A DNA stretch of 64,000 nt from Arcobacter sp. GTDB lineage: Bacteria; Campylobacterota; Campylobacteria; Campylobacterales; Sulfurimonadaceae. The stretch covers positions 1 to 64,000 of the forward strand of contig JAGXFN010000007.1 of the NCBI GenBank assembly GCA_024637195.1, written 5' to 3'. Position numbers and translations under genes: made by a program. This document shows positions 1 to 64,000 of the stretch, in pieces. Each line of letters opens with the position of its first letter. Within the stretch, counting starts at the first letter, position 1. The notes under the pieces are model-generated. The model ran no database searches and was not told the DNA's origin. It saw only the letters and a list, made by a program, of their open reading frames with translations.

Positions 1-67
1 TAGTTTTCAATGATCTCAAACGCTTCTTCTTGGCCTTAACTTAAGGTCTCATCGTTTGTGGACGGGA

Positions 68-96
68 ATTATAGGAGATTTCGTTTTTATTGTCAA
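68..96 (-). promoter_or_regulatory. Consensus sigma-70 promoter reading out of the left edge
   Basis: On the minus strand a perfect -35 TTGACA (91-96) and a perfect -10 TATAAT (68-73) are separated by exactly 17 bases. The bases after the -10 are GC-rich, like the discriminator of stringently controlled stable-RNA promoters. No reading frame starts in the 60 bases left before the edge, and that leader resembles rRNA operon leaders. That an rRNA operon lies beyond the edge is inference; the promoter itself is read directly. Confidence 0.75.
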
Positions 97-163
97 GGCT
101 TTTTTGAGCGAATTTTGAAAGTTGGGGGTTTTGTTTAGTTTTGCACTGAATAAGAGTGCTTGG

Positions 164-391
164 TTACCTTTTTATATCAGCTTCTCTGCTTAGAACTTTG
201 TTTGTTTTGTATAATGTATAGAACAGCCAGATCGTTCCTAGCGAGTAAGAAATAAGACTCCACTCTTTAATATTCAGGTTTCCCTCCAAAATAGCGAGAA
301 CAATAACTATCAGTAAGCCTTCCAGTCCTGCAAAGAATATGGGAGCGGTATAGGAGGCTCTTCTGCGGCGTTTGGAATGCTTTTCTTGCAT
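164..391 (-). CDS. Small two-helix membrane protein, unknown function
   Basis: A 75-residue protein that I do not recognise. A basic N-terminus (KRRRR near residues 7-11) is followed by two hydrophobic stretches at about 17-35 and 45-60, so it is probably an inner-membrane protein with two helices. The start is supported by an AGAAGGA ribosome-binding site seven bases upstream and a TATAAT-like box before that. It sits downstream of the acyl-CoA ligase on the same strand but has its own promoter-like sequence. No function can be assigned. Confidence 0.6.
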   Translation of the reverse strand: MQEKHSKRRRRASYTAPIFFAGLEGLLIVIVLAILEGNLNIKEWSLISYSLGTIWLFYTLYKTNKVLSREADIKR

Positions 392-464
392 AGTTCAATC
401 CTTCTGGCATTTTATTATAAGAAAGATAACGCATAGCTGCTTATAATAAAAATATTTTATTCAT

Positions 465-2003
465 TTAGTTCTTCTCTTTAAGTGCTCGTTTCAGCACCTT
501 GCCGGTTGCTGTTTTTGGAAGTTCGTCTAGAAAGTAGACGTGCTTTGGCACCTTGAAGTCCGCGAGATGCTTTTTGAGATAGTCCTTCACCTTAGCCTCT
601 GACAACATCGTCGCTTCTTTGTCCAACTCTAGGTATGCGACAGGGATCTCTCCTTTGAGGGCATCTTTCACTCCGATGACCGCCGCGGCTTTGATTGAAG
701 GATTAAGATAAAGCACCTCTTCGATCTCGCGAGGATAGATATTTATTCCCTTTGAGATGATCAGGTCTTTTTTTCGGTCTACGATATAGATATACCCCTC
801 ATCATCCATTTTGCCCAGGTCGCCTGTCTTTATCCAGCCGTTGATGATCGTATCGTCTGTTGCCTGGGGTGTTTTCCAGTAGCCCATCATCACACCGTCG
901 CCGCTGACAATAATCTCGCCGATCTCTTCGCGCGCAACCTCCAACATCTCTTCGTCCACGATCTTGACTTCATAGTCGGACAGAGGAAGGCCGACAGAGA
1001 GCACTTTTTGTTTGTTTGGCGGGTTGACCGAAACGGCAGGCGAGCACTCGCTTAGCCCGTACCCTTCGAGCATCTTCGCCCGCTTGAATATTGTATTAAA
1101 ACGGTTCAGAGTATCCTCACTCAAGGCCGAACTGCCTGAAATAAAGGCGCGAACAGTGTTGAACCACAAGAAGTACCAGGGCAATTTGGCACGAACAAGT
1201 GCGTTGTAGACATCCGGTATGCCCAAAAAGACTGTTACGCGTTTTAAAAGCGTCTGCTTGATGATATTGCTAAAAGGAAGAAGCGAGGGGATAATGACCA
1301 TAGAGCCGCCGATATACACCGGCAGCAAAACGGAAATCGAGAGGGTAAATGAGTGAAACATCGGTAGATAGACGATAAACCGGTCTTTTCGCGTCAAGGC
1401 AAAACGCTCCTTTCCTCCGTAAAGGTTTGAAAAAATGTTTTTATAAGAGAGCATCGCGCCCTTTGGATGGCCGGTCGTACCTGAGGTGTAAATGATGACG
1501 GCCAGATCGTCTATTGTGTTTTCTGCCCTGCTCTTGTCATCGAAGGAGGGAATTGTCATGGCTTCTGAAAAGAGGAAATGCTCCCCCAAAGCCTCAGGAA
1601 GTGTGTCTATCCACACTGTTTTTTCAATCTCTGTTGTAGCCTGAAGCTCTTTCGTCTGGGCCGAGAACTTTGAAGAGGTGATCAGCATCTTTGCTTCGGC
1701 ATTGTTCAAGATGTACCGGTATTCCTCCTCTTTTAGCATGTTGTTAACCGGCACAACGATTCCGCCGATCTTGCCAATCGCAAAAAAGGAGATCAAAAAC
1801 TCGACACAGTTGGGCGTGACAAGTGCGACCTTGTCCTCTTTTTGTACTCCGCTATAGCGCAGGAAACGGGCGAAACTGTCGACGCGCCGAAGAAGCTCAA
1901 TATTCGATATCTTCTCATCCTCGATAAAGATCACTGTTTTTCGTGCATCGCGATTGGCATTAGCCAAGATCATTTCATAAAAGTTTTGATATGGATAGTT
2001 CAT
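465..2003 (-). CDS. AMP-forming acyl-CoA synthetase (FadD/long-chain ligase type)
   Basis: 512 residues, a full-length ANL-superfamily enzyme that activates a carboxylic acid to the acyl-adenylate and then to the CoA thioester. The P-loop-like YTSGTTGHPKG motif lies near residues 172-182. The EGYGLSE motif, the TGDLG hinge region and a C-terminal PKTATGK segment with the adenylation lysine are all present. It follows the FadL-like channel gene by about 40 bases on the same strand, which suggests coupled uptake and activation of fatty acids or other hydrophobic acids. Chain-length preference cannot be read from the sequence. The ATG has a weak AAGG site upstream. Confidence 0.88.
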   Translation of the reverse strand: MNYPYQNFYEMILANANRDARKTVIFIEDEKISNIELLRRVDSFARFLRYSGVQKEDKVALVTPNCVEFLISFFAIGKIGGIVVPVNNMLKEEEYRYILNNAEAKMLITSSKFSAQTKELQATTEIEKTVWIDTLPEALGEHFLFSEAMTIPSFDDKSRAENTIDDLAVIIYTSGTTGHPKGAMLSYKNIFSNLYGGKERFALTRKDRFIVYLPMFHSFTLSISVLLPVYIGGSMVIIPSLLPFSNIIKQTLLKRVTVFLGIPDVYNALVRAKLPWYFLWFNTVRAFISGSSALSEDTLNRFNTIFKRAKMLEGYGLSECSPAVSVNPPNKQKVLSVGLPLSDYEVKIVDEEMLEVAREEIGEIIVSGDGVMMGYWKTPQATDDTIINGWIKTGDLGKMDDEGYIYIVDRKKDLIISKGINIYPREIEEVLYLNPSIKAAAVIGVKDALKGEIPVAYLELDKEATMLSEAKVKDYLKKHLADFKVPKHVYFLDELPKTATGKVLKRALKEKN

Positions 2004-2020
2004 TTTTCTGCCTTGCTAGA

Positions 2021-2049
2021 TTTTAAGTCCTAAATGACGGGACTTAAAA
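2021..2049 (-). other. Intercistronic hairpin between the fadL-like and ligase genes
   Basis: A perfect 10-bp inverted repeat (TTTTAAGTCC and GGACTTAAAA) with a nine-base loop covers the stop codon of the fadL-like gene and part of the short gap before the ligase. No uridine run follows on the minus strand, so it looks like an mRNA-stabilising or processing hairpin rather than a terminator. This role is inference. Confidence 0.55.
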
Positions 2050-3303
2050 CTTGTATTCCACGCCCAAACTGAGAAAATAGACCGCGGAGTTGCTGAATGT
2101 ACCATTAATTCCGTTGTCATTGTTTGAAACTGTTCGATTATCTCTGTCAGCATACATAAAAGAGGCACCCAATTCTACCTGCTCAGAAAAAGCATATCTT
2201 GCACCCAAAGAATAGGCCATTCCGTCAGAATCCGGGAGTTCAAAGCCTAAACTGCTGTCTGGTGCAGGTGTTTTGTAGTAGACAAGGCCTGCCATACCCG
2301 TCCAGACTGAATCAAATTTATGTGTTATTCCTAAACGGTAAGAGTCTTCGTCTGCATAGTTCTTAGCGATAGGATTATCAAATTTAGCCACAATCAAAGG
2401 ACTTATAGTTGATTTATCCCCTTGATACTCAAAATTCAATTCTTTATATTTCGACCAATACACTCTGTCATACACAAATTCGACAGTTGTCTTTTCATTA
2501 AAAGTATAGACAGCAGCCAGGCTCAGTGTTGCCGGGGCCGGAGCAGTTAAAGAGGCAGGTCCGGAATAAGAACCTGCAGTAATTGATAATGGAGCATATG
2601 CGGAATTAGATAATGTCGCATCACCTTCAAGTTCCATATCGACGTGAGAACGGTAGGTCGCTGCAAAAATAAGCTCTTTCAGAGGCTTATAAGTAATGGC
2701 TAGGTTATAACCGAAGTCAAGACCATCCCCTGTCATATCACGAGTAAGCTCAGTCGGTGCACCCGCATCAGATTTGACAGTACCCTTCGAATAGAGCATT
2801 CTCAGACCAGCACCAATAGCAAGTTTGTCATTTATCTTATAAGCTACAGTAGGATTAACTTCATAGGTTATTAAAGTAAATTCTTCAGCCGTAGCTTTTC
2901 CCGGTTGATCTTCCCATTTTTTTGAAAGTCCGAAGGGGGAGACAAGGGATAAACCAAAACGGAAGTCATTGACTGCCGGAGAGACATAATAAAATGTAGG
3001 AATTAAAAAGTTCTCTTTTTTAGATGATGTACTGGCTGAAGTGGTACTAGGCGCAACAGTCCCATCAAAGTTCACAGAAGAAAGATGGATATAACCAAGA
3101 TCGGCCTCAACTGACCCATTTCCTGTTTCAAAAACCATGTTTGCCGGGTTCCAGTATGAAGCATCTGCCCCATGCGCATTGGCCACGTATGCTGAAGAAA
3201 GTGCAACTGATTTTTGTGATTGCTCAGGGACCTTATATCCATTTGCCATTAAGGCCGTTGTTGCCGCAAGCGACAGCAGTCCGATTTTTTTAAGATTCGC
3301 CAT
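2044..3303 (-). CDS. OmpP1/FadL-family outer membrane channel
   Basis: About 419 residues with a signal peptide (MANLKKIGLLSLAATTALMA) and the FadL-family start of the mature protein, where an NPANMVFE-like segment follows an alternating beta-strand pattern. FadL proteins are 14-strand outer-membrane barrels that pass long-chain fatty acids or aromatic hydrocarbons by lateral diffusion. The C-terminus ends in the aromatic YKF expected of a barrel. I chose the internal ATG at 3303 because a GGAGG site lies seven bases upstream; the ATG at 3318 would place that site inside the coding region. The acyl-CoA ligase follows in the same apparent operon, which supports a hydrophobic acid substrate. 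Confidence 0.88.
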   Translation of the reverse strand: MANLKKIGLLSLAATTALMANGYKVPEQSQKSVALSSAYVANAHGADASYWNPANMVFETGNGSVEADLGYIHLSSVNFDGTVAPSTTSASTSSKKENFLIPTFYYVSPAVNDFRFGLSLVSPFGLSKKWEDQPGKATAEEFTLITYEVNPTVAYKINDKLAIGAGLRMLYSKGTVKSDAGAPTELTRDMTGDGLDFGYNLAITYKPLKELIFAATYRSHVDMELEGDATLSNSAYAPLSITAGSYSGPASLTAPAPATLSLAAVYTFNEKTTVEFVYDRVYWSKYKELNFEYQGDKSTISPLIVAKFDNPIAKNYADEDSYRLGITHKFDSVWTGMAGLVYYKTPAPDSSLGFELPDSDGMAYSLGARYAFSEQVELGASFMYADRDNRTVSNNDNGINGTFSNSAVYFLSLGVEYKF

Positions 3304-3410
3304 TTCACATCCTCCCATTTAGTGGAAGGCTTGCATTAGACTTTAGTCTTAAAAGTGCCTCACTGTACTGCATTTTAATGCTTGTCATTTGTTCCCCTTG
3401 AAATATAAAT

Positions 3411-4262
3411 TTATTTGTTTTCTAATGAATAGAGCAGTCTGATCTCTTCCGCCCAGATACTTTCATCGATCGTCTCGAGTATCAGCGGTATGTCGTCCAT
3501 CCGCTTATCGTTCATGATAAAACGAAAGGCGTCCAGTCCGATCTTTCCCTTGCCGATGCTCTCGTGGCGGTCTACGTGCGAACCCAGGTCGGGTTTGGAG
3601 TCATTGAGGTGCATTCCCATCAAGTACTTAAAACCCACGACATTATCAAACTGCGCCATAGAGATATCGTACGCCTCACGGGTCCGAATATCATAGCCCG
3701 CTGTGAACATATGACAGGTGTCCAGACAGACACCGACGCGGCTCTTGTCCTCGATCTTGTCGATGATGTGGGCGAGATGCTCGAACTTCCAGCCAAGGTT
3801 TGATCCTTGTCCTGCCGTGTTTTCAAGCACAAGGGCAACGCCTTTTGTTTGTTTTAGCGTGATGTTCATCGCTTCGGCAATGCGGTCCAGGCACTCCTCT
3901 TCGCTGATCTTTTTCAGATGTGAGCCCGGATGAAAATTGAGCCTATCAAGTCCCAAAAGCTCGCAGCGGTGAACCTCATCGAGAAAGGCTTCGAGCGATT
4001 TTTGACGCTTCTCTTCCTCGGGATGACCCAGGTTGATCAGATAGGAGTCATGCGGCAGGATATGTTTCGGTGCTATGCCCGATTCTACTATTGCCTCTTT
4101 GAACTTCTCTATTGTTTCGGCATCGAGTTCTTTGGCTGTCCATTGGCGCTGGTTCTTTGTAAAAAATGCAAAGGCTTGTGCTCCAATCTTTTTTGCATTC
4201 AAAGCGGCGTTAAAGGCCCCTCCGGATGCGGATGTGTGTGCTCCTACGTACTTATTGCTCAA
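3411..4262 (-). CDS. nfo: Endonuclease IV (AP endonuclease)
   Basis: 283 residues, the normal length for the family. It cleaves the phosphodiester 5' of abasic sites in base-excision repair using three zinc ions. The metal-binding motifs are in order: [31 protein letters not shown] and [11 protein letters not shown]. The start is TTG at 4262 with an AAAAGGG site in front, only three bases after the stop of the upstream lipoprotein gene, so the two are probably co-transcribed. The assignment is firm. Confidence 0.95.
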
Positions 4263-4265
4263 ATC

Positions 4266-4751
4266 TTACCCTTTTATCTTGGAAATTTTTATCAGTATCT
4301 TGTTTTTTCTGTCTTTAAAATAGATATGTGTGCCGTGAACCTTGTAGCTGATATCATACTCCGGGCCTTGAAACTCCTGTTCAAAACCATCCAGAAACTC
4401 TGTTATAGCAGCTTTTTCAAAGAGGGGGTAGCCCAGCAGGACATTGAGCAGAAGATCATCTGGATAAGAGGCGTGCAGATACGCTTTGTTGAAGTCTGAC
4501 CGGCTCATACACCCCTCTTCAAAACATATCGATTTTCCTACCTCTATGCTCCGAACAGGCTGCCCTGCCATAAAAAGATCGACTTTCACCTCATCTTTGT
4601 TATGATGGATATAGCCCAGGTCGGCGTATTTGAGCTTTGCTGTTTTAAAAACAATAAGACAGGTCTCATGTTTTTCATACTGCTTCGCTGCGCATCCTAA
4701 AAGCAGAAAAAGGCCAAGGCTCAAAACAAATGCTCTTACTATATAGTTCAT
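4266..4751 (-). CDS. Predicted lipoprotein, unknown function
   Basis: 161 residues. The N-terminus is a lipoprotein signal: a hydrophobic core and an LLGC lipobox with cysteine near residue 20, so the mature protein should be lipidated and envelope-anchored. The rest is soluble and mixed in composition, with two further cysteines (CFEEGC) that could form a disulfide. I do not recognise the family. AGGAGA four bases before the ATG supports the start. It precedes nfo by three bases; a functional link with DNA repair is not implied. Confidence 0.72.
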   Translation of the reverse strand: MNYIVRAFVLSLGLFLLLGCAAKQYEKHETCLIVFKTAKLKYADLGYIHHNKDEVKVDLFMAGQPVRSIEVGKSICFEEGCMSRSDFNKAYLHASYPDDLLLNVLLGYPLFEKAAITEFLDGFEQEFQGPEYDISYKVHGTHIYFKDRKNKILIKISKIKG

Positions 4752-4907
4752 CGCTTCTCCTGTAAAATCTAAAAAGTATTTTATCGTCTTTTCAATGACA
4801 TTAAAAACAAACGCCGCATATTCTTGGAGTATTATAAATTTTTATAAGTAACTTCTAATCTAAATCGTTATAGCATTTAGTTCTAATGATTTCAAAAGGC
4901 AAGATCC

Positions 4908-6908
4908 ATGAAGCGCATCTTAATTCTCTCCCTCATCAGCTGTTCATTGCTATCGGCCCAGAACAGCAATGAAATAGACGCTCTTTTTGAGCTCTCCTTG
5001 GAGGAGCTGCTCAATGTCGAAGTCACAACAGCTTCGCAGGAGAGGGAGAGCCTTCTTGAGACCCCGGCCATCGTCTCGGTCATCACTTCCAAACAGCTTC
5101 AAGAGTGGGGTGTTCACACGGTTTATGAGGCGCTCAGTTTTCTTCCGGGAATCGTCATCAACGAAAGCTATGTCGGCAATACCGTTGTTACTTTTAGAGG
5201 CGTGACCCCGGGTCTTTTCAACAACAAAGCCCTCTTTATGATCAATTCGCACCCTGTCTATGAGCGTCTTTTCGGCTCCGCCCAGGTCGAGTATATCCCG
5301 CTTGACGCCATAGAACGCATAGAGGTCGTGCGCTCTCCCGCCTCTGTACTTTACGGAACACAGGCCATCAGCGGTGTCGTCAATATCATCACCAAACAGG
5401 GCGAGAAGAACCAAAATCAAGTCGTCCTGCGTGCCGGAAGCAATGAGCACTTCTACAGTGCACTGAGCTTGCATGACACCCATGTAACCATAAGCGGAAG
5501 CCTGCAAAAAGACAGTGGCTATAACTATACCGGCCTAGCGGAGGATCCTCTTTCCAACGGGCCCCATACCGTAGATCTGAAGTATCAAAACGATATCAAC
5601 AACCTTTTTGTTGATATCCACGATAAAGATTGGCGCATTCAAGGCGGCTATTTTCGGCAAAAAGATGCCAAGTTCGGATTTAATCCCTGGGTCTGGCTCA
5701 ACGGCATCAACGACCAGGAGTCTTTCTATGCCGATCTCTACAAACGTTTTGAGATCGCAAGCGGCGCTTTGGAGCTGAGCTTGCGCTATGATTACGCGGA
5801 CAAGGTCTATGATGCAGGGGAGTTTCCTTTTCCTGCCGGGGGACCTTTTGACAACGCCAAAAGCGACACCTCTTCTACTCTTCTTAACACCGTGCAGCGC
5901 TACTCGGGCGAACTGAAATACAGAGATCATATCGACGATCTGAGCTATATCCTCGGCACCTCATTTGAGTATGACAAAACAACACCAATGGCTTTCAAAT
6001 ACACTATCGACGGAAGCGTTAATCCCAATGTCGGTTTTCCCGATAAGCAAAGTTATGAGAATTATGCCGTGTTTACCCAGTTTAAGTACAGATTTTCTCC
6101 AAAATGGAGTGCTATAGCGGGAGTACGACTTGATCGCAACAGCAACAATGCACAAACCCATCCTGTTCCCCGCTTGGGCATCACGTACAAAGCAGGCGAA
6201 GAGACCTATATCAAAGCGCTCTACGCCGAGGCTTACCGTTCACCCATCTTCCATGAGAAGTATGCCCATGTCGCCGGAGCCACCTCTAGCGAGCAGGAGA
6301 TCGGCCGAGAAGAGATCAAAACCTATGAACTGGCTCTGGACTCGCGTCTGAACCGAGAAAATACCCTCCAAATCGCTCTTTTTTGGCTCACGCTTGAAGA
6401 CGAGATCACACGCCGTCCTGCTGCGGGCACTTCCACGGAATACTTTAATGCTCCAGGACGAGAGATCTACGGTATTGAAACCAGTTGGCTCACGCTTTTA
6501 AATGAGACCACGGACTTCAGCCTCAACGCAAGCTACCTCACAGGAAAGGACAAGACCCTCGAAGAGCTTTCGCCAGGTTTTGACGAAGATGCGCCTTTCA
6601 TCGCCAACTATACGCTCAATGCTGCACTTAGCTATCATTTTAATACCCGCTGGAGCGGCACTCTTTCTGATCAGTTTGTCAGCTCCAAAGATTATCTGCT
6701 TCAAGACGGAACCCAGGGAAGCATCAGTAATTACAACCTGACCAACCTCGTTGTGACCTACAAAAACCCTCCATTTGAAGGGAGTCTGAGTTTAAAAAAC
6801 ATCTTTGATGAGACCTACACCTATCCCGAGCCCGTCAGACGAAACCTTACAGAACTTCCTGGAGGAGCAGGTGCGACGGGATATCTTACTCTAAGATACT
6901 TTTTTTAG
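4908..6908 (+). CDS. TonB-dependent outer membrane receptor
   Basis: 666 residues: a signal peptide (about 1-17), a plug domain (about 35-155, with SVITSKQLQEWG and RIEVVRSPASVLYG) and a long barrel ending in the aromatic LRYFF. The plug resembles the CirA/FepA/vitamin B12 receptor class that takes up ferric siderophores, corrinoids or similar ligands with energy from TonB. No TonB, ExbB or periplasmic transporter gene is adjacent, so the ligand cannot be inferred from context. The ATG has an AAGGCAAG site upstream. The gene is monocistronic by orientation, because its left neighbour is divergent. Confidence 0.92.
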   Translation: MKRILILSLISCSLLSAQNSNEIDALFELSLEELLNVEVTTASQERESLLETPAIVSVITSKQLQEWGVHTVYEALSFLPGIVINESYVGNTVVTFRGVTPGLFNNKALFMINSHPVYERLFGSAQVEYIPLDAIERIEVVRSPASVLYGTQAISGVVNIITKQGEKNQNQVVLRAGSNEHFYSALSLHDTHVTISGSLQKDSGYNYTGLAEDPLSNGPHTVDLKYQNDINNLFVDIHDKDWRIQGGYFRQKDAKFGFNPWVWLNGINDQESFYADLYKRFEIASGALELSLRYDYADKVYDAGEFPFPAGGPFDNAKSDTSSTLLNTVQRYSGELKYRDHIDDLSYILGTSFEYDKTTPMAFKYTIDGSVNPNVGFPDKQSYENYAVFTQFKYRFSPKWSAIAGVRLDRNSNNAQTHPVPRLGITYKAGEETYIKALYAEAYRSPIFHEKYAHVAGATSSEQEIGREEIKTYELALDSRLNRENTLQIALFWLTLEDEITRRPAAGTSTEYFNAPGREIYGIETSWLTLLNETTDFSLNASYLTGKDKTLEELSPGFDEDAPFIANYTLNAALSYHFNTRWSGTLSDQFVSSKDYLLQDGTQGSISNYNLTNLVVTYKNPPFEGSLSLKNIFDETYTYPEPVRRNLTELPGGAGATGYLTLRYFF

Positions 6909-6969
6909 ATTTTCATAGCATAGTGTCATACTTTCGTACCTGTACTGCAAAAGAGAGTATTTTACACTT

Positions 6970-8244
6970 ATGAAAATCCATATCGATCTTGACTGTTTTT
7001 TTGTCTCTGCTGAGCGCATACTTGATCCCTCCTTGGAGGGAAAGGCTATCGGAATAGGCGGGCGCTCGGATCAGCATATCTTCTCAAAACAGGACACCCG
7101 TCAGACCATGAGTCTTGACAACAGAGGCGCCTTTGTAATGAGTTTTTTTCAAGAGAACAGCTCAAGCAGTACCAACGATCTCAATGCCTTTATCGACCCT
7201 GACGGAAGGATCCGCGGTATCTTGACCACCTCCTCTTACGAAGCCCGCGCATTTGGTATTTACACCGGCTGTACGATCAATGAGGCCTTGCAAAAATGCC
7301 CGCACATCATCATCAAAAAACCAAACATGAGGCTCTACCAAAGACTTTCACATGAACTGCACAACTTCCTTTGCTTACGTATTCCCCTGCTAGAGCAAGG
7401 AAGCATTGATGAGTTCTATGGCGACCTTGACGGCTGGGTAGAGGATGAAGATGTTCCCTCCTTTATCAAAGCACTGCAAGATGAAGTGCATGAAAAATTA
7501 AAACTGCCCGTCTCTATAGGCGCGGCAAAAAGCAAATACACGGCCAAACTTGCGACCGGCATGGCAAAGCCCTATGGTACTCAAACCATTTATCCCGCCG
7601 AAGTGGATGCCTTTATCAAAGATATCCCCATCGGAAAGTTCCCAGGGATCGGCGGAAAGACCAAGGCCAATCTTCAAGGCTACGGCCTGCAGACGCTGGG
7701 CGACATACAAAATGCAAAATCGCTTTTTCTCAACAGAACAAAGTCGACCTGGGAACTCTATCTTCGTGTCTGCGGCATCGACACCACCCCCATAGAAAAA
7801 GAGCATATCCGAAAATCCATCGGTATTTCTCGTACCTTTGATCCCATACGCAGCCGGGAGGAGGCAAAACGCCGGCTTACCATTCTCAGCCGCCACCTCG
7901 GTTTTGCGATTATTCGTATGGGGGTAATCCCCACGAACTTTACTCTGGAGATCGCCTACGAACTTCGATACAAGGGCAAGGCAGCGATCTGTGAAAACCG
8001 CCTCTTCAGTGACAAATTTTTCAAAGATACCTGCCAGAGACTTTTTGAAGAAGCGGACAATTTTCCTTCTCTGCACATCATCCGCATTGGCATCTCCACC
8101 TCACAATTTACCGCACACTCCCACCGGGCGCTCTCTCTAGTCGAGTTTGAAGCCGACCAGGAACAGCATACGCTGACCCAGCAGAGTAAAAAATTAAGAG
8201 AAAAATACGGGCTTGATGCTCTGCGCTGGGGAAGTGAGATATAG
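6970..8244 (+). CDS. dinB: Y-family DNA polymerase (Pol IV/DinB type) with an N-terminal insertion
   Basis: 424 residues. Metal-binding carboxylates are in HIDLDCFF (residues 3-10) and SIDEF near 144, matching the catalytic D, D, E set of translesion polymerases. The fingers segment SSYEARAFGI, the helix-hairpin-helix motif (FPGIGGKTKANLQ) and a little-finger domain follow. Between the first strand and SSYEARAFGI there is an extra Ser-rich stretch of about 40 residues not usual in DinB. There is no obvious terminal beta-clamp motif of canonical type. It is flanked downstream by a tandem repeat with hairpins that could end its transcript. Confidence 0.88.
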   Translation: MKIHIDLDCFFVSAERILDPSLEGKAIGIGGRSDQHIFSKQDTRQTMSLDNRGAFVMSFFQENSSSSTNDLNAFIDPDGRIRGILTTSSYEARAFGIYTGCTINEALQKCPHIIIKKPNMRLYQRLSHELHNFLCLRIPLLEQGSIDEFYGDLDGWVEDEDVPSFIKALQDEVHEKLKLPVSIGAAKSKYTAKLATGMAKPYGTQTIYPAEVDAFIKDIPIGKFPGIGGKTKANLQGYGLQTLGDIQNAKSLFLNRTKSTWELYLRVCGIDTTPIEKEHIRKSIGISRTFDPIRSREEAKRRLTILSRHLGFAIIRMGVIPTNFTLEIAYELRYKGKAAICENRLFSDKFFKDTCQRLFEEADNFPSLHIIRIGISTSQFTAHSHRALSLVEFEADQEQHTLTQQSKKLREKYGLDALRWGSEI

Positions 8245-8254
8245 AAAAAGTTTA

Positions 8255-8403
8255 GCCGCCGGTGGTCACAAGCGACAACACCTTTGGTTCCGAAGCTATA
8301 AACGATAAGCAGTTATCGTTTACTTTACGCCGCCGGTGGTCGTAAGCGACAACACCTTTGGTTCCGAAGCTATAAACGATAAGCAGTTATCGTTTACTTT
8401 ACG
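8255..8403 (+). repeat. 74-bp tandem duplication (two copies)
   Basis: Copy 1 begins at 8255 and copy 2 at 8329, a period of 74 bases; I see only two mismatches (CA versus GT near 8268 and 8342). Each copy carries a short GGTG/CACC inverted repeat and a perfect nine-base inverted repeat (AAACGATAA and TTATCGTTT, loop GCAG). The second copy runs into the promoter of the next small gene. The near identity points to a recent duplication. Confidence 0.9.
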
Positions 8404-8417
8404 CTTCTCATATGCTA
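8387..8417 (+). promoter_or_regulatory. Promoter of the 67-residue gene, overlapping the repeat hairpin
   Basis: TTATCG (8387-8392) and TATGCTA (8411-8417) are 18 bases apart, and the -35 element lies inside the right arm of the hairpin in repeat copy 2. The same arrangement recurs 251 bases downstream in front of ppnP, which supports it as a real promoter. A start near 8423-8424 would leave almost no leader before the ATG at 8427. Confidence 0.5.
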
Positions 8418-8426
8418 GAATTTGGG

Positions 8427-8630
8427 ATGGGAAAGAAAAAAGTGATCAACTTATCAGAACAGAACATCTCCTACACAGAAGATGAGCGGCACATCAGGAT
8501 TATTAGTTTTAATCCTAACACTATGGAGGTTGATGTTTCGATCTCCCAAGAGGGAGAGAAAAAGAAGGTGACGAAGCTTCCCTTTGCCCATCTTCCCAAA
8601 GAAATCAAAAAGACTGTCCGGCCGATCTAA
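8427..8630 (+). CDS. Small basic soluble protein, unknown function
   Basis: 67 residues from the ATG at 8427 (MGKKK...). The frame can also start at 8412, but that ATG lies inside the likely -10 box, so the downstream start is preferred; the mRNA would then be leaderless or nearly so. The protein is charged, with a predicted beta-rich middle (RIISFNPNTMEVDVSI) and a basic C-terminus. It has no signal peptide or membrane helix. I do not recognise the family. Its promoter resembles that of the neighbouring ppnP, so the two may be expressed under similar conditions. Confidence 0.6.
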   Translation: MGKKKVINLSEQNISYTEDERHIRIISFNPNTMEVDVSISQEGEKKKVTKLPFAHLPKEIKKTVRPI

Positions 8631-8637
8631 CCGGAGA

Positions 8638-8668
8638 TTATCATTTACTTTAGACTCTCTCTATGCTA
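8638..8668 (+). promoter_or_regulatory. Promoter of ppnP
   Basis: TTATCA (8638-8643), an 18-base spacer starting TTTACTTTA, and TATGCTA (8662-8668) copy the layout of the promoter at 8387-8417. Transcription would begin near 8674, about 23 bases before the ppnP ATG, with an AAGGA site in between. Confidence 0.55.
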
Positions 8669-8696
8669 CACTCTCATAAAATTTTAAGGATTAAAT

Positions 8697-9014
8697 ATGA
8701 CAGAATTCAAAAATGTTACCGTTGCAAAAGCGGCAAATTTCTATTTTGACGGGAAAGTGACCAGCCGTACGCTTACGTTTGCCGACGGATCCACAAAGAC
8801 GCTGGGCGTTATGATGCCGGGCGAGTATGAGTTTGGTACGGGAGACAGAGAACTGATGGAGATTACTGCGGGAGAAATGGATGTCAAGCTTCCAGGCGCA
8901 GAAAATTTCGTGACGATCAAGGGTGGAGAAGAGTTTCCCGTTCCAGCCAATTCTAAATTCCAAGTCAAGGTAAAAGCAGTGAGCGACTACTGCTGTTCAT
9001 ACTTCAAAGACTAA
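8697..9014 (+). CDS. ppnP: Pyrimidine/purine nucleoside phosphorylase PpnP
   Basis: 105 residues, a single cupin-like beta-barrel domain of the former DUF1255 (YaiE) family, at the family's usual length. PpnP enzymes split many nucleosides with phosphate to give the free base and ribose 1-phosphate, in nucleoside salvage. The family pattern is visible in the [16 protein letters not shown] segment and the C-terminal CCSYFKD. The ATG is preceded by an AAGGATTAAAT site and its own promoter. A 41-codon membrane-peptide frame starts three bases after its stop, so the two may be co-transcribed. Confidence 0.9.
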
Positions 9015-9016
9015 GC

Positions 9017-9142
9017 ATGAATCCCGTCAACAATGCTTCTATGACAGGCGGGGCAGATCTTACGATCTGGCTCGTCATGTTCGGCGTACTTATTCTTGTT
9101 GCGCTTGCACTGGCCTACATGAGTCGAGGGATGGACAAGTAG
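9017..9142 (+). CDS. 41-residue single-pass membrane peptide
   Basis: A short frame from ATG 9017 to TAG 9142, two bases after the ppnP stop. The translation has a polar N-terminus (MNPVNNASMTGGAD), one clear transmembrane helix (about residues 16-34) and a basic end (SRGMDK). This looks like a real small membrane protein, of the size of oxidase-associated or stress peptides, but I cannot name it. Its stop codon directly abuts the stop codon of the convergent ankyrin gene, with no intergenic base. There is no strong ribosome-binding site, so translation may be coupled to ppnP. Confidence 0.5.
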   Translation: MNPVNNASMTGGADLTIWLVMFGVLILVALALAYMSRGMDK

Positions 9143-9868
9143 CTACTGCAAAAGTTTTATCACCTTCGTGTATTCCTCTTCCTCTGCCAGGTCTAAAGCG
9201 CTCATCCCATCGCTGTCTTTTACATTTTTCACAGCGCCCTTTGCCAGAAGAAGTTTCACCATCGCGACGTTACCGGTCTCTGCAGCAGCCATCAATGCAG
9301 TATGCCCTTCCTTGTCTTTTGCGTTCACATCGGCGCCATGTTCGATCAGATACTTTGCAGGCTGCGTATCCTTCTGCTCGCTCTGCGCCGCATACATCAA
9401 GGCCGTATACCCTTTGGCATCGTGAAGATTGACGAGTGCTCCTTTTTCAAGTAACAATTTAACCGCAGCAAGGTCTTCGCGGTGCGCTGCCGAGATCAAG
9501 GCCGTACTTCCGTTGTTAGTCTGTGCATTGACATCGGCCTTGTGCGCAAGCAGCAGTTCCGTGACCTTTGCATTCTGCTCATTGATCGCATAGATCAGAG
9601 CATTATATCCCGCGCTGTCTTTTGCGTTGACATCCGCACCCTTATCGAGCAGGAGCTCAACGATCTCTATATGGTTGTTTTTCGCTGCCCACATCAAGGC
9701 GCAGGCTCCGCCCTTTGAAGCCGTGTTAACATCTTCGCCCGCGTCCAAAGCCGCGCTCACCTTGGAAATATCACCCTTTTTAGAACCCGAAATCAAAGCA
9801 GACTCCGCGCCTAAAAGTGCGCAAGAGCATAAAATACCTGCCCATACTAAAACTGTAAATGATCGCAT
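9143..9868 (-). CDS. Exported ankyrin-repeat protein
   Basis: 241 residues: a signal peptide (about 1-20, ending in GAESA) followed by about six ankyrin repeats with the usual GxTALMxAAxxGxxxxVKLLLxKGAxVN pattern. Ankyrin proteins bind other proteins. The signal peptide places this one in the periplasm, like the AnkB-type proteins that support catalase activity in other bacteria, but no catalase is adjacent. The gene is convergent with the ppnP unit and shares a zero-base junction with it. The function of the individual protein is unknown. Confidence 0.85.
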   Translation of the reverse strand: MRSFTVLVWAGILCSCALLGAESALISGSKKGDISKVSAALDAGEDVNTASKGGACALMWAAKNNHIEIVELLLDKGADVNAKDSAGYNALIYAINEQNAKVTELLLAHKADVNAQTNNGSTALISAAHREDLAAVKLLLEKGALVNLHDAKGYTALMYAAQSEQKDTQPAKYLIEHGADVNAKDKEGHTALMAAAETGNVAMVKLLLAKGAVKNVKDSDGMSALDLAEEEEYTKVIKLLQ

Positions 9869-9972
9869 AATCTATCCACCTTTATACCATTATTGTAAAT
9901 TAATTCCAGATTATACCCTGCTAATGTATAATTTTAATATGAAAACTCATCTCTCTTTATTAAAAAAACACC

Positions 9973-10668
9973 ATGCACTTTAAAGGCTTTTGCGAAAAAG
10001 GACTGGCCTTTTTGCTTAAGCTGCAAGAGAACAATACCAAAGAGTGGTTTGAAGCGAATAAGCATCTCTACACGGCGTATATCCTCGAACCAAACCGCGC
10101 CTTTGTCGTCGAGATGGGCGAGCATCTTCAGGCCCTTGTTCCGACGATCAACGCCCTGCCCAAGGTCAATGGCTCGCTCTACCGGATCTACCGCGACACC
10201 CGTTTTGCGCGCGACAAAGCACCGCTTAAAACACATACCGGGGTTATTTTTTGGCAAGGCAGCCTCAAACGGACACGCTCGGCAAGCTTTTACCTCCGCG
10301 CTGCACCGCAGGAGTATGTGATCGGTGCGGGCATACGCGAATTTGATAAGGAGCTGCTTGGCACTTACCGGGAGTATATTTTGGATGAGGAGAAGGCCAA
10401 ATCGCTGCAAAAGATCTTAGATGAGTGCAGACAAAAGGGGTACAGGATTGCTGAGCCTTCTTACAAACGTCTGCCTAAAGGCTTTGAGAAGAACTACCCC
10501 TATCCACAGCTGGCTCTTATGCGCGGGATCTTTGCCAATAAAAAGTTTACGCCTGATCGGATCTTTTTTTCAGAGGCGGTCGTCGGACGCTGTTTTGATA
10601 TCTATGAAGAGCTTTTAGAGCTACATCAATGGCTATATGAAATGACGCTTCATCTAAAAACGGTATAA
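9973..10668 (+). CDS. DUF2461 family protein
   Basis: 231 residues matching the DUF2461 (TIGR02453) family: the N-terminal block L..NNTKEWFEANKHLY, a central YRIYRDTRFARDKAPLKTH segment and GVIFWQG are typical. The family is widespread and conserved but has no established reaction. It is soluble, with no signal. The 3' end overlaps the convergent alkyltransferase gene by 15 bases. The ATG is downstream of an A-rich stretch without a clear ribosome-binding site. Family confidence is high, function unknown. Confidence 0.83.
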   Translation: MHFKGFCEKGLAFLLKLQENNTKEWFEANKHLYTAYILEPNRAFVVEMGEHLQALVPTINALPKVNGSLYRIYRDTRFARDKAPLKTHTGVIFWQGSLKRTRSASFYLRAAPQEYVIGAGIREFDKELLGTYREYILDEEKAKSLQKILDECRQKGYRIAEPSYKRLPKGFEKNYPYPQLALMRGIFANKKFTPDRIFFSEAVVGRCFDIYEELLELHQWLYEMTLHLKTV

Positions 10669-10950
10669 GACCTTTTCAAAATCAACAATTTTTCCTTCCT
10701 TAACTTCAACGCCTTCTGCTTCTAGCAGGGCTGCCTTTTTATCAGCTCCATAGAGATAATCCCCAAGACATCCATTTGCTTTTACCACCCTGTGGCAAGG
10801 GATCTTAACGGGGGTTCTGTTTTTCTTCATCGCAGTCCCGACAGCCCTGTATGCTTTTGTATTTAAAGCTTTCGCGATTTCTTTATAGGTCGTGACCCTT
10901 CCTTTGGGTATCTTCTCTAAAAGCGCATAGCATGCTTGTGAAAAACTCAT
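10654..10950 (-). CDS. Methylated-DNA-protein cysteine methyltransferase-like, C-terminal domain only
   Basis: 98 residues, corresponding to the DNA-binding and active-site domain of Ogt/MGMT without the N-terminal domain. The nucleophile motif PCHRVV is intact (Cys near residue 52), which separates it from alkyltransferase-like proteins that have Trp in place of Cys. The expected role is direct reversal of O6-alkylguanine, or recognition of it for other repair. The RVTTYKEIAKAL helix-turn-helix is present. It overlaps the end of the DUF2461 gene in convergent orientation. Confidence 0.85.
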   Translation of the reverse strand: MSFSQACYALLEKIPKGRVTTYKEIAKALNTKAYRAVGTAMKKNRTPVKIPCHRVVKANGCLGDYLYGADKKAALLEAEGVEVKEGKIVDFEKVLYRF

Positions 10951-11019
10951 CCTTATTCCTACGTCCAGCTATAGCGCTACACTCTTCGCTTCTAAAAATG
11001 TTCTTCTTCCTTGAAATGC

Positions 11020-11397
11020 TTATTGGGCGCCTAAATTGTAGACTCTCCATCCTTTTTTGCGCAAGGATTTTGCCGCTTTGGCACTTTTTGCTCCTGTTCC
11101 ACAATATAGTACCAGTACTGCATCTTTAGACAAGTCTATACAAGCTTCTTCAATCATCTCCGCAGGAATACTGATCGCATTCGCAAGGTGCCCCGCAATG
11201 TACTTTTCCGGTTTACGAAGATCGATTATTATCGCGCCGTTTTGAATGGCATGGTGTGCATTTTTCAGTTCCTTGGCACTGACCTTTACGCAATACCCGA
11301 GCATGCCTGTTTTTACGATCAACACCGTCGAACGTAAAAGATGACTAAAGTTTTCAAAGAGGCTCTTCAAAAGATCAGCGCTATGTGTTTTTCTCAT
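11020..11397 (-). CDS. Single-domain rhodanese
   Basis: 125 residues with one rhodanese domain from about residue 38. The active-site loop YCGTGAKS carries the catalytic cysteine (Cys99) and AIIIDLRKPEKYIAGHLANA is the typical CH2-A-like motif. Rhodaneses move sulfane sulfur between thiols, which fits a sulfur-metabolising host. The N-terminal 35 residues are an extra hydrophobic/amphipathic stretch and could be a membrane anchor. The start is three bases after the stop of the upstream 92-residue gene, so they form a likely operon. Confidence 0.85.
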   Translation of the reverse strand: MRKTHSADLLKSLFENFSHLLRSTVLIVKTGMLGYCVKVSAKELKNAHHAIQNGAIIIDLRKPEKYIAGHLANAISIPAEMIEEACIDLSKDAVLVLYCGTGAKSAKAAKSLRKKGWRVYNLGAQ

Positions 11398-11399
11398 CT

Positions 11400-11678
11400 C
11401 TAAGAGATATCCTTTGTTGAAAGTGAACTCATTAACAGCAATTGTCCCATCTGCTGAAAAAACTTCTCGATATCCCTGTCGCTTTTTTTGAGCACTTTCT
11501 CAAACAGCTCCACAAAGAACTCATGTTTTTCTGCCTGGAGATATGCAGAGATGATCGCTTCCAGACTCATGGTATGCACCTTTTCATTAATAGCATAATC
11601 GATACTTGATGCGGGGTTGATATTTTTGTTCAATAGAGATTGTTTACACGCTTGCAGCATAATATTTTTTTCTTTCAT
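11400..11678 (-). CDS. Small helical protein upstream of the rhodanese, unknown
   Basis: About 92 residues from ATG 11678 (MKEKNIM...). A TTG start at 11693 is possible, but GAGG lies nine bases before the ATG, which favours the shorter form. The protein is helical, with no signal or membrane segment. I do not recognise it. It is translationally adjacent to the rhodanese (gap of two bases), suggesting a shared transcript and perhaps a shared process. The 236 bases upstream are AT-rich and hold nothing I could identify beyond promoter-like sequence. Confidence 0.6.
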   Translation of the reverse strand: MKEKNIMLQACKQSLLNKNINPASSIDYAINEKVHTMSLEAIISAYLQAEKHEFFVELFEKVLKKSDRDIEKFFQQMGQLLLMSSLSTKDIS

Positions 11679-11914
11679 TAGAAATTGCCTCAATAATGGA
11701 GTTTAACGGAGTATTCTACCAGTATCCTCCTAAAATTATTTTTACGAATAAATTATAATAATAAAAAATATTATCACATAAGAATGGGCAGGATGTTTTT
11801 TTTGCAAGCCTTTTATAATTGTAATCGTACTAAGATGGCACAATTGAAATATACCCTAATGATGATCCGAGATCCGGTTCAAAAAAAGGTGAAAATTTAC
11901 ATTTAGGAACTATT

Positions 11915-13081
11915 TTGCAGCGATTCACTTTAAATAAAAAGAAAATAGCAGCTATATTAATACTGCTCTTCCTTGTCTCTCTCTTTGCCCTGCACAACAC
12001 GTTTCCCCCTGAGCTGGGCACACTTGAAGCAGATGCTATCAAAGCCGCCTATCTGGAGGAAGAGACCCTGTGTTCTTCCAAGGCAAAAGCCGCTTATCCG
12101 TCATCCGAAAAAGACATGCTGCGCATAAAAACCTATTGCGGTATTCTTGGCAGATGGCAAGAATGCTCGACAAAAGAGATCCCTCTAAAACATCTCGAAA
12201 CAGAATTTTCGTCCCTGCAGCTCTGTGATTACCTAGCACAGGCCGATACTGCTATGGCGGACAAAAACAACAGTGCCGCCGCCACAGCGCTTGAAAAAGC
12301 TCTCTATCTTGATCCTAAAAATGACGAGCTCCATGCCCGCTTAGGCTCGAGTCTCTACGCGCAAAAAGACAAAGATCAGGCCCGTCGCAGTAGCCTCAAC
12401 GCCCTGCAGCTAAACCCCGACTCAGCCCAAGCACACATGACGCTGGGTCTGATCTATGCCGAAGAAAAGAATTATGAAGAGGCCTGGGCACATTTGACGA
12501 AAAATGTCCGGCTTCAGCCCAGTGCGGCCTCTCTTGGAGCGCTTGCACAGACCGAACTGAGACTTGGAAAAAGAGAAGAAGCGATCGATCATCTACAGCG
12601 CTCCATAGATGCGGGGAGCCGGGAACTCTTCGTATTTGCACAGCTGGGCGCCATTTACTGGGAGAAAAAGAGTTACGCAAACGCCGCGGCACTCCTTCGT
12701 GAGGCCTACGCTATAGCCCCGGAGAACTCAAGTCTTTTTTTAAACTACTATGAAGTCTCTCTTTTGAGCCCGACACTCCCGAGCCTGGAGGAGAAAAAAG
12801 CTTTTGTCGAGGCATTCAAAACGGACAAAAAAGTGATGATGCTTTACGAGATGCTGGAGATACTTGAGCTCTCCATCGCTCAAAAAGAGGTGCGCACCTC
12901 TTTGGACAAGTGGGAGAGAAATTATGCTGAAAAAAAACTCGACTGGTCCTTTTCGCAGCTCTTTGAATGGCTCGACAGCGCTTCAATAAGCGATGATGCC
13001 AAACAGCATATTAAAAAAAGTATCGGGTTTTTCATTGGACATCAGCAGATCTACAATCTCAAACACCAAAAAGGGTTCTGA
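11915..13081 (+). CDS. Membrane-anchored TPR protein
   Basis: 388 residues. An N-terminal helix (about residues 11-26) anchors the protein, and at least four tetratricopeptide repeats follow between about 110 and 275 (for example AHMTLGLIYAEEKNYEEAWAHL). TPRs bind partner proteins; the partner is not evident. The start is TTG with an AGGA site six bases upstream; no in-frame ATG fits as well. The stop overlaps the ATG of rnhB by one base (TGATG), so the two are translationally coupled. Confidence 0.8.
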   Translation: MQRFTLNKKKIAAILILLFLVSLFALHNTFPPELGTLEADAIKAAYLEEETLCSSKAKAAYPSSEKDMLRIKTYCGILGRWQECSTKEIPLKHLETEFSSLQLCDYLAQADTAMADKNNSAAATALEKALYLDPKNDELHARLGSSLYAQKDKDQARRSSLNALQLNPDSAQAHMTLGLIYAEEKNYEEAWAHLTKNVRLQPSAASLGALAQTELRLGKREEAIDHLQRSIDAGSRELFVFAQLGAIYWEKKSYANAAALLREAYAIAPENSSLFLNYYEVSLLSPTLPSLEEKKAFVEAFKTDKKVMMLYEMLEILELSIAQKEVRTSLDKWERNYAEKKLDWSFSQLFEWLDSASISDDAKQHIKKSIGFFIGHQQIYNLKHQKGF

Positions 13082-13629
13082 TGGCACTGTGCGGAATTGA
13101 CGAGGCAGGACGCGGTCCTATAGCAGGCTCTCTTGTTATGGCCGGTGTAATTTTGACAAAAGAGATCGCAGGGCTCAACGACTCTAAACAGCTCAGCGAA
13201 AAGAGGCGCGAAGCTCTTTTCCCGCTTATCATAGAGCACTCACACTACCATATCATCAGCTTTTCTGCGCTGGAGGTCGATACGCTTGGCATCTCAAAAT
13301 GCTTAAGCCAAGGTCTGCAGAGCATTATGCAGAATCTTCACAGCGACGACTTTCTTTTTGACGGAAACTCGACCTTCGGTGTCTGCGGCCTGCGCACAAT
13401 GGTCAAGGCGGATGAAAAGATTCCTGAAGTTTCTGCGGCATCTATTTTGGCTAAAGTAACCCGGGACACAGAGATGGTAGAATTTTCCAAAAAATTTCCC
13501 CACTACGGATTTGAGACACATAAAGGCTACGGTACACACACACATATCGAAGCGATCAAGAGACACGGCTACTGCGATATCCACCGCAGAAGTTTTAAGC
13601 TAAAAGCCCTGCAACCGACACTATTTTAA
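13081..13629 (+). CDS. rnhB: Ribonuclease HII
   Basis: 182 residues, complete. It cuts RNA in RNA-DNA hybrids and at single ribonucleotides in DNA. The signature CGIDEAGRGP with the first two acidic metal ligands is at residues 4-13, and the DGN motif and the C-terminal HKGYGTxxH segment follow. Like other Campylobacterota this genome also has rnhA (57966). It is coupled to the TPR gene upstream and followed 11 bases later by a small gene. Confidence 0.94.
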   Translation: MALCGIDEAGRGPIAGSLVMAGVILTKEIAGLNDSKQLSEKRREALFPLIIEHSHYHIISFSALEVDTLGISKCLSQGLQSIMQNLHSDDFLFDGNSTFGVCGLRTMVKADEKIPEVSAASILAKVTRDTEMVEFSKKFPHYGFETHKGYGTHTHIEAIKRHGYCDIHRRSFKLKALQPTLF

Positions 13630-13640
13630 AGGAATTTTGT

Positions 13641-13862
13641 ATGAAATCACTGGAATATATTCAGATGGCGCTAGACGAGCTCGACAAAGAGGTGCAGGAG
13701 TGTCTTATGAATCTCGAGATGGATATGACGGCAAAAAATGAAATAATGTTACCGCTTCTTCAGCAAAAGCGTGTCTTGGAGCAGACCAAGGAGGATCTCA
13801 CCTACCTCAAAGAGAACCCGCCCTCAAACGCAGGTGAATGCACCATGTATAAGCAGCGCTGA
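13641..13862 (+). CDS. 73-residue helical protein, unknown
   Basis: An acidic, probably all-helical protein with heptad-like spacing of hydrophobic residues (LDELDKEVQECLMNLEMDM), so a small coiled coil is likely. An AAAGGAATTTTGT site supports the ATG. It lies 11 bases after rnhB on the same strand and appears to end that transcript; the next gene is convergent. No family is recognised and no function is proposed. Confidence 0.6.
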   Translation: MKSLEYIQMALDELDKEVQECLMNLEMDMTAKNEIMLPLLQQKRVLEQTKEDLTYLKENPPSNAGECTMYKQR

Positions 13863-13871
13863 CACTTTTTC

Positions 13872-14378
13872 TTAGGCTCTTTTAAACAAGAGCTGATCCA
13901 AACTCACCCTTCCTGCGCCCTGACTTATCAAAACCAGCAGCATCGCGCTGTAATACATCACCAGCTCATACCCATTTTGCAAGAGTACGACCGTTCCTTT
14001 GACTGGCTCACCGTTAACAAAAGGGTCTTCCCATCCGCTGCCCGGCACAATAAAATGGAACCCATTCGCCCCATGCACCGTTGCAATCGCGACAATCATC
14101 ACCATAAGCAGTCCAATAGAGATAAACCGCGTCATCAAACCCAGTGTCAGCAACACCACGCCAAGCGATTCCGTTCCTGCTGCCAGATAAGCGTTCAGCA
14201 CAGGAAAAGGGATCCCTAGATGGCTGAAAAAATTGGCTGTGGCATCAATATCGGACAGCTTTGAGAGAGCCGGTCCGAAAAAGGTATAGGCCAAGATACC
14301 GCGAAGGAGCAGCAGGGGAAGGTCACGCCCCTTTTCAAAAATCGCAATCACATTTTCGTAGAGCTCTTTTACTTGCAT
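13872..14378 (-). CDS. DoxX-family membrane protein (HvfD-like)
   Basis: 168 residues with four predicted membrane helices and the DoxX pattern (LLLRGILAYTFFGPALSKL at the start, then TESLGVVLLTLGLMTRF). DoxX proteins are inner-membrane, often redox-linked or quinone-linked partners in oxidative-stress and metallophore loci. The gene is 30 bases downstream of a Gly-Lys-Cys repeat peptide on the same strand. That is the arrangement of hvfA and hvfD, where a DoxX protein accompanies a modified copper-binding peptide. The family call is firm; the HvfD role is inference. Confidence 0.83.
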   Translation of the reverse strand: MQVKELYENVIAIFEKGRDLPLLLLRGILAYTFFGPALSKLSDIDATANFFSHLGIPFPVLNAYLAAGTESLGVVLLTLGLMTRFISIGLLMVMIVAIATVHGANGFHFIVPGSGWEDPFVNGEPVKGTVVLLQNGYELVMYYSAMLLVLISQGAGRVSLDQLLFKRA

Positions 14379-14408
14379 CGATATCTCCTTGTTTAGGCTA
14401 TTGCTCTT

Positions 14409-14657
14409 CTATTTTCCGTTGCCACATTTGCCCGTGCCACATTTGCCAGCCTTCTCTTTTTTCTCATTGCCGTGTTTGCCGGATTTTTCTCTTTTGTCAT
14501 CGCCAGATTTTTCTCTTTTATCATCGCCGCATTTACCGGCTTTTTCTTTTTTCTCGCCCCCGCACTTGCCTTCATTTGCGAATACAGTTGATGATCCTAT
14601 CCCTGCCATTAAAACCGCGCCGAAAATCAATGCTGCTACATTAGCTTTACTAATCAT
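14409..14657 (-). CDS. HvfA-like precursor peptide with Gly-Lys-Cys-Gly repeats (candidate modified metallophore)
   Basis: 82 residues. A signal peptide (about 1-27, cleaving after VFA) is followed by a low-complexity mature region. That region has four GKCG units (Cys at 32, 43, 73 and 78), one of them the exact EGKCG, and a decayed SGKHG unit at 59-63, separated by Lys/Glu/Asp-rich linkers. EGKCG-repeat peptides of the HvfA/bufferin class are converted by an MNIO (DUF692) enzyme with a DUF2063 partner into copper-binding thiooxazole or related groups. A DoxX gene follows directly, but no MNIO or DUF2063 gene is in this window. A strong AAAAGGA site and an upstream TATATCAG box support expression. 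Modification here is inference. Confidence 0.7.
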   Translation of the reverse strand: MISKANVAALIFGAVLMAGIGSSTVFANEGKCGGEKKEKAGKCGDDKREKSGDDKREKSGKHGNEKKEKAGKCGTGKCGNGK

Positions 14658-14830
14658 TGTTTATCCTTTTTGTTGTTTTTCTCAGGGCAAAAAAAATCTG
14701 ATATATTTGTTTTGCGCACAGAGCTTGGAAGTACTATAACAAAATAAAATAATTTTTACTTGATTTATACTGATACTCACAATAAATAAGTTTAGTTTTA
14801 ACATCTAATGGATCTTTAATCCGACACGAC

Positions 14831-14863
14831 TTTGCGTTGTGCATGGCACCGCAAAGGCCGGCC
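14831..14863. other. Imperfect palindrome in the gap between the HvfA-like gene and ffs
   Basis: The 600-base gap from 14658 to 15257 holds the SRP RNA and little else that I can name. At 14831-14855 TTTGCG and CGCAAA enclose a GTGC/GCAC-like core, followed by GGCCGGCC at 14856-14863. It is more GC-rich than its surroundings. It may be a 3' structure of the ffs transcript or an unrelated operator. Confidence 0.35.
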
Positions 14864-14925
14864 CGCAGGTAAGTTGTTGATGCTATAAAAGTATTTTTTG
14901 AATTGCTTGTTGTGATTGGGGAATA

Positions 14926-15034
14926 AGACTCCCCTCCAGATACCTGCGGCACATAATCAAATCCGGTGTGCTGCTACGTTCCCGTCCTGACACGATTCCT
15001 GATAAAACTATTGCACAGGTCTAAAGGGAAGCAC
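14926..15034 (-). ncRNA. ffs: Signal recognition particle RNA (small bacterial 4.5S type)
   Basis: On the minus strand the tip hairpin is unmistakable: GTGTCAGG, then ACG-GGAA-CGT closing a GGAA tetraloop, then AGCAG and CACAC. This reproduces the conserved symmetric loop and tetraloop that bind Ffh. The flanks pair back for another two helices (CCTG with CAGG near 15019 and 14944; AGA with TCT; CCCTTT with the GGAGGGG side), giving a rod of about 105 nucleotides. The product forms the SRP with Ffh for co-translational membrane targeting. Ends are estimated from pairing. Confidence 0.82.
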
Positions 15035-15063
15035 TCAAGGTATACGCTATACCCTCAGTGCTT
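15029..15063. repeat. 16-bp inverted repeat at the 5' side of ffs
   Basis: Arms 15029-15044 and 15048-15063 match at 14 of 16 positions (both begin AAGCACT when read inward) with a three-base loop. It overlaps the predicted 5' end of ffs on the minus strand. With a TTATAT box upstream (near 15075) it could be transcribed as a leader hairpin, or it could be an operator. Confidence 0.7.
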
Positions 15064-15257
15064 CGATGTCCATATAATTTAAAGAGACCGAAAGTATACT
15101 CCAAAGCAAAATAATTGAAGCTTAAAAAATAGTGCCAATTCATTCAAGAGGCCCCTCAAACAAAGATTTTTATCTTTTATAGCCCTACAAAAAGGCTTCA
15201 AAAAAAGATTTAGGGAGTCTAAGCTACAATAGTCCTACTCTATAGGTAAGGAAACTC

Positions 15258-16703
15258 ATGCACTTTTTACTCCTAGTGATCCCTTTTTTACTGCTTGCGG
15301 CCCCCTTCCACTCCGAAGAAAAAGCCGAAACGATCAGTGCCTCTGTCGTCAAGATCTTTACCGTTGCCGTCAAGCCAAACTATTATCAGCCCTGGCAGAT
15401 GCGCACCCAGCAGTTTTCGACCGGTTCGGGTGTTGTGATCGGGGGCCACTATATCTTGACCGCCGCACATGTTGTCTCTAACGGGGTCTATCTCGAGGTT
15501 AAAAAAACTACCCATCCGAAAAAGTTCATTGCCCATGTAAAATGGATCTCGCATGATGCCGACCTCGCCCTGCTCGAAGTAGAGGAGAAGCATTTTTTTG
15601 ATGACACCAAGGCTTTGACGCTGGGAAAGATGCCTCACCGCCAGGAGGGTGTTGCCGTTTATGGCTATCCCCAGGGCGGCAATGAGATTTCCATCACCCA
15701 GGGGATCATCTCCCGCATCGAGCAGACTGTCTATGTCCACAGTGATTTTGATCTTTTGACCCTCCAGATCGATGCCGCGATCAACCCCGGAAACAGCGGA
15801 GGCCCCGTTCTTGACCAGGAAGGCCAGATCGTCGGCATCGCGATGCAGTCGCTCTCCTCAGCAGACAATATCGGCTATCTGGTCCCTGTGCCGATCATCA
15901 GACACTTCCTTGACGACATCAAAGACGGCCGTTACGACGGTTTTCCCGATGACGGGCTCTACATACAGACAATGGAAAACCTAAATCTTAAAACACACTA
16001 TGGCATGAAAGGGCGCAGCGGAGTTCTTATCACCAAGATTGTTCCGGGAAGCTCCTGCGACGGCTTCTTGCGCAAGGATGATGTGCTGCTTGGGATTGAT
16101 GATTTTGAAGTCGCCGACGATGCGACTGTTTTGATGAATGAAAACGGCAGAGTGGCCGCAAGTTACCTCATCCGCTCCCACCAAATCGGCGAGAGTTTTG
16201 AAGTAAAGATACTGCGAGAGGGCAGAGAGCTACGACTCAACGTTCCGCTTAAAAACCTTGTCTCTCTGATCTGCTTCGAGCATGAGAAACAGCCGCAGTA
16301 CTATATCTTCGGCGGGGCTGTATTTATGCCCTTGACCAAAAACTATGTCTACGAATGGGGCAAGAACTGGCTTCAAAAAGCACCGATCCGTTTTGTCGAC
16401 ATGATGAAAAATGCAAACTCTCCCGAAACGAAGCAGCAAGAGATCGTTTTCTTGCAAAGTGTTTTGGCCGACAGAGAAAACGCGGGTTACGAGCTCTCCC
16501 ATGCCATCGTCCTTGAAGTCAACGGCGTCAAGATAGACTCTTTTTCCACCCTAGTCAACACGATTGAGAAGGCAAAAGAAGAGGAGGTCAAGATAAGCCT
16601 CCAGGGTGGAAGCATCATCGTCCTCGACAAAGAGAAGGCAGGCCAAGCCAATGAGCGCCTGCTTGCGCGCTACGGCATTAAAAAGAGTGCCTGTGTTAGA
16701 TAA
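15258..16703 (+). CDS. HtrA/DegP-type serine protease with PDZ domain
   Basis: 481 residues: a signal peptide (about 1-20), a trypsin-like domain and at least one PDZ domain. The catalytic triad is visible as His in LTAAHVV, Asp in DADLALLEV and Ser in GNSGGPV. The first PDZ-like region (about 240-320) includes GVLITKIVPGS; a second divergent one covers about 410-470. It is longer in the C-terminal part and less similar to classical DegP there. Such proteases remove misfolded envelope proteins. The gene stands alone, with TACAAT and an AAGGAAA site upstream. Confidence 0.88.
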   Translation: MHFLLLVIPFLLLAAPFHSEEKAETISASVVKIFTVAVKPNYYQPWQMRTQQFSTGSGVVIGGHYILTAAHVVSNGVYLEVKKTTHPKKFIAHVKWISHDADLALLEVEEKHFFDDTKALTLGKMPHRQEGVAVYGYPQGGNEISITQGIISRIEQTVYVHSDFDLLTLQIDAAINPGNSGGPVLDQEGQIVGIAMQSLSSADNIGYLVPVPIIRHFLDDIKDGRYDGFPDDGLYIQTMENLNLKTHYGMKGRSGVLITKIVPGSSCDGFLRKDDVLLGIDDFEVADDATVLMNENGRVAASYLIRSHQIGESFEVKILREGRELRLNVPLKNLVSLICFEHEKQPQYYIFGGAVFMPLTKNYVYEWGKNWLQKAPIRFVDMMKNANSPETKQQEIVFLQSVLADRENAGYELSHAIVLEVNGVKIDSFSTLVNTIEKAKEEEVKISLQGGSIIVLDKEKAGQANERLLARYGIKKSACVR

Positions 16704-16786
16704 ATGGTATGTTTTTTGCTTGTTTAGAGCACTAATATGTTAAAATATCATCAATAATCCAAACACAGGCTCAAGACATATCTTAA

Positions 16787-18927
<2,141 letters not shown>

Positions 18928-18964
18928 CAAGTGTCATGTGTATATATAAAAATATAAGCATTCC

Positions 18965-19984
18965 ATGAAAATTGCTATACGAGCAGATGCCTCCGCACAA
19001 ATCGGAAGTGGTCATATTATGCGAATGCTTACCCTTGCAACGGCACTTAAAAAAAGGGGAGTTACTGTCTTCTTTTTAACCTGCAATCTACTTGGGAATC
19101 TAAATTACATCATCGAGCAAGAGTTTCATCTTATCAATCTTTCAGATTCTTCCTTAAATATATTAATTTCGAATCTGTCTAAAGAGACGTTTGACTGGCT
19201 CATTATTGACCATTATCAAATTTCAAACTCAGATGAGATATCACTCAAAAAGCACCTTGACCTGTATACACTATGTGTAGATGACAATTTTATACCACAT
19301 ACCTGTGATATCTTACTTAATCAGAATATCTACGCTACCCCATCCCGATATGAGGGGCTCATCACATCGTCAACAAAACTTCTAACTGGTCTCCCTTATG
19401 CTTTAGTACGTGATGAGTTCGCCATGCTACAGAAGCAGACAAGGCCTCAACACGCTCCGCCAAGACTGCTTGTCACACTAGGGGGGAGTGATCCCGACAA
19501 TCTACTATCGCATATTTTACATGCGCTTAAAGATCTTGATACTCCATTTATCGCTACGGTCATTTGTGGCCAATCAAATCAGCATTTCAATGCTCTAAGA
19601 GCATTGGCAAGCACCATAAACAATATTAATCTTATTAAAAAGACCTCTAAGATGGCTAAACTTATGTATGAACATGACTGTGCTATCACCGCAGCCGGAG
19701 CAAGTACAATAGAAGCGCTAATCATGCAGCTTCCTTCTATTGTGATTCCTATTGTAGACAACCAGATAGAAGTTGCTAACACACTTGATGAGCGAAATTT
19801 AGCTATCAAAGCAGACTGGTCCCAAAAAAGTCAACTTCAGACAATGCGTCAAACTATAGAAAGCTTCTTGAAGCAAGACTACAAAGAGCTTCAAAACTCC
19901 CTAAAAGACCTAAATATTACACCCACAGGTGCCGATATAGTGGCAAATGAAATTATCAATTACAAGGAATCGAATGCAAGATAA
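18965..19984 (+). CDS. pseG: UDP-2,4-diacetamido-trideoxy-altropyranose hydrolase
   Basis: 339 residues, a GT-B-fold hydrolase that removes UDP before condensation with PEP. The N-terminal IRADASAQIGSGHIMRML motif contains the catalytic region of PseG, and LVTLGGSDPDN and AAGASTIEALI are typical nucleotide-binding blocks. There is a 37-base gap from pseC. The product would be 2,4-diacetamido-2,4,6-trideoxy-L-altrose, but that requires a PseH-type N-acetylation step not visible in this cluster. Confidence 0.93.
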   Translation: MKIAIRADASAQIGSGHIMRMLTLATALKKRGVTVFFLTCNLLGNLNYIIEQEFHLINLSDSSLNILISNLSKETFDWLIIDHYQISNSDEISLKKHLDLYTLCVDDNFIPHTCDILLNQNIYATPSRYEGLITSSTKLLTGLPYALVRDEFAMLQKQTRPQHAPPRLLVTLGGSDPDNLLSHILHALKDLDTPFIATVICGQSNQHFNALRALASTINNINLIKKTSKMAKLMYEHDCAITAAGASTIEALIMQLPSIVIPIVDNQIEVANTLDERNLAIKADWSQKSQLQTMRQTIESFLKQDYKELQNSLKDLNITPTGADIVANEIINYKESNAR

Positions 19985-20762
19985 CAGCACATTTTGGCAA
20001 GAACAAGCAAAAAAATTTAAAGATGATGTTAAAAGTGTTAATTTTGATCATATTCAAGAACAGATGGAGATAGAGACAATCGCACCACTTCTATCACAAA
20101 GCAAAGTGATATGTGACCTTGGATGCGGCATAGGACAGACTATCTTTTCCCTCATAAAAAAAGGAGTTGATGCTCAATTTTGTGGCCTTGATTTTACAAA
20201 AGAAATGATCAATGTTGCAAAAGAAAAGGAAGCGCAGCTGCAACTGAACAATGTTGCTTTTTATCATAAAAGTGCGACTGATACAGATATTGCCGATTTA
20301 TTTGATTTTAAATTTGACACACTAATTAGCAAGCGCCTTCTCATCAATCTCAAAGGCGACTTGAAACTTCAAGCAATTAAAAATATTCATAACCTTTTAG
20401 TACCAAATGGGCTATATATCATGGTCGAAAATTTCATGGAACCGCTTGATAAAACAAATCAGGCACGTGAAGTCCTCGGTCTTGACCCAATACAAGTTCA
20501 CCATTTCAATGAATATCTCAGAGATGATTTCTTCAATAAAATCTCTGATCTTTTTGAGGTTGAACGCCAAATTGACCCGTTAAGCAGTTATTACTTTATT
20601 TCAAGAGTTCTAAATGCCTATGAATCACAAATTAAAAATGAAAGCCCTCAATATGATGCCGCAATTAATCTTGCATCTCTTTCACTTTTTTCAAATCACA
20701 TCAACCCAATTTCAGGCTATGCCCCTGAACGTTTTATCCTTTTACGTAAAAAGGGCCTATAA
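19974..20762 (+). CDS. Class I SAM-dependent methyltransferase
   Basis: 262 residues from the ATG at 19974. An upstream frame start at 19947 would overlap pseG by 38 bases, while the chosen start has AAGGAATCGA in front and overlaps by 11. The SAM-binding motif I is VICDLGCGIGQTIF, followed by FCGLDFTKEM. It lies between pseG and pseI, so methylation of the sugar or of a glycan intermediate is a reasonable guess, not shown. It differs clearly from PseH, which would be a GNAT acetyltransferase. Confidence 0.78.
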   Translation: MQDNSTFWQEQAKKFKDDVKSVNFDHIQEQMEIETIAPLLSQSKVICDLGCGIGQTIFSLIKKGVDAQFCGLDFTKEMINVAKEKEAQLQLNNVAFYHKSATDTDIADLFDFKFDTLISKRLLINLKGDLKLQAIKNIHNLLVPNGLYIMVENFMEPLDKTNQAREVLGLDPIQVHHFNEYLRDDFFNKISDLFEVERQIDPLSSYYFISRVLNAYESQIKNESPQYDAAINLASLSLFSNHINPISGYAPERFILLRKKGL

Positions 20763-21811
20763 TGCCAAGATATAACTTTAAAAATGGTGTTATTGGAAGC
20801 GATTCACCTGTTTTTATCATTGCCGAACTTTCAGCTAATCATGGCGGTAAGATTGAAATTGCCAAAGAAACAATCAAAGCAGCCCATGAAGCAGGTGCGG
20901 ATGCTATCAAGTTACAGACGTATACGGCCGATACAATTACTTTGAATTGCAATAGTGACTATTTTCAGATCAAACAAGGTACGCTCTGGGATGGACAGAC
21001 TTTATATACTCTGTATAAAGATGCTTATATGCCCTGGGAATGGCAAGGAGAGCTCAAATCATATGCCGAGGCCCTAGGGCTAGTTTGCTTCTCTTCTCCT
21101 TTTGATTATAGTGCTGTTGATTTTTTAGAAGAGCTTGATGTTCCTCTTTACAAGGTAGCCTCATTCGAGATCACCGATATTCCTCTGATTGAATATATCG
21201 CAAGTAAGATGAAGCCTGTCATTATCTCTACGGGTATCGCAAGAATGGAAGACATCGAAGAAGCCGTTGCTGCCTGTCATCGTATGGGAAACTGTAAAAT
21301 TGTGCTACTTAAATGCACCTCCGCCTATCCTGCTCCGCTTGACGAAGCAAACTTAAATACGATTCCTGATCTTGCATCACGTTTTAATGTTATATCAGGT
21401 TTCTCAGATCACACGCTAGGAGTCAATGCTGCAATTGTGGCGGTTAGTCTAGGGGCGAAAGTAGTAGAAAAACATTTTATCCTCGACCGTTCTATTGGCG
21501 GACCTGATGCATCTTTTTCCTTAGACAAAGTAGAATTTACACAAATGGTTAATGCCATTCGAGATACAGAGAAGATGCTTGGTGCAGTCAATTATGAGTT
21601 AACCGAGAATTCAAAAAAATCGCGAGAGTTTTCTCGGAGCCTCTTTATTGCCGAAGATGTAAAAGCTGGCGATCTGCTTAACGAAACTAATATTCGTTCC
21701 GTGCGCCCCGGTTACGGCCTGCATCCAAAATATTTAAATGAGGTCCTTGGCAAAACATTTAAGCAAAATGCCAAAAAAGGAACACCTCTAAGCTGGGAGA
21801 GCATCACATAA
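20762..21811 (+). CDS. pseI: Nonulosonic (pseudaminic) acid synthase, NeuB family
   Basis: 349 residues: a TIM-barrel synthase domain (IAELSANHGG at residues 20-29 and SGFSDHTLG near 217) and a C-terminal SAF/antifreeze-like domain (RSLFIAEDVKAGD, RPGYGLHP). It condenses PEP with the 6-deoxy sugar from PseG. Its start shares one base with the stop of the methyltransferase. The PseI rather than NeuB/LegI identity is inferred from the flanking pseB, pseC and pseG. Confidence 0.92.
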   Translation: MPRYNFKNGVIGSDSPVFIIAELSANHGGKIEIAKETIKAAHEAGADAIKLQTYTADTITLNCNSDYFQIKQGTLWDGQTLYTLYKDAYMPWEWQGELKSYAEALGLVCFSSPFDYSAVDFLEELDVPLYKVASFEITDIPLIEYIASKMKPVIISTGIARMEDIEEAVAACHRMGNCKIVLLKCTSAYPAPLDEANLNTIPDLASRFNVISGFSDHTLGVNAAIVAVSLGAKVVEKHFILDRSIGGPDASFSLDKVEFTQMVNAIRDTEKMLGAVNYELTENSKKSREFSRSLFIAEDVKAGDLLNETNIRSVRPGYGLHPKYLNEVLGKTFKQNAKKGTPLSWESIT

Positions 21812-21816
21812 CACCT

Positions 21817-22728
21817 ATGAAAATGACAAGATATAAAAATAGTGAGCTTTCATCATTATGCCTTGGAACGGTGCAGCTTGGCATGCCCTACGGCATTGCC
21901 AACAGTCATGGACAGCCTTCAAAAACTGAGGCATACGCTATTCTAGACACTGCTTTAACGCATAATATCAACGCTTTTGACACGGCTCAGGCTTATCAAA
22001 ATAGCGAAAGTGTTCTTGGAGACTACCAATCAGCACACCCCAAACATACCATGCATATCATCAGCAAAATAAGCTCCGTTCAATTTTCTACCGAAGCTGA
22101 AAAAAGTGTTAAAATTACCCTGGGACTGCTCCAGTCAGATACTCTTTTCGCTCTACTTCTGCATGACTCGCAAGCACTAAAGTATTGGTCTAAAAAAGAA
22201 GAAAAAGTTCTTGCACAGTTAAAAGATAAAGACATGATCAAACACTTTGGCGTTTCTATTTATAATGAAGAAGAGTTTCTTGTCGCCGTCAATAACCCAA
22301 GTATAGATATCATCCAAATACCGTTCAATCTTTTTGATCGTAGGGCACTGGAGGGCAGATGGTTTAAAAAAGCCCAAGAAGCGAATAAGCTGATTTTTAT
22401 ACGAAGTGTCTATTTGCAGGGGCTTTTTTTCATGTCTGCTGATCATTTGCCAAAAAAACTGGAAAGTGCTGCGCCTTTTTTAAGGCGGTTAAAACATTTG
22501 GCAAAAGAGTTGAACATGGACATCCTTGAGCTTGCCCTGTCCTTTGTCCGGTCGGCGGCTCCTGATGCCATCATCATCTTAGGGTGTGAGACAGAAGCGC
22601 AGTTACTTGAAAACATCCCTCTCTTTAACAGATGTAAAACTCTAAATCAAGACACCTTGAATATGATATGTGATGAAATAACTCAGGTTCCAAACACACT
22701 ATATAATCCAGCACTTTGGAATAAATGA
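21817..22728 (+). CDS. Aldo/keto reductase
   Basis: 303 residues with the AKR barrel signature: an LCLGTVQLGMPYG start, AFDTAQAY with the catalytic Asp/Tyr region, HFGVSIYNEEEF and a C-terminal IILGCETEAQLLEN nicotinamide-binding block. AKRs reduce carbonyls with NAD(P)H. Within a nonulosonic acid operon this one may reduce a keto sugar intermediate. Such AKRs also accompany SpsF and GSA-type aminotransferases in polysaccharide loci, but the substrate is unknown. Its stop overlaps the next start. Confidence 0.83.
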   Translation: MKMTRYKNSELSSLCLGTVQLGMPYGIANSHGQPSKTEAYAILDTALTHNINAFDTAQAYQNSESVLGDYQSAHPKHTMHIISKISSVQFSTEAEKSVKITLGLLQSDTLFALLLHDSQALKYWSKKEEKVLAQLKDKDMIKHFGVSIYNEEEFLVAVNNPSIDIIQIPFNLFDRRALEGRWFKKAQEANKLIFIRSVYLQGLFFMSADHLPKKLESAAPFLRRLKHLAKELNMDILELALSFVRSAAPDAIIILGCETEAQLLENIPLFNRCKTLNQDTLNMICDEITQVPNTLYNPALWNK

Positions 22729-23492
22729 TGCGCAAAGTCATTGGCATCTTACAAGCAAGAACAGACTCGACACGTCTTCCCAATAAAGTTCTACTTCCTA
22801 TATTGAACACACCGATGATCATTCATCAGCTCCAAAGGATTTCACGCTCAAAAAAACTGGACAAACTCATTCTGGCAACAAGCGATCAAAAAAGTGACAA
22901 TACCCTTGCAAAAACGGTAGAAGCGTATGGATTTGAGTGTTTCAGAGGAAACAAAGATGATGTTCTGGCCCGATTTTATGAGCTTTGTAAGAGTTTGGAT
23001 TTACACAAAGGCGATCTCATTGTTCGCCTAACCGGGGACTGTCCTCTTCATGATCCTTCTATCATAGACGAGCTTATAGATTTTTTTACGGTACAGGATC
23101 TTGATTATGCCGCAAACTGCATTGATCCCGTCTATCCTGACGGCTTTGATGCCGAGATATTTACCTTTGAAGCATTAGAACAGGCCTTTAATAAAGCTGT
23201 CAAGCCTTCAGATCGAGAACATGTCACACCCTTTATCTACAACTCCGGCTTTTCTAAGACAAAAAATATTCAAAAAAATGTCAAGATGGACCATTTGCGC
23301 TTAACGGTTGATGAAGAAGATGATTTCACTCTTATCAGTGCCATCTACAACCATTTTTCTCACAACCGCTTTACATATAAAGAAATTATCCGATACTTGT
23401 CAGAACATCAAGAACTCATACAGCTGAATGCGCATATCAAACGCAATGAAGGCTATCAAAAATCTTTACTAGAGGATACAAAAGAGATATGA
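22725..23492 (+). CDS. SpsF-family cytidylyltransferase-like protein
   Basis: 255 residues. The nucleotidyltransferase signature ILQARTDSTRLPNKVL (residues 8-23) and the RLTGDCPL metal/nucleotide motif place it with SpsF, a CMP-sugar-synthetase-like family of spore coat and surface polysaccharide operons. It replaces the position where PseF would be expected and may provide CMP activation of the nonulosonic acid, but it is distinct from PseF in sequence pattern. The start ATGATG overlaps the stop of the reductase. Confidence 0.82.
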   Translation: MMRKVIGILQARTDSTRLPNKVLLPILNTPMIIHQLQRISRSKKLDKLILATSDQKSDNTLAKTVEAYGFECFRGNKDDVLARFYELCKSLDLHKGDLIVRLTGDCPLHDPSIIDELIDFFTVQDLDYAANCIDPVYPDGFDAEIFTFEALEQAFNKAVKPSDREHVTPFIYNSGFSKTKNIQKNVKMDHLRLTVDEEDDFTLISAIYNHFSHNRFTYKEIIRYLSEHQELIQLNAHIKRNEGYQKSLLEDTKEI

Positions 23493-24181
23493 ATATGCAA
23501 AGTGAGATTTATATTAAAGACGATGCGAACAGCTGGTTTCTTCGCAACCATGTAAGCAAACGCAACCATGCGACTGACTATCTTCTTTCTCTTTTTAACA
23601 AAAGACAGTTTGCCAAATTTAATATTGCAGAGTTTGGTATAGGCAGAGGAGCCAATCTTTTCTACCTAAGTCATTTTGCAAATTCTGTGCATGGTTTTGA
23701 CGGCTCAAGTTTGGCCGTTGAGCACTTTTTAAAGACGTGTGAAGAAATTCTTCCTCCCGATACATTTTCGGCGCAGGAAACCAATCTGTGTGCCCCTATT
23801 GTTACAGATCTCAAGCTTGACATCATTATCTACGGTTTTTTTGCTTACATGGCTGCCGATAATGAACTTCTGCAAACCAAGAAAAATACAAACAAGATGT
23901 TAAATGACAATGGCTATGTATTTATCTATGACTTTCTTTCCAAAGAAAATCACGTTAAGACAGATACTCACAATTCGGCTTTAAAGGTCCATAAGCGCAG
24001 CCTGGAGTTCTGGATAAATCATTTTGATGATTATGTACTTATGGACTTTCGGTTGCTGGACAATGAGCATTTCAAGTCTTATGTACTTAATGACACTCCG
24101 GCACACATTGATACGAAATGTTCTATGGATGAAAACAACTGGGCATTTTGCGCACTATTTAGAAAAAAAGAAAACTTATGA
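23489..24181 (+). CDS. Class I SAM-dependent methyltransferase (second)
   Basis: 230 residues with a motif I region IAEFGIGRGANLFY near residue 46 and the FDGSSLAVEHF helix. It overlaps spsF by four bases and is overlapped by the aminotransferase, so it belongs to the same translationally coupled unit. The target is unknown; sugar N- or O-methylation is a guess. It has a different sequence from the other methyltransferase of the locus. Confidence 0.75.
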   Translation: MNMQSEIYIKDDANSWFLRNHVSKRNHATDYLLSLFNKRQFAKFNIAEFGIGRGANLFYLSHFANSVHGFDGSSLAVEHFLKTCEEILPPDTFSAQETNLCAPIVTDLKLDIIIYGFFAYMAADNELLQTKKNTNKMLNDNGYVFIYDFLSKENHVKTDTHNSALKVHKRSLEFWINHFDDYVLMDFRLLDNEHFKSYVLNDTPAHIDTKCSMDENNWAFCALFRKKENL

Positions 24182-25503
24182 TCACTAACTTTACCAACTC
24201 TAATATATTACGTAAAAAAGCTTCTGATCTTATTCCTGGCGGAGCACACACCTATTCAAAAGGAGACGACCAGTTTCCACTGCTCTCTCCGCACTCTATT
24301 GTAAAAGGCAAAGGTGCTCGTATTTGGGATGTTGATGGCAATGAGTTTGTTGATTGGGGAATGGGACTGACATCTGTTTTGCTTGGACATGCCTATGAAC
24401 CCATCATTGAAGTCATAACAAAAGAACTTTGCAATGGCGTAAACTTCATACGACCCTCATTCATCGAAGCTGAAGTCGCTGAGCAATTTGTCGAACAAAT
24501 CGACTCGGCAGAGATGGTCAAGTTTGCTAAAAATGGCTCTAACGCCACCACATCAGCCATCAAACTTGCAAGAGCCTATACAGGTAAAAACCTTATCCTT
24601 CGCTGCGCAGATCAACCCTTTTTCAGCATTGATGACTGGTTTATCAGTGATACGGAAGTCGACAATGGCATCCCTAAAACGACTTCAGGCCATATCAAAC
24701 AGTTCAGATACAATGATATCTCTTCTCTGCGGGCACAAATCGCACGCTATAAAGAAGATGGCATCGCTTGTGTTATTTTAGAGCCGGCTGCAACAGAAGA
24801 GCCAAGAGACGGTTTTTTACAAGCAGTCAGGGACGAATGCACAAAACACAATATCATTCTTATCTTTGATGAGGTCGTCAGCGGCTTTCGCTTTCATCCC
24901 AAAGGCGCACAGTTTCTTTATAATGTCATTCCTGATCTCAGTACTTTTGGTAAGTCAATGGCTAATGGCTTTTCTATCTCTGCTCTAGCTGGAAAAAAAG
25001 AACTCATGGAATTGGGTGGTTTAAAACATGACAAAGAAAGGGTCTTTTTGCTTTCTACCACTTACGGAGGGGAGACCCATCATCTAAGAGCCGCACAAAA
25101 GACAATGCAGATCCTCAATCTTAATGATTACGAGGTCACACAATATATCTGGAGCGTTGGCAAACGTGTTAAAGATCACTACAATCAATGCGCCAAGTCA
25201 TTGGGCATTGAGAAACAGACCTCAATGGCAGGCATTGATTGTCGGCCATTTTTTCTATTTTTTAACGAAAAAGGAGAGCCTGACACTGTTTTAAGGACAC
25301 TTTTCGTGCAAGAGATGATCAAATATGGTGTATTGGTTCAGGGATTGGTGCCATCTTTTTCACACACTGAAAGTGATATTATCCAGACCGAAGAGGCAAT
25401 TTACCATTCACTTAAAACTTTAACTCAAGCTATTGAGAAAAAGAATGTCTCCAATCAACTTGTGGGAGAAGCTGTAAAGCCTGTCTTCAGACGTTATAAT
25501 TAA
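24178..25503 (+). CDS. Class III aminotransferase, glutamate-1-semialdehyde aminotransferase-like
   Basis: 441 residues with the class III PLP fold. LIPGGAHTYSKGDDQFP is the GSA-aminomutase-like start, ILIFDEVVSGFR the conserved aspartate segment, and FGKSMANGFSISAL carries the PLP-binding lysine. True HemL works in haem synthesis, but the operon context here points to amination of a sugar or acyl group. The last codons overlap the convergent maf gene by four bases: both stop codons share the junction TTAATTAA. Confidence 0.82.
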   Translation: MITNFTNSNILRKKASDLIPGGAHTYSKGDDQFPLLSPHSIVKGKGARIWDVDGNEFVDWGMGLTSVLLGHAYEPIIEVITKELCNGVNFIRPSFIEAEVAEQFVEQIDSAEMVKFAKNGSNATTSAIKLARAYTGKNLILRCADQPFFSIDDWFISDTEVDNGIPKTTSGHIKQFRYNDISSLRAQIARYKEDGIACVILEPAATEEPRDGFLQAVRDECTKHNIILIFDEVVSGFRFHPKGAQFLYNVIPDLSTFGKSMANGFSISALAGKKELMELGGLKHDKERVFLLSTTYGGETHHLRAAQKTMQILNLNDYEVTQYIWSVGKRVKDHYNQCAKSLGIEKQTSMAGIDCRPFFLFFNEKGEPDTVLRTLFVQEMIKYGVLVQGLVPSFSHTESDIIQTEEAIYHSLKTLTQAIEKKNVSNQLVGEAVKPVFRRYN

Positions 25504-27401
25504 TCCTCTCTGAAGGGGTTTGCCTTTTCCATCCTCTCCATTATATTTTGCACATATCCGGAGATAGAGAACAGGTAATACCCGTGTGCTATGATCCATT
25601 CGAGCATTTTTGTTTTTTGTTCTTTATGATTATGTACTTTTCTGACTTTTATTCGAGAAAGCTCTAACTCTGTATGCACAATATTTGGTTGTGCGATATC
25701 ATAATAAAATAGTGTGAAACACTCATTCTTATTCAGGTACTGTCTAACCTTCTCTATTTTATCCAACAAGCTTTTTATTTCAGCATCCGAAAGTACCTCA
25801 AGTTGTTCTTCAAGCGGTTTATCTCTGAACGTCTCTACAATCGGCTGAAGCATTAGAAATGTTTCATCAATAACACTTCTTATCTCTATGCCTCCCTTTA
25901 GTAAAAAGTCGATTGAGCTGCGTGCCAGCTCAAAATTTTCTTCTACCTCTTTTGCCTCAGGATAGGCCATAAAATATTTTTCTTTTTTCTTTGTAACGTC
26001 CACATGTTTTTTTACTGCCTCTTTAAAAGAAAGCTCTAGCGTTCCGTCAATCCGCGCGCCGCCCTCTGTAGAGTTGATTGTCAGCAGGATGTCCTTCGAT
26101 TTAAAAATTGTTTCTGCAAGACCTCTTAAAAACAGCTTCCATATGTAATTTGTCTTAACAAGGCCTTTTCCCCCATATGCTGTGATCTCATCGGTTATCC
26201 CTAATTTATCTTGCTTTGTACCAAAATTATGCCCCTTGGAGTGACTACTTCCGTCCTCGGCATAGGCAAGATCCTGACCTATAATAATACAGGTTTTAAA
26301 ACCCATTACAATCGCCAGTTCATGCGCCATGTTTGCTACACTTGTGCCTGCTGCAAGATACCCATATTTATGCAAACCAAATTGATATATCCACTTAAAA
26401 GGTCGCATCACTAAAACATCTTGAACACCCTTCAAGACATCAAAAACATCTTTATGCTGCAATGATGCGCGCACAAAAACAACATCTTTTTTATACTCAT
26501 CTTCGACATTTTCAAAAGACTTCACAACTTCGACAATACGCTCAAGAGAGACACAAAAATCCGGCTTTACCCCATTTAACTCTAGGATTTTTAAAGTAGA
26601 CTCTCCACAAATTATCGTAACGTAATCCTGAATCTCTTTTAGATAAGGAAGCTGCTTTCCAAGACTCGGCCCGGATGAGGCTAGAACTACGGTATCTGTC
26701 TTATGCTTTTGCGAAAAATTGTCTTTAAATATGGGACCTTCTATCATCTTTTTTAGATTTGACGTATGATGGTCCAGTCCGATTAATGAATCTTCAACAT
26801 TATTACCGGCATTCATGATAACATGCTCAAATCCATCTAACATCATTTTGTTGACATTTTGCATCATATCACCATACACTTCATAGTAATAATCACTTGG
26901 TGTTTGCAATACAAAACATTTGGCAAAAAACTTTGCTTTATAAGTCAGAGCCAATTCCAATCCATTGATAAAGTCAAATTTATTTGCATCAATAATTTTA
27001 AGTCGGTTATTTGTTAGTTCCGGACTGAAGTCCCACAGGTGAAAAGCGATAAAAAGCATTTCTACATTTGGTTCAAACACAACTAATTGGATCAGATTGT
27101 TGTTGTGTAAACTTGAACGTATGACTGCACCATTTCCCATACCAAACATATATAAAAAGGAGTATTCACTGTACTCATCCAGGTCATTTATATTTTTTTC
27201 TATCGTAGACTTGATATTGTCTTTTGGATATATATATTTATCGTTGTTTTTATCAAAGACATTAAAGTCAAATGGTGTTTGTCCTTGAATTAACTCAAGA
27301 GATTCATTCGGTTTTATATTAATCAAACGCTCATAAAAATCATGCGCTATTGTTTTCAGCGCTTGCATATTTTTTTCATAGTTCTTTACTAAATATTCCA
27401 T
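25500..27401 (-). CDS. maf: Motility-associated factor (Maf) flagellin glycosyltransferase
   Basis: About 633 residues. The central region (about 225-430) has the DUF115/Maf features, with VVLASSGPSLGKQLPYL as the characteristic nucleotide-sugar motif and IIIGQDLAYAEDGSSHSKG. Maf proteins add nonulosonic acids to Ser/Thr of flagellin before export. I chose the ATG at 27401 because AGGAG lies five bases upstream; the longer GTG frame at 27425 contains that site inside it. The gene faces the sugar operon and lies beside the flagellins, which fits the function. Confidence 0.9.
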   Translation of the reverse strand: MEYLVKNYEKNMQALKTIAHDFYERLINIKPNESLELIQGQTPFDFNVFDKNNDKYIYPKDNIKSTIEKNINDLDEYSEYSFLYMFGMGNGAVIRSSLHNNNLIQLVVFEPNVEMLFIAFHLWDFSPELTNNRLKIIDANKFDFINGLELALTYKAKFFAKCFVLQTPSDYYYEVYGDMMQNVNKMMLDGFEHVIMNAGNNVEDSLIGLDHHTSNLKKMIEGPIFKDNFSQKHKTDTVVLASSGPSLGKQLPYLKEIQDYVTIICGESTLKILELNGVKPDFCVSLERIVEVVKSFENVEDEYKKDVVFVRASLQHKDVFDVLKGVQDVLVMRPFKWIYQFGLHKYGYLAAGTSVANMAHELAIVMGFKTCIIIGQDLAYAEDGSSHSKGHNFGTKQDKLGITDEITAYGGKGLVKTNYIWKLFLRGLAETIFKSKDILLTINSTEGGARIDGTLELSFKEAVKKHVDVTKKKEKYFMAYPEAKEVEENFELARSSIDFLLKGGIEIRSVIDETFLMLQPIVETFRDKPLEEQLEVLSDAEIKSLLDKIEKVRQYLNKNECFTLFYYDIAQPNIVHTELELSRIKVRKVHNHKEQKTKMLEWIIAHGYYLFSISGYVQNIMERMEKANPFRED

Positions 27402-27580
27402 TGGAACTCCTATAGTAATGCTCACGCATAAAGTATTTAAAAGATGTTCACCCTTTAAATATGTAGTTGTATTATACTGGATTTATGACTCGAACGAATC
27501 TCGGATGAAATGCTAAGGATATAGCCCTCTTCCGTTACTGAAGTGATGAAAGAGAGAGTTTTAAAGAAATTGTTTTAAGC

Positions 27581-30049
27581 CTACTGAAGCAGACTTAAAA
27601 CATTTTGTTGGATGGCATTTGCCTGGGACATCGCGTATGAGCCCGACTGCGCAAGGATATTGTGTTTGGAGAAGTTAGCAGACTCAGCCGCGAAGTCGAC
27701 ATCTCGGATCTGTGACTCGGCTGCTTGGACATTGACCTGCGTTACTGAAATATTGTTTACTGTGACTATCAATTCATTCTGCGCCGATCCAAGTCCTGAA
27801 CGCGTCGCATCCAGTTCATTAGTCGCTTTTTCAACAATATCCATTGCGAGCATAGCACCTTGGCGCGTACGCAGGAGTCCTGTCACATCATTGTCATCAA
27901 CTTTACCGTCTTCATTATCATCGATACGTCCATTGACAAGATCGGAGAGGTTAAATGCTTTGGCATTTACATCCACTGTCGTTGTCGCATTTGTATTGGC
28001 GGTAACAAGATTGGCATCTGTATAATGAACAGCAGAGATAAGCAGAGGATCTGATCCGTCTTTAGTAAACTGTAATTTACCGGCAACGACACCATCTGAA
28101 ATATTCACAACATTTGTAAACCCGCTCAATGCCATGGCACGCCCGTCACTTTCTAGTTTAAGTACGCCATCTTTAATTCTCGCGCTCACGCCTGTTGTCG
28201 TACTCAACCCATTGATGGCGCTGATCATTTTATTGTCCGAATCGCCCGCGAGAATTGATACGCCTGCTGGAAGAACTGTTATACCGTTGATTTTCATATC
28301 GCTGGAAAGCGTTATCGATTTTACCTGTGCCGTACCTGTCGCACTGACATCAGCAATAGCATTAACTCCCGTTAAATCTGAAACGATATTTATCTGCTCA
28401 GCAACACGGCCCAAACCGGTATTGGCGACACCATATCCGTTATCGTCTGTAATCTGAACACCGTCAATCTTTTGGCCTTCAACTACATACTGAACATAAT
28501 CAGCTGATGTCAATGAGTTACCTAGTACATCTGATGTTTTTATTTCTTTAATGCCGCCTTGTCCCGCGGTGATACCTGAAGTTAACGTGGATGGTGCCGT
28601 AAATGTGATCACACCCGAACTTGTTGCAATTGTTGCAATCGTTACATCCTCTGTCGCACCTGCATCATTGACAAGTGTGATAATATCGCCAGCAGCCATC
28701 CCTCTTACATCCAATGTCGTATCAGTGACTGTAATGGTTGACGCGCCAACAGCCATAGTACTTGTCGCATAGTGGGTGTTTTCCGTTGCTTTGTTTACAA
28801 TTGTAAATGTCGACCCTATACTAAATGCTGTTGCAATGGCGTTATTTAATGTAATCGTACCTTCACTGGTCGTTACTCCCGTGACAACAAAGTCCTGCGT
28901 TTCAGTGGCATTAGCAATACGGATAATATCACCTGCGCCTAAACCTGTTGTTGCTATACTCAGTGTGGTTCCCGTCAAAGCAGCTCCCGTCGTTAAAGCT
29001 ACTACTGCTGACGTCGCCTGTCCCTCCACAAATACCTTTAATGAGCCAAATGCCGAACCAACAGAAATATTTGTTGCTGCTGCGGCTAGCGTTACAATAC
29101 CTGTAGAATAAGCAACGTTCGCAATAGCAACAGTATCTGTTACTCCTATACTATTCACTAATGTCAAGGTATCACCTTTTGCAATGCCTTGCAATTGGTC
29201 TGACGCAGGGTTTATTGTAATAAAGTTTGTGGCTGTATCGTAGACTGATGTCGACTCAAGATATCCCGCTGGATTGTTTGCGTAGGAATCAACTGAGATC
29301 TTTGCTCCCAAGGGGAGCTCATCGATCAGAGGAATCGATAACTCTATCGTTCCTGTCGAAACACTGACATTTTGTATGGAATAACTTGTCGAAACGCCCT
29401 CAAACGTAATGATGTCACCTTTTGAAAGTCCATTTAGATCAGCTACGGCAACGCTTATATTTGTTGCCCCTGCTGCGCCTATAGCTGTTGTTGTAACGAC
29501 ATTGCCCAGTTGTGTTTTGTCTGTGGTCTGCTGCACATTACCGATAGCCAGCGCCTCAGTGTTTCCGATGGAGGCTTTTACCGTTTGGTTAGAGTAAGCA
29601 CCGACCTGGAACTCTTTGTTTTCATACTTGCCAGCAAGCAGAGACTGCCCGTTAAACGCTGTCGTGTGCGCGATGTTGTTGAGTGAGTCGATAAGACGGT
29701 TGACGTCTTGCTGGATCGCCTCGCGAGAAGATGCACTCTGCCCGTCAGATGCAGACTGGATAGCTTTGGTCTTGATCGTGTCAAGGATCTTGATCTGCTC
29801 GTCCATCGCCTTGTCAGCTGTCTGGATGATACCGACCGCATCATTGGCATTGCGCACGGCTTGAGCAAGTGAGTTTGCCTGGGTACGAAGACTGTCTGCG
29901 ATAACCATGCCCGAAGCGTCGTCTGCCGCCGAGTTGATACGTAGACCCGAGCTCAACCTGCCTAAAGATTTATCCAGTTCACGATTGTTGCTTACGCCAT
30001 TATTGTGCGCGTTTAGTGCCGCGATGTTGGTGTTTATTCTAAAACCCAT
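27581..30049 (-). CDS. flaB: Large flagellin with four 81-residue modules, sigma-54 dependent
   Basis: 822 residues versus about 500-575 for typical flagellins of this phylum. The conserved N-terminal D0/D1 (MGFRINTNIAALNAHN, residues 1-180) and C-terminal D1/D0 (about 740-822, ending NVLSLLQ) are intact. The surface-exposed middle has four beta-rich modules (about 195-254, 273-341, 360-418 and 436-500). In each a Gly-Asp dipeptide recurs exactly 81 residues apart (Gly at 211, 292, 373 and 454). The ATG has an AAAGGAC site. The sigma-54-type promoter (30105-30119) copies the flaB class of Campylobacter. Many Ser/Thr residues in the middle are possible Maf targets. Confidence 0.93.
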   Translation of the reverse strand: MGFRINTNIAALNAHNNGVSNNRELDKSLGRLSSGLRINSAADDASGMVIADSLRTQANSLAQAVRNANDAVGIIQTADKAMDEQIKILDTIKTKAIQSASDGQSASSREAIQQDVNRLIDSLNNIAHTTAFNGQSLLAGKYENKEFQVGAYSNQTVKASIGNTEALAIGNVQQTTDKTQLGNVVTTTAIGAAGATNISVAVADLNGLSKGDIITFEGVSTSYSIQNVSVSTGTIELSIPLIDELPLGAKISVDSYANNPAGYLESTSVYDTATNFITINPASDQLQGIAKGDTLTLVNSIGVTDTVAIANVAYSTGIVTLAAAATNISVGSAFGSLKVFVEGQATSAVVALTTGAALTGTTLSIATTGLGAGDIIRIANATETQDFVVTGVTTSEGTITLNNAIATAFSIGSTFTIVNKATENTHYATSTMAVGASTITVTDTTLDVRGMAAGDIITLVNDAGATEDVTIATIATSSGVITFTAPSTLTSGITAGQGGIKEIKTSDVLGNSLTSADYVQYVVEGQKIDGVQITDDNGYGVANTGLGRVAEQINIVSDLTGVNAIADVSATGTAQVKSITLSSDMKINGITVLPAGVSILAGDSDNKMISAINGLSTTTGVSARIKDGVLKLESDGRAMALSGFTNVVNISDGVVAGKLQFTKDGSDPLLISAVHYTDANLVTANTNATTTVDVNAKAFNLSDLVNGRIDDNEDGKVDDNDVTGLLRTRQGAMLAMDIVEKATNELDATRSGLGSAQNELIVTVNNISVTQVNVQAAESQIRDVDFAAESANFSKHNILAQSGSYAMSQANAIQQNVLSLLQ

Positions 30050-30104
30050 TTTATGTCCTTTGAGATTTTATATGCATCCATGCAAAAATTATAAAGGAGA
30101 AAAA

Positions 30105-30119
30105 GCAAAAGGTGTTCCA
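30105..30119 (-). promoter_or_regulatory. Sigma-54 (RpoN) promoter of flaB
   Basis: The minus strand reads TGGAAC, five bases, then TTGC, matching the -24/-12 consensus, with GG and GC exactly ten bases apart. Transcription would start near 30093, leaving a leader of about 43 bases to the ATG at 30049. This matches sigma-54 control of flaB in Campylobacter. Confidence 0.8.
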
Positions 30120-30190
30120 GATTGGCTTAAAAAGAAATAATTGGAGAAAATGGGAACTGTCGAGAAGTAAAAAAGAGGGGTAGCTAAAAT

Positions 30191-30351
30191 GAGACTGCCG
30201 AAGCAATCTCAGAGGTTTTATAAAAATATGCCGGCGGCCAAATGGCTGCGCGGCTTAAGACTACCGAAGTAGTCTAAGAACGTTTTCTAAAGACGTGTGA
30301 CGTATGCCATTTCGAAGCATACGTAAACGTACTCGTCATTTTCATGACTGA
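30191..30351 (-). terminator. Array of five hairpins in the flaA-flaB gap (termination/processing)
   Basis: Between the flaA stop and the flaB promoter I can fold five short inverted repeats: 30329-30351 (ACTC/GAGT with TCAT/ATGA), 30300-30324 (ACGTATGC/GCATACGT), 30258-30275 (AGACTAC/GTAGTCT), 30230-30253 (CCGGCGGCC-like) and 30191-30210 (GAGACTGC/GCAATCTC). On the transcribed strand two are UUCG-loop hairpins, and the last is followed by ATTTTA, so it may end the flaA transcript. The rest may stabilise the mRNA. Confidence 0.6.
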
Positions 30352-30364
30352 GTTTCGTTTTCTA

Positions 30365-32842
30365 CTACTGTAGTAAACGAAGTACGTTTTGCTGAATAGC
30401 GTTCGCCTGAGACATCGCATACGACCCGGACTGAGCAAGGATGTTCAGTCGTGAGAAGTTTGCAGATTCCATAGCAAAGTCGACATCACGGATCTGTGAC
30501 TCAGCCGCTTTAACGTTTACCTGAGTAACGGAGATGTTGTTCACCGTTACTAGAAGCTCGTTTTGCGCCGAACCAAGACCTGAACGCGTAGCGTCAAGCT
30601 CGGAGATCGCTTTTCCTACGATGTCGATCGCCACGTTTGCACCCTCACGAGTACGTAGCAGTCCTATCGTATCGCTTGCATCAACCGTCCCGTCACCGTT
30701 GTCATCAACACGTCCGTTGACAAGGTCGGAAAGGTTAAAGGCCGTAGCATTAGCAGATATTTTTGTTGCTCCATTTGTATTATCTGTAGCAAGGTTTGCA
30801 TCGCTGTAGTGGCCTGCTGTAATAGAAATTGGATCTGAACCATTTTTAGTAAATATCAGACTTCCTGTGTGAAGACCGTCAGAGATCTTAGTAGCACTTG
30901 TAAAGCCGCCTAGTGCCATAGCACGTCCATCACTTGAAAGTTTGAGCTTACCGTCTACCAAGGCTGCACTAACACCTGTTTCAGACGATATAGCATTGAT
31001 TGAATCAATCAATTTGTTGTCTGAGTCACCCGCAAGAAGTGATGTACCTGCCGCAAGGACCGTTACACCGTTGATTGTCATATCCGCGGCAAGTGTTGTT
31101 GCGGTGATCTGTCCTGTACCTGTCTTACTCACATCGGCAACAGCAGTTACACCTGTTACGTCTGATAAGATATTGATCTGCTCAGCAACACGGCCTAGAC
31201 CACTACCTGCAGTTCCATACCCATTTCCGTCTGTAATTTGCACACCGTCAATCTTAGTTCCTTCGACCGTGTACTGAACATAATCAGCTGATGTCAATGC
31301 GTTACCAAGAACATCAGACGTTTTAACCTCAAGAATACCACCTTTGCCCGCAGTAATACCCCCTGTTATAGTAACTGGAGCATCAAATGTGATTACACCT
31401 GAGCTTGTAGCAATTGAAGAGATCGTCGCATCAACTGTTGTTCCATCATCTGCTAACAGTGTAACAACATCACCTGCTGCCATCCCTCTTACATCCAATG
31501 TCGTATCAGTAACTGTAAGAGTCGTTGCCTGATCTGCCATAGCACCTGTCGCATAGTGTGAGTTATCCTTTGCAGAACTCATCAATGTAATCGTAGAACC
31601 CACAGAGAAGGCTGTTGCAATTGCATTATTTAAAGTGATCGCGCCCGAACTGCTATTGATTCCTTCAATAACGAAATCTTGAGTATCTACTCCGTTAGAG
31701 ACACGAATAACATCACCTTTGCCAAGACCTGTTGCATCTAATACGCCGGTTGATATGACTGTAGATGTTTGTGCAAGCGCTGCTGTACTAACCGTAGTGC
31801 TTGCAGCCATAGTCGCAGGAGTATCCACAAAGATCTTCAACGTAGCAGCCAAACCGACAGTTAAGCTAACCAAACCAGCGATACTGACAGTACCAGTTGA
31901 ATATTCAATAGCTGTAATAGCCTCTGTAGTTGATGCACCAACACTGTTTATAAATGTCAATGTATCTCCTATTGCCAGACCTTTCATCTGATCAGAGGTA
32001 GGATCTATTACAAATGTAGCAGCACTAACGATATCAGCTGTTGTTGTTTGCAAGTACCCGCTTGGGTTATTTGCATATGAACTAACTGATATTTTAGAAC
32101 CTAATGCAATATCTTCTGTCAACGGAACAGACAATTCGATTGTACCTGTAGAAACAGCTACATTTTGTACAGAATAGGTACTTGTACTACCTTCAAATGA
32201 GATAATGTCACCTTTAGCCAGTCCGTTTAGATCCGCAACTGCTACACTGATAGTTGTCGCACCCGTTACTGCTTTAGCCGTAGTAGGCACGATATTACCA
32301 AGTGTCGTAGAATCTGTCGTCTGCTGGATATTTCCGATAGCAACCGACTCTGTATTTCCGATAGAAGCTCCTACCGTTTGGTTGGAGTAGGCACCGACCT
32401 GGAACTCTTTGTTCTCATACTTTCCTGAAAGCAGAGACTGTCCGTTAAACGCTGTCGTCTGTGCGATGTTGTTAAGTGAAGAGATCAGACGGTTAACGTC
32501 TTGCTGGATCGCTTCGCGTGAAGAAGCACTCTGTCCGTCAGATGCAGACTGGATGGCTTTGGTCTTGATCGTGTCTAGAATCTTGATCTGCTCGTCCATC
32601 GCCTTGTCAGCTGTCTGGATAATACCGATCGCGTCATTCGCATTACGAACCGCTTGACCTAGTGAATTCGCTTGTGAACGAAGACTGTCCGCAATAACAA
32701 GACCAGATGAGTCATCTGCTGCCGAGTTGATACGTAGACCTGATGACAAAGAACCTAGAGACTTGTCTAGAGCACGATTATTGATTGTCGCGCTGTTGTG
32801 AGCATTTAATGCCGCAATGTTTGTGTTAATTCTGAAACCCAT
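30365..32842 (-). CDS. flaA: Large flagellin with four repeat modules, sigma-28 dependent
   Basis: 825 residues, a close paralogue of flaB: N-terminal D0/D1 (1-180) and C-terminal D0 (ending NVLRLLQ) are nearly identical between the two. The middle again has four beta modules with a conserved G-D (Gly at 211, 292, 376 and 457), a spacing of 81, 84 and 81 residues. The middle sequences have diverged more than the ends. The sigma-28 promoter (32909-32935) implies high expression late in assembly. A strong AAAGGATTTAT site precedes the ATG. It probably builds the bulk of the filament. Confidence 0.93.
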   Translation of the reverse strand: MGFRINTNIAALNAHNSATINNRALDKSLGSLSSGLRINSAADDSSGLVIADSLRSQANSLGQAVRNANDAIGIIQTADKAMDEQIKILDTIKTKAIQSASDGQSASSREAIQQDVNRLISSLNNIAQTTAFNGQSLLSGKYENKEFQVGAYSNQTVGASIGNTESVAIGNIQQTTDSTTLGNIVPTTAKAVTGATTISVAVADLNGLAKGDIISFEGSTSTYSVQNVAVSTGTIELSVPLTEDIALGSKISVSSYANNPSGYLQTTTADIVSAATFVIDPTSDQMKGLAIGDTLTFINSVGASTTEAITAIEYSTGTVSIAGLVSLTVGLAATLKIFVDTPATMAASTTVSTAALAQTSTVISTGVLDATGLGKGDVIRVSNGVDTQDFVIEGINSSSGAITLNNAIATAFSVGSTITLMSSAKDNSHYATGAMADQATTLTVTDTTLDVRGMAAGDVVTLLADDGTTVDATISSIATSSGVITFDAPVTITGGITAGKGGILEVKTSDVLGNALTSADYVQYTVEGTKIDGVQITDGNGYGTAGSGLGRVAEQINILSDVTGVTAVADVSKTGTGQITATTLAADMTINGVTVLAAGTSLLAGDSDNKLIDSINAISSETGVSAALVDGKLKLSSDGRAMALGGFTSATKISDGLHTGSLIFTKNGSDPISITAGHYSDANLATDNTNGATKISANATAFNLSDLVNGRVDDNGDGTVDASDTIGLLRTREGANVAIDIVGKAISELDATRSGLGSAQNELLVTVNNISVTQVNVKAAESQIRDVDFAMESANFSRLNILAQSGSYAMSQANAIQQNVLRLLQ

Positions 32843-32908
32843 GATAAATCCTTTTATCTGAAGCGAGTGCTTCTGTTTAATTTTCAGCGTCCTTGCTGTT
32901 GAAGTCTA

Positions 32909-32935
32909 GTATCGACACATAATAAAAAAGTTTTA
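32909..32935 (-). promoter_or_regulatory. Sigma-28 (FliA) promoter of flaA
   Basis: Minus strand: TAAAACTT (32928-32935), exactly 11 bases, then GTCGATAC (32909-32916). This matches the FliA consensus TAAAGTTT-N11-GCCGATAA at most positions, and the spacing is exact. The expected start is about 55-60 bases before the ATG at 32842. Confidence 0.82.
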
Positions 32936-33026
32936 GACAAATGATTGTTTTTTTTGTTACACTTTCGCAATTGATTCAAAATCACGTATATATAGATAGA
33001 ACCCCCTCGACATAAAAAGGTCCGTA

Positions 33027-35249
33027 TTGAAATTAATAATTGTAGAGTCACCGGCAAAAGCCAAGACGATCAAAAACTTTTTAGGAAAAGAGTACGAAGT
33101 GATCGCTTCCAAAGGGCACATCCGAGATCTTCCTAAGTCGCGTTTCGGGATCAAGATCGACGAGAACGATGTGCTTACCCCCGAGTACTCCGTCGCAAAA
33201 GAAAATGCCGCCACGGTCAAGCAGATCAAAGAGCTGGCCAAAAAAGCGGACACCATCTATATCGCGACCGATGAGGACCGCGAGGGTGAAGCTATCGGCT
33301 GGCACATAGCCCATGCGATGAAAAAAGATCCTGAGACCCTGCCGCGCATCGTCTTCCACGAGATCACTAAAACAGCGATACAGCACGCACTTGAGAGCGC
33401 ACGCACGGTCAACATGGACATGGTCAATGCTCAGCAGACCCGCCGTCTTCTTGACCGCATCGTGGGCTACAAGCTCTCTCCTCTGCTGAGCTCAAAGATC
33501 CAAAAAGGGCTCTCCGGCGGACGGGTGCAGTCTTCGACACTCAAGATCATCGTCGATAAAGAGCGCGAGATCAAGGCCTTTGTCCCCCAAGAGTACTGGT
33601 CCATCGATACCCTTTTCAACAAGAACATCGAAGCCGCTTTGCAAAGCTACAAAGAGCAAAAGATGGACAAGCTCTCCATCACCAACGGCAAGGATGCCAA
33701 GGAGATTGTCGAGACCCTGAAAAAAGAGGCTTTCACTGTCGCCACCATCGAGACCAAACAGCGCAAGACCTCCACACCTCCGCCGTTTATGACCTCGACC
33801 CTGCAGCAGACGGCCTCCTCAAAACTCGGCCTCTCTCCAAAAAAGACGATGATGCTGGCACAGACGCTTTATGAAGGGGTGAAAACACCTGAAGGCACCT
33901 CCGGGGTTATCACCTATATGCGTACGGACAGCCTGAACATGGCTGCTGAAGCCGTGGAGGGGGCGAGAACCCTTATTTTGGAACGCTACGGAAAAGAGTA
34001 TCTGCCCAAAGAGGCAAAAGTCTATGCGAAGAAGTCCAAGGGCGCACAAGAGGCGCACGAAGCTATCCGTCCGACCCTGCTTGACTTTACCCCTAAGATC
34101 GCAGAAAAGTACCTTAAAGCGGACGAACTGAAGCTCTACACCCTTATCTACAACCGTTTTCTCGCCTGCCAGATGAACGACGCACTCTTTGAGCAGCAGA
34201 GCATCCTCTTCAAAAGCGAAAGCTCTACGTTCAAAGCCAACGGACGCAAGCTGATCTTTGACGGGTTTTACCGTGTTGTCGGTGCCGAAGACAAAGATAA
34301 ACTTCTTCCGACACTCAAAGAGGGGGAGACGGCTGAACTGAGTTCTATTGCAACACAGCAGCACTTTACAGAGCCACCGTCTCGCTACTCCGAGGCGAGT
34401 CTGATCAAAAAACTTGAAGCGGAGGGGATAGGACGTCCATCCACCTATGCGCCGACCATCTCGACGCTTCAAGCCCGCATGTACATCGACCTCGAAAAAC
34501 GCCAGATCGTTCCCACCGAGATCGCTTTCAAGGTGACCGAACTGCTGGAGAAACACTTTGCCGAGATCGTTGATGCGGAGTTCACCTCCAACATGGAAGA
34601 GATCCTCGACGAGATCGCCGAAGAGGGCAAGGATTGGCAAAAAGTCCTGCATGACTTCTACTTTCCTTTTATGGAAAAGATCGCCGAGGGAAAAGAAAAG
34701 ATCATCAGCCAGAAGCTGGCGAAACCTTTGGGAAGAAACTGCCCAAAATGCGGCGAAGAACTTCTTCTTCGCGGCGGACGCTATGGCAACTTCATCGCCT
34801 GCAGCGGTTTTCCAAAATGCAAGTACACCGAGCAGGTCGAGAGCGAAGAGGGTGAAGAAAAAGCACTGAGCGAAGAGGAAGCACTTGGCCAGAAATGCGA
34901 AAAATGTGGCGCAGATATGGTCGTCAAAAATGGACGGAACGGAAAGTTCCTCGCCTGTTCCGCCTATCCTGAGTGCAAAAACACCAAGCCCCTGAACGAG
35001 CCGGACCAGACGACGGATGTTCCCTGTCCCGACTGTGGCGGAAAACTCCTTTTTAGAAAATCGCGCCGCGGTGCTTTCTGGGGATGTGAGAATTACCCCG
35101 ACTGCAAGTTCATCTCCAAGTTTGAACCGACGCTGAAAAAATGCGAGCAGGAAGGCTGCGGCGGAGCATTGGCTGCGCGTACCTATCGAAATGCCGAAGT
35201 CTATGAGTGTGTCAAATGTAAAAACCGCACCCCCAGAGAAGAAGAGTAG
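33027..35249 (+). CDS. topA: DNA topoisomerase I
   Basis: 740 residues. The Toprim domain begins at once (IVESPAKAKTIKNFLG), the active-site tyrosine is in GVITYMRTDS (about residue 296), and the C-terminus has four zinc-ribbon units (CPKCGE, CEKCGA, CPDCGG and CEQEGCGG with their paired CxxC partners from about 571 to 735). It relaxes negative supercoils. The start is TTG at 33027 with an AAAAAGG site seven bases before; no better in-frame ATG exists. The phosphodiesterase follows by 24 bases. Confidence 0.95.
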   Translation: MKLIIVESPAKAKTIKNFLGKEYEVIASKGHIRDLPKSRFGIKIDENDVLTPEYSVAKENAATVKQIKELAKKADTIYIATDEDREGEAIGWHIAHAMKKDPETLPRIVFHEITKTAIQHALESARTVNMDMVNAQQTRRLLDRIVGYKLSPLLSSKIQKGLSGGRVQSSTLKIIVDKEREIKAFVPQEYWSIDTLFNKNIEAALQSYKEQKMDKLSITNGKDAKEIVETLKKEAFTVATIETKQRKTSTPPPFMTSTLQQTASSKLGLSPKKTMMLAQTLYEGVKTPEGTSGVITYMRTDSLNMAAEAVEGARTLILERYGKEYLPKEAKVYAKKSKGAQEAHEAIRPTLLDFTPKIAEKYLKADELKLYTLIYNRFLACQMNDALFEQQSILFKSESSTFKANGRKLIFDGFYRVVGAEDKDKLLPTLKEGETAELSSIATQQHFTEPPSRYSEASLIKKLEAEGIGRPSTYAPTISTLQARMYIDLEKRQIVPTEIAFKVTELLEKHFAEIVDAEFTSNMEEILDEIAEEGKDWQKVLHDFYFPFMEKIAEGKEKIISQKLAKPLGRNCPKCGEELLLRGGRYGNFIACSGFPKCKYTEQVESEEGEEKALSEEEALGQKCEKCGADMVVKNGRNGKFLACSAYPECKNTKPLNEPDQTTDVPCPDCGGKLLFRKSRRGAFWGCENYPDCKFISKFEPTLKKCEQEGCGGALAARTYRNAEVYECVKCKNRTPREEE

Positions 35250-35273
35250 GCGTGAAAAAGCAGAAGGCTTAGC

Positions 35274-35798
35274 ATGAAGATAGGTATCCTGTCCGACACC
35301 CATACCAAGCTCGGCCGCGCCAAAAAAGTCATCGACCATCTCATTGAAAACGGAGCAGAGTACCTTATCCACGCCGGTGACATCTGCGAGGTGGAAGTGC
35401 TGGAGTACATGAAAGAGAGCAAGCTGCCCTATATCGCAGTCTACGGGAACAATGACGCGCATATGGTGGAGCATCACAGAACCTACAACCTGGTCCAAGA
35501 ACCGCACCTCTTCAAGATCAAAGAGCACATATTCAAACTGATGCATCTGCCCTACTACATGAATCCCGATGCCCAAATCATTATCTTCGGCCATACCCAC
35601 ACTTTCGAGTGCGATTATAAAAACGATACTCTTTTTTTGAACCCCGGAGAGGCCTGCGCGCGCAACAAGAGTGTGAGCGAGTGTCTTATGCTGACGCTTA
35701 GTGATGATTCCTATGTCGTTGAAGCCTACTCCCGCGCACTCAAGACAAAAGAGTGGAAAGTACAACATATGAACTTTGAAAGAAACAAGCATGTCTAA
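35274..35798 (+). CDS. YfcE/MJ0936-type metallophosphoesterase
   Basis: 174 residues with the calcineurin-like metal motifs in order: ILSDTHTKLG (residues 4-13), HAGDIC, YGNNDAH and FGHTHTF. These small phosphodiesterases act on p-nitrophenyl-type diesters in vitro; the physiological substrate is generally unknown. It sits between topA and bioB and overlaps bioB by eight bases, so the three genes probably form one transcription unit. Confidence 0.88.
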   Translation: MKIGILSDTHTKLGRAKKVIDHLIENGAEYLIHAGDICEVEVLEYMKESKLPYIAVYGNNDAHMVEHHRTYNLVQEPHLFKIKEHIFKLMHLPYYMNPDAQIIIFGHTHTFECDYKNDTLFLNPGEACARNKSVSECLMLTLSDDSYVVEAYSRALKTKEWKVQHMNFERNKHV

Positions 35799-36642
35799 GA
35801 AGATATTTTTATGCGCCATCTGCAACATCAACAGCGGTACCTGCAATGAAGACTGCAAGTTCTGCTCACAAAGCGTCAAATACAGCGCCGACATAGAGCG
35901 CTACAAGCAAAAACCCCTCGATGAGATCATCGCCGAGGCCAAAGCGGCTGAAGCCTCCGGTGCCTTGGGCTTCTGCCTGGTCACCGCACAAAAAGGGCTG
36001 ACAGAAAAAAGTCTAGCCTTCGTCTGCGATGTGGCAAAAGCTGTCAGGGCAGAAGTTCCCCGCTTGCGCCTTATCGCCTGTAACGGGACGGCGACGCTAG
36101 AGCAGCTATTAACGCTCAAAGCCGTAGGTGTCGCGGCTTATAACCACAACCTCGAAGCCTCCAAGAACTATTATGAACAGATCTGTACGACCCACAGCTG
36201 GCAGGAGCGCTATGAAACCTGCGAAAATGTCAACAAGGCGGGAATGGTTCTTATCACAGGCGGGATCTTCGGGATGGGTGAGACGCAAGAGGACCGTATC
36301 TCTATGCTAAAATCTTTGGCTGCACTGAACCCGACTTCCGTGCCGATCAACTTTTACCACCACAACCCGGCGCTTCCTCTTAAGCCGAACCCTCTGAGCA
36401 CCGATGAGGCATTGGATCTTATCCGCTTGACGCGCGAGATCTTAAGTGATGCAGAACGGATTATGGTCGCCGGCGGACGGGAGATGATGTTTAAAGAGCG
36501 GCAGGCAGAGATATTTGAGGCGGGGGCAAATGCCATCGTTATCGGTAACTACCTGACCACTTCCGGAAGAGAAAGAGGAAAGGATCTCGATATGCTCCTC
36601 TCTTTGGGCCACGAAATCGCACAAAGTCCCGAGGACAAGTAA
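35791..36642 (+). CDS. bioB: Biotin synthase
   Basis: 283 residues, a radical-SAM enzyme that inserts sulfur into dethiobiotin. The 4Fe-4S ligands are in TCNEDCKFC (Cys 18, 22 and 25), and YNHNLEAS and GGIFGMGET are typical of BioB. The protein is shorter than the Escherichia form (about 346), as in related Campylobacterota. The ATG at 35791 is preferred; an upstream start at 35776 only adds MKETS. It follows the phosphodiesterase and precedes the antiporter without a gap. Confidence 0.93.
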   Translation: MSKKIFLCAICNINSGTCNEDCKFCSQSVKYSADIERYKQKPLDEIIAEAKAAEASGALGFCLVTAQKGLTEKSLAFVCDVAKAVRAEVPRLRLIACNGTATLEQLLTLKAVGVAAYNHNLEASKNYYEQICTTHSWQERYETCENVNKAGMVLITGGIFGMGETQEDRISMLKSLAALNPTSVPINFYHHNPALPLKPNPLSTDEALDLIRLTREILSDAERIMVAGGREMMFKERQAEIFEAGANAIVIGNYLTTSGRERGKDLDMLLSLGHEIAQSPEDK

Positions 36643-37821
36643 GTGGATGAAAATATCAGTCTTCTCCTGACACTCTGCGCCATTCTCACCTTTTCACCTT
36701 TTTTTGCCAAGATCTTCAAGATCCCGACGACGCCGGTTGAGATAATTTTCGGCTCTCTTTTTGCCGCGGCAGGATTCCTTCACAGCCATGAACTTTTTGA
36801 GCTTGTTGCCGAGTTCGGATTTTTGTACCTGATGTTTATTGCCGGGATGGAGATAAACATCAAAAAGATACTCAAAATAGACAAGAGCATCCTTAACCGT
36901 GCGCTTATCTATCTTGCCCTGCTTTACTTTCTCTCCGCGATATGTACGGTCTATCTGCAGTTGAGCAATATCTTTATTGTGATCCTTCCGCTCATCTCGG
37001 TCGGCCTGATCGCGACTCTTAAAAAAGAGTACGGCAAAGACACCGCCTGGCTTCCGCTAGCCATGGTCGTGGGCTCTGTCGGTGAGATCATCTCCATTGC
37101 TATTTTGACGGTGGCTTCAGAAGCTTTCTTGACCGGAATAAGTCTGGAACTGTTTAAGACAGTCTCAACTCTTGTGATTTTTATCGCCTTGATCATCCTT
37201 CTTTTTCATGCACTTCGGGTTCTGTTTTGGTGGTTTCCCGAGATCGTACCCCTGATTATGCCGCACTTGGACAATAAGGATCAGGATCTGAGAATCTCCC
37301 TGGCCATCCTCTTCTCTTTTCTTGCGCTGATGATGTACCTTGATCTTGAGCTAGCCTTTGGCGCCTTTATTGCAGGGATGTTTATCCCCACCTTTTTTGA
37401 GCACAAATACCAGCTGCCTCGCAAACTCGAGTCTTTCGGGTTTGGGTTTTTAGTGCCGATATTTTTTGTTCATGTCGGCAGCGCTTTCAAACTTGCGGCA
37501 CTTCATGTGGACGGTTTGATCGCTATGGCTCTTCTAGTCACGGCCTTGATGATAGGTATTCGCCTGATTGCAGCCATGGTTTTCAACCAAAGCGGCTCGC
37601 TAAAGGACTCTGTGCTGCTTGCCCTCTCGCATTCTATGCCCCTGACGCTTCTCATCGCTATAGCAACGCTTGCCTATCATCAGCACAGCATTGACAAGTT
37701 CCACTACTATGCATTTATTTTGGCAAGTCTGTTTGAGGTTATCATTGTTATGCTCGCAATCAAGGTGATCGTCTATCCGCCTAAAGGTTTGCTGCGTCTA
37801 TTTCGGCGCAAATCCGAGTAA
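36643..37821 (+). CDS. Cation:proton antiporter (CPA2/KefB-like transport domain)
   Basis: 392 residues with about 12 predicted membrane helices of the NhaP/Kef type. The helix starting FLYLMFIAGMEINIKKI and the AFGAFIAGMFIPTFF segment are characteristic. There is no C-terminal RCK/TrkA domain, so gating by NAD(H) or glutathione is unlikely. It probably exchanges Na+ or K+ for protons. The start is GTG directly after the TAA of bioB (no intergenic base), so translation is probably coupled. Confidence 0.85.
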   Translation: MDENISLLLTLCAILTFSPFFAKIFKIPTTPVEIIFGSLFAAAGFLHSHELFELVAEFGFLYLMFIAGMEINIKKILKIDKSILNRALIYLALLYFLSAICTVYLQLSNIFIVILPLISVGLIATLKKEYGKDTAWLPLAMVVGSVGEIISIAILTVASEAFLTGISLELFKTVSTLVIFIALIILLFHALRVLFWWFPEIVPLIMPHLDNKDQDLRISLAILFSFLALMMYLDLELAFGAFIAGMFIPTFFEHKYQLPRKLESFGFGFLVPIFFVHVGSAFKLAALHVDGLIAMALLVTALMIGIRLIAAMVFNQSGSLKDSVLLALSHSMPLTLLIAIATLAYHQHSIDKFHYYAFILASLFEVIIVMLAIKVIVYPPKGLLRLFRRKSE

Positions 37822-38290
37822 GCACCCCCTGCATATCGGCGTCGGCGTCGATAATAATATCTGCTTTTTTTGAGTATATCGCATGACGTTGTGTGTACAT
37901 CTGCTCCGCTTTTTTCAAGTCTGAAAAGAGCGGTCTTTTGGCGAGTTCCGCGGCATCTAAGCGTGAAAGTATCGCCTCAAAAGGCAGGTTTAAGTAGATG
38001 ATCTTGCCGACCTCTTTGAGCCCCTCGCAGTGCGCTATCATACCGCCTCCGGTGGAGATAACGGCATTTTCAACACTGCTGTTGAGCCACTGCACTGTTT
38101 TCAGCTCCAAGAGGCGAAAATAGTTTTCCCCCTCATCTGCAAAGATCTTCGTGACATCTTTGCCCTCCAAACTTTCGATCATGCTGTCTGTGTCGAGGAA
38201 GTAAAGTTCTCTCTCCTTAGCAAGCAGGCGTCCTATAGAACTCTTTCCAGAGCCCATATAACCTATAAGGACAAGATTAGCGGCAGACAA
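37781..38290 (-). CDS. aroK: Shikimate kinase
   Basis: 169 residues from a TTG at 38290 (MSAANLVLIGYMGSGKSS). The open frame extends to 38395, but that part lies inside the upstream AMIN gene in another frame, and the TTG gives the usual family length. The Walker A GYMGSGKSS, the DTD motif (FLDTDSMIE), GGGM and RPLF are present. It catalyses the fifth step of the shikimate pathway; aroC is also in this window. It overlaps the AMIN gene by 14 bases and the antiporter tail in convergent orientation. Confidence 0.9.
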   Translation of the reverse strand: MSAANLVLIGYMGSGKSSIGRLLAKERELYFLDTDSMIESLEGKDVTKIFADEGENYFRLLELKTVQWLNSSVENAVISTGGGMIAHCEGLKEVGKIIYLNLPFEAILSRLDAAELAKRPLFSDLKKAEQMYTQRHAIYSKKADIIIDADADMQGVLTRICAEIDAANL

Positions 38291-38891
38291 TGGTATAGTC
38301 GTTTGCGCTGACGTTGAGAGTGTAGCCGTACTGTCCGTCGAGTTCCACAACAACGCGGTAATATTTGTCATGGTTTCCAAGACGTATACGTTCAAAAGGC
38401 GGGGTATTCAGAGGATACTCTTTGGGTTTGAAACTGGTATCGCGGGCAAAGTCCATAACAATACGGTACGGTAAAGTGAGCATAAAGTTGCGCAGCATCT
38501 TGTCTTTTGTAACCAGCTTCAGCGTCTTGCCGGAGGGAATAAAGTTGATGTACTCTGTCTCGATGTGCTTGCTCTTTGTCTCCTCTTTGCTACTTTTTTG
38601 GGATGGACTTGTGTCATGCGAGAGAATAAGGGGCTTGTGCCAGTCTATTTGGTTATTCAGTTCCAGCGCTTCGCTGGCCATAGATCCATCCATGTTTTGG
38701 TAGTGGATCACAAGCCCTTTTATCGTCCGTGCCGAACTGGGCAGGGAGATCTGCTGTGCAGTAAAAGGTTTAAGGTTTTCTATCTTGTTGCTTGTAGGCA
38801 TCTGCTTCTCATTGGGATCAGTAGGGAAAAAGGGGTTGTCTCGGCCATTAAGCAGGGCAAAAGTCAAAAAAAACAACAAGAGTAAACGCAT
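38277..38891 (-). CDS. Exported AMIN-domain protein
   Basis: 204 residues with a signal peptide (about 1-18) and a C-terminal AMIN domain. LPYRIVMDFARDTSFKP and RIGNHDKYYRVVVELD are the two hallmark stretches. AMIN domains target periplasmic proteins such as amidases and secretin partners to the wall or division site; no amidase domain is attached here. A similar gene sits in the recA-eno cluster of Campylobacter (Cj1670-like). It precedes aroK and follows the FtsB-like gene. Confidence 0.82.
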   Translation of the reverse strand: MRLLLLFFLTFALLNGRDNPFFPTDPNEKQMPTSNKIENLKPFTAQQISLPSSARTIKGLVIHYQNMDGSMASEALELNNQIDWHKPLILSHDTSPSQKSSKEETKSKHIETEYINFIPSGKTLKLVTKDKMLRNFMLTLPYRIVMDFARDTSFKPKEYPLNTPPFERIRLGNHDKYYRVVVELDGQYGYTLNVSANDYTIVCR

Positions 38892-38992
38892 AATCTACCT
38901 ATCTTTATTATCAGTTGGCAACATTGTACTTAAGACTTCTTTAAAACTTCTTGCACCCCAGCGGATCAGGAATGAAGAAACTGTAAAAATGA

Positions 38993-39280
38993 CTAGTTGA
39001 TGTCCGGATCCAGTTCTTTGAGTTCAAAAATCTCTTTTTGCAAGGCTGCATTTTCACTCTTGAGCTTGACGACCTCTTCTTTAAGAAAGTTCTCATACTC
39101 TTCGAGATTGATCAGTACCTGCAAGGAGTTCTCTCCAAAGAGAATAATTCCGATATAAATGCCCGAAAAGACGACAATCAGTGCCAAAAGGCCCAGTTTC
39201 TGCCAGCTAAGACCCAGATAACGCTTCGGGAAGCTCTGTTCCGCTTCTATCTCATCAAGAAGATCAGACACTGGCGTCAC
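38993..39280 (-). CDS. FtsB/DivIC-like septum formation initiator
   Basis: 95 residues with the FtsB layout: a short cytoplasmic head, one membrane helix (about 30-48) and a C-terminal coiled coil (EENYLKEEVVKLKSENAALQKEIFELKELD-like, about 55-90). FtsB/DivIC bridges FtsL and FtsQ in the divisome. The position between eno and the AMIN gene is conserved in the phylum. Sequence identity alone is weak, so the assignment rests on architecture and context. Confidence 0.78.
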   Translation of the reverse strand: MTPVSDLLDEIEAEQSFPKRYLGLSWQKLGLLALIVVFSGIYIGIILFGENSLQVLINLEEYENFLKEEVVKLKSENAALQKEIFELKELDPDIN

Positions 39281-39390
39281 CTTTTGAACACATGCAAACT
39301 AAAGAGCAGCTCAGGGATGAAAAAGTAGCATTGCTTAGCATCATCTTTTCCATAGTTTCAGATATTTTCAACTCATTCCGGCAAGCAGGA

Positions 39391-40659
39391 TTAGTTAAAA
39401 AGAGAGGCTCCAAGATATTCGCCGTATACGATCTCGTTTTCGATCTCTAAAAGACGGTTGTACTTAGCTGTACGTTCACCACGAGCCGTGGAACCTGTTT
39501 TGATCTCGCCGCAGTTAAGCGCAACCGCGAAGTCTGCGATAAAGGCATCTTCGCTCTCACCTGAACGGTGAGACATTACACATTTGTAGCCGTTTCGCTG
39601 CGCCAGACGCACCGTCAGCATCGTTTCAGAGACCGAGCCGATCTGGTTTGGCTTGATAAGGATCGAATTGGCGATCCCTTTTTCAATTCCTTCAGCCAGA
39701 ATGTTCGCGTTCGTCACAAAAAGATCGTCACCGACCAGCTGAATCTTGTCGGCCAATTTTTCGCTCAGAAGCTTCCAGCCGTCCCAATCATCTTCGCTCA
39801 AGCCGTCTTCTATAGAGACGATCGGATATTTCGAGCAAAGATCCTCATAATACTCAACAAGTTCTGCCGAGGTCACAGTGCGGTTTTCTGACTCCAAACG
39901 GTAGCCGCCGTCGACAACAAGCTCGCTTGCCGCTACGTCGAGTGCTATAGCAATTTGTTCACCGGCAATATAGCCCGCTTTTTCGATCGCCTGCATGATC
40001 ACCTGGATCGGCTCTTCATTTGAGCTAAGGTCAGGGGCAAAACCGCCCTCATCACCCAGCGCCGTGTTGTGATTACTCTCTTTTAGGATCTTCTTGAGGG
40101 TATGGTAGACCTCGGAAGAAGCGCGCAAGGCATCGGCAAAGTCTTCAAACCCTACCGGCATGATCATATACTCTTGAAAATCGACAGAGTTATCCGCGTG
40201 CGAGCCTCCGTTGATGATGTTAAGCATCGGAACGGGAATGACCATTGCATTTGCGCCGCCAAGGTAACGGTAAAGCGGGATATTCAGACTTTTTGCCGCC
40301 GCTCTCGCCACTGCCATAGAGACCCCGAGAACCGCATTGGCACCGATGTTTCCATAGTTTTCGGTTCCGTCGACTTCTTTCATCGTAGCATCGATGATAG
40401 CCTGGTTGAAAGGGCTAAGTCCGATCAAGGCATCTGCAATTACCGAGTTTACATTTTCAACGGCCTTGAGCACGCCTTTACCAAGATAACGCGCATCACC
40501 GTCGCGCAGTTCCAATGCTTCGCGTTTTCCCGTACTTGCCCCAGAGGGAACGATTGCATCCGACTGCGTTCCGTCACTTAGTGTCACAAACGCCTTTACC
40601 GTTGGATTTCCTCGTGAATCCATCACTTCAACTGCGTTTACATTGTCAATAAAAATCAT
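39391..40659 (-). CDS. eno: Enolase
   Basis: 422 residues, full length. It converts 2-phosphoglycerate to phosphoenolpyruvate. Present are the substrate loop [38 protein letters not shown] and the catalytic-lysine region [15 protein letters not shown] made here feeds, among others, the shikimate and nonulosonic acid pathways. It overlaps recA by four bases (ATGA), so recA and eno are translationally coupled on one transcript. Confidence 0.96.
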
Positions 40660-41693
40660 TCATCTTCCTCACTTATTTCAGATACGTCCATGTCCATTAG
40701 GTTGCCTATGCCCATCGCCTCTTTAATCTTTGTTTCAATCTCCATGGCTAGGGCCGGGTTCTCTTTTAGAGCGTCTTTGACCTTCTCTCTTCCCTGTCCG
40801 AGCTTCTTGTCCTCATACGAGAACCAGGCGCCGCTCTTGTCGATGATGTCCAGTTTTACCCCATAGTCCACAAGTTCGCCTACCTTCGAGATACCCTCGC
40901 CAAACATGATGTCAAACTCTGCTTGTTTGAACGGAGGAGCCACCTTGTTTTTGACAACCTTCGCCTTTGTACGGTTACCGATGGAGGTCTCTGCCTGCTT
41001 GAGTGTTGCGATACGGCGGATGTCTATACGTACCGAGGCATAAAATTTCAAGGCATTTCCGCCTGTTGTCGTCTCCGGCGAGCCGTAGCCCATCATACCG
41101 ATCTTCATACGGATCTGATTGATGAAGATAACCGTGGTGTTCATCTTGTGCAGAACGCCTGTGAGTTTACGAAGCGCCTTGGACATCAAACGCGCCTGAA
41201 CGCCGACCTGCTGGTCCGTCATCTCGCCCTCAAGCTCTACCTTCGGCGTCAGTGCTGCAACCGAGTCGATGATGATAAGGTCAACCGCGCCTGAACGCGC
41301 CAGTGTCTCGACAATATCCAGTGCCTGCTCGCCATAGTCAGGCTGTGAGACCAAAAGATTGTCTACATCAACGCCGAGATTTTTCGCGTATTTTACGTCA
41401 AGAGCATGTTCCGCGTCGATAAAAGCACAAACACCGCCGAGTTTTTGGCACTCTGCCGTGATCTGAAGCGTCAAAGTCGTTTTTCCCGAACTCTCCGGCC
41501 CGTAGATCTCGACAACACGGCCACGAGGAACACCGCCGATACCCAATGCAAGATCAAGTCCAATCGAACCCGTACTGATCGCTTCGATCGCCTCGACTTC
41601 TTTGTCTCCAAGACGCATCAACGCGCCCTTTCCGAAAGCCTTGTCGATATGCTTCAGTGCCAAGTCCAGTGATTTTTGTTTGTTTGCATCCAT
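40656..41693 (-). CDS. recA: Recombinase RecA
   Basis: 345 residues. Walker [11 protein letters not shown], Walker [11 protein letters not shown], the L2 region ([16 protein letters not shown]) and an acidic tail ending in SEEDE are all seen. It directs strand exchange and LexA-type responses where these exist. The 5' gap to the divergent mqnD (41694-41902) contains a short palindrome that could be an operator. The start ATG is preceded by an AAGGAAC site. Confidence 0.96.
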
Positions 41694-41759
41694 TAAATGT
41701 TCCTTGTTTCATAAATATGTTGGAAGATTATATGACAAATTGAAATATTATATATTTCT

Positions 41760-41776
41760 TATTGCAATATGCAATA
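41760..41776. promoter_or_regulatory. Palindrome in the divergent recA/mqnD promoter region
   Basis: Arms TATTGCA and TGCAATA with a three-base centre lie in the 209-base gap between the two divergent starts, amid AT-rich promoter-like sequence. It could bind a dimeric regulator of one or both genes. It does not match the classical LexA box. Confidence 0.35.
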
Positions 41777-41902
41777 TTTTTATCTACCCGATAAAATAAT
41801 GTGTAATTTTAGCGTTCTTTGGTTAAAATCTAATTGATAAATGCTTATTTGCAGCGCAAACTTTTTGTAATGCTGTTTCTATAGAATAATTTAGGATATA
41901 TT

Positions 41903-42769
41903 TTGACAAAAATGAAAATCGCCCACTCTCCGGATGCAGATGATATTTTTATGTATTATGCGATTAAGTTCGGATGGGTAAGCCAGGATAACGTAGCCTT
42001 TGACAATATCGCGCTCGACATCGAGACCCTTAATGTCGAAGCACTGGCGGGGACCTATGACATAACAGCCATCAGCTTTGCACTCTATCCTTTGATCAAA
42101 GAGGAGTATGCTCTTTTGCGTACCGCGGTGAGTTTTGGCGAGGGGTATGGGCCGAAACTCATCAAACGCAAAGGTGAAAAACTCAAGCGTAATTTCAAAG
42201 TCGCCCTCAGCGGAAAGTATACCACCAATGCGCTGCTCTTTAGGATCGCCTACCCCGAAGCGCGCATCACCTATATGAACTTTTTGGACATCGAAGAGGC
42301 GGTACGTTCGGGGGAAGTGCATGCGGGTGTTTTGATCCATGAGAGCATCTTGACCTTCAGCGACGAACTCGAGGTCGAACGTGAAATGTGGGACATCTGG
42401 CAAGAACTCTGCGGCGACAAAACGCTTCCTCTGCCTCTGGGCGGTATGGCGATCCGCCGTTCGCTTCCGCTGACAAAGGCGATCGCCTATGAGCAGACTC
42501 TTACACAGGCGGTGGAAGTCGCCCGGGATAGAAAAGAGGAGCTCTGCGAGCTTCTGGTAAAGAACAAACTTGTACGTATCGAAGGAGAGACGCTGCAGAG
42601 ATATCTGGAGCTCTACGCCAATGATGACTCCGTACGTCTTTCAAAGCTTCAGTACAAAGCCATCGACACGCTCTTTGAACTTGGCCACAAACATGGTTAT
42701 TATACCGAACTGATCAAGGCCGAAGAGTACACTATTCCTACCGAATACACTGAGCTTAGAAAGGGCTGA
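41903..42769 (+). CDS. mqnD: 1,4-dihydroxy-6-naphthoate synthase (futalosine menaquinone route)
   Basis: 288 residues of the VitK2_biosynth family. The signature HSPDADDIFMYYAI corresponds to MqnD-type SPxxNDxFxxxA motifs, and the fold resembles a periplasmic binding protein. It acts late in the futalosine pathway used by Campylobacterota to make menaquinone. The start is TTG at 41903 with AGGA six bases before; the ATG at 41912 is too far from that site. fliQ follows by two bases. MqnA is the nearest alternative identity. Confidence 0.82.
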   Translation: MTKMKIAHSPDADDIFMYYAIKFGWVSQDNVAFDNIALDIETLNVEALAGTYDITAISFALYPLIKEEYALLRTAVSFGEGYGPKLIKRKGEKLKRNFKVALSGKYTTNALLFRIAYPEARITYMNFLDIEEAVRSGEVHAGVLIHESILTFSDELEVEREMWDIWQELCGDKTLPLPLGGMAIRRSLPLTKAIAYEQTLTQAVEVARDRKEELCELLVKNKLVRIEGETLQRYLELYANDDSVRLSKLQYKAIDTLFELGHKHGYYTELIKAEEYTIPTEYTELRKG

Positions 42770-42771
42770 GA

Positions 42772-43038
42772 ATGGACTCACAACTCGTTGCACTTGGTGT
42801 CGAAACCTTCAGAATAGCACTCTATCTCGCCCTCCCGGGTCTATTGACCGGAATGTTTCTGGGACTGGCAGTCAGTATCTTCCAGGCCACGACCCAGATC
42901 AATGAGATGACCCTGAGTTTTATCCCTAAGATCATCGGTGTTGTCATCGTCATCATCGTTACGATGCCCTGGATGCTTAACATGATGACCGAGTTTACGA
43001 CGCGTATCATCAACATGATCCCTGAGTTTGTGAGCTGA
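42772..43038 (+). CDS. fliQ: Flagellar export apparatus protein FliQ
   Basis: 88 residues with two membrane helices, the normal size. Typical are the first helix ending in LPGLLTGMFLGLAVSIFQA and the following TQINEMTLSFIPKI motif. FliQ forms, with FliP and FliR, the export gate of the flagellar type III system. It is placed between mqnD and murB, away from other flagellar genes, as in Campylobacter. It shares one base with the murB start. Confidence 0.95.
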   Translation: MDSQLVALGVETFRIALYLALPGLLTGMFLGLAVSIFQATTQINEMTLSFIPKIIGVVIVIIVTMPWMLNMMTEFTTRIINMIPEFVS

Positions 43039-43862
43039 TGCTTAAAACGATAGACTTTTCAAAACACTCCTCCATCAAAATCGGTCCGCTCGCCGATGTC
43101 CTTCTTGTCGATGATTTTTCTTCTGCGAAAGATCACTTCCTTCTCGGCCACTGCAATAATATGCTTATCGGACCGCAGCACCCGCCGCTGATGATGCTGG
43201 GCAAGAACTTTGACTATATCAGGATCGAGAACGATCTGCTCTGTGTAGGCGCCGCGACACCGGGCGGAAAGCTTCTCTCCTTTTGCAAGAAACACGACAT
43301 TGCCCACTTTGAGCTTCTTCCCAAGCTTCCCGGCTCGCTCGGCGGTATGATAAAGATGAATGCCGGTCTGAAAGAGTGGGAGATCTTCAACTATCTGCAC
43401 TCTATCCTCACCCAAAATGGCGAACTGCTTAAAGAAGCAATACCCCACGGCTACCGTTGGACCCAGTTCGAGGGGATAGTCTTCGAGGTACGGTTCGAGA
43501 TCCATAAGGGCTTCAGCGAAGCGCAGCTGGAGATATTCAAAAAGATGCGTGACAACCAGCCCAACATGCCCAGTGCCGGCAGCTGCTTCAAGAACCCTCA
43601 AGGCGACTCCGCCGGAAGGCTTATCGAAGCAGCCGGTTTAAAAGGTCATAGAATCGGCAATATGGCCTTCAGCGAAATGCATGCGAACTTCTTGGTCAAC
43701 CTCGGCGGCGGAACATTTGACGAAGCGATAGCACTGATACGGCTTGCACAAGAAAAGGTCTATGAAAAATTCGGGATCTGGCTCGAAAATGAGGTGATCG
43801 TTGTGGATGAGAGGTATAAAGGAGAAGAGTCTCCTTTATTAATGAAGGCTAGAACCTTATAA
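43038..43862 (+). CDS. murB: UDP-N-acetylenolpyruvoylglucosamine reductase
   Basis: 274 residues, a FAD enzyme that makes UDP-MurNAc. FAD-binding features (MLIGPQHPPLMMLGKNFDYI) and the catalytic SAGSCFKNPQGDSAGRLIE with GLKGHRIG are present. It is slightly short for the family, as in other Campylobacterota. It starts at the fliQ stop and its 3' end overlaps the convergent outer-membrane protein gene by 14 bases. Confidence 0.93.
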   Translation: MLKTIDFSKHSSIKIGPLADVLLVDDFSSAKDHFLLGHCNNMLIGPQHPPLMMLGKNFDYIRIENDLLCVGAATPGGKLLSFCKKHDIAHFELLPKLPGSLGGMIKMNAGLKEWEIFNYLHSILTQNGELLKEAIPHGYRWTQFEGIVFEVRFEIHKGFSEAQLEIFKKMRDNQPNMPSAGSCFKNPQGDSAGRLIEAAGLKGHRIGNMAFSEMHANFLVNLGGGTFDEAIALIRLAQEKVYEKFGIWLENEVIVVDERYKGEESPLLMKARTL

Positions 43863-44613
43863 CAGCTCCGGCGAAGAGACCCTTGACTTTGATATCCATT
43901 GTCGTGTCGACATCGAAATCCGTACCGTCAAGATCGATCTGCTCAACTCTATAACCAACTTCCAGACCGACATCAACCGGCAGGATATCCACTAAGGTAT
44001 AGTCCGCTTTTACAGAGTAGTCGGAGACCTTTGAATTCTTGTAAGCGGTATACTTTGCGCTTCCCTCAAGTCCGATATCCGTACCCGGGATCTCGAAACG
44101 AAGACGTCCGTAGGCCATCGGAAGAGGGATGGTCTCATTTAAGCTTGTTTTGTTTGACCCTGTACTATCTACCGCATTAAACTTCGCCTGGATCACCTTG
44201 ACATCAAGACCGAGGTCCAGCGTCGCCCAAAAGGTGTTGTCAAGCAGGTTGTAGTACATAATGATGTCAAACTGGTCCAGCGTCAGGTCGGTTTTCGCAT
44301 TTGCAGAGTACGTTGTACCCTTGTATGTAAAACTTTGTGTCGACGTACCGGCATAGTCAATGGCCGCGTACTCTAAACGAAGGTTCGGAACGACAGGCAC
44401 AGGATGTTTGATGTAGGCCCATATATATCCCTTGCTCGCTTTGTCATAGTCCAATAGATCGGCGTCAAAAGTATATGCCGGCGTACCACTTGTAATAGCT
44501 CCTGAAAGCTCATTGTTCCAAACACCTCCACCCGCTTCAACACGGATAATGTCCGCCTGTGCAGCTGTTCCCAAAAGTCCGGCCAAAAGCACGCCTGATA
44601 AAACCTTTTTCAT
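43849..44613 (-). CDS. Outer membrane beta-barrel protein, TIGR04219 family
   Basis: 254 residues with a signal peptide (about 1-20, ending AAQA) and alternating beta-strand segments ending in an aromatic residue (AVIRF). The motif after the signal, DIIRVEAGGGVWNNELSG, is the hallmark of the TIGR04219 family. These small barrels have no established substrate. The gene stands alone and is convergent with murB. Expression is expected from an AAGGAGC site before the ATG. Confidence 0.83.
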   Translation of the reverse strand: MKKVLSGVLLAGLLGTAAQADIIRVEAGGGVWNNELSGAITSGTPAYTFDADLLDYDKASKGYIWAYIKHPVPVVPNLRLEYAAIDYAGTSTQSFTYKGTTYSANAKTDLTLDQFDIIMYYNLLDNTFWATLDLGLDVKVIQAKFNAVDSTGSNKTSLNETIPLPMAYGRLRFEIPGTDIGLEGSAKYTAYKNSKVSDYSVKADYTLVDILPVDVGLEVGYRVEQIDLDGTDFDVDTTMDIKVKGLFAGAVIRF

Positions 44614-44731
44614 ATACGCTCCTTAATAAATAATAAGAACTATATTATCACAAAAAAATATACCAGCAGTGATATTTGAAAAAGTTTTTAGTTTTTATTT
44701 GATGAGTGGGTGAAAAGGGAAGTATTGAAAT

Positions 44732-44745
44732 GGGGCCGAAGCCCC
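44732..44745 (-). terminator. UUCG-loop hairpin downstream of tpx
   Basis: GGGGC and GCCCC close a CGAA (TTCG on the transcribed strand) tetraloop about 25 bases after the tpx stop. The following ATTTC is a weak uridine tract, so termination is plausible but not certain. Confidence 0.6.
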
Positions 44746-44769
44746 GAAGAAGTCAGCTAAGTCTAAAAC

Positions 44770-45273
44770 TTATTTAACTGCTGCAAGAGCTGCATCGTAG
44801 TTAGGCTCTTCAGTGATCTCTGGAACGATCTCTTTGTATGTTACTACACCTTCTTCGTTTACTGCGAATACCGCACGACAAGTTACACCAGCAAGAACTG
44901 AACCGCCAAGAAGTACGCCATACGCGTTTGCGAAGTCTTTGTTACGGAAGTCAGAAGTAACTGTTAGGTTAGTGATTCCTTCAGCTGAACAAAAACGTCC
45001 TGCCGCAAATGGAAGGTCAAGAGAAACGATAGTTGTGATAACGTCTTTCATATCAGCCGCTTTTGCGTTGAAGTTACGAGTTTCAGTAGCACATACACCT
45101 GTGTCTAGTGAAGGAACAACGATGATCAGTTGTTTTTTACCTTGAGCGCCGCCAACTTTTACATCGCCAAGACCGTCTGAGTTTACAACTGTAACCTCTG
45201 GAGCTTTGTCGCCTACATTTACTTCTTTTCCTAGAAGTTCTACGTCTGTACCTTTGAATTTTGTCGTTGCCAT
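44770..45273 (-). CDS. tpx: Thiol peroxidase
   Basis: 167 residues. An atypical 2-Cys peroxiredoxin that reduces lipid hydroperoxides. The peroxidatic cysteine is in PSLDTGVCATETRNF and the resolving one in AAGRFCSAEG, with the conserved spacing. The gene is monocistronic, with an AGGAGC site before the ATG and a terminator hairpin after it. Codon use is strongly biased, suggesting high expression. Confidence 0.95.
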   Translation of the reverse strand: MATTKFKGTDVELLGKEVNVGDKAPEVTVVNSDGLGDVKVGGAQGKKQLIIVVPSLDTGVCATETRNFNAKAADMKDVITTIVSLDLPFAAGRFCSAEGITNLTVTSDFRNKDFANAYGVLLGGSVLAGVTCRAVFAVNEEGVVTYKEIVPEITEEPNYDAALAAVK

Positions 45274-45385
45274 ATTGGGCTCCTGTTTTAAGATTTATGC
45301 CGGAAGTTTACTTAAATCCGATAATACGACTCTTAATTAAATAGCAGTTGTTTTTGATTAAGCAATATTAAAGAATACGTTTTTC

Positions 45386-46363
45386 CTATAAAGAAGTCCG
45401 TGGTTCGGTGACCATCTCGACAAGCGGCGTAAAGAGCTCTTTTTCATACATCTCGACGGCGACACGCCCTATCATGGCGGCATTATCGGAGCAGTACTGC
45501 ATCTTCGCCAAAGAGAGCGTGGCATCATACGGTTTTAGTATGGTCTGCATGGCCTGGCGCAGATAAAGGTTAGCGCTGGCCCCGCCTACTATAGCAAAAT
45601 GCCGGGGCGGACTGCTCTTGAAATACTTCTTGAGCTTGTGGGTGAGATGCCCGACGGCTGCTTTTTGAAATGAGGCGGCGATGTCGGGGTAGTCCTGCTC
45701 TTTCGCCTCCAGACTCACCAGCCGCACCGCATTTTTCAAGCCCGAATAAGAGAAGGCAAAGAGCGGCGACTGTGAAAGCGGCAGCGGCATAGGATAGCGT
45801 GTCTCATCCCCTGTCTGCGCGATTTTCTCGATCACAGGTCCGCCCGGATAGCCCAGGTTCATCATCTTCGAAACCTTATCAAAACTCTCCCCGAAACTGT
45901 CATCCATCGTCGTAGCTACCATCTTCATCTCTTCAAAAGACTCCACCTCTATCACCTGCGTATGCCCACCCGACACCAGCAGTACCGTCAGGGGAAAACA
46001 CGTCTCTTCTTCGATGAAAAGAGAGTAGATATGCCCCTTGAGGTGGTTAACAGAAATCAAAGGAAGACGCAGCGCGATCGACAGCGCTTTCGCCATCGTC
46101 ACTCCTTCGACCAGGGTCACATTCAGCCCCGGAGCCGTCGTCACTGCGATCGCTTTGAGATCCGCAAAGTAGGGTGTACACTCCTCAAGTATCTTAGGAA
46201 GCGCCTCAGCATGAAGACGCGAAGCCAGCTCGGGAACAACCCCGCCATATACCGAATGCTCAAGCTCCTGAGAGATTTTCTTATGATAAAGCAGTTTTTT
46301 GCTCTTTATCTCCGTAATCGCAATAGAGCTGTCATCACACGAACTCTCAATCGACAATATCAT
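45386..46363 (-). CDS. tsaD: tRNA threonylcarbamoyladenosine synthase subunit TsaD
   Basis: 325 residues from ATG 46363 ([11 protein letters not shown]). The frame opens at 46390, but an AAGGAAG site five bases before 46363 decides the start. The ASKHA fold motifs [13 protein letters not shown] (metal-binding histidines) and LLVSGGHTQ are typical. It transfers threonylcarbamoyl to A37 of ANN-reading tRNAs. Its 5' flank is a transposon remnant: one end of that element lies within 20 bases of the start and forms part of the leader. Confidence 0.94.
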
Positions 46364-46381
46364 ATCTTCTTCCTTGGGGTC

Positions 46382-46660
46382 AGGTGACAAGTATAAATCA
46401 TTTCTATCCTTTTAGCACCAGACGTACCATGGCCTGCGTCAGCTTGGCGACCTGGTACTGCGAGTAGCCGAGAGTGCTATGGCCTCTTTTAGGAAGGCTA
46501 TCACCTCATCCCGGGCGACAAAAGCGCGATAGGAGCTGTATTTGTATTCGTCGAGGGATTTTACCATCTTTGCCTTTAAGGCATTGAACTCTATGTATTT
46601 TATCAAGGAGTAGAGGTCGGCCTCATCGCTGATATACTAGGATTTATATACTTGTCACCT
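46382..46660. mobile_element. 279-bp RAYT-type transposon remnant with terminal inverted repeats
   Basis: Ends 46382-46399 and 46641-46660 are inverted copies of AGGTGACAAGTATA followed by an AAATC tail, differing by a two-base indel. Between them is the decayed end of a REP-associated tyrosine transposase gene. The left end continues outward as TGACCCC on the tsaD side, a motif often seen at such element ends. Only a deletion derivative remains, so it cannot move on its own. Confidence 0.65.
46404..46636 (-). pseudogene. C-terminal fragment of a REP-associated tyrosine transposase
   Basis: On the minus strand a frame reads DEADLYSLIKYIEFNALKAK and then VKSLDEYKYSSYRAF, which matches the C-terminal part of Y1/RAYT transposases (YIExNPxxAxMVxxxxEYxxSSY). 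A frameshift near 46465 moves the reading frame to [20 protein letters not shown] followed by a stop, resembling the helix-turn-helix end of the family. The catalytic N-terminal half with the HUH motif and Tyr is absent. It is a broken remnant bounded by the inverted repeats. Confidence 0.72.
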
Positions 46661-46773
46661 CGCATCTATCCCGCACCTAATATGTGAAGACGCCTAAATT
46701 TAGTTGCCGTAAATTAAAGCTTCATTACAGTTAAGCAGCGTTAATATCAATGTATTACGCAGAAAGTTTGATT

Positions 46774-46802
46774 GCTAACCGGATTAGAACGGTCAGCTTT
46801 TT
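46774..46802 (+). terminator. Intrinsic-terminator-like hairpin in the leader of the acetolactate-synthase gene
   Basis: GCTAACCG and CGGTCAGC (one G-U) enclose an eight-base loop and are followed by TTTTT, the layout of a rho-independent terminator. It sits 65 bases before the ATG, and nothing upstream on this strand needs terminating. It could act as an attenuator if a promoter lies further upstream. Confidence 0.6.
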
Positions 46803-46866
46803 GCATTAGGCTCTGCATCTCTAGTCTCAGCCCCTTATTGATAAAAAGAAAATAAAGGATTTTATT

Positions 46867-48507
46867 ATGAAAGCATCAGATTTATTCGTTAAAGCCTTGG
46901 AAAACGAGGGAGTGGAATATATTTTTGGCATTCCCGGTGAAGAAAACCTGGATTTTTTAAATTCTTTAAAAGACTCTCGTATCAAATTTATTTTAACCCG
47001 TCATGAACAAGGGGCAGGTTTTATGGCGGCTACTTACGGTCGTTTAACAGGAAAAGTCGGCGTGTGTTTGTCCACACTTGGGCCCGGTGCTACCAATCTT
47101 GTGACCCCTGCAGCTTACGCTAACCTTGGCGCTATGCCTATGTTGATAATAACAGGGCAAAAGCCCATTAAAAAAAGCAAACAGGGACGTTTTCAAATCA
47201 TTGACATTGTACAAATGATGCAAGCATTGACTAAATACAGCAAGCAAGTGGTTGATGGCAATAATATTGCGAGCATGGTAAGAGAAAGTTTTAACATAGC
47301 GCGGGCAGAACGTCCTGGTGCGGTACACATAGAACTGCCCGAAGATATTGCCCGAGAAGATGTCAGCGCAAAGCTTTTTCATGTTTATCATCACCGCTAT
47401 CCCGTTGCCGATGCCTACAGTTTAAATGACGCACTTGAGATGATCCATAAGGCAAAGATGCCCTTGGTCTTAATCGGTGCCGGCGCTAACCGCACACGCA
47501 TTTGCACAACAATCAAAGATTTTATAGACAAATCAGGCATTCCATTTTTTATGACCCAAATGGGAAAAGGCGTGGTGGATGAATTTCATCCCTTGTACTT
47601 GGGTACAGCAGCCTTGTCCGACAATGATTACTTGCACTGTGCTATTGACAAAGCAGATTTAATCATCAATATCGGTCATGATGTTATTGAGAAACCCCCT
47701 TTTATCATGCACAAGGACAGTGCAAAAGTCATCCATGTTAATTTTATCGCTTCTTCTGTTGATGGTACTTATTTTCCACAGTTAGATCTCTTGGGCGACA
47801 TCGCTTCAAATATCTTTTCGCTGACACAATTAATCAAAAAACAAGAACATTGGAATTTTGAGTATTTTATGCGCATTATTGATGAATCGCAACAGCACAT
47901 TAAAAAGTATTTCAAAGATGAGCGTTTTCCGATACTTCCGCAAAGAGCGCTCAAAGACATCAGAGATGCTTTGCCCCGTGACGGCATCGTAAGCCTCGAT
48001 AATGGCATTTACAAAATCTGGTTTGCCCGAAATTATAAATGTTTTGAGCCTAATACTCTGCTTCTGGACAATGCTCTAGCCAGTATGGGCGCAGGGTTAT
48101 CCTCTGCGATGGCAGCTAAAATACTTAATCCTGATAAAAAAGTCATTGCAGTTTGTGGTGATGGCGGTTTTATGATGAACTCTCAAGAACTTGAAACGGC
48201 CATGCGTCTCAAACTTGACCTTGTTGTTATTATTTTAAATGACAGTGCTTACGGTATGATAAAATGGAAGCAAGAAGGTATGGGGTTTGAAAATTTCGCG
48301 CTGGATTATAATAATCCTGATTTTATTCAATACGCTCAAGCTTACGGCGCTGTCGGACATCGGCCAAAGTCATGTGACGAGTTCGTAAAAATCTTGGAAG
48401 AAGCCCTTGGCAGCAAAGGTGTTCATCTTATTGATTTGGCCGTTGATTACAGTTTAAATCATAAAATTTTGAATGAACTCTTAAAAAACAAAGCGTGTTT
48501 AATATAG
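46867..48507 (+). CDS. Acetolactate-synthase-like ThDP enzyme (AlsS/IlvB type)
   Basis: 546 residues with the three ThDP domains. The catalytic glutamate is in FILTRHEQGAGFMA, and the ThDP/Mg motif GDGGFMMNSQELETAMRL...LND is near residue 440. No small regulatory subunit gene follows, so this is a stand-alone (catabolic-type or other) enzyme rather than the branched-chain IlvBN. It pairs with an aldehyde dehydrogenase 36 bases downstream; together they may act on a C2-C4 carbonyl. The substrate cannot be settled from sequence. Bases around it look more AT-rich than the neighbours. Confidence 0.83.
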   Translation: MKASDLFVKALENEGVEYIFGIPGEENLDFLNSLKDSRIKFILTRHEQGAGFMAATYGRLTGKVGVCLSTLGPGATNLVTPAAYANLGAMPMLIITGQKPIKKSKQGRFQIIDIVQMMQALTKYSKQVVDGNNIASMVRESFNIARAERPGAVHIELPEDIAREDVSAKLFHVYHHRYPVADAYSLNDALEMIHKAKMPLVLIGAGANRTRICTTIKDFIDKSGIPFFMTQMGKGVVDEFHPLYLGTAALSDNDYLHCAIDKADLIINIGHDVIEKPPFIMHKDSAKVIHVNFIASSVDGTYFPQLDLLGDIASNIFSLTQLIKKQEHWNFEYFMRIIDESQQHIKKYFKDERFPILPQRALKDIRDALPRDGIVSLDNGIYKIWFARNYKCFEPNTLLLDNALASMGAGLSSAMAAKILNPDKKVIAVCGDGGFMMNSQELETAMRLKLDLVVIILNDSAYGMIKWKQEGMGFENFALDYNNPDFIQYAQAYGAVGHRPKSCDEFVKILEEALGSKGVHLIDLAVDYSLNHKILNELLKNKACLI

Positions 48508-48543
48508 AATATCAACTCGAAACTCAACAATTGTAAGGAATAT

Positions 48544-49938
48544 ATGATGGATTCAATCACAGTAAGATCGCCTTTTGACGGACGAGAATTAGCACAGATC
48601 AAGGTTTCAGATATTGCCGATGTGGATAAAGCCTTAGACCTTGCACGCGATGTTTATGAAAACCAAGACAAATGGCTAGCCAAATATGAGCGTGTGGCTA
48701 TTTTGGAAAAAACAGTTCAGATTATGAGCTCCCGCATTGAAGAGCTCACCCTTATTGCTGCGAGCGAAGGGGGAAAACCCTACATAGATTCCAAAGTTGA
48801 AGTTGAACGCGCTATAAACGGCGTGAAACTGGCCATTGAGCACATGGGTGTTTTTGAGGGCAAAGAAATAGCTATGGGACATACAAAAAGTTCGGCTAAC
48901 CGAATCGCATACACGATGAAAGAGCCTATTGGCGTAGTCGCTGCGATTTCTGCTTTTAATCACCCCCTAAATCTTGCCGTGCACCAAACGGTCCCTGCTA
49001 TTGCCGTAGGTTCACCGGTGATCATAAAACCATCTGAAACAACACCTATGTCAGCGATCAATTTTGTAGAGATCTTGTACGAAGCAGGTTTGCCAAGACC
49101 CTGGTGTCAGGTTCTTGTCTGTCATAGAGAAGCGGCGCAATATTTGGCGACAAGTCCTAAAATAGATTATTTGACCTTTATAGGTTCAAGCGCGGTAGGC
49201 TGGTACTTAAATTCGCAAGTTGCACCCGGGACACGTGTTGGCCTGGAACATGGCGGAGTCGCTCCCGTTATTGTAGAACCTGATGCAAATATGCAGGAGC
49301 TTATACCTGCTTTGGCTAAGGGCGGTTTTTATCATGCGGGTCAGGTCTGCGTTTCTGTGCAACGAATTTATGCTCATGAAAGTGTTTGTGATGAAGTCGG
49401 TCAAAAGCTTGCCGAGGCTGCCAAAAAACTCATTGTCGGTGATCCGCTGGATCCTAAAACAGAGATCGGACCGCTCATAACACACAAAGAAGTAGATAGA
49501 GTAGAATCCTGGGTAAATGAAGCCGTAGAAGGCGGAGCAAAAGTTTTGTGCGGGGGCAAACGCATTTCTGAGAGCTGTTTTGAAGCGACAATCCTGTTGA
49601 ACCCGGCGCCTGATGCCAAAGTCAGTCAGGCAGAAGTATTTGGCCCGGTAGTCTGCATCTACAGTTACTCTGATATTCACGAAGCCTTTAAGTCCGCAAA
49701 CAGTTTGGCTTTTTCATTTCAAGCGGCTGTCTTTACGAAAAACATTGACACGGCTTTGCTTGCGGTCAAACGTTTAAATGCAACGGCTGTCATGGTCAAC
49801 GATCACACCGCCTTCAGAGTAGACTGGATGCCTTTTGGCGGAGCTAAAGCTTCCGGTCTCGGCATGGGTGGAATCCCCTACTCTATGCACGAAATGAGTC
49901 AAGAAAAACTGATGGTGATCAAGTCTTCTGTTTTATAA
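48544..49938 (+). CDS. NAD(P)-dependent aldehyde dehydrogenase
   Basis: 464 residues of the ALDH superfamily. The catalytic cysteine is in HAGQVCVSVQR, the general base in the LEHGGVAPVIV region, and AAISAFNHPLNLAVHQ and EVFGPVV are cofactor/fold motifs. It resembles lactaldehyde or non-phosphorylating glyceraldehyde-3-phosphate dehydrogenases but has no decisive residue I could check. It shares an operon with the ThDP enzyme, and a terminator-like hairpin follows. The pairing suggests a dedicated small-aldehyde route. Confidence 0.86.
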   Translation: MMDSITVRSPFDGRELAQIKVSDIADVDKALDLARDVYENQDKWLAKYERVAILEKTVQIMSSRIEELTLIAASEGGKPYIDSKVEVERAINGVKLAIEHMGVFEGKEIAMGHTKSSANRIAYTMKEPIGVVAAISAFNHPLNLAVHQTVPAIAVGSPVIIKPSETTPMSAINFVEILYEAGLPRPWCQVLVCHREAAQYLATSPKIDYLTFIGSSAVGWYLNSQVAPGTRVGLEHGGVAPVIVEPDANMQELIPALAKGGFYHAGQVCVSVQRIYAHESVCDEVGQKLAEAAKKLIVGDPLDPKTEIGPLITHKEVDRVESWVNEAVEGGAKVLCGGKRISESCFEATILLNPAPDAKVSQAEVFGPVVCIYSYSDIHEAFKSANSLAFSFQAAVFTKNIDTALLAVKRLNATAVMVNDHTAFRVDWMPFGGAKASGLGMGGIPYSMHEMSQEKLMVIKSSVL

Positions 49939-50055
49939 AAAGATGCACTCAAATTATACTGGCCTGTCAGCCTTTAAAGATTTCCATACGAGGAACTCTC
50001 CTCGTACACCTTGCAACAGATACTAGATATCTAACACCCTAAAGAAGACCGGCCC

Positions 50056-50077
50056 AAAACCCGCCTGCGGTTTTTTT
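50056..50077 (+). terminator. Terminator-like hairpin after the aldehyde dehydrogenase
   Basis: AAAAC-CCG, CCTG, CGG and seven T residues form a short GC stem extended by A-T pairs, ending with a T run. It lies 118 bases after the ALDH stop in an otherwise empty 150-base gap before the convergent hydrolase gene. Confidence 0.5.
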
Positions 50078-50088
50078 AGTGGCACACT

Positions 50089-50625
50089 TTAGGTGTTTTT
50101 CACCCACTCCAGCACCCAGGGCCACTCTCCGTAACCACTCTCGGCATTGATATGCCCGCCGTTTTCGATCCGTTTCATCGGAACTTCCAAGGCCTGCTGC
50201 AAAGCCAGGGCTTCGTCTTGGGTGAGATAAGGGTCGTTTGTCGAGGTGACCATCAGCACCTCTTTGGCAAAGAGCTTTTTCGGTATCGGTGCGGGAAAAA
50301 ATGTTTTGATCGTATCCAGCTTCAGATCAAGCCGCGGAGGCGAGACCATCAGCAGACGTTTCACCGCCGAGATCTCCCCCTCTTCACACAGATGCAGCCA
50401 GAGGGTATTGGCCATAGAGTGGCAGATGACGGTGTCGGGTTTGAAATCCGTGAGGATTTCCTTCACCTGTTTCACCCATCGGTTTTTGCTCGGAAAATGA
50501 GAATTGTCAAGAAGCGGAAAAACGATCTGACCATAGTCTTTGGCGATCTCTCCCGCCAGCCAGGACTGCCAGTGAGGATAATCGCTTCCGCCCCAGCCGT
50601 GCAGGATCAGTACCTTGTCTTTCAT
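50089..50625 (-). CDS. RBBP9/YdeN-family alpha/beta hydrolase
   Basis: 178 residues. The start VLILHGWGGSDYPHWQSWL, the nucleophile region VICHSMANTLWLHL (Ser in a G/C-H-S-M elbow) and the terminal NGGHINAESGYGEW histidine block match the RBBP9/YdeN serine hydrolases. Their natural substrates are unknown. It follows dxr by three bases, so it is probably expressed with dxr and cdsA, but no role in isoprenoid synthesis is implied. Confidence 0.86.
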   Translation of the reverse strand: MKDKVLILHGWGGSDYPHWQSWLAGEIAKDYGQIVFPLLDNSHFPSKNRWVKQVKEILTDFKPDTVICHSMANTLWLHLCEEGEISAVKRLLMVSPPRLDLKLDTIKTFFPAPIPKKLFAKEVLMVTSTNDPYLTQDEALALQQALEVPMKRIENGGHINAESGYGEWPWVLEWVKNT

Positions 50626-50628
50626 CTT

Positions 50629-51711
50629 TTACGCTCCTAAACTGACATAACGGCGGACCTCCTGGTCCATCTCGAAGAGCTCATCGAGACTCGCCGCCTC
50701 TTCATCAAAATGATGAAAGGCGGTGATGATCTTTTTTGAGATCTCCATAAAGCCGATCTTTCCTTCAATGAAAAGCCCGATGGCGGCTTCGTTGGCGGCA
50801 TTGATGACAAGGCCGCGTTTGGGGTGGCTCAGCAACTCTTCTTTGATCTCCCAGACAGGGTAGCGCTCACGCTTTATCTCTCTAAACTCCAGCGAGCCGA
50901 CTTCGACCAGATTGACAGGTTTTAATATCTGCTCCTCTACCTTGCCCAAAAGTGCGTAGGCGATAGGCAGTTTCATGTCGGCATGGGCGAAATGCGCCGT
51001 TGTGGAACCGTCTTTGAAGTCGATAAGTGCATGTATGATCGACTTTGTCTCAATGACTGCGTCATACTCTCCCTTGCCGAAAAGCCATCGGGCCTCAAGA
51101 AGTTCAAACATCTTGTTGACCATCGTGGCGGAGTCAATCGTGATCTTCTGTCCCATGGACCAGTTGGGGTGCTTTAGCGCATCCTCCAGACGCGCATGCT
51201 GAAGCTTTTCCAGGTCCCAGTCTCTAAAAGCACCTCCGCTGGCGGTGATCGTCATCTTTGAATGAGCGCGCTTTTCGTTTAGAAGATACCAGAGGCCGAA
51301 GTGCTCGCTGTCTATGGGCTGTATCTTTGTCGTGTCGATAAATGCTCCGGCGGCCACCAAAGACTCTTTGTTGGCCAGAGCGACCCGTTTTCCGCACTCT
51401 ATCGCCTTTAGTGTCGGGCGCAATCCCAGAAAACCGACAAGCGCGTTGATGACGAGACGGCTCTGCGAACTCTCTATCGCTTCCAAGATTCCCTCTTCTC
51501 CGCAGAGCACCTTTGAATGCTTCACACGGACAAGATCTTCTCTGCGTTCTACGACGACAAGGCGCGGAGAGAATTCCCTGATCTGCTGATTCAGGAGTTC
51601 TATACTTCTTCCCGCGACGAGTACATCTATGTTGAGATTAAAACGTCGTGCGATCGCCAGAGCATTAACGCCTATTGAGCCTGTTGAACCAAGAAGTATC
51701 AATTTAGACAA
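50629..51711 (-). CDS. dxr: 1-deoxy-D-xylulose 5-phosphate reductoisomerase
   Basis: 360 residues. NADPH motif LGSTGSIGVNAL at residues 7-18, then NKESLVAAG, DSEHFGLWYLL and the metal-binding SGGAF segment; the flexible loop before PNWSMGQKITIDSATM is present. It makes 2-C-methylerythritol 4-phosphate in the MEP isoprenoid pathway. The start is TTG at 51711 and overlaps the cdsA stop by eight bases, so the genes are translationally coupled. Confidence 0.95.
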   Translation of the reverse strand: MSKLILLGSTGSIGVNALAIARRFNLNIDVLVAGRSIELLNQQIREFSPRLVVVERREDLVRVKHSKVLCGEEGILEAIESSQSRLVINALVGFLGLRPTLKAIECGKRVALANKESLVAAGAFIDTTKIQPIDSEHFGLWYLLNEKRAHSKMTITASGGAFRDWDLEKLQHARLEDALKHPNWSMGQKITIDSATMVNKMFELLEARWLFGKGEYDAVIETKSIIHALIDFKDGSTTAHFAHADMKLPIAYALLGKVEEQILKPVNLVEVGSLEFREIKRERYPVWEIKEELLSHPKRGLVINAANEAAIGLFIEGKIGFMEISKKIITAFHHFDEEAASLDELFEMDQEVRRYVSLGA

Positions 51712-52468
51712 GTCCTCTCAGCAAAACCAGCATAATGATGACCGAAAAGAGATAGCCGTCCACACGGTCGAGTATCCCGCCGTGTCCTGGCAAAATATCA
51801 CCGCTGTCTTTGACATTGGCTTTTCGCTTGAGATAGGACTCAAACAGGTCACCAAATACTGCGGCTACAGAAGAAAGAAGAGAGATCACAATGGCTTTGT
51901 CGATATCAACAAAATTGACGCCGATAAAGAAGCCTAAGAGAGTAGCGATGACAACCCCGCCGATAACACCTTCGAGTGTCTTGTTTGGCGATGTCTCACA
52001 AAACTTTGTCTTGCCTATGCTTTTACCGACAAAATACGCGCCCACATCCGTTCCTGCTACGATGACAAGCAGCCAAAAGAGTGCGATCACGCCGTATTCG
52101 TTGTAAAGGGTCAGCATAAACAGAAACCCCGCTGTCGGGTAGATAAACGGGTAGAAGTACTTGAACTTCAATTCTTGGGTATAGGCCAGAACCGAGGCGA
52201 AGACAACCGCCGCGATAAAAAAGAGGTCATCGGGGTAGGGGTAAAACCCTGCCACCAGCCACAAGATGGCCGCATACGCATAGAGGGTGTTGTTTTCGAT
52301 ACCGAAAAGCTTATTTGCCTCATAAAACGCGAGCAGATAGAGTCCCCCAAAGACCAGCCACATTAGAAAAAAATTATCAATCCAACCGATTACGATAACC
52401 GCTGCAAGCAACGCCAAACCTGTTGTTATCCGCTGCGGGTCTATCCCCTTGTCTTCAAGCCACTGCAT
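51704..52468 (-). CDS. cdsA: Phosphatidate cytidylyltransferase
   Basis: 254 residues with about eight membrane helices and the CdsA signature near the C-terminus (SYLKRKANVKDSG...PGHGGILDRVDGY). It makes CDP-diacylglycerol from phosphatidic acid, the branch point for phospholipids. It is the first gene of the cdsA-dxr-hydrolase unit, with AGAAGGA before the ATG. The order cdsA-dxr is common in this phylum. Confidence 0.94.
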   Translation of the reverse strand: MQWLEDKGIDPQRITTGLALLAAVIVIGWIDNFFLMWLVFGGLYLLAFYEANKLFGIENNTLYAYAAILWLVAGFYPYPDDLFFIAAVVFASVLAYTQELKFKYFYPFIYPTAGFLFMLTLYNEYGVIALFWLLVIVAGTDVGAYFVGKSIGKTKFCETSPNKTLEGVIGGVVIATLLGFFIGVNFVDIDKAIVISLLSSVAAVFGDLFESYLKRKANVKDSGDILPGHGGILDRVDGYLFSVIIMLVLLRGLV

Positions 52469-52649
52469 TACAATCCTTCTAAAAATATTATTGACATATT
52501 ATATCCTAAGATGAAAGGCTCTATGGCAAAAGCGCGCCATTCAATTCTCCCCTGTGTACATCTTCTTAGTTTTAGATCTGCCCTTTAGAAAGTTCACAAA
52601 CTCCTTCTGCTATAATTGCGCAATATTTTTTAGCCCTTCAGGAGAGCAG

Positions 52650-53645
52650 ATGAGCCAGATCTCATACAAAGACGCCGGTGTTGATATAGATGCAGGTAAC
52701 AGTTTCGTTGAAAATATCAAACCGCTTGTAAAAGCAACGTTCACGCCGCATGTTTTAGGCGGGATCGGATCATTTGCCGGCGCATATGAGCTCCCTACCG
52801 GCTACAAAGAGCCTGTAATGCTCGCTGCGACTGACGGTGTCGGAACAAAGCTCAAGCTTGCCATCGACAGCGGGAACCACTCCACCGTTGGCATCGACCT
52901 CGTTGCCATGTGTGTCAATGACTTGATCTGCAACTTCGGAACACCTTCATTCTTCTTAGACTACTACGCAACAGGAAAGCTTGATGTCGCTGCAGCAACA
53001 AGTGTTGTGGCCGGTATCGCAGAAGGGTGCAAGCAGGCTGAGTGCTCGCTCATCGGCGGCGAGACGGCGGAGATGCCGGGGATGTACTCTGAGGATGATT
53101 ATGATCTGGCCGGTTTTGCTGTCGGCGTAGCAGAAAAGAGCGAACTGGACCGTGTCTCTTTAGTCAAAGAGGGCGATGTTTTGATCGCCCTTCCAAGCAG
53201 CGGCTTCCACTCAAACGGCTTTTCGCTTGTGCGCAAGGTCCTTTTCGAGAAACTGGGTATGAAGTTTGATGACGATTTCAACGGCCGCCCGCTGATCGAT
53301 GTCCTGCTTGAACCGACACGTATTTATGTCAAACTCTTCAAGGCGCTCAAAGAGAACATCGTTGCTATGGCTCACATCACCGGCGGCGGGATCGTAGAAA
53401 ACCTTCCGCGCGTCCTTCCTGATCATCTTTATGCAGATGTTGAAAAGGCGTCCATCCGTCCGCTTCCGATCTTCGAGCTTTTGAAAGAGCATGTCGGTGA
53501 GACAGAGATGTACCGTGCCTTCAATATGGGTGTGGGAATGGTACTTGTCGTGCGTCCTGAAAATGTGGCTGCGATCCTTGAGGGAAGCGACGGCTATCTC
53601 ATCGGAACGGTCAAAACCGGCGAGAAGTGCGTCAAGCTCTCCTGA
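52650..53645 (+). CDS. purM: Phosphoribosylformylglycinamidine cyclo-ligase (AIRS)
   Basis: 331 residues from ATG 52650, chosen because AGGAGA lies four bases upstream; the frame opens earlier at 52554 without a site, with a non-conserved extension. Conserved segments include [21 protein letters not shown], the MCVNDL block and [10 protein letters not shown]. It performs the fifth step of purine synthesis. It is divergent from cdsA and followed by the HDOD gene after 77 bases. Confidence 0.95.
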
Positions 53646-53722
53646 GCCATATAAAACGTCTCGCCATAAAAAGCCTTTTGTGCGCTTTTATTTCTCAAAA
53701 ATTTTATTTAAAGCTGAGCTAA

Positions 53723-55303
53723 ATGAAGCGTGAACTTTTAGAGATTTTTACTGAGCGGCTTTATGCGGACCTTCCTCTGATCCGTGAACAGATTGCTTTG
53801 CTTCAGACAGAACAAGCAGAGGCGACCGCCAAACTTTTCCGCAGCTTTCATAACTATAAAGCATCCGCCTTCTATCTTGGACTTGATGAGTTTCACGCCC
53901 TGGCATCCACTGGTGAAAATATTTTAAATTCTCTGCGGCTTAGTCCGGACCGAGTCAGCGAATACGATCTGAAATGGTTTCAATCCAGCCTTATACAAAT
54001 GCAGACATGGTGTCAGCAGCTCTACACCAACACGCCCCTCTCTACCACCAACACGACACTCGCTTCAAACATCAGCATACTCAACGACTACACAAAGACT
54101 TCAGAGGTGATGCAGGGACTGAGCCTGCTCTATGCCGACTACAACACCGTCCGGGCCTCGGCACTTAAGGCGCCGCTTAGCCATGTCTTCAAAAAAGTGC
54201 AGACAACGGACTCTCTTGATGCACTCAAAGCATCGCTTGCCAACGGCAGTATCGATATCGTCATCTTGAATCTGCAAGAAGAGTCCGTTGAAACAGCCAT
54301 GCAGCTGCTTGCATTAAAACCCGACATCGCGCTTATTACGGCGGTTCCTCAGCTGCGTCTGCATCAAAAATCTCGTCTTCTCTTCAAAGGACTGGTCTAC
54401 CTCATTCCTTCGCCGATCAAATCAAGCGATCTCAAACGCCAGCTCCACAATCTGGTGACCTCTCATTTTTCGAAGGTCCACACGCTGCTTACGCATAAAA
54501 AAATCTATAACTTCATCCAAGGCCTTGACCCCCTTCCCAGTTCTGTAAAGAAGATATCACGCCTTTGTGAAGATCCCGAAAGCTCCATCAAAGAGATCAT
54601 CACTACGATCGAATCAGATGCGATCACAACCGCCAATATACTGCATGCGGCCGCTTCCCCAATCTACGGACTTGAAAATACTTCATCCTTGGAAAAAGCC
54701 GCCACAGCCTTTGGCAAACGCTTGATTAAAGTCCTTGTCCTCAGTGATCTGGCCTACTCGCTGGGAAGCTTAAAGCTCGAGGCTTACAGCATCAACGAGG
54801 AGCAGTTTAAACACTCCTCGGCGCTGCGATTGGCTCTTATGAACAGCTGGTACTCCCGCGTCAACTTCGAAGACCTCAACATTCTCAGCACCTCCGCCAT
54901 CCTGGGCAATCTCGGACAGATCCTGATCAACAAAGAACTTCTTGACGCAGGTCTTTTAGAGGCATTCAAGAGCGCTTCAGCCGCAGAAGGTTTTTCGGCT
55001 GCTGAAGTGAAGCTGCTTAGGACTAGCACGTCCTTTGTGAGTGCCGATATTTTGGAGTTTTGGACTCTGGAGCGCGAATTGATCGATGCCATCCGCTATA
55101 GCGACTCGCCGTTTAACGCACCAAACAAACGCATAAGCACACTCGCCTGCGCAAATGCTGTGGTCTATCAGATGGTGACGCCGAAGGGGGAGTTGTTAAC
55201 GAGTATTCCGCAAAGTGTTGTGCATCTGATGAAAAGAGCAGAACTCGATCTAAGCCTGCTTGAAGAAGCCCTGATACTCCTGCAAAAGCGAATACAGCAC
55301 TAA
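53723..55303 (+). CDS. Hpt-pseudoreceiver-HDOD signalling protein
   Basis: 526 residues. Residues about 1-100 look like a histidine phosphotransfer domain with His43 in SFHNYKASA. Residues about 150-245 look like a receiver domain, but the phospho-acceptor position in IDIVILNLQ is Asn183 instead of Asp, while the lysine in PSPIKSSDL is kept. Residues about 265-470 form an HDOD domain (LPSSVKKISRL, then IESDAITTANILHAA). HDOD proteins act in signalling and regulation, partners unknown. The stop lies in a bidirectional terminator. Confidence 0.78.
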   Translation: MKRELLEIFTERLYADLPLIREQIALLQTEQAEATAKLFRSFHNYKASAFYLGLDEFHALASTGENILNSLRLSPDRVSEYDLKWFQSSLIQMQTWCQQLYTNTPLSTTNTTLASNISILNDYTKTSEVMQGLSLLYADYNTVRASALKAPLSHVFKKVQTTDSLDALKASLANGSIDIVILNLQEESVETAMQLLALKPDIALITAVPQLRLHQKSRLLFKGLVYLIPSPIKSSDLKRQLHNLVTSHFSKVHTLLTHKKIYNFIQGLDPLPSSVKKISRLCEDPESSIKEIITTIESDAITTANILHAAASPIYGLENTSSLEKAATAFGKRLIKVLVLSDLAYSLGSLKLEAYSINEEQFKHSSALRLALMNSWYSRVNFEDLNILSTSAILGNLGQILINKELLDAGLLEAFKSASAAEGFSAAEVKLLRTSTSFVSADILEFWTLERELIDAIRYSDSPFNAPNKRISTLACANAVVYQMVTPKGELLTSIPQSVVHLMKRAELDLSLLEEALILLQKRIQH

Positions 55304-55328
55304 AAAGAGCCTAAAAAAAGCTCTTTTT
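55302..55328. terminator. Bidirectional terminator between the HDOD gene and ccoG
   Basis: AAAAAGAGC and GCTCTTTTT form a perfect nine-base stem with a nine-base A-rich loop, giving a U run on both strands. It overlaps the HDOD stop codon and the last bases of ccoG, and serves the two convergent transcripts. Confidence 0.85.
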
Positions 55329-56763
55329 AGTCACGCTCCATCTTTTTACGGAGGATATCTGCGCGAGGATAGGTGAAACGGATGTCCCGTTCTACGGAGA
55401 TCGTCTCCTTGGCATCGACGGCGAAGGCTCTGACCTTGAGTTCTAAAATCGTATCTTTTCGTTCATCGTTTGCAAGGATCTGCGTTGTGGAGAGTATCAG
55501 TGTCTTTTTGATCTTCTCTCCCGGCTTAACCGTAAAAGGATGTGACGGCTGCGCCACGTTTACCTTGTCGTTGTCTAAGATCTCAATATAAAACTTATGG
55601 TCTGTATTTTGCGTATTTTGGATCAAGATCGTATAGGCATTTTCAACCAAAGGTTCTCCCTCTGCATTTTCAATGTTGTACAAACGGGGCTGCTTGTTGA
55701 TGTTGATCAGCATCAGCTCTTTTTCCGCACCCATCACCAGCAAAATAGCAAGTATCGCTGTCAAAACAACTCCGTAGCCGATGATCTTCGGACGGAAGTA
55801 ACGGGTTTTTCCCTCTTTCTTCTCTATCTCGCGTACGCTCGACCAGTTCACAAGGCTCGGCTCATTAAACTTCGCCATTACAACCGTGCAGGCATCCACA
55901 CACTCAAGACAGTTGATGCACTCCAGCTGCAATCCCCGGCGGATATCGATGTGAGTCGGGCAGACCGTCACACAGCTTTCGCAGGTGGTACACAGATCCT
56001 CCGGAGGCAGTTGGCTCTGCTTGGTGACGAGTTTGTTGTGCTCATCGTCATAGATACGTCCGCCGCGGCTGTTGTCATAGATTGCCATGATTGTGTCATC
56101 GTCATAGAGTACCGACTGTATACGCGAGTAGGGGCAGACATAGACACAGAAGTTTTCTTGCAAAAAGACAATATCATAGACCAAAAAGACAGTAATACCG
56201 ATCCACGCCCCCATGAATATAGGGTGATCGCCGATATTGGCGGCATAGTCGAAAAACTGCTCAGGCGGAACAAAGAACCACAGGGCATCAGCTGCCGCCA
56301 AACCGGCAAGGACAACAGAGATAATTAAAATAACAACACGCTTTACTTTGTTGAGGGGCTTGGAGTAATCCGGCTCTTTCTGTTTGTTCTTGATATTTTT
56401 ACGCAGGCCAAAGATCTTTGTCTCGATAAGATCTCTAAAGGCTGCACGAAAAATCGTCTGCGGACAGAACCAGCCACAGAACATACGCCCGCCCAAAACC
56501 GTCACGCCAAAGACACCGATAAAGAGCAGCATCAATAAGAACGGCAAGAGGTAAAGCTCTTGCATATCAAAGGTAATAAAAAATAGATGCAACTTAAAAT
56601 CGACAAAACTCAATAAAAAGAAATGGTTTCCATTGATAGTGACCCAGGGGATAGTCAGCGTAAAAAGTGTGGCAAAGACGAACACCACATAACGCATATG
56701 CCGAAGGGGTATCCAGCCTTTTAAATATTCTGAGGCTTTTAATTTTTTACTTGTATCTGCCAT
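55327..56763 (-). CDS. ccoG: Cytochrome c oxidase accessory protein CcoG
   Basis: 478 residues with five or so membrane helices and two 4Fe-4S ferredoxin motifs (CTTCESCVTVCPTH and CINCLECVDACTVV). The FCGWFCPQTIF stretch in the membrane domain is typical of CcoG/FixG/RdxA, a copper-reducing factor needed for cbb3 oxidase assembly. A C-terminal immunoglobulin-like domain follows. No cco structural genes are in this window. AAGGAGATATATAG precedes the ATG. Confidence 0.93.
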   Translation of the reverse strand: MADTSKKLKASEYLKGWIPLRHMRYVVFVFATLFTLTIPWVTINGNHFFLLSFVDFKLHLFFITFDMQELYLLPFLLMLLFIGVFGVTVLGGRMFCGWFCPQTIFRAAFRDLIETKIFGLRKNIKNKQKEPDYSKPLNKVKRVVILIISVVLAGLAAADALWFFVPPEQFFDYAANIGDHPIFMGAWIGITVFLVYDIVFLQENFCVYVCPYSRIQSVLYDDDTIMAIYDNSRGGRIYDDEHNKLVTKQSQLPPEDLCTTCESCVTVCPTHIDIRRGLQLECINCLECVDACTVVMAKFNEPSLVNWSSVREIEKKEGKTRYFRPKIIGYGVVLTAILAILLVMGAEKELMLININKQPRLYNIENAEGEPLVENAYTILIQNTQNTDHKFYIEILDNDKVNVAQPSHPFTVKPGEKIKKTLILSTTQILANDERKDTILELKVRAFAVDAKETISVERDIRFTYPRADILRKKMERD

Positions 56764-56947
56764 CTATATATCTCCTTGCATAATCTAATCTAATTATAAT
56801 TATATAAAATCACTTATATATCACAATTATACAACGTCTAAGCTCTAAATTTCTTAAAGACACGCTAATCACAACAGTACAAGCTCTTATCAATCCCTGT
56901 GTTTATTTTAGCTATAATTTTTCATATTTGTTTGTCTAAGGAATCTT

Positions 56948-57991
56948 TTGGAAGGTTTGTTTATAGAGTACAAAGACCCTCTTTTCGGGATTATTCTTTT
57001 TTTTGCTCTGGTCTTTACCATCACTTTTTTCTCCTATTGGTGGGGACACTACAAGACGAAAGAGGATGAAAAAAGTCTGGACAAGTTCATCAAAGGCTTC
57101 CACTCTCTTCCGACGGAAAAAGAGCTAGACAATCTCTTGCAAGCTCCCGCGCTTTCGTACAAATCTCTGCATCTGCTCGCAACAACCTACTTTCAGCATG
57201 GTGATTATGAAAAAAGTATCGAGATCTATGCTGCTTTGCTGGAAAAAAAGCTCTCTGTTGATGCGCGTAAAGAGACGATGTTTCTGCTGGGACAGACCTA
57301 CCTCAAAGCGGGCTTTCTGGAGCGTTCAAAAAAGCTTTTTCTAGAGATTCTCTCGCATCACCCGCGCACCCCCTCGGCCCTGCAGTTTCTGCTGATCATA
57401 TATGAAAGGATGCGTGATTTTGACAAGGCAAAAGAGATCCTGGAACCGCTTGATGAGATGGACCTTGAAATCGCAAAAGATTCTATGTATCTTACTATTA
57501 TCTCCATGCAGTTTGACCCGATGCTCCACTCTGATGAGAAGATAGAAAAGATCATTGCCTGGCAGAAGGTGAACCATCAGCTGGCCTACATGATCTTTGA
57601 GTATCTTTTCAAGCATGCCCCACAGCTTGCATGGAAAAATCTGGACCAATCCTTATGTCCGCGCATTGCAGATATCTTATGGAATTTAGAGCCTCGTCAT
57701 CTCGATTTAGATATAATTGCTTCCAACTCTTTTCTGCGTGAGTTGTACAGTGCAAAAGGCATTATCAGCAGCGCTCAGCAGAGCAGTGTTTTTGAGCTGG
57801 ATGTTCTGATCAATCTAAGAGCTGCCAATTATCAGGGTGCGAATCTGCAGTTTGAGTATCTTTGCGGTGCATGCAAACAGGTTTTTCCTTTTTCCTTTCA
57901 CCGCTGTCCGAACTGTCTGGAAATCGATACTTTGAGAAACGAGATGCTTTTGACAAAGGCCGCTTTTGAAGCAAATCTCTCTTTTCAGTGA
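56948..57991 (+). CDS. LapB-like membrane TPR protein with rubredoxin-type end
   Basis: 347 residues: an N-terminal membrane helix (about 11-30), TPR-like repeats (about 60-270) and a C-terminal zinc/iron site (CGACKQVFPFSFHRCPNC). This is the layout of LapB (YciM), which couples LPS synthesis to LpxC proteolysis, but overall identity cannot be judged by eye. The start is TTG at 56948, with AAGGAA just before. It overlaps rnhA by 26 bases. Confidence 0.8.
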   Translation: MEGLFIEYKDPLFGIILFFALVFTITFFSYWWGHYKTKEDEKSLDKFIKGFHSLPTEKELDNLLQAPALSYKSLHLLATTYFQHGDYEKSIEIYAALLEKKLSVDARKETMFLLGQTYLKAGFLERSKKLFLEILSHHPRTPSALQFLLIIYERMRDFDKAKEILEPLDEMDLEIAKDSMYLTIISMQFDPMLHSDEKIEKIIAWQKVNHQLAYMIFEYLFKHAPQLAWKNLDQSLCPRIADILWNLEPRHLDLDIIASNSFLRELYSAKGIISSAQQSSVFELDVLINLRAANYQGANLQFEYLCGACKQVFPFSFHRCPNCLEIDTLRNEMLLTKAAFEANLSFQ

Positions 57992-58412
57992 TGGAAGTGC
58001 GCTTGGAAACCCCGGTCCAGGCGGTTATGGCACCATCATCCGTTATCAGCAGAGCGAAAAGATACTTACCGGCGGCGAAGTGCACACGACCAACAACCGC
58101 ATGGAGCTTTTGGCTGTCGTAGAAGGTTTGCGTGCGCTAAAAGAGCCCTGCCGGGTAGAGATCTACTCCGACTCCTCTTACGTCGTCAAAGGGATCAATA
58201 CGTGGCTTGAAGACTGGGTCAAAAGGGATTTTAAAAAGGTGAAAAACCCTGATCTCTGGAGAGCCTACATCGAGGCCTCCGCGCCGCATCATATCCATGC
58301 GGTCTGGGTAAGAGGACATGCCGGGCATGAAGAGAATGAACACTGTGACAAGTTGGCCCGTGACACGGCGCAAAAGTACAAAGATGAACTTAAAATTAAA
58401 GGAAAATTGTGA
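57966..58412 (+). CDS. rnhA: Ribonuclease HI
   Basis: 148 residues. Catalytic residues are in [22 protein letters not shown] and YSDSSYV, with the final H...[12 protein letters not shown]. The start is TTG at 57966 inside the end of the LapB-like gene. It removes RNA from RNA-DNA hybrids. The gene is followed by rnc with a four-base overlap and then aroC, as in Helicobacter pylori. Confidence 0.95.
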
Positions 58413-59089
58413 AAAATCTTGATGAACTGGAAAAAGCTCTAGATTATCATTTTGAAGATCCACAGCTCCTTATTGAAGCGCTGACGCATAAAAGCTACAA
58501 GCAGCCCTACAATAATGAGCGATTGGAATTTCTCGGTGATGCGGTTTTGGATTTGGTCGTTGGTGAGTATCTCTTTACCAGGTTTCCCAACTTTGATGAG
58601 GGCAAACTCTCCAAAATGCGCGCTTCCATCGTTAACGAAGAGGGGTTTACCCGTCTGGCGGAGCATATCGGTCTTGGCAAACATATCTACCTCTCCAATG
58701 CCGAAGAGAACAACAACGGCCGTCAAAAGTCCTCCCTGCTTTCGAATGCCTTTGAAGCAGTTATGGGCGCGATCTATCTTCAAGTAGGGCTTTGCCATGT
58801 TGAAAAACTGGTGCACCGCTATCTCAATGAGGTCTATCCCGTTATCGACATGAATACCCTCTTCAAAGATTTTAAGACAACCCTTCAAGAGCTTACCCAG
58901 GCAGAGTTCGGTGTCACCCCGGATTACCGTCTTGTCGCGACTAGCGGGCCGGATCATAAAAAAGAGTTTGAGATCGCTGTCTACATCCAAGACAAAGAGT
59001 ATGCCAAGGCAAGAGGCAAGAGCAAAAAAGTCGCCCAGCAGGAAGCGGCCTTTATCGCGCTTGAAAAACTCAAAGGAGTGCAGCTATGA
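58409..59089 (+). CDS. rnc: Ribonuclease III
   Basis: 226 residues. The signature [14 protein letters not shown] is at residues 36-49, followed by the C-terminal double-stranded RNA-binding domain (about 155-225, with [15 protein letters not shown]). It cuts double-stranded RNA in rRNA and mRNA processing. The GTG start overlaps the rnhA stop (GTGA), and aroC overlaps the rnc stop by four bases. Confidence 0.96.
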
Positions 59090-60159
59090 ACCATTTCGGA
59101 ATCCGCTTCTCATTCTCGACCTTCGGAGAGTCGCACGGGGCAGGTATAGGCTGTCTTGTTGACGGCGTACCCGCAGGTCTTGCTATAGACGAAGCCTTCA
59201 TCCAAGCCGAACTCGACCGCCGAAAACCGGGACAGAACGAGTTCGCCACCGCCCGCAAAGAAGCGGACAAGGTCGAGATCCTAAGCGGCACCTTTGAGGG
59301 GCTAAGCACGGGAACACCTATCGCCATGGTGATCTACAACACCAACCAGAAGTCCAAGGACTACACCAACATCAAAGACCTCTTCCGTCCCGGACATGCC
59401 GACTTTACCTACTGGCACAAATACGGCATCCGCGACTACAGAGGCGGCGGACGCTCTTCTGCACGTGAAACAGCGGCACGCGTTGCTGCAGGTGCGGTTG
59501 CCAAACTGATGATCAAAGGAGTCGGCATCGAGATCCAAAGCGGTATTATCGAGATTGCGGGAATACGAAGTGAAACGCTTGATTTCGATTATGTCAGCAG
59601 CAGCGAGATCTACACGCTGGACAAAAATGCGGAAGAAGCTCAAAAAGCGGCAATCCTTGAGGCCAAAAACCGCCATGACTCTGTCGGCGGCGCGGTGCTG
59701 GTCAAGATCAAAGGTGCTCCTGTCGGACTGGGCGAGCCGCTCTACTATAAACTTGACGCCATTTTGGCCGAGGCGATGATGGGAATCAATGCGGTAAAAG
59801 CCGTAGAGATAGGAGACGGCATGGCCTCTTCACGCACAACAGGCTCCGCCAACAACGATCCTATCACCGCTGAGCACTTCAGCACAAACCACGCCGGCGG
59901 TATCCTCGGCGGAATCTCCAACGGCGAAGATATCAATGTCTCGGTCTACTTCAAACCGACCCCGTCTATCTTCATCGATCAAGAGACGATCGATATCCGA
60001 AATACCCCGCAGCACATTGCGCTCAAAGGGCGCCATGACCCCTGTGTCGCTATCCGCGGCTCGGTTGTTGCCGAGTCAATGGCAGCTCTTGTTATCGCCG
60101 ATATGCTCCTGCTCAATATGGGCAGAAAAATGGATGGTCTCTTAAATTACTACGCATAG
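59086..60159 (+). CDS. aroC: Chorismate synthase
   Basis: 357 residues. Typical are [16 protein letters not shown] at residues 13-28, [16 protein letters not shown]-like [16 protein letters not shown], and [15 protein letters not shown]. It uses reduced FMN to form chorismate, the precursor of aromatic amino acids and of the futalosine menaquinone pathway served by mqnD. A strong terminator follows at 60183. Confidence 0.96.
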
Positions 60160-60182
60160 TATCTTCTTTTAGACTCCAAGAA

Positions 60183-60218
60183 AAAAGGGCGCAATCAAGA
60201 GCATTTCTGCGCCTTTTA
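60183..60218 (+). terminator. Intrinsic terminator of the rnhA-rnc-aroC unit
   Basis: AAAAGG-GCGCA and TGCGC-CTTTT pair with one bulged G around a 13-base loop and are followed by ATT. It lies 24 bases after the aroC stop and is the best terminator in this part of the window. Confidence 0.8.
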
Positions 60219-60298
60219 TTACAATTATATCCTTGCAAAAACACAACAAACAAGCTACCATATAAATACAAATTACAATAAAATTTTGGGAGATACAG

Positions 60299-60703
60299 AT
60301 GGGCTATTTTGAAAATGCCAAAGAGGGCGAAAAAGTTTTCGGTATGGTCTTTGGCCTGGGCGAGATCGTCAATGTTTATGAAGACAGCCACTACAAGATC
60401 ATGGTAAAGTTCAAAAACGGCTACGAGATCCCTTACACCGAAGAGGGCATTCCCGGATGGTACAACTTCAAGCAGCAGACGCTTTTCTATAAGAAAGATA
60501 TCGACTTGACAGAGTTTGATTTCGGTGCGATCACGAAGGTCTTGAGCCCGAAAAAGATCATCAAGTTTAGAGAGAAGAAGAAACTTGAAGTCCGCTTGCC
60601 CTCAGGTATATGGAAGGCCTGCAACAAGCAGAGCAAAAAGTATGTCGAAGAGATGCTTGAAGAAGGAAATTACCACCTCTTTAGAAAAAAAGAGAAAGAG
60701 TAG
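60299..60703 (+). CDS. Basic 134-residue protein with a Tudor/SH3-like N-terminus, unknown
   Basis: The first 60 residues (EKVFGMVFGLGEIVNVYEDSHY and then KIMVKFKNGYEIPYTEEG) have the beta-barrel pattern of SH3-like/Tudor nucleic-acid or protein-binding modules, as at the end of UvrD or CarD-type proteins. The second half is very basic (KKIIKFREKKKLEVR). It has no signal or membrane segment. I know no named family. It has its own ATG with a GGGAG site upstream, after the aroC terminator. Confidence 0.65.
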   Translation: MGYFENAKEGEKVFGMVFGLGEIVNVYEDSHYKIMVKFKNGYEIPYTEEGIPGWYNFKQQTLFYKKDIDLTEFDFGAITKVLSPKKIIKFREKKKLEVRLPSGIWKACNKQSKKYVEEMLEEGNYHLFRKKEKE

Positions 60704-60760
60704 AGCGTTTTACCTCTGCTTAAACCCCGCTTTGGGGGATTATAGCCGCCTTGTCAAGGG

Positions 60761-61276
60761 TTACACCCCCGCTTTTTCTTCTTTGCCCATCTTCCAGTTT
60801 ATCCACAGCAGCCAGACTACCGCAAGATCGATCATCACATCCGCAAAATTGAAAATGGCGAAGTCAAACCCGCAGTGCCAATGTACATAGTCCACAACAC
60901 CTCCGTGGATAAAACGGTCATAGACGTTTGAAAAGCCAGCACCAACCAAGATCCCCACAGGCATGATATAGACCCGTTTACCCAGATATACCGTGTAGAC
61001 CACGACCCCCGTGACAAGCAGAAGCTGTATCCATTTGAGCCACTCTTTTAAAAAGGCGAACATCGAAAATGCCACGCCCTTGTTGAAGACCAGGTCGAGA
61101 TTGATGCAGCTGCCCTCTGCTAAGGTATAGAGCCCCTCTCTAAGCGACTCCACCGAGACTCCGTGCCTCTGCATAGCTGTCAGGACAGCCCACTCCTTGA
61201 TCCCCTGATCGATAATGAAAATTCCTACTATGGCAAGCGCCATAGGCCAAAGCAGACTAAGCCAGTTCTTTTTCAA
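60761..61276 (-). CDS. lspA: Lipoprotein signal peptidase (SPase II)
   Basis: 171 residues with four membrane helices. The aspartyl-protease dyad is in [15 protein letters not shown] and [11 protein letters not shown]. It cleaves prolipoprotein signal peptides after lipid attachment, and would act on proteins such as the lipoprotein encoded at 4266-4751. It follows glmM with a 20-base overlap, as in Helicobacter. Confidence 0.94.
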
Positions 61277-62597
61277 AAAACTCTACCAATTCATTCATTT
61301 TTGTATTCAACACCTTAGCATCTTTGCCCTCAAGCAGAATGCGAAGTTTGTTCTCCGTACCCGAGTAGCGCACAAGATGACGCATCTTCAAGGTTTCGAT
61401 CTCATCCAAACGCGCTTTTAAACCCGCTATCATCTCCAGAGGCTTCTTCTCTTTGATCTTGATGTTGCGCAGCTGCTGCGGATAAAGAGCAAAAGGACGA
61501 AGAACCTCGCTTGCTTTCTTGCCAGATTCCAGGACCAGCGCTAGTATCTGAAGGGCAGACATCAGCCCGTCGCCGGTTTTTGCAAAGTCATGCAAGATAA
61601 CATGTCCGCTCTGCTCCCCGCCAAAATTTATGCCCTTTTCATTCATGATCTCCAGCACGAATTTGTCGCCGACGTTTGAACGGAAAAGTTGAAGTGTGTT
61701 CTCTTTGAGATACTCTTCAAGACCAAGGTTGCTCATCACCGTTGCGACGACACCTCCACCGCGCAGCATCTTGCGCTTTTTCAGATAGACACCCATGGCG
61801 CCGAGAAGCTGGTCTCCGTCAACCACCTTTCCTTTCTCATCTACGACCACCAAACGGTCCGCATCTCCGTCAAGGGCAATGCCGATGTCGGCTCTGTATT
61901 TCACAACCGCTTGAGAAAGGTCTTTGGTATGCAGCGCTCCGCAGTCTTCATTGATGTTAAAACCGTCCGGCTCGTCATGGATCACGATGACCTCTGCGCC
62001 GAGCTCTTCAAGCACCGTCGGTCCGACACGATACCCCGCGCCGTTAGCTGTGTCAAGGACAATCCGCAGGCCCTGAAGCGAAAGCTCCCGGGGGAAAGAG
62101 TTCTTGAGCTGGACAATGTATCGTCCGATTACATCGTCTATACGGCGTGCATATCCGATCTCTTTTCCCGTTACACAGGAGGTACTCAGCAGTTCTTTGT
62201 TGTTGTAGATCTCTTCGATCTTTGCTTCTATCTCTTCAGAAAGTTTATTTCCCTCGGCATCAAAAAATTTGATCCCGTTGTCTTCAAAGGGATTATGCGA
62301 GGCAGAGATCATGATACCTGCGTCGCAACGCATGTTTTCTGTCAAAAAAGCAATGGCCGGTGTCGGCATCGGTCCGATCTGGACCACATCATAGCCGATC
62401 GCCGTCAATCCACTTACAATCGCATTTTCGATCATATAGCCGCTTCGGCGCGTATCCTTGCCAACAAGGATCTTTTTTGTTTTGGCATGCTTTTTAAAAT
62501 AGATCCCCGCCGCTATAGCAACCTGCATCGCCATCGTTGCATTTAAAAAGGCACCTGCCTGGCCGCGTACACCGTCTGTTCCAAATAATTTCATCAA
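61257..62597 (-). CDS. glmM: Phosphoglucosamine mutase
   Basis: 446 residues. The active-site serine is in [15 protein letters not shown], with metal motif DGDADRL (residues near 240) and sugar-binding GGEQSGH. It converts glucosamine 6-phosphate to glucosamine 1-phosphate for UDP-GlcNAc, which also feeds PseB. It is divergent from rpsT, with a hairpin in the gap, and is first in the glmM-lspA unit. Confidence 0.96.
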
Positions 62598-62624
62598 TTC
62601 TCCTCGCGACTATCCATAATATAT

Positions 62625-62658
62625 AAAAGAGAAGATTTTAGCATCTCTTCTCTTTTTT
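62625..62658. terminator. Long hairpin in the divergent glmM/rpsT gap
   Basis: AAAAGAGAAGA and TCTTCTCTTTT form an 11-bp perfect stem with a ten-base loop followed by TT. It resembles an intrinsic terminator on the plus strand but lies in the gap between two divergent genes, 28 bases before glmM, where a terminator is not expected. It may be an attenuator or leader structure. Confidence 0.55.
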
Positions 62659-62797
62659 GCAGTTGATTATGATGAAAAAGTGCTTTTTTGGAATCAGCTT
62701 TATCTCTTCTGTAAATATATACATTAGACTTAACTTAAATTTAATTCTATTTCAGGTAAAATTCTAGACTTAAAAAAAACCAGAAGGAGACATTGAT

Positions 62798-63061
62798 ATG
62801 GCGAACCATAAATCATCCGTAAAGCGTATCCGTCAAACAATCAAAAAGACTGAGCGTAACCGTTTTTTCCGCACTCGTCTTAAGAACATTGTTAAAGACG
62901 TTCGTTCTGCAATCGAAGCAGGAAACAAAGAAGATGCTGTCGCAGCATTTAAAGTAGCTAACCAGCAGATTCACAAGTTTGTAAGCAAGGGTATCTTGAA
63001 AAAAGAGACTGCTGCACGTAAAGTGAGCCGTTTACACTCTGCTGTCAACACAATCGCTTAA
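62798..63061 (+). CDS. rpsT: 30S ribosomal protein S20
   Basis: 87 residues, the usual length. The basic N-terminus [20 protein letters not shown] and the C-terminal [20 protein letters not shown] are characteristic. S20 binds 16S rRNA near its 5' and 3' domains. A strong AAGGAGAC site precedes the ATG. It is followed by a structured 180-base gap and prfA, the same order as in Helicobacter pylori. Confidence 0.96.
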
Positions 63062-63075
63062 TAGCCTAAAATCCG

Positions 63076-63215
63076 AGCGCTAATGCGCTGGTGATGTGGT
63101 GATAGACAAGGCATCCGTGCCTTTGAGGTAATGATGGAAGAGTTCCTATTATCTAAATCATTTTTCACTTCCACATTACCTCCTCACCGTGCCGGCCTTT
63201 TGGGCTAGGCCACAT
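63076..63215 (+). ncRNA. Candidate structured RNA/leader between rpsT and prfA
   Basis: The 180-base gap folds almost entirely: hairpin AGCGC/GCGCT (63076-63089), hairpin AAGGCA/TGCCTT (63108-63123), a long hairpin with arms 63125-63140 and 63168-63182 (15 pairs, one bulge), and GGCCT/AGGCC (63194-63211). These can be enclosed by ATGTGG with CCACAT (63094-63099 and 63210-63215) or GGTGA with TCACC. I recognise no known riboswitch. A leader controlling prfA or a processed RNA are possibilities; the call rests on structure alone. Confidence 0.5.
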
Positions 63216-63241
63216 TTTCCATTAGCTGGAGACTACCCCCT

Positions 63242-64000
63242 ATGTTACAATCAAAACTGCAATCTTTCATCAAACGATACAATGAACTGACCGAAAAACT
63301 CAGTGCTCCCGACATCGCTTCCGATATTAAAAAAATGACCGAACTCTCCAAAGAGCAGTCCCATCTTTTGCCTATTGTAGAAAAAGCAAACGAATACTCA
63401 GCGCTCCTGCAAGACATCAAAGACAATAAAGAGCTGGTCAATGATCCTGAAATGGCCGAGCTGGCTAAAGAAGAGTTGCGAGAGCTAGAGCCTAAGGTCA
63501 GCATTCTTGAAGATGAAATAAGAGCTCTTCTCGTCCCGCAAGACCCTAATGATGACAGAAATATCTATCTTGAGATCCGCGCCGGTGCGGGAGGAGATGA
63601 AGCAGCTATCTTTGTGGGCAACCTTTTTACAGCCTACACCCGCTACGCCGAGCTCAAAGGATGGAAGATAGAGATCATGTCCGCCTCCGAAGGCGACGCC
63701 GGCGGGTACAAAGAGATCATTGCCCTGGTCAAAGGCGAAAAGGTCTACAGCTACTTAAAACATGAATCAGGTATTCACCGTGTCCAGCGTGTGCCCGCGA
63801 CAGAATCGCAAGGACGTGTTCACACCTCCGCAATTACCGTGGCGATCATGCCCGAAGTCGATGATGTCGAGATCGACATTAATCCAAACGACCTTAAAAT
63901 CGACGTCATGCGTTCATCGGGCTGTGGCGGGCAGTCGGTCAATACCACTGATTCGGCCGTGCGCATCACCCACCTGCCGACCGGTCTTGTCGTCACCAAT
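63242..64000 (+). CDS. prfA: Peptide chain release factor 1 (incomplete at the window edge)
   Basis: At least 253 residues, cut at the right edge. It begins with a coiled domain, then the GGQ region appears as [20 protein letters not shown] near residues 223-242, here with Cys in place of the more common Ala before GGQ. The codon-recognising segment would be in the middle ([20 protein letters not shown]). It releases the peptide at UAA and UAG. The stop codon and C-terminus lie outside the window. Confidence 0.93.

Follow-up and report, generated by a model that had tools for sequence, protein, structure and literature searches.

MNIO enzymes have been described as acting on HvfA and bufferin peptides, and the corresponding NCBI families carry names such as 'modified RiPP' and 'maturation protein'. 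In the stretch of DNA that we analysed (the window, 64,000 nucleotides of contig JAGXFN010000007.1 from the Arcobacter sp. assembly GCA_024637195.1), a gene for a peptide of this kind is followed by a gene for a DoxX-family membrane protein, and no gene for a modifying enzyme stands beside them. Is the peptide modified by an enzyme encoded elsewhere, or does the pair work without one?

The gene pair

Both ORFs of the pair are on the minus strand (Table 1). The hvfX start lies 30 bp downstream of the hvfA-like stop, the two ATGs are each preceded by a ribosome-binding site (AAGGAT for the hvfA-like gene and AGGAG for hvfX), and a hairpin resembling a terminator was looked for in the gap between the genes and was absent. 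This spacing and the ribosome-binding sites suggest that the two genes are co-transcribed. The pair is flanked on one side by a 73-aa ORF and then rnhB, and on the other side by ffs. A family search (Pfam) with the 73-aa ORF gave no match. We ruled out a hidden third gene at the site, since the next genes are the convergent 73-aa ORF and rnhB. An earlier note on this DNA had described an 82-residue GKCG peptide with DoxX 30 bases on, and rnhB and ffs as the neighbours; we confirmed both ORFs and both neighbours, and add the strand, which the note did not give. Elsewhere in the window there is an ankyrin-repeat protein of 241 aa (9143-9868, minus strand) that looks secreted by inspection of its translation. 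The pseudaminic-acid genes, whose PseB is nearest to 2gn4, which we take to be an H. pylori entry, are consistent with Campylobacterota, as is the gene content in general.

Table 1. Features of the hvfA-like/hvfX site, in window coordinates.
Feature	Position	Strand	Remarks
hvfA-like gene	14409..14657	-	82-aa secreted-type Lys-Cys-Gly repeat peptide
Putative Sec signal peptide, residues 1-27	14577..14657	-	MISK...SSTVFA, next residue N; by inspection
Repeat region	14421..14573	-	EGKCG, GKCG, GKHG (Cys to His), GKCG, GKCG
Intergenic gap, 30 bp	14379..14408	-	holds the hvfX ribosome-binding site; no hairpin
hvfX ribosome-binding site	14385-14389	-	AGGAG
hvfX	13872..14378	-	DoxX-family membrane protein, 168 aa; PF07681, NF050144, AlphaFold
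73-aa conserved ORF	13641..13862	+	convergent with hvfX; landmark of the syntenic site
rnhB	13081..13629	+	ribonuclease HII, flanking gene; named by sequence
ffs	14930..15027	-	small SRP RNA, unrelated neighbour; 63.5 bits

The product of the hvfA-like gene has 82 aa, which read MISKANVAALIFGAVLMAGIGSSTVFA up to the putative signal cleavage and NEGKCGGEKKEKAGKCGDDKREKSGDDKREKSGKHGNEKKEKAGKCGTGKCGNGK after it. Its N-terminus resembles a typical Sec signal that ends in VFA ahead of an N, as judged by inspection rather than by a predictor. The peptide has four copies of GKCG (the first of them as EGKCG), a single GKHG and a further unit that lacks Cys, and the relevant positions of the repeat region are Cys32, Cys43, His62, Cys73 and Cys78. 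Composition-preserving shuffles of the mature part gave at least two GKCG in just 256 of 200,000 cases, against the four observed.

The NCBI model for HvfA, NF050137, scores the window peptide at 16.1 bits, under the curated cut-off of 19.5. Orthologues of the gene are present at the same site in G006, G024 and G042, and the model gives those of G024 and G006 22.3 and 17.9 bits. The HvfA-like identity proposed in the earlier note holds, as same-site orthologues in congeners sit in complete hvfABCX operons. With 4 Cys against a mean of 7, the window peptide has the fewest in the set (the G006 orthologue has 7), so the window's own copy may be weakening, though the copies of the clade are constrained. 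Its repeat units are all canonical and do not discriminate between peptides with and without MNIO.

HvfX

The DoxX protein of the window scores 70.1 bits with PF07681 and 118.9 bits with the HvfX model NF050144, for which the cut-off is 80. It was noted earlier as a DoxX partner to be compared with HvfD; the partner passes as a member of this family, and its name in the literature is HvfX. The AlphaFold model has a pLDDT of 92, and a Foldseek search for PDB relatives of it found none that were convincing. The third match was a vitamin K-dependent carboxylase, which is a membrane peptide-modifying enzyme, with weak values (E 1.7, TM 0.35), and we treat this match to a predicted model as a very weak lead only. 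The invariant residues of HvfX are identical whether or not MNIO (hvfBC) is present: R26, Y31, F33, K40, F51, Y64, E70 and G80, and further along R84, H102, G106, E138, G154, G156 and D161. A search among plasmids gave relatives from Moraxella and Pseudomonas at 34-35% identity, and one scan of genome contigs gave only a distant HvfX from a gammaproteobacterium.

Search for a modifying enzyme

The assembly that contains the window has 2.18 Mb in 15 contigs and is 89% complete. Profile searches across this 89%-complete assembly found neither MNIO (DUF692, PF05114) nor DUF2063/HvfC (PF09836). Because PF09836 performs weakly in this clade (it gives 26.5 bits on the genuine HvfC of the congener G024), we also used the congener's own HvfB and HvfC proteins as queries, and neither had a match in the window assembly. 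Of 31 selected genomes, only the three carriers already known had HvfB, and HvfC turned up in these three, plus a weak, stop-ridden stretch in G334. The negatives among the 31 include many single-contig genomes that carry HvfX.

The earlier note had no modifying enzyme in sight, and this now extends to the whole 89%-complete assembly, in which neither MNIO nor HvfC is detectable. Modification in trans by an MNIO encoded elsewhere, which had been offered as one of two explanations, is unlikely because MNIO and HvfC were not found here or in most relatives with the pair, finished genomes among them. We rejected an MNIO in trans as a candidate after both the family model and the congener HvfB queries returned nothing in the 89%-complete window genome or in the MNIO-free relatives.

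How common the pair is without the enzyme

As raw counts that ignore kinship, a family sample of 200 genomes had HvfX over the cut-off in 92, MNIO in 16 and both in 13, so that 79 of the 92 HvfX genomes, some of them finished, are without MNIO; the NF050137 peptide is in 64 of the 200 (13 with MNIO and 51 without, again with finished genomes among the latter). A phylum sample of 249 genomes, nearly all at least 90% complete, had HvfX in 30 and MNIO in 8 of these, counted in the same raw way.

We read 121 regions, which gave 115 scored HvfX loci, 93 of them in MNIO-free genomes. In 66 of these 93, a peptide bearing three Lys-Cys motifs or more lies within 3 kb of HvfX, usually just upstream; the other 27 have no such peptide within 3 kb, and 5 of the 27 are at contig ends. 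Across MNIO-free genomes the co-occurrence of HvfX and the peptide has an odds ratio of 8.8 (p=2e-9, with no correction for phylogeny). Within the family, a pair lacking the enzyme is the common arrangement rather than a peculiarity of a single draft assembly.

In published genomes with Buf_EGKCG precursors, 67 of 2,583 lacked MNIO (Antoine et al. 2025, PMC12452194, Table 3), and the authors suggested that, where a precursor has no linked MNIO gene, either an enzyme encoded elsewhere modifies it or it stays unmodified. MNIO-free precursors were thus a 2.6% exception there, whereas here they are in 51 of 64 family genomes, a comparison that holds for order of magnitude only as the HMM and the sampling differ. 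The literature that we searched had no paper naming both MNIO and Campylobacterota.

The same site with and without hvfBC

The 73-aa gene adjoins hvfX, in convergent orientation, in 19 loci from at least six genera, 16 without MNIO and 3 with it, and in several genera the conserved neighbourhood extends to rnhB. The 16 loci without MNIO likewise span at least six genera. The MNIO carriers at this site are the congeners G024, G042 and G048, three of the six congeners. The operon of G024 runs hvfA-hvfB-hvfC-hvfX, that of G042 is identical, and that of G048 is split over two contigs. G006 is 100% complete and has the same site and the same pair without MNIO.

In the HvfX tree, the window sequence is outermost in its genus, followed by G006 and then the three carriers, with the MNIO-free genera g7 and g13 outside. 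This topology favours a single insertion of hvfBC within the genus, as far as one gene tree can indicate. The rnhB tree, itself unresolved, is in weak conflict with a single gain: it joins G006 weakly with G024 (86/82), a grouping under which losses of hvfBC would be allowed. For HvfX, the three carriers form a group with G155, G173 and G191 (100/98); a constraint placing HvfB of the carriers and of G155, G173 and G191 in one clade is rejected (AU p=0.00013). Since the HvfB and HvfX trees are incongruent, the hvfBC cassette and the hvfA-hvfX pair have different histories, and the enzyme cassette moves on its own.

Selection on the peptide

In MNIO-free peptides, Cys codons have 24 replacement against 100 synonymous differences, with a neutral ratio of about 7:1, and in pairs of related MNIO-free peptides Cys is identical at 95% of the positions aligned, compared with 50-66% for most residues of the spacers; these ratios are approximate, as the aligner favours Cys-Cys matches, the pairs share ancestry and there is no phylogenetic correction. 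Lys and Gly codons are constrained as well, and the Glu, Asp and Asn codons of the spacers are near neutral. Computed this way, Cys is under constraint in lineages without MNIO, and the pairing of the peptide with HvfX is constant.

Conservation of the Lys that precedes Cys is 0.93 without MNIO and 0.88 with it. The small residue at Cys-2 is broken in 57 of 66 MNIO-free peptides against 6 of 21 peptides from genomes with MNIO, and Cys+1 is looser too. Some MNIO-free peptides have a charged residue following Cys; the substrates of that type that were tried with FonBC were not processed (PMC13097082). In peptides of genus g10 (L121, L132, L183, L185), whose genomes are without MNIO, KCN, KCS and KCD replace most of the KCG.

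A proposed mechanism and its relation to known systems

Judging from sequence, we think it somewhat more probable than the contrary that hvfA and hvfX form a self-contained two-gene unit functioning without the MNIO/HvfC heterocyclase, with the thiols of the peptide buffering Cu(I). The peptide would be exported via Sec to the periplasm, as its signal-like N-terminus suggests. There the thiols of its Lys-Cys-Gly repeats would remain free, and the peptide would bind Cu(I) or a different soft metal as a small metallothionein-like buffer. HvfX, a DoxX-type inner-membrane protein, would work on the peptide in its thiol form, or together with it (holding, loading or recycling it, for instance), and would not be limited to the product of MNIO. 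That HvfX works with the thiol form is suggested by the constant pairing and the identical invariant residues. The MNIO/HvfC cassette would then be an optional add-on in some lineages. MNIO chemistry uses O2 (PMC13097082), and one may speculate that the thiol version is therefore favoured in low-oxygen, sulfidic settings.

The closest known system is the hvfABCX oxazolin operon of nontypeable Haemophilus influenzae (EGKCG captophorins, or Buf_EGKCG), which likewise has a secreted GKCG-repeat precursor and HvfX (DoxX), and the congeners' operon at the window site reads hvfA-B-C-X. In contrast, the window locus and its assembly are without detected HvfB (MNIO) and HvfC, and the window precursor has only one true EGKCG and scores below the NCBI cut-off. 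Fontiphorin (FonABC) and bulbicupramide (MmrABC) share the repeated Lys-Cys-Gly core with the window peptide; unlike at the window locus, they are modified by MNIO and a partner. Bacterial metallothioneins and the Csp copper-storage proteins use multiple Cys thiolates as a soft-metal buffer. The window peptide may be likened to them by its proposed function, although unlike them it is a short, Lys-rich, secreted repeat peptide.

Competing explanations

Published work assigns copper binding to modified peptides, which counts against an unmodified copper buffer; the 27 MNIO-free HvfX loci with no such peptide nearby and the low Cys count of the window peptide also weigh against the proposed unit. 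MNIO and HvfC could be encoded in the unsequenced 11% of the genome and modify the peptide in trans. An assembly that is 89% complete, the presence of MNIO in three of six congeners and the still canonical GKCG units of the window would all fit this. We nevertheless find it very unlikely: G006, at 100% completeness, and many finished genomes with the pair have no MNIO, and where congeners do have MNIO it belongs to this same operon, whose window copy is intact and sequenced in full. The pair might instead be a decaying remnant that has lost hvfBC and whose peptide is on its way out. The low number of Cys next to G006, one unit with Cys changed to His and another without Cys point that way, and the weak joining of G006 with G024 in the rnhB tree permits the losses. 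Still, both ORFs are intact, Cys codons are strongly constrained across the MNIO-free relatives, and several genera retain the pair at this site in the absence of MNIO, so we consider decay unlikely.

The main rival to an unmodified peptide is that a different enzyme modifies Cys in the MNIO-free lineages, either HvfX itself or a flavoprotein (GltB-like FMN, or GMC/Gluconate_2-dh3). The invariance of Lys-Cys in these lineages speaks for it, as some other enzyme could recognise the Lys, and the weak Foldseek match of HvfX to vitamin K-dependent carboxylase is in line with it. So is the company that hvfX keeps: a membrane-anchored GltB-like FMN protein is downstream of it in 27 of 97 loci without local BC, mostly at 10 bp or less (and in 2 of 18 BC loci), and a GMC oxidoreductase follows it in 23 of the 97 against none of the 18 (p=0.02). 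Against this, the window site has neither flavoprotein, HvfX is without a solved relative, and Cys-2 and Cys+1 are under looser constraint than in peptides with MNIO. A GltB-like partner acting in trans was rejected, as the 89%-complete window genome has just a generic paralogue, 51% identical, against 63-82% for the hvfX-linked form. On balance we judge modification by a different enzyme to be unlikely. A fuller version, in which HvfX, alone or with the GltB-like or GMC flavoprotein, is an enzyme or loader acting on the Lys-Cys repeats and the MNIO cassette is a later addition to an older core, strikes us as similarly doubtful; if true, hvfA-hvfX would be an MNIO-independent system for peptide maturation or metal handling.

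Several neighbours of hvfX deserve mention in their own right. A GltB-like protein of the FMN/Fe-S type (PF01645) lies directly after hvfX at L129:5870-7621 and at 28 further loci in several families, and could be working together with HvfX. Gluconate_2-dh3 with GMC, or a GMC gene alone, follows hvfX at L092:4586-6741 and about 22 further loci, only in MNIO-free genomes. In the MNIO-bearing genus g14 (L105, L125, L159, L189), a DsbD-type thiol reductase is about 90 bp behind hvfX.

What the pair means for the family

An unmodified periplasmic thiol buffer for Cu(I) with a dedicated membrane partner appears most likely to us, and we favour the metal sponge that the earlier note gave as its other option. 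These genomes carry a warning that thiooxazoles should not be predicted from the precursor alone. Most carriers of the pair are without the enzyme, yet Cys and HvfX are constrained, which argues that the peptide and HvfX have a function of their own. The clade makes both the role of HvfX (DoxX) and the role of an unmodified Lys-Cys-Gly peptide directly testable.
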